From: Desulfobacteraceae bacterium
GTDB taxonomy: Bacteria; Desulfobacterota; Desulfobacteria; Desulfobacterales; BuS5
Assembly: GCA_030642865.1 (NCBI GenBank)
Contig: DAOWMW010000014.1
Coordinates: 1 to 11,680 of the forward strand
Reading direction: 5' to 3'
DNA length: 11,680 nt
The notes under the pieces are model-generated. The model was not told the origin of the DNA and searched no databases. It worked only from the letters and a program-made list of their open reading frames with translations. Shown here one piece after another: positions 1 to 11,680 of this stretch; position 1 is the first letter of the stretch, and each line of letters opens with the position of its first letter. Made by a program: the position numbers and the translations under genes.

Positions 1-26
1 ATACTCCCTTTGCTCAATATCCATCT

Positions 27-43
27 ATAGATTGTCAGGCAAT
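27..43 (+). repeat. Left copy of a long-distance inverted repeat
   Basis: This 17-base stretch reappears in inverted orientation at 10884-10900, with 15 of 17 positions matching and a 12-base identical core (ATAGATTGTCAG). The two copies flank the whole catabolic and regulatory block. No transposase or integrase gene is present. A 12-base inverted match is expected by chance a few times in a window this size, so only the flanking position makes it notable. Confidence 0.25.
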
Positions 44-127
44 CAGGATCGTGAATTTTATAAATTACACAGAATTATTTGTTCTTGTGCCCGTATTCCA
101 TGTTGCATCAATGCCCAAAATTGCGTA

Positions 128-149
128 GGGGCATCCCTTGTGGGTGCCC
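128..149. repeat. Small intergenic palindromic repeat
   Basis: GGGCATCC at 129-136 pairs with GGGTGCCC at 142-149 (one T.G wobble) around a five-base loop. The pattern, a GTAGGGGC start, a CCCTTGTGG centre and a GTGCCC end, resembles the short GC-rich palindromes dispersed between genes in many deltaproteobacterial and cyanobacterial genomes. It sits downstream of the mutase operon and could act as a weak RNA hairpin. The rest of 1-248 shows no convincing gene. A 64-codon TTG-start frame at 32-226 reads straight through this repeat and has no protein-like features. A six-base stem with a 16-base loop lies at 214-241 but has no T-run, so it is not a convincing terminator. Confidence 0.5.
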
Positions 150-248
150 AACAACCATGGATGCGCCTTGAAGACGGCTACAAGCCCGGCGTAATTAAGG
201 GTGATTTATTTCATCCTCAATCCTAAAATGAATTTCTTGAGGTCTGAA

Positions 249-2006
249 TTAAATTGTTGAGGCCTTGGCCACACCAAACACACCTCTTAATGTGTCACAG
301 ATCTCCTGGAGTGTAGCATAACTTCTAACACAGTTTATTATGTCAGGCATAAGGTTGACCTCTTCATCCCCGGCATGCTCCTTTAATGAGGCCAGATGTT
401 TTTTTACTTCATCATTATCACGTTCTTCTTTAAGCTTTTTAAGGCTTTCTATTTTACGTACGCCTGCAGTATCTTTTAATTCACTAGGATAAACATTTTC
501 AAGGCTTCGTTCTGATTTTACGTCAATTTCATTGGGACCATTAAAACAATTTACCCCGACTACAAATTCTTCCTGATTTTCAATTTTGCGCTGTTTCACA
601 TAAGCGTTTCTTGATACTGATTTCTGCATATATCCGCTTTCTATGGCACCAAGAGCCCCCCCCATTTTTTCGATCTTTTCAAATTCCACAGTAGCAGATT
701 TTTCTATATCATCGGTCAGTTTTTCCATGAAATAAGAACCTGCCCAGGGATCATTCACTTCTCCCAGTTTGGCCTCATAAATAAGAATTCTGGTGGCATC
801 ATGGCCCAACTGCTGTGCTTCAAGACTGTGACCCAGACCGAGGGGCTCATCATAGGGAGGCATGGCAGCAAAGGGAAGAGCCCCGGACATTCCAGCCGCA
901 ATACCACCCACAACAGCTCTGGAAATATTATTAAGGGGTCGCTGGAGTGTTGTGCTTGAACATCCAATATGGGCAGTCGAGATCTGCCGGATCATCATTC
1001 CCCTGGGGTTTTTGGCACCAAAACGTTCTTTTAGCATTTTTGCCCACATTCTCCGGGCAGCACGCTGAAAAGCAATCTCCTGATAGATTTCCATACTTCC
1101 ACCGAATCCGTTAAAAGTAACCCTGGGTGCTATTTCATCAATATCAAGCCCTCCATCAATGGCTACCTGCAAATAGGTTGCCCCGATTGCCATACTGTAA
1201 GCAAGATCCATTTCTCTAGTGGCACCTGCTTCACGCATATGGTACCCGCCTATGCTGGTGACATTAAGCCGGGGCATATTTTTTGTGCAAAAAAGAGCTG
1301 TATCTCTGAAGAGCCTCAGTGCAGGACGAGGCGGGAAAATATAGGTTCCCCTTCCTACATATTCTTTTAAAATATCGTTTTGCGGCGTACCCCTGAGTTT
1401 TTCAAGGGGAATTCCACGTTTTTCAGCCAAAACAGCATACATGGCAATTATAACCGACGCAGCAGAATTCATTGTAAAATTTGAAGCAACTTTGTCAATT
1501 TCAAGATCATCATGGTACGCTTCATAAACAATTTCAAAATCTTTTAAACTATCTATGGCAACACCCACTTTACCGACTTCCCCTTCAGCACGGGGGTCAT
1601 CAGAATCATAGCCGCACTGCGTGGGAAGATCAAAGGCAAAATTTGGTCCAGCTTTTCTGCCTATTTTGTGCATACGCAGCAGGTAATCACGATAATCTTC
1701 AGGTGTACCAAACCCTGCGTATTTACCGGCTCCGCTGCCTCCGGTGCTGCCCCATTCGTACCTGGTACTGGCTATGGCCTGTTTAGCAGCAAAAGCCTGC
1801 CATTTGGGCACAGGGTCATTTCCTGCTGTATAGGGATAGGTTCCCGGATAGCCAACTTTATCCAAAAAATTAAAGCCTTCAATATCCTTGGGCGTATAAA
1901 ATTTTGTTTGATTCTCTTTAAGCTTAAATTTTCCCAACCGAGGCTTTACAACCTTTTCCTCCCAAAGTTCTGTTGCTTTGTTAACCTTTTCCATTTCATT
2001 ACTCAT
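249..2006 (-). CDS. Atypical methylmalonyl-CoA-mutase-like large subunit (acyl-CoA mutase)
   Basis: Predicted 585-residue B12-dependent acyl-CoA mutase catalytic subunit (TIM-barrel part). Family landmarks are present: YPYT at 57-60, YAGFGT at 96-101, DLPTQCGYDSDDP at 126-138, GYH with the conserved His256, and DPWAGSYF at 419-426. No C-terminal cobalamin-binding domain (DxHxxG) is visible, so a separate small subunit is needed and is not in this window. The segment between YPYT and YAGFGT (about 61-95) is longer than usual and lacks the YxxRPWTxRQ substrate-binding stretch of classical mutases. The usual LRTQQ region is replaced by LGHDATRIL (about 400-408). The start at 2006 follows an AAGGAGA ribosome-binding site. 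The gene lies 60 bp after the PrpD-like gene and is probably co-transcribed with it. Beside a fumarate-adding enzyme, the likely role is rearrangement of a substituted succinyl-CoA, as in anaerobic alkane degradation (inference). Family certain, substrate unknown. Confidence 0.88.
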   Translation of the reverse strand: MSNEMEKVNKATELWEEKVVKPRLGKFKLKENQTKFYTPKDIEGFNFLDKVGYPGTYPYTAGNDPVPKWQAFAAKQAIASTRYEWGSTGGSGAGKYAGFGTPEDYRDYLLRMHKIGRKAGPNFAFDLPTQCGYDSDDPRAEGEVGKVGVAIDSLKDFEIVYEAYHDDLEIDKVASNFTMNSAASVIIAMYAVLAEKRGIPLEKLRGTPQNDILKEYVGRGTYIFPPRPALRLFRDTALFCTKNMPRLNVTSIGGYHMREAGATREMDLAYSMAIGATYLQVAIDGGLDIDEIAPRVTFNGFGGSMEIYQEIAFQRAARRMWAKMLKERFGAKNPRGMMIRQISTAHIGCSSTTLQRPLNNISRAVVGGIAAGMSGALPFAAMPPYDEPLGLGHSLEAQQLGHDATRILIYEAKLGEVNDPWAGSYFMEKLTDDIEKSATVEFEKIEKMGGALGAIESGYMQKSVSRNAYVKQRKIENQEEFVVGVNCFNGPNEIDVKSERSLENVYPSELKDTAGVRKIESLKKLKEERDNDEVKKHLASLKEHAGDEEVNLMPDIINCVRSYATLQEICDTLRGVFGVAKASTI

Positions 2007-2066
2007 AATAAAATCTCCTTATTTTTTAATCAATACAGAATTAAATGGGTAATTTTCAAATCCCAC

Positions 2067-3398
2067 TCAACTGCGCATTAATGCAAGCAAGTTTCGCACA
2101 TTATCCAATGTTTCAAGAGTCATTATAGCATCGGCCAGTTCTTCTGCCCTGCTTTCACCAATAGCTGGAGAAGAGAGATCTATAAATTTATCTCTGATTT
2201 TCACTTTTTTTGTTTCAAGTTCCGGGATATCGCTCATTACATCCATACTGGCTGTAAAAACTTTTCCAGAGGTTGTTTCGATCCTGGTAACTGCTTCTAA
2301 AGCCTTAAGTTCATCCGTTGATTCAAGGGTTATCTTTTTCATCAATTCGACCACAACAGGGTCATTAACCTTTGTATCGGTAAATGCTTTGGTCCCGGTA
2401 TCCCCCCTTAACAGAGCATTGGCAACACAATAGGATATACTGAATTTACCTTCGAGTCCTGTTTTTGGTTCAGGCTTTCCTGCAGCTCCAATAGCAAGGG
2501 GTGAAACTTTAATATTTATCGCCTTGATATCGTCCAGAGCAAGTCCTTCATCTTTTACAATGGCGAGGGCGCCTTCTATGGGAGAATGCGTTGCATGGCA
2601 GGAAGAATGGTATTTCTGCACAAGATCTTCAACTTCCCATTTGCCATTTAGACCGGCAAGGGCATCTTCATTATACTTTCCGCTAAAAACATCTATAAAA
2701 CCTGATTTTCCTTCTATAATATCCGGGGCGCTTGTAAAACCGTCTGCGGCCAGCAGAGCAGAAATAAGCCCGCCCTGGGAAGCTTTCCCAGCATGATAGG
2801 GTTTACACATTGTACCAAAAGAAATTTTGAGCCCGGAGGCCTGGGTTCCTGCCAGGCCAAGAGCAAAGACCGTTTGGCCTTCATCAAGGCCCAAAAGCCT
2901 GGCACATCCGGCTGCCGAAGCAAAGTGCCCATAAGTTCCTGTCCCGTGCCACCCTCTGATATAATGCTCCATCCCGCCGCAGGAGGCAATAACTGATCCT
3001 GCCTTTAATCCCACAAGATATCCAGTTAACAAATCTTTTCCAGTCATTTCTTTCCATTCAGAAACAGCAAGTAGAGCTGGATAAAGGGTTACGGTTGGAT
3101 GTCCCACCATGGCTTCAAGGGAATCGTCAAAATCAAGGGCATGGGACGCTGCTCCATTAATAAGAGCAGCCTGAACTATACTTTTTTTAATATCAAACCC
3201 CAGGATAGTGGCCTGCTCATTTCCGCCCATCAGGTCAGAAAATTTAACCAGCTTTGCAACAAGGGGATCTTCTTTTCCTGCAAGAGTAACCCCCGTCCAG
3301 TCCATAAAGGCGATTTTAGCATGTTCAAATGCCGCTTGTGGTATTTTTTCGGCATCACTGTTAACAATAAATTTTGCAATTGAACGGGTAAAATCCAT
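2067..3398 (-). CDS. MmgE/PrpD-family protein (2-methylcitrate dehydratase / aconitate decarboxylase-like)
   Basis: A 443-residue cytoplasmic protein covering the full MmgE/PrpD fold. Visible signatures are DWTGVTLAG (33-41), NGAASHALDFDD (81-92), GHP with His100, RGWHGTGTYG (148-157) and KPYHAGKASQGG (199-210) with Lys205. A CHATHSP motif follows in the C-terminal half. By analogy with cis-aconitate decarboxylase (IRG1/CAD), the Asp/His/His/Lys set lines the active site, so the protein looks catalytically competent. Members dehydrate 2-methylcitrate, decarboxylate cis-aconitate or act on related acids; sequence alone does not settle which. The start at 3398 has a GGGAGG ribosome-binding site eight bases upstream. 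It is first in a two-gene unit with the mutase-like subunit. Its presence suggests a role in handling a branched di- or tricarboxylic acid from the pathway or the propionyl-CoA it releases (inference). I know of no established step for it in alkane or toluene degradation. Confidence 0.87.
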   Translation of the reverse strand: MDFTRSIAKFIVNSDAEKIPQAAFEHAKIAFMDWTGVTLAGKEDPLVAKLVKFSDLMGGNEQATILGFDIKKSIVQAALINGAASHALDFDDSLEAMVGHPTVTLYPALLAVSEWKEMTGKDLLTGYLVGLKAGSVIASCGGMEHYIRGWHGTGTYGHFASAAGCARLLGLDEGQTVFALGLAGTQASGLKISFGTMCKPYHAGKASQGGLISALLAADGFTSAPDIIEGKSGFIDVFSGKYNEDALAGLNGKWEVEDLVQKYHSSCHATHSPIEGALAIVKDEGLALDDIKAINIKVSPLAIGAAGKPEPKTGLEGKFSISYCVANALLRGDTGTKAFTDTKVNDPVVVELMKKITLESTDELKALEAVTRIETTSGKVFTASMDVMSDIPELETKKVKIRDKFIDLSSPAIGESRAEELADAIMTLETLDNVRNLLALMRS

Positions 3399-3435
3399 AT
3401 AAAAAAACCTCCCATAGTTATTGTAATCGGTTCAT

Positions 3436-3452
3436 CCACCCACCCACCCTTG
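3436..3452 (-). promoter_or_regulatory. G-tract element in the leader of the PrpD-mutase unit
   Basis: On the minus strand this reads CAAGGGTGGGTGGGTGG: three GGG runs and one GG separated by single T bases, starting 54 bases upstream of the PrpD start codon. In RNA this could form a two-layer, or partial three-layer, G-quadruplex. Its first 11 bases (CAAGGGTGGGT) are identical to 7911-7921 in the leader of the glycyl-radical enzyme. The surrounding sequence is AT-rich, so the element stands out. Confidence 0.35.
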
Positions 3453-3748
3453 TACTCGACAGGTTGTTTTACCATATTTTTTCAACACCCAGGCAAGGCG
3501 ACATTTTCATGGGTAAAAATTATCATTAATGCCCGAACAAAAATCCCTTTTTTTATTCAAATATTAATCTGTCTGAACAATATGTCTTTATATTATAATA
3601 GAAACATAATTTATAGTATATATTTTCCGGTACAAAATTATGATAGATTCACTTAAATACAGCAATTTGTCAACGATTTTTCTGGAATGCTTACTAAAAA
3701 ATCAGCTTTTAAGGATAGAAAATGGGAGTTTAGGGTATAGAGGGAACC

Positions 3749-3757
3749 ATTATAGCA
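3749..3757 (-). promoter_or_regulatory. Extended -10 promoter candidate for the PrpD-mutase unit
   Basis: The minus strand reads TGCTATAAT, a perfect extended -10 element, beginning eight bases beyond the response-regulator stop codon and preceded by an A-rich run in that gene's last codons. Transcription would start near 3742 and give a leader of about 340 bases before the PrpD start. Another TATAAT (minus, 3597-3592) and a TTGACA (minus, 3673-3668) lie in the same gap, but neither has a well-spaced partner. No sigma-54 -24/-12 pair was found here. The rest of 3399-3764 is AT-rich apart from the G-tract element, and no gene is visible in it. Confidence 0.4.
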
Positions 3758-3764
3758 AAATATA

Positions 3765-5165
3765 TTAAAATTTTTTTTTATCAAGTCCATAGGCTTTCAT
3801 TTTTCGATTAAGAGTCCGTGGATTCATCCCCGAAATTTCAACAACCTTATTAATTCTGCCGCCGCACCTGTTTAACGCCTGCTTAATATAATTGCGTTCA
3901 AATTCAAGTAGCTGTTCCTTCAGAGGAGCCTGCAGGTGCGGGATTATTAAGGCAGACTCTTCTTCACCGGAAACAGCATATTCATCACCAGTGATACAAA
4001 ATCTGGAAATCATTTTTTCCGAGGTCATAATTAATGTCCGCTCAATTACATTTAACAGCTCCCGAACATTTCCGGGCCATGGATATTCCATGGCCTGGTT
4101 CATGGCTTCTGTGGAAATTTTCATGGGATCTCTCCCCATACGTTTTGCAAGATGATTTATAAAATGCCTGATTAAAAGAGGAATATCGTCTTTTCTGTTT
4201 TTTAAAGGAGGTACAGATATTGGAAACACATTCAGGCGATAATAAAGATCTGCTCTGAAGTTACCCTGCTTAACAAGATGCATCAGGTCCTGATTCGACG
4301 CAGCAATGATTCTCACGTTAACTTTTATCGATTTTTCCCCCCCCACCCTGTGGAAGGTTTTATCCTCAATCAGCCTCAAAAGCTTTTTTTGTACTAACTG
4401 GGATGCATTTTCAACTTCATCCAAAAAAACAGTTCCCCCATCCGCCTGTTCAAACCGGCCATACTTCATCCCCAAAGCCCCTGTAAATGCTCCTTTTTCG
4501 TGGCCGAACAGCTCCGACTCAAGAAGAGTCTCCGCAAGAGTACCACAATCGACAACAACCATGGGAAATTTTTTCCTGTTGCTGTTATGGTGAATCGCCT
4601 TTGCAAGCACTTCCTTTCCTGTGCCGGTTTCCCCATAAATCATAACAGTTACATCTAAAGGAGCCACATTTCTGATCATGCCGAAAACAGTACGTATAGC
4701 CTTGCTTTTACCTATGAGATTTCCCAGCCTGTATTTTTCTTCGATCCTCCCCTTTAACTCCCCCACATAATTTTTAAGCTTTCTATTTTCTTCCTGCAAA
4801 ACAATTTTTTCACCTATTTTATCAAGAACAATACGCACATGATCAAAATTTAACGGTTTTACCAGAAATTCAAAGGCACCCCCTTTCATCGCTTCCACAG
4901 CCGACTCCACAGTTGCATAGCCAGTAATAACTACAATTTTAACATGGGGATAAGTCCCACTGATCTGCTTTACCACCTCCTGACCTGAAATGCCCGGCAT
5001 GTTTAAATCGGTTATCACAACATCACAATTTTTTTCTGACAATATTTTCATGCCGCTGGCTCCATCGGAAGCAAGAAAAATTTCGTGCCCCCATTTTGAA
5101 AGCCTCAGGCGAAAGGTTTTTAGTATTGATTTTTCATCATCTATAACCAGAATTTTTAATTTCAT
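3765..5165 (-). CDS. NtrC-family sigma-54-dependent response regulator
   Basis: A 466-residue enhancer-binding activator with all three domains. The receiver (about 1-120) has the acidic pocket D9/D10, phosphoacceptor D53 in ITDLNMPG, T81 and K103. The AAA+ domain (about 150-385) has Walker A GETGTGKE (178-185), an intact sigma-54-contact loop GAFTGA (225-230) and Walker B TVFLDE (245-250). A C-terminal Fis-type helix-turn-helix (about 423-463) ends in the RTLNRKMKAYGL recognition region. It should hydrolyse ATP to open sigma-54 promoters when phosphorylated. It starts 72 bp after the kinase gene on the same strand, so the two form a cognate pair. The ribosome-binding site is weak (AGGG-like). 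The likely target is the -24/-12 promoter at 7784-7799 ahead of the glycyl-radical enzyme (inference). Family call is firm; the regulon is inferred from position. Confidence 0.95.
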   Translation of the reverse strand: MKLKILVIDDEKSILKTFRLRLSKWGHEIFLASDGASGMKILSEKNCDVVITDLNMPGISGQEVVKQISGTYPHVKIVVITGYATVESAVEAMKGGAFEFLVKPLNFDHVRIVLDKIGEKIVLQEENRKLKNYVGELKGRIEEKYRLGNLIGKSKAIRTVFGMIRNVAPLDVTVMIYGETGTGKEVLAKAIHHNSNRKKFPMVVVDCGTLAETLLESELFGHEKGAFTGALGMKYGRFEQADGGTVFLDEVENASQLVQKKLLRLIEDKTFHRVGGEKSIKVNVRIIAASNQDLMHLVKQGNFRADLYYRLNVFPISVPPLKNRKDDIPLLIRHFINHLAKRMGRDPMKISTEAMNQAMEYPWPGNVRELLNVIERTLIMTSEKMISRFCITGDEYAVSGEEESALIIPHLQAPLKEQLLEFERNYIKQALNRCGGRINKVVEISGMNPRTLNRKMKAYGLDKKKF

Positions 5166-5237
5166 TTAATAACTACCCTTATGCTGTAACTGTGCAATTC
5201 TCTTGATCGGCACACAAATAATTTCATTCAGCCCAGG

Positions 5238-7613
5238 TCACCTGAAAGAAGATATGTCAGACCGTTGCAGCAACCGTATTATATCGGTTTTGCTAAAAGG
5301 CTTTTGCAATACTTCTATCCCCAGGGCGCCTATAATCTCTTTTTTTTCCTGTTCGAGAAAACTGGTCATAAACGCAAAACGATTAAGATATTCAGGGCGT
5401 AAAGAACGGACCTCCTGGTATAATTCAAATCCGCTCATCTTCGGCATTTTAATCTCTGCCAGCAAAAGGTCATATCCCTTTACCTTAATCTTTTTTAAAG
5501 CCCCATAGCCGCTGTAAACAGCATCAATATCGCAGCACATACTCGACATATGGTTTGAAACGGCTGTGGATATATGGGGATCATCATCCACCACTAAAAT
5601 AGAAAAAGGGATTGTATAAAGATCCCTGGATTTATCAAAATGTGCATCAAAAGAAGACCGGGGCAGGGGAAATCTTATTTTAAATTTTGCTCCGATTTTA
5701 CATGTGGTATCCACAGAAATAGCACCCCCCATTTTTTGAATCATTCCGTGAACAATTGATAAACCAAGGCCCGCACCTTTTTGTCCATGCCTGGTGGTAA
5801 AAAAAGGATCAAATATTTTAGTAATTCGGTCACCAGGTATCCCTGGGCCATTATCCTCCACCATCAGAACAGCACTCCCTCTCTCAACAAATGTCCTGAT
5901 AATAATCATGTCCCCCTTGCCGGACTCCTCAATTACATTAACGGCATTACGAACCAGATTTAATAATACCTGCTGAATTTCAATTACACCAGCCACAATA
6001 GATTTTATTGCAGGATCAAGTTCGAGAACCAATTTAATATTTCTCTTTTTCACTTCATTAATCCGAATGTTAACCAAATCCCTTATAACTTCATTCAAAT
6101 TAATCATAGAGCCTGTGAAGGCCTCTCTGCCGGCAAATTCAGAAAGGTTTTCCACAATTTTTCCGGCCCGCCTGGCATCGTCAACTATTATTTTTGCTGC
6201 TTCTGCAGATTCTTCCACAAGTTCGGGATATTCCTCTAGATGTTCGGCACATCCTATAATGCTGGTTAGTGGATTATTCAGCTCATGGGCGATTCCTGAA
6301 ATAAAAAGTTTTAACGAACTCATTTTTTCTGATTGAATTCTCACCCTTAAAATTTCTTCTTCCAGGCGATTACGCTCAGTGACATCGTCCATAATAAGAA
6401 CGGTTCCCCTTGTTCCTCCCACTGACCCCCTCAAGGAAGCAGCATTTACATCAAACAAAAGATCATCCTTTCCGTCAACTTGTAAAACCATCTTCATTTT
6501 ACCAAAATATATTTTTTCTTTTTTCCCTCCAGTTATCTTTTTCCATGACCGATCAGTCATGTATATCCCAAGCCCTGACAGTCTTTTCCCCTTGAACGAC
6601 TCAACAGTTTTTCCAAGCTTGATTTTCATATCGGGATTTACAAACATAACACGGTCATTCTCATCAAGATAAATAATTCCCACAGACGCGGCATTGACAA
6701 TATTTTGATTAAACAATTCTGTTTCACGCAATATCATTGTAATCTGGCTGACTTCTTTTTCAAGACGATTTGAATATTCTTTTTCATGGGCTATCATCAG
6801 CTCACGGAGATGGACCTGCTCTGCTATATCGATAATCTCCATTGCCAAAAAAGCAACATTACCTGCGGAATTCAAAATAGGACTCACAGCAAAAAGAAAT
6901 GATTTGGGTTCACTCTTTCCCAGAGCAAGGGAGACCTCCATGCTCACCTTTTTCCCGGCTCCGGCATTTTTAACTCCCCTTTGAAGTTTTTTTTGAGTTT
7001 TACTTGAGTGCCCGAGCCAGACAGTGTCACACAGATACTGTTCTACAATTTCAGAATGGGTTATATTCATTGCGTTTAAAAAAGGCTGATTACAGGAAAT
7101 AACCCTTCCCTCCTTGTCGCATTTGGCAACGTATGCACCCATGGAATCGATCCACTTCTGGGATTCCCACTGCTCTTTCCTGATTTTAGCCTGAAGCCTT
7201 TTCTGCTCGGCTATGCTTTTACCTTCGGGAACAACAGCAATGATTTTCCCCTTTGTATCGCGCACCGGAGAAATCGAAAAAAGCATGGGAACCCATTTAC
7301 CATCCCGATTAATGATAAAATCCTCAATCACCGAGCTTTTCCCAGTAAAAGCTTTTGCCATCATACCCTTTGTCAGAGAAACAGCTTCTTTGGAATAGAT
7401 ACGCCAGGGAGAATCAAGAAAATCGATGCCAACGATTTTATCGTATGAGGTATTTATTTTTTTTAAGGCAGCCCTATTTGCATATAAAACCTTCCCTTTT
7501 AAATCTAAAATTCCCACCATTGTATCCATGTAATCAAGGGTGTGAGCCAGAATACGCAAAAATTCCAGGGTACATGCCTCTGGGCTAAAATGCATTTTTT
7601 CAGTTTCACTCAT
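5238..7613 (-). CDS. Soluble triple-PAS hybrid sensor histidine kinase with degenerate receiver
   Basis: A 791-residue kinase with no signal peptide and no membrane-spanning segment, so it should sense a cytoplasmic signal. Order of domains: PAS1 (about 15-135), PAS2 (about 152-270), a short linker helix, PAS3 (about 300-415), HisKA with H443 in IAHELNNPL, and an ATPase domain with N556, the DNGPG box (587-591) and the GAGLGLS box (613-619). A C-terminal receiver follows (about 670-788). In that receiver the acidic pocket (D676/D677), T750 and K771 are kept, but the phosphoacceptor position in LLLAEIKMP is Glu720 (codon 5454-5456), not Asp. The receiver therefore probably cannot take phosphate and may be locked or structural. 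The start at 7613 has a GAGG ribosome-binding site. The design recalls soluble PAS kinases that sense aromatic hydrocarbons (TodS/TmoS); the ligand here is unknown. It is encoded upstream of its partner activator and divergently from the glycyl-radical enzyme. Confidence 0.93.
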   Translation of the reverse strand: MSETEKMHFSPEACTLEFLRILAHTLDYMDTMVGILDLKGKVLYANRAALKKINTSYDKIVGIDFLDSPWRIYSKEAVSLTKGMMAKAFTGKSSVIEDFIINRDGKWVPMLFSISPVRDTKGKIIAVVPEGKSIAEQKRLQAKIRKEQWESQKWIDSMGAYVAKCDKEGRVISCNQPFLNAMNITHSEIVEQYLCDTVWLGHSSKTQKKLQRGVKNAGAGKKVSMEVSLALGKSEPKSFLFAVSPILNSAGNVAFLAMEIIDIAEQVHLRELMIAHEKEYSNRLEKEVSQITMILRETELFNQNIVNAASVGIIYLDENDRVMFVNPDMKIKLGKTVESFKGKRLSGLGIYMTDRSWKKITGGKKEKIYFGKMKMVLQVDGKDDLLFDVNAASLRGSVGGTRGTVLIMDDVTERNRLEEEILRVRIQSEKMSSLKLFISGIAHELNNPLTSIIGCAEHLEEYPELVEESAEAAKIIVDDARRAGKIVENLSEFAGREAFTGSMINLNEVIRDLVNIRINEVKKRNIKLVLELDPAIKSIVAGVIEIQQVLLNLVRNAVNVIEESGKGDMIIIRTFVERGSAVLMVEDNGPGIPGDRITKIFDPFFTTRHGQKGAGLGLSIVHGMIQKMGGAISVDTTCKIGAKFKIRFPLPRSSFDAHFDKSRDLYTIPFSILVVDDDPHISTAVSNHMSSMCCDIDAVYSGYGALKKIKVKGYDLLLAEIKMPKMSGFELYQEVRSLRPEYLNRFAFMTSFLEQEKKEIIGALGIEVLQKPFSKTDIIRLLQRSDISSFR

Positions 7614-7636
7614 TGTGTATGACCTCGGGAAATTTA

Positions 7637-7665
7637 TGTAAAATAAACAACTTCAAAACAGTCAA
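7637..7665 (-). promoter_or_regulatory. Possible sigma-70-type promoter for the kinase-regulator pair
   Basis: On the minus strand TTGACT (7665-7660, five of six to consensus) is followed after 17 bases by TTTACA (7642-7637, three of six). Initiation would fall close to 7629, leaving a short leader before the start at 7613 that still includes the GAGG ribosome-binding site. The -10 is poor, so this is tentative. A basal promoter would suit a sensor pair made before induction. Confidence 0.3.
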
Positions 7666-7783
7666 ATTGGACAAGACTATATTGCCCAGAAAAAGACAAA
7701 AAGTCTTATTGTTACTTCTTTTTTAAACGAAAAAGGCTGTTTTTGCCAAACATTACAACTAATTATCATATTTATTGAAACTT

Positions 7784-7799
7784 TGGCATCCATACTGCG
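7784..7799 (+). promoter_or_regulatory. Sigma-54 (-24/-12) promoter candidate for the glycyl-radical enzyme gene
   Basis: TGGCATCCATACTGC matches the RpoN consensus TGGCACG-N4-TTGC at the essential GG and GC, with the exact 10-base spacing between them; only C6, G7 and the first T of TTGC differ. A pyrimidine precedes the TGG, as is usual. Transcription should begin near 7810, giving a leader of about 245 bases. Its position between a sigma-54 activator gene pair and the enzyme gene strengthens the call. Upstream activator sites would lie in about 7620-7760. Small inverted repeats there (GTCAAATTGGAC at 7661-7672; AAGAC/GTCTT at 7693-7707) are candidates only. Confidence 0.65.
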
Positions 7800-7910
7800 T
7801 TATTCGAGGATAAGATGGAATAAAATGATATTATAAATTTATTAAGACAAGTATCAATGTATTTTTTAAATCATAGAATTTTAGCACTTTTCAAAACCTT
7901 ATTTTTATAT

Positions 7911-7977
7911 CAAGGGTGGGTTTTGCCCCCAAACCAACTCTTTTTAGAGGTTAGTTTTAACCCTGGTCATTTCAGGG
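7911..7977 (+). promoter_or_regulatory. Structured 5' leader with two mutually exclusive hairpins
   Basis: Three stem-loops can be drawn upstream of the glycyl-radical enzyme. Stem A pairs 7916-7923 with 7931-7938 (seven of eight pairs). Stem B pairs 7931-7940 with 7947-7957 (nine pairs, one mismatch, one bulge) and reuses the 3' arm of stem A, so A and B exclude each other. Stem C pairs 7961-7965 with 7973-7977. This arrangement resembles an attenuator or riboswitch switch, but no known riboswitch class was recognised and stem B has no long T-run after it. If the true start site lies downstream of this region, these would instead be DNA elements. The remaining leader to 8040 is AT-rich. Confidence 0.35.
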
Positions 7978-8056
7978 ATGGGGTACTAAATTATAAATTA
8001 ATATTGTGTAATTGTCATTTTAATTTTTAAACAACCTGATTAAAGGAGGATTTCCC

Positions 8057-10555
8057 ATGGCAACAACTGATAAGCAAAGCGAAATTAACGAATTACTGGA
8101 GAAAAGACAGTTCTGGTGGTGGGCGGAAAAAGCCCGTTCCCCCAGAATCGATTATCTGAGAAAGGCTGTATGGTCAAAAGCAACCAAAGGTGCATCTTAC
8201 CTCCCCGGAATCAAGATGGATGAATATGGTCCTGTCTTATACGCTGAAGTGTTTGAAAAACCGGAAGCCATTGCCGAAGCATATATGCTTTCCTACGCCA
8301 AAGCCCTTGAAAATGTAAACGACAATATTCCTGTATTTATTGTTGATGAATCAAGAATCGTAGGTAATTGCGCATCTGCTCCCCATAAAATTTTCTGGGT
8401 TCCCATAGGATCCTATTCCCTGAATGAAGATTTCTTTAATGATAAAGATGATCTGCTGGACAATGAATCCCGTGATGCGATAAAAAAGGGGCTTGACATA
8501 ATAAAACCATGGACGCAGCAGACTCTTACCGAAAGAATCCTCAGTAAAAGACAGATGATCATGGCCAGAACATCCCAGACATTTACAGGGGGGCCCCATC
8601 TTGAAAATACAGCTTACTGTACATCCCAGTTTGGTTATTATAAAAAAGGCTTTAATGCAATCATTGAAGAGATCGACGCTAATCTGGCAAAAGCTGATGA
8701 CGTTTTATATAAAGTCGGCGCAAAACCTGAATTTAAGGATGAAGAATACTACCTGAAAAGAGTCGACGCCTGGAAAGCTATGAAACTGACCCTTGAATCT
8801 GTGATTCGCTATGCAAAAAGGCTTGCCAGATTATCCAGAATCGTAGCTGAAAATTTTGAAACTAATCCTGAAAGGAAACAGGAGCTTTTAGATATTGCCG
8901 ACAGGTGCGAATGGGTTCCTGCAAATCCACCAAGAAACTTTGCAGAGGCCCTGCAATTTGAACATATTCAGACACAATGCCGGAAAAGAGAAAAATCAGA
9001 CGGTTCATGGCCCTCTCACCCTGACTGGTGGTTCTGGGAATGGTATGAGCAGGATGTTGTAAAAGATAAAACCATTACCAGAGAAGATGCCATGGAATAT
9101 ATGTGCGAATATCTTATCCGTGCATTTGAATATGGAAGCTGCCGCGACAGGCAGTACCGTGAGCTCATGACCGGAGACCCCGGGCCTTATGTCTGGACCC
9201 TTGGGGGAATGTCCCCCGACGGAGAATTAAAATATAATGATCTTACTAATTTAATCCTCGAGGCAGCAAGGCTTGTAAGAGTTGTTTCCCCAACTTTTGC
9301 ACTGAGATACAATAAGGATATGCCTGTTGATATCTTGAAAAATGCTTTTGAATGTGTACGCCACGGCCTTGGGTATCCCAACATAAGAAACGACCAGGTA
9401 TTAATAAAGGCAAACATGTTTTGGAGCGGCACCCCTGAAAAAGAAGCGCGCACCTGGACTGCCCAGGCATGTATAGTGCCGTGCCCTGAAACAAAAGACG
9501 GGTGTATGCCTGCACGTTATTCATCAAGTTCAACCCTGGGTTCAAAATGTGTTGAGCTCGCACTTTGGAATGGCTTTAATCCTCTGTTCAAAATGCAGGT
9601 TGGCCCCAAAACCGGTGATGTAAAAGAGATGAGCTTTGATCAACTGGCGGATGCAGTTGTTGAGCAGTATAAGGTAATGCACTGGGAAGCCTGCAAGATA
9701 AGAAACATGGCCCGCCTTATTGAAGAAAGAATGGGACGGCCCCATCTTTCGGCCACATATGAAAGATGTGTTGACGAAGGAATCAATGCTTTTGAAAGAC
9801 GGGAATATGGTAACAACTGGATCACAACATTTATCTGGATGGATGGAATGGATGCCGTTGTAGCACTTAAAAAACTTGTTTTTGATGAAAAAAAATATAC
9901 CATGGAACAGGTTTTGGAAATGCTTACGGCCAACTGGGAAGGATATGAAAAAGAACGTATGGATTTTGTCAGAGCTCCCAAGTGGGGAAATGATGATCCC
10001 TATGCAGATGAAATCATCGTAAAATTTCATGAAAGGATGCGTGATGAAGTTTGCCTTCCCACTCAGTGCTGGGGTTCAACGTCCAAAGGTGTTCCCATGG
10101 TACCCCAGAATATTGCAGCATACACAGTAGCCGGCGCTCTTCTCGGAGCCCTGCCCAATGGACGGCGCATTGGAGATACATGCTACGATGGAGGATGTTC
10201 ACCGGGAGCAGGTCTGGACAAAAAAGGACCCACAGCAGTATTGCAGTCTGTTGGCAAGCTTACCCATGAAAATATGTTCAGGGCGAATCTTTTAAACCAG
10301 AGGCTTTCACCTTCTCAGCTCATTGGTGACAAGGGCTTTAATGTCTGGAAATCATATATTGAAACATGGTGCGACCTTGGGATTAATCATGTTCAATTTA
10401 ACATGATAGACAATGAAACTCTGCTTAATGCCCAAAAAGAGCCTGAAGATTATAATGAGCTTGTTGTACGGGTTGCCGGTTACAGCGCATTATTTACCGG
10501 ACTTAATAAAAGAACCCAGGATACAATAATTGCACGTACTATCCAGGAAATCTAA
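8057..10555 (+). CDS. Fumarate-adding glycyl-radical enzyme, catalytic subunit (alkyl-/arylalkylsuccinate synthase type)
   Basis: An 832-residue oxygen-sensitive radical enzyme predicted to add the C-H carbon of a hydrocarbon-like substrate to fumarate. The glycyl-radical loop RVAGYSALF (805-813) carries Gly808, 24 residues from the C-terminus as usual. The thiyl cysteine is Cys472 in QACIVPCPETK. QVGPKTGD and APKWGNDD (640-647) are shared with benzylsuccinate and alkylsuccinate synthases and separate it from pyruvate formate-lyase and diol dehydratases. Length is close to AssA/MasD (about 830) and shorter than BssA (about 860). An AAAGGAGGAT ribosome-binding site precedes the start at 8057. 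The residues just before Cys472 (NMFWSGT, TWTAQAC) differ from those I recall for canonical AssA (MYWHGQ, TWVENAC), so substrate is not assigned. The nearby mutase favours an alkane-type pathway. The activase and small subunits are not in the window. Expression is probably sigma-54 controlled. Confidence 0.9.
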   Translation: MATTDKQSEINELLEKRQFWWWAEKARSPRIDYLRKAVWSKATKGASYLPGIKMDEYGPVLYAEVFEKPEAIAEAYMLSYAKALENVNDNIPVFIVDESRIVGNCASAPHKIFWVPIGSYSLNEDFFNDKDDLLDNESRDAIKKGLDIIKPWTQQTLTERILSKRQMIMARTSQTFTGGPHLENTAYCTSQFGYYKKGFNAIIEEIDANLAKADDVLYKVGAKPEFKDEEYYLKRVDAWKAMKLTLESVIRYAKRLARLSRIVAENFETNPERKQELLDIADRCEWVPANPPRNFAEALQFEHIQTQCRKREKSDGSWPSHPDWWFWEWYEQDVVKDKTITREDAMEYMCEYLIRAFEYGSCRDRQYRELMTGDPGPYVWTLGGMSPDGELKYNDLTNLILEAARLVRVVSPTFALRYNKDMPVDILKNAFECVRHGLGYPNIRNDQVLIKANMFWSGTPEKEARTWTAQACIVPCPETKDGCMPARYSSSSTLGSKCVELALWNGFNPLFKMQVGPKTGDVKEMSFDQLADAVVEQYKVMHWEACKIRNMARLIEERMGRPHLSATYERCVDEGINAFERREYGNNWITTFIWMDGMDAVVALKKLVFDEKKYTMEQVLEMLTANWEGYEKERMDFVRAPKWGNDDPYADEIIVKFHERMRDEVCLPTQCWGSTSKGVPMVPQNIAAYTVAGALLGALPNGRRIGDTCYDGGCSPGAGLDKKGPTAVLQSVGKLTHENMFRANLLNQRLSPSQLIGDKGFNVWKSYIETWCDLGINHVQFNMIDNETLLNAQKEPEDYNELVVRVAGYSALFTGLNKRTQDTIIARTIQEI

Positions 10556-10573
10556 AATCAATAATCAATAGCA

Positions 10574-10596
10574 GGGGCAGAATTTATTTCTGCCCC
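10574..10596 (+). terminator. Stem-loop terminator candidate after the glycyl-radical enzyme gene
   Basis: GGGGCAGAA (10574-10582) and TTCTGCCCC (10588-10596) form a perfect nine-pair stem with a TTTAT loop, 18 bases past the stop codon. There is no T-run after it, so it may stabilise the 3' end or work with the next stem rather than act as a classical intrinsic terminator. Confidence 0.55.
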
Positions 10597-10621
10597 AATC
10601 CTTAGCCGGCAGGCTTGTAGT

Positions 10622-10655
10622 GCCGGTCGGGGTGTCGCCTGACCGGCTTTATATT
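10622..10655 (+). terminator. Second stem-loop, GC-rich with a T-rich tail
   Basis: GCCGGTCGGG (10622-10631) pairs with CCTGACCGGC (10638-10647): ten pairs including one G.T, with a six-base loop. TTTATATTT follows. This is a better intrinsic-terminator shape than the stem at 10574. The tail TTTATATT also pairs perfectly with AATATAAA at 10666-10673, so the tail could be tied up in a third stem. If the adjacent domain-V-like element is real, these two stems could be what remains of a domain IV arm. Confidence 0.45.
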
Positions 10656-10678
10656 TGGTAAGAAGAATATAAATCGGG

Positions 10679-10713
10679 GAACCGGATGAGGGAACTCTTC
10701 ACGTCCGGATCTG
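10679..10713 (+). other. Group II intron domain-V-like remnant
   Basis: The stretch folds as a lower stem (GAACCGGA with TCCGGATC, one A.A mismatch), a T/ACG internal bulge and an upper stem (GAGG with CTTC) closed by a GAACT loop. This is the layout of group II intron domain V: roughly 34 bases, an eight-pair lower stem, an asymmetric two-to-three-base bulge and a short capped helix. The AGC catalytic triad usual near the 5' side reads AAC, which suggests decay or a variant class. No reverse-transcriptase gene is present. A strong hairpin follows directly at 10718-10750, where domain VI would lie. The call rests on shape and remembered consensus only. Confidence 0.45.
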
Positions 10714-10717
10714 TAAT

Positions 10718-10750
10718 CAGAAATTTATAAACCAAATTTGTAAATTTTTG
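10718..10750 (+). other. Long AT-rich hairpin after the domain-V-like element
   Basis: Bases 10718-10731 pair with 10737-10750: 14 consecutive pairs, two of them G.T wobbles, around a CCAAA loop. It could be a domain VI equivalent, but no clear bulged branch-point A or typical 3' splice site (AY) was recognised. It could also be a stand-alone hairpin. Confidence 0.5.
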
Positions 10751-10759
10751 CTTTCAGCG

Positions 10760-10768
10760 TGCTATAAT
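10760..10768 (+). promoter_or_regulatory. Extended -10 promoter candidate firing into gene-free DNA
   Basis: TGCTATAAT is identical to the candidate at 3757-3749 on the other strand. A weak TTGTAA lies 19 bases upstream of the TATAAT. Transcription would begin near 10775 and run rightward, where no plus-strand gene exists in the window, so the product would be a non-coding RNA or an RNA antisense to the epimerase gene. Confidence 0.35.
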
Positions 10769-10883
10769 CCGCACTAAATGAGTGGCACGAGACCTTAAAG
10801 TAAATATTTTGGGTGCGTTATCGGTCGTTGGAGTACTATACACCTTCCTTCTCCCTGCCCTTGTGCCAAATTAAAATTGGTTA

Positions 10884-10900
10884 ATTATCTGACAATCTAT
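10884..10900 (-). repeat. Right copy of the long-distance inverted repeat
   Basis: This is the reverse complement of 27-43 with two mismatches. It lies in the AT-rich tract between the hairpin cluster and the truncated epimerase gene. No target-site duplication could be recognised beside either copy. Confidence 0.25.
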
Positions 10901-11040
10901 TAAATTTTCATTTTTTTTGGGACTCCTTAATCCTGGAGCATAAAGAAAAATGATTATAACATTGAATTAATGATTAAGTTATGATATTTACCTAGTGTTA
11001 ATTTAAACATTGGTGAAAAAATATCTTGATATAATTATAC

Positions 11041-11071
11041 TAATGTAGTAACTTAAATACATTATTTTTTT
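11041..11071 (+). terminator. AT-rich stem-loop with T7 tail, plus-strand orientation
   Basis: TAATGTA (11041-11047) and TACATTA (11058-11064) form a perfect seven-pair stem with a ten-base loop, followed by seven T bases. It is oriented to stop plus-strand transcription just before it runs into the convergent epimerase gene, and overlaps that gene's stop codon. The stem is weak because it is almost all A/T. Confidence 0.4.
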
Positions 11072-11680
11072 ATGCAGAAGGTGATGGAAGTAGAATAGTC
11101 ATCATTACCACGGCTTCTTCCATGCCTTCGGGTCGCTCGTGGGCTTCTCGGATATTGAGAGCGGGGAAATTTAATATGGATGATTCTTCACTAATGGTTC
11201 CGCTGTCAGATAGCGCTGCACGGGCATTTTTCTGCAGATTAACATAGTCAAAGAATCCAAGTGGTTTTAGGAGTTCAATATTGTTATTAAAAGAGACGCC
11301 AATGGTTTCTACCTTTTTTCTTGTTCTGGGGTGTGTTGAAACAATAATTCTTTTCTTGAAATGTTCGGCCAGTTTGTTCAAAACTCCAACGAGCTTTGCA
11401 AAATTTGCATCAGAGTCGATATTTTCCTCTCTATGGGCGCTTACCATAAAATAATCGTGAGTCTTTAATCCCAACTTTTTTAAAATTTGGGAATTGTCAA
11501 TGTCGTTCTTGTAGTGATAAAGCACCTCATACATGGGGCTGCCGGTTTTGATAATCCGGTCAGCAGGAATCCCCTCTCGCAGTAAGTATTCACGTGCTAT
11601 GTCGCTATAGGGCAAATTGATATCACTGATATGATCAACAATTTTGCGGTTGATTTCTTCCGGCACACGCTGATCAAAAC
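11070..11680 (-). CDS. wecB: UDP-GlcNAc 2-epimerase family protein, partial and C-terminally truncated
   Basis: Only the 3' portion of the gene is in the window, and the frame stays open to the right edge, reading [12 protein letters not shown] without interruption. A GTG at 11666 is internal, not the start. Conserved family blocks are [14 protein letters not shown], a SAHREEN loop, [18 protein letters not shown] and REAHERPEG, which contribute to UDP-sugar binding and epimerisation at C2. The SAHREEN version resembles the surface-polysaccharide branch (CapG/WbjD/WbpI-like), so the exact sugar is uncertain. The protein ends as [16 protein letters not shown], whereas homologues continue for roughly 60 more residues with a GLxxERV-type helix after VMMT. 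The missing tail is not found in another frame nearby, so the 3' end looks cut by a rearrangement and the gene may be inactive. It runs toward the glycyl-radical enzyme gene and is functionally unrelated to it. Confidence 0.88.

Follow-up and report, generated by a model that had tools for sequence, protein, structure and literature searches.

Among the described fumarate-adding enzymes, the closest points of comparison are the α-subunit of (1-methylalkyl)succinate synthase (MASS), MasD, of strain HxN1 (structure 9o8u; PMC12358834) and the α-subunit of benzylsuccinate synthase (BSS; structures 4pkc, 4pkf, and 5bwd). The MASS structure paper (PMC12358834) names the residues that contact fumarate and alkane. 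Atribacterial fumarate-adding operons combine an X-succinate synthase (XSS) with a mutase route and a DctPQM transporter, and the authors found their enzyme to match BssA most closely, at about 55% (PMC6776118). A modified pocket has been proposed to accommodate another substrate in limonenylsuccinate synthase, likewise an XSS, which reaches 61% to BssA of T. aromatica and is placed by its authors in the BSS/NMS branch (PMC12583861).

We analyzed a stretch of 11,680 nucleotides from a Desulfobacteraceae genome (the window), which encodes an XSS-type enzyme together with several pathway and regulatory genes (Table 1). The enzyme is 42–43% identical to MasD and has in common with it the fold, the Cys, the Gly loop, the fumarate Arg, and a Tyr, a Thr, and a Phe of the pocket. 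The likeness extends to the surrounding genes, as MasE-like small ORFs lie beside the orthologues of the window enzyme and an alkane-type mutase lies near the window enzyme itself. However, the two enzymes belong to separate clades, and the window enzyme has Gln for Glu690 and Ala for His474 and has apparently lost the gate Trp. With the BSS α-subunit it shares the XSS fold, the Cys, the fumarate Arg, and Gln at the position of Gln707, at 29–30% identity in the fold alignment. In contrast to BSS, which has Ser, Asn, and Ile at the corresponding positions, the window enzyme has Tyr, Thr, and Phe, and its gene neighbors are of the mutase type. The gene clusters with the orthologues of the window enzyme in two other genomes (G001 and G003) are comparable to the atribacterial ones.

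Table 1. Features of the window
Feature	Positions	Strand	Basis
Methylmalonyl-CoA-mutase family large subunit, 585 aa, alkylsuccinyl-CoA-mutase type by similarity	249..2006	-	
MmgE/PrpD family protein, 443 aa, candidate substituted-succinate C2-epimerase	2067..3398	-	
Sigma54-activating response regulator, 466 aa	3765..5165	-	Pfam
Hybrid PAS histidine kinase, 791 aa	5238..7613	-	Pfam
Divergent promoter region, 443 bp, between kinase and enzyme genes	7614..8056		
AAAGGAGG, likely ribosome-binding site of the enzyme gene	8042..8049	+	Sequence
XSS-type glycyl radical enzyme α-subunit, 832 aa	8057..10555	+	ORF, Pfam, structure-homologue matches, tree, fold alignment
MFWSGT codons (clade signature), residues 454–459	9416..9433	+	
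TWTAQAC codons, residues 466–472, the last being catalytic Cys472; Ala469 corresponds to MASS His474	9452..9472	+	
Arg487, counterpart of fumarate-binding MASS Arg492	9515..9517	+	
Gln684, counterpart of MASS Glu690 and BSS Gln707	10106..10108	+	
Gly808, radical-bearing glycine	10478..10480	+	

Sequence Motifs of the Enzyme

An earlier sequence-only reading had assigned the enzyme to the XSS family from Gly808, Cys472, and an APKWGNDD block, and this assignment was borne out. APKWGNDD occupies residues 640–647, the glycyl loop VRVAGYSALF includes Gly808, and Pfam returned the PFL-like family at 348 bits (cut-off 24) and Gly_radical (PF01228) at 97 bits (cut-off 22); the protein also lies in the XSS branch of the tree. 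It scores 748 bits against MasD (9o8u) and 438 bits against BssA. Cys472 pairs with Cys477 of MASS in the alignment, and the column of Gly808 is invariant among 26 aligned rows. In the predicted model of the enzyme, the glycyl domain is of low confidence, with pLDDT < 50 at residues 785–832.

The two segments ahead of the cysteine, MFWSGT and TWTAQAC, are found exactly where that reading had placed them, and both are features of the whole clade. Among the 27 clade members of at least 740 residues (which excludes P0027, with 625), 26 match [MQK][FY]WS[GN] and all 27 match W[TVNS]AQ[AS]C, whereas neither pattern occurs in any of 120 AssA/MasD homologues. Such clade-wide counts imply that the changes reflect neither chance nor the drift of a single sequence. 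The AssA/MasD homologues carry W[VLIMA]H[QM][AS]C in 102 and M[YH]WHG in 60 of the 120 cases, and MasD of strain HxN1 reads MHWYGH...TWVHMAC at the corresponding places. The strings given earlier as canonical for AssA (MYWHGQ and TWVENAC) were not confirmed; VENAC is present in 0 of the 120 homologues.

Clade Placement

The homologue search yielded 145 proteins at E ≤ 1e-50, and among the best 120 of these 145, P0001–P0028 cluster with the window protein, with 58–100% identity. The main tree comprises 101 chosen rows, 99 of them different, and was built without P0027 and the G069:C44 protein (L033). In this tree, the window protein belongs to a clade of 32 rows including P0028, supported by an SH-aLRT value of 100. 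The clade contains the orthologues from G003 and CSMAG_469, two copies from DeMMO5_3, one of which is a partial gene, and a second copy from the genome of the window itself (L009, contig C166), which is 79% identical to the window protein. It sits inside a 41-row group (support 99) that also holds P0029–P0034 and their kin. The HQAC sequence ahead of the Cys is present in P0031–P0034 and absent in P0029 and P0030. The latter two proteins, which lie near the clade, have a Ser at the position of the fumarate Arg and may bind another co-substrate.

Outside the 41-row group lie the AssA/MasD clade (20 rows, support 100), the BSS-type clade (12 rows, support 100; none of the tree rows is identified by name as NmsA, HbsA, or IbsA), and an uncultured sister clade that we label RRWVHQACMAPA (17 rows, support 98). 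A second tree was built from 41 chosen rows, and constraining the window protein into AssA/MasD made it 228 log units worse (p-AU 1.9e-8). A canonical AssA placement of the window protein is thus rejected by the tree and the AU test, and the protein likewise falls outside the 12-row BSS-type clade of the 101-row tree. The suggestion of a distinct clade therefore holds: the protein lies inside neither of the two characterized clades, and its pocket residues, as mapped onto MASS, differ. The clade is real and distinct and, as far as could be found, uncharacterized; among the matches listed from the open-licence PMC literature there was no study of it. Close orthologues (E ≤ 1e-245) occur in 4 of 389 genomes of a class-wide draw, the genome of the window included.

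The RRWVHQACMAPA clade (P0035 onward) is of the XSS type and adjoins the group of the window protein in the tree. Unlike the window clade, it retains His at the position of MASS 474 (58 of 60) and Glu at that of MASS 690 (59 of 60). The genome of the window carries three or four copies or pieces of this clade: four further genes or pieces were located (L009 C166, L010 C173, and L011 C152), and the two that lie at the contig ends of C166 and C173 may derive from a single gene. HQAC is retained in sister-clade enzymes of this genome (P0048, the C152 protein). This contig scan used one protein as query and gave 4 loci; an alignment as query might reach further.

Substrate Pocket

We mapped the pocket residues of MASS onto the window enzyme by alignment. 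Besides the catalytic cysteine, Arg492 corresponds to Arg487, Tyr194 to Tyr187, Thr598 to Thr590, and Phe600 to Phe592, whereas Glu690 is replaced by Gln684 and, in the homologue alignment, His474 by Ala469. His474 is a site that we selected ourselves, and the available text of the MASS paper (PMC12358834) ascribes no role to it. For residue counts, groups were taken from the match lists; 27 of the 28 clade proteins are in the tree, and the other groups are represented there by samples. The fumarate Arg is conserved in 27 of 27 clade members. At the position of MASS 690, all 27 carry Gln, whereas Glu is found in 116 of the 120 AssA/MasD homologues; at the position of MASS 474, all 27 carry Ala, and His is found in 104 of the 120 (proteins of at least 740 residues throughout, also for the RRWVHQACMAPA counts given above).

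The alkane gate is more difficult to trace. The equivalent of Trp185 is Trp in 0 of 27 clade members and that of Phe192 is Thr, Ala, Gln, Ser, or Gly in 24 of 27, but this stretch is poorly aligned: in the window enzyme, Trp185 falls on Thr177 by one alignment and on a Gly by another. As the mapping of both residues depends on the alignment, we give it little weight, although the gate Trp appears to be lost in the clade. Judged from the aligned residues, the pocket seems conserved on the fumarate side and altered on the hydrocarbon side. The altered pocket makes it less likely that the enzyme simply duplicates the n-alkane enzyme, and a substrate different from that of the latter is plausible.

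Gene Neighborhood and Orthologous Clusters

A hybrid histidine kinase and a sigma54-activating response regulator are encoded divergently from the enzyme gene, and this two-component system probably controls expression of the enzyme. The kinase is 41% identical to its homologue beside the G001 orthologue and 45% to the one beside a canonical assA gene in G049; for the response regulator, the value is 59% in both cases. Beside the canonical assA of G049, the mutase, the MmgE/PrpD protein, and the sigma54 two-component set recur in similar order. A sigma54 promoter in the divergent region was rejected, as no consensus match at up to 3 mismatches is found there; the whole window has one match with 3 mismatches, at 11384, where 4.9 would be expected by chance. 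The window gave no Rfam match and no tRNA. A fragment of a UDP-GlcNAc 2-epimerase gene (11070–11678) runs off the contig end and is apparently unrelated.

No convincing small-subunit ORF was detected in the window by tblastn to E 10 or by scanning the two intergenic stretches for a double CxxC, and two of the three small G001 ORFs, used as queries, found no match in the whole genome of the window, which is 67% complete. Contig C62 of this genome carries an activase gene and a MasE-like stretch. The orthologous cluster of G001 (97% complete, with no second full-length Gly_radical family match) comprises a similar two-component system, three small ORFs that contain Cys, a pair of PNPOx-like ORFs, genes for an activase and for AAA and VWA proteins, an MmgE/PrpD gene whose product shares 65% identity with that of the window, MeaB, and a TRAP transporter, followed by two ECH proteins and a carboxyltransferase. 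The cluster of G003 is the same from the small ORFs through the transporter, which begins 12 bp after MeaB in G001 and 0 bp after it in G003. Of the three small ORFs in G001, two give matches to MASSδ (MasE), with E values of 1.9e-8 and 5.2e-5, and the third matches MasB weakly (E 0.88).

Several further arrangements were observed around these genes. In DeMMO5_3 (L025, 7292–16733), genes for a CoA transferase, a mutase, and two ECH proteins precede a row of four glycyl radical enzyme genes. Three of the four are of the XSS type, of which one is truncated where the locus ends, and the fourth is of a different type. A pair of PNPOx-like genes lies near the enzyme gene in L045 (2675–3742), L046, L025, L027, and L028 and was not found in the window. 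A protein of 170–174 residues recurs near activase or VWA genes (L044, 3605–4117; L050, 14159–14680; L012, 6002–6526; L059, 4975–5496), and the one example checked has no Pfam match.

Mutase and the Alkylsuccinate Route

The mutase gene near the window enzyme is, by similarity, of the alkylsuccinyl-CoA mutase type, and its Pfam match covers the catalytic domain only. Aligned to human methylmalonyl-CoA mutase, it retains the Tyr and the Arg that we take to contact the succinyl/malonyl carboxylate. To follow the linkage of these genes, 38 regions with a close homologue of the mutase or of PrpD were fetched, a selection that is biased toward linkage. Mutase and PrpD occur together in 26 of the 38. 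A canonical AssA-type gene is present in 16 regions, all 16 of which contain PrpD, 14 a mutase large subunit (55–69% identical to that of the window), and 11 the gene order mutase small subunit, mutase large subunit, MeaB, PrpD, activase, and AssA. MmgE/PrpD thus shares a stretch with canonical assA, mostly along with activase, mutase, and MeaB, in L119, L121, L122, L124–L128, L130–L134, L136, L139, and L146.

The mutase–PrpD pair does not prove linkage to an XSS gene: in 12 of the 26 regions with both (L112–L118, L120, L123, L129, L135, and L141), the stretch shows no gene of the XSS type, and some of these regions lie at contig ends. In a less biased sample, PrpD is found on 4 of 8 contigs with XSS matches outside the window and RRWVHQACMAPA clades; 7 of these 8 are confirmed as AssA-type by the tree, from which G069:C44 is absent. 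A PrpD orthologue is present in 9 of 9 genomes with an XSS match (that of the window included), compared with 32 of the 389 genomes drawn from the class. A close orthologue of the mutase is absent from G001 and G003, which likewise speaks against strict linkage. Taken together, the neighboring genes point to the alkylsuccinate route.

MmgE/PrpD Protein as Candidate Epimerase

The closest solved relatives of the window MmgE/PrpD protein are iminodisuccinate (IDS) epimerase (E 6e-56) and a Bacillus IRG1 homologue. Known enzymes of the family for comparison are (S)-(R)-methylsuccinate isomerase and IDS epimerase (PMC12290011; 2hp0). For the six catalytic residues listed for the latter (PMC12290011), the counterparts in the window protein are H86, D89, H100, H151, K199, and K262, and Tyr146 occupies the place of the presumed catalytic Tyr by our own assignment. 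Of the IDS epimerase residues, H85, D88, H99, H150, K198, and the Tyr (Y145, own assignment) are conserved in 31 of 31 proteins, and K266 is conserved in 30, the remaining protein of the 31 having a gap there. As a difference, the window protein belongs to clusters of the alkylsuccinate type rather than to itaconate clusters.

n-Alkane degraders form two C2 epimers of alkylsuccinate and toluene degraders one stereoisomer, from which an epimerase activity acting after CoA activation was inferred (PMC4561516). An α-methylacyl-CoA racemase has been proposed for this step but is reportedly lacking from the genomes of atribacteria and Smithella (PMC6776118). Members of the MmgE/PrpD family isomerize free methylsuccinate, one member tested on the CoA ester was inactive, and relatives have room for larger C3 substituents (PMC12290011). 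The free-acid activity of these relatives suggests that epimerization would precede CoA activation, unlike the placement in PMC4561516. An MmgE/PrpD gene is listed without function for D. alkanexedens (PMC7180275), and neither the matches listed nor the excerpts from the open-licence PMC literature contained a proposal of an MmgE/PrpD protein as alkylsuccinate epimerase. On the basis of its conserved residues, the window protein is a candidate alkylsuccinate C2-epimerase, and this candidate is the strongest new lead of the analysis.

Primers and Marker-gene Surveys

It had been assumed that the two segments ahead of the Cys are the sites of assA-specific primers. This fails for both primer sets checked: one has its sites at MasD residues 395/398 and 657 (PMC4703814), the primers of the other map to window residues 349, 376, 641, and 802 (PMC4681840), and both segments fall within the amplicons. 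We compared seven published primers with the window gene, two other clade members, and two canonical AssA genes. In the broad primer pair, 1156F shows 2 mismatches to the window gene and 2004Rmod none, and both fit the orthologues of G001 and DeMMO5_3 without a mismatch, whereas the older forward primers 7757f and 7766f have 7 and 10 mismatches even where they fit the window gene best. As controls, the canonical AssA genes of G069 and G049 gave 0, 0, 1, and 8 and 1, 0, 9, and 8 mismatches, respectively (1156F, 2004Rmod, 7757f, and 7766f). Moreover, FECVR, which is present in the window enzyme, is among the motifs by which one survey accepted MasD reads (PMC4703814). The expectation that assA surveys miss the clade therefore holds in part: some would miss it, and others could have recovered its sequences under the name masD.

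Proposed Function

Family, clade, conserved catalytic and fumarate-binding residues, and gene neighborhood are established for the window enzyme, and we consider it likely that it serves as the catalytic subunit in a functional, uncharacterized XSS clade that feeds the alkylsuccinate route. Points against this reading are the small subunits not found in the window or, with the two queries, in its genome, the regions in which mutase and PrpD occur with no XSS-type gene, the absence of a close mutase orthologue from G001 and G003, and the low confidence of the modeled glycyl domain. In the scheme that we infer for the reaction and the epimerase role, as for the regulation, Gly808 would hold the radical and hand it to Cys472, the thiyl of which would abstract a hydrogen from a C–H bond of the substrate, and the resulting carbon radical would add to the fumarate bound by Arg487. 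The MmgE/PrpD protein would epimerize the X-succinate at C2, followed by thioesterification, rearrangement by the B12 mutase, decarboxylation, and β-oxidation, as in the n-alkane (AssA/MasD) route. Tentatively, this may be narrowed to a clade specialized on a compound other than an n-alkane, with a pocket rebuilt around Gln684 and Ala469 and no aromatic gate, in which MmgE/PrpD would epimerize the free X-succinate before CoA activation.

That the enzyme is functionally an ordinary n-alkane synthase, its motif changes being neutral drift between paralogues, seems rather unlikely. Genes of the alkane type (mutase, MeaB, carboxyltransferase, and PrpD) do surround the enzyme and its orthologues, and Phe592, Tyr187, Thr590, and Arg487 are retained. 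However, the exchanges of Glu690 for Gln and His474 for Ala are fixed throughout a separate clade, whereas most AssA/MasD homologues keep both residues, and the same genome also encodes sister-clade enzymes that retain HQAC. Fumarate addition to a polar or transported compound, e.g. a carboxylate or a cyclic or branched acid, is a real possibility, if short of probable. The absence of Trp at the Trp185 equivalent and the residues at that of Phe192 would fit such a substrate, as would the TRAP transporter in the G001 and G003 clusters and an MFS transporter in the L028 cluster, which belongs to a neighboring clade. Yet the poor alignment of the gate region weakens the former, the TRAP genes of the atribacterial operons are read by their authors as serving fumarate/succinate uptake (PMC6776118), and the window contains no transporter gene, with a DctP homologue (50%) only on another contig of its genome. 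A lyase or dehydratase chemistry in place of fumarate addition is highly improbable: the same fold serves many chemistries across the superfamily and the neighbors P0029 and P0030 lack the fumarate Arg, but the invariant Arg487 equivalent, the position in the XSS branch, the XSS-type small ORFs adjoining the orthologues, and the mutase-pathway neighbors all disfavor it.

Fumarate addition is a main route of anaerobic microbial attack on hydrocarbons, and marker-gene surveys depend on known clades. An XSS clade with fixed changes in its pocket broadens the question of substrates, and the MmgE/PrpD candidate makes the uncertain epimerase step of the alkylsuccinate route testable.
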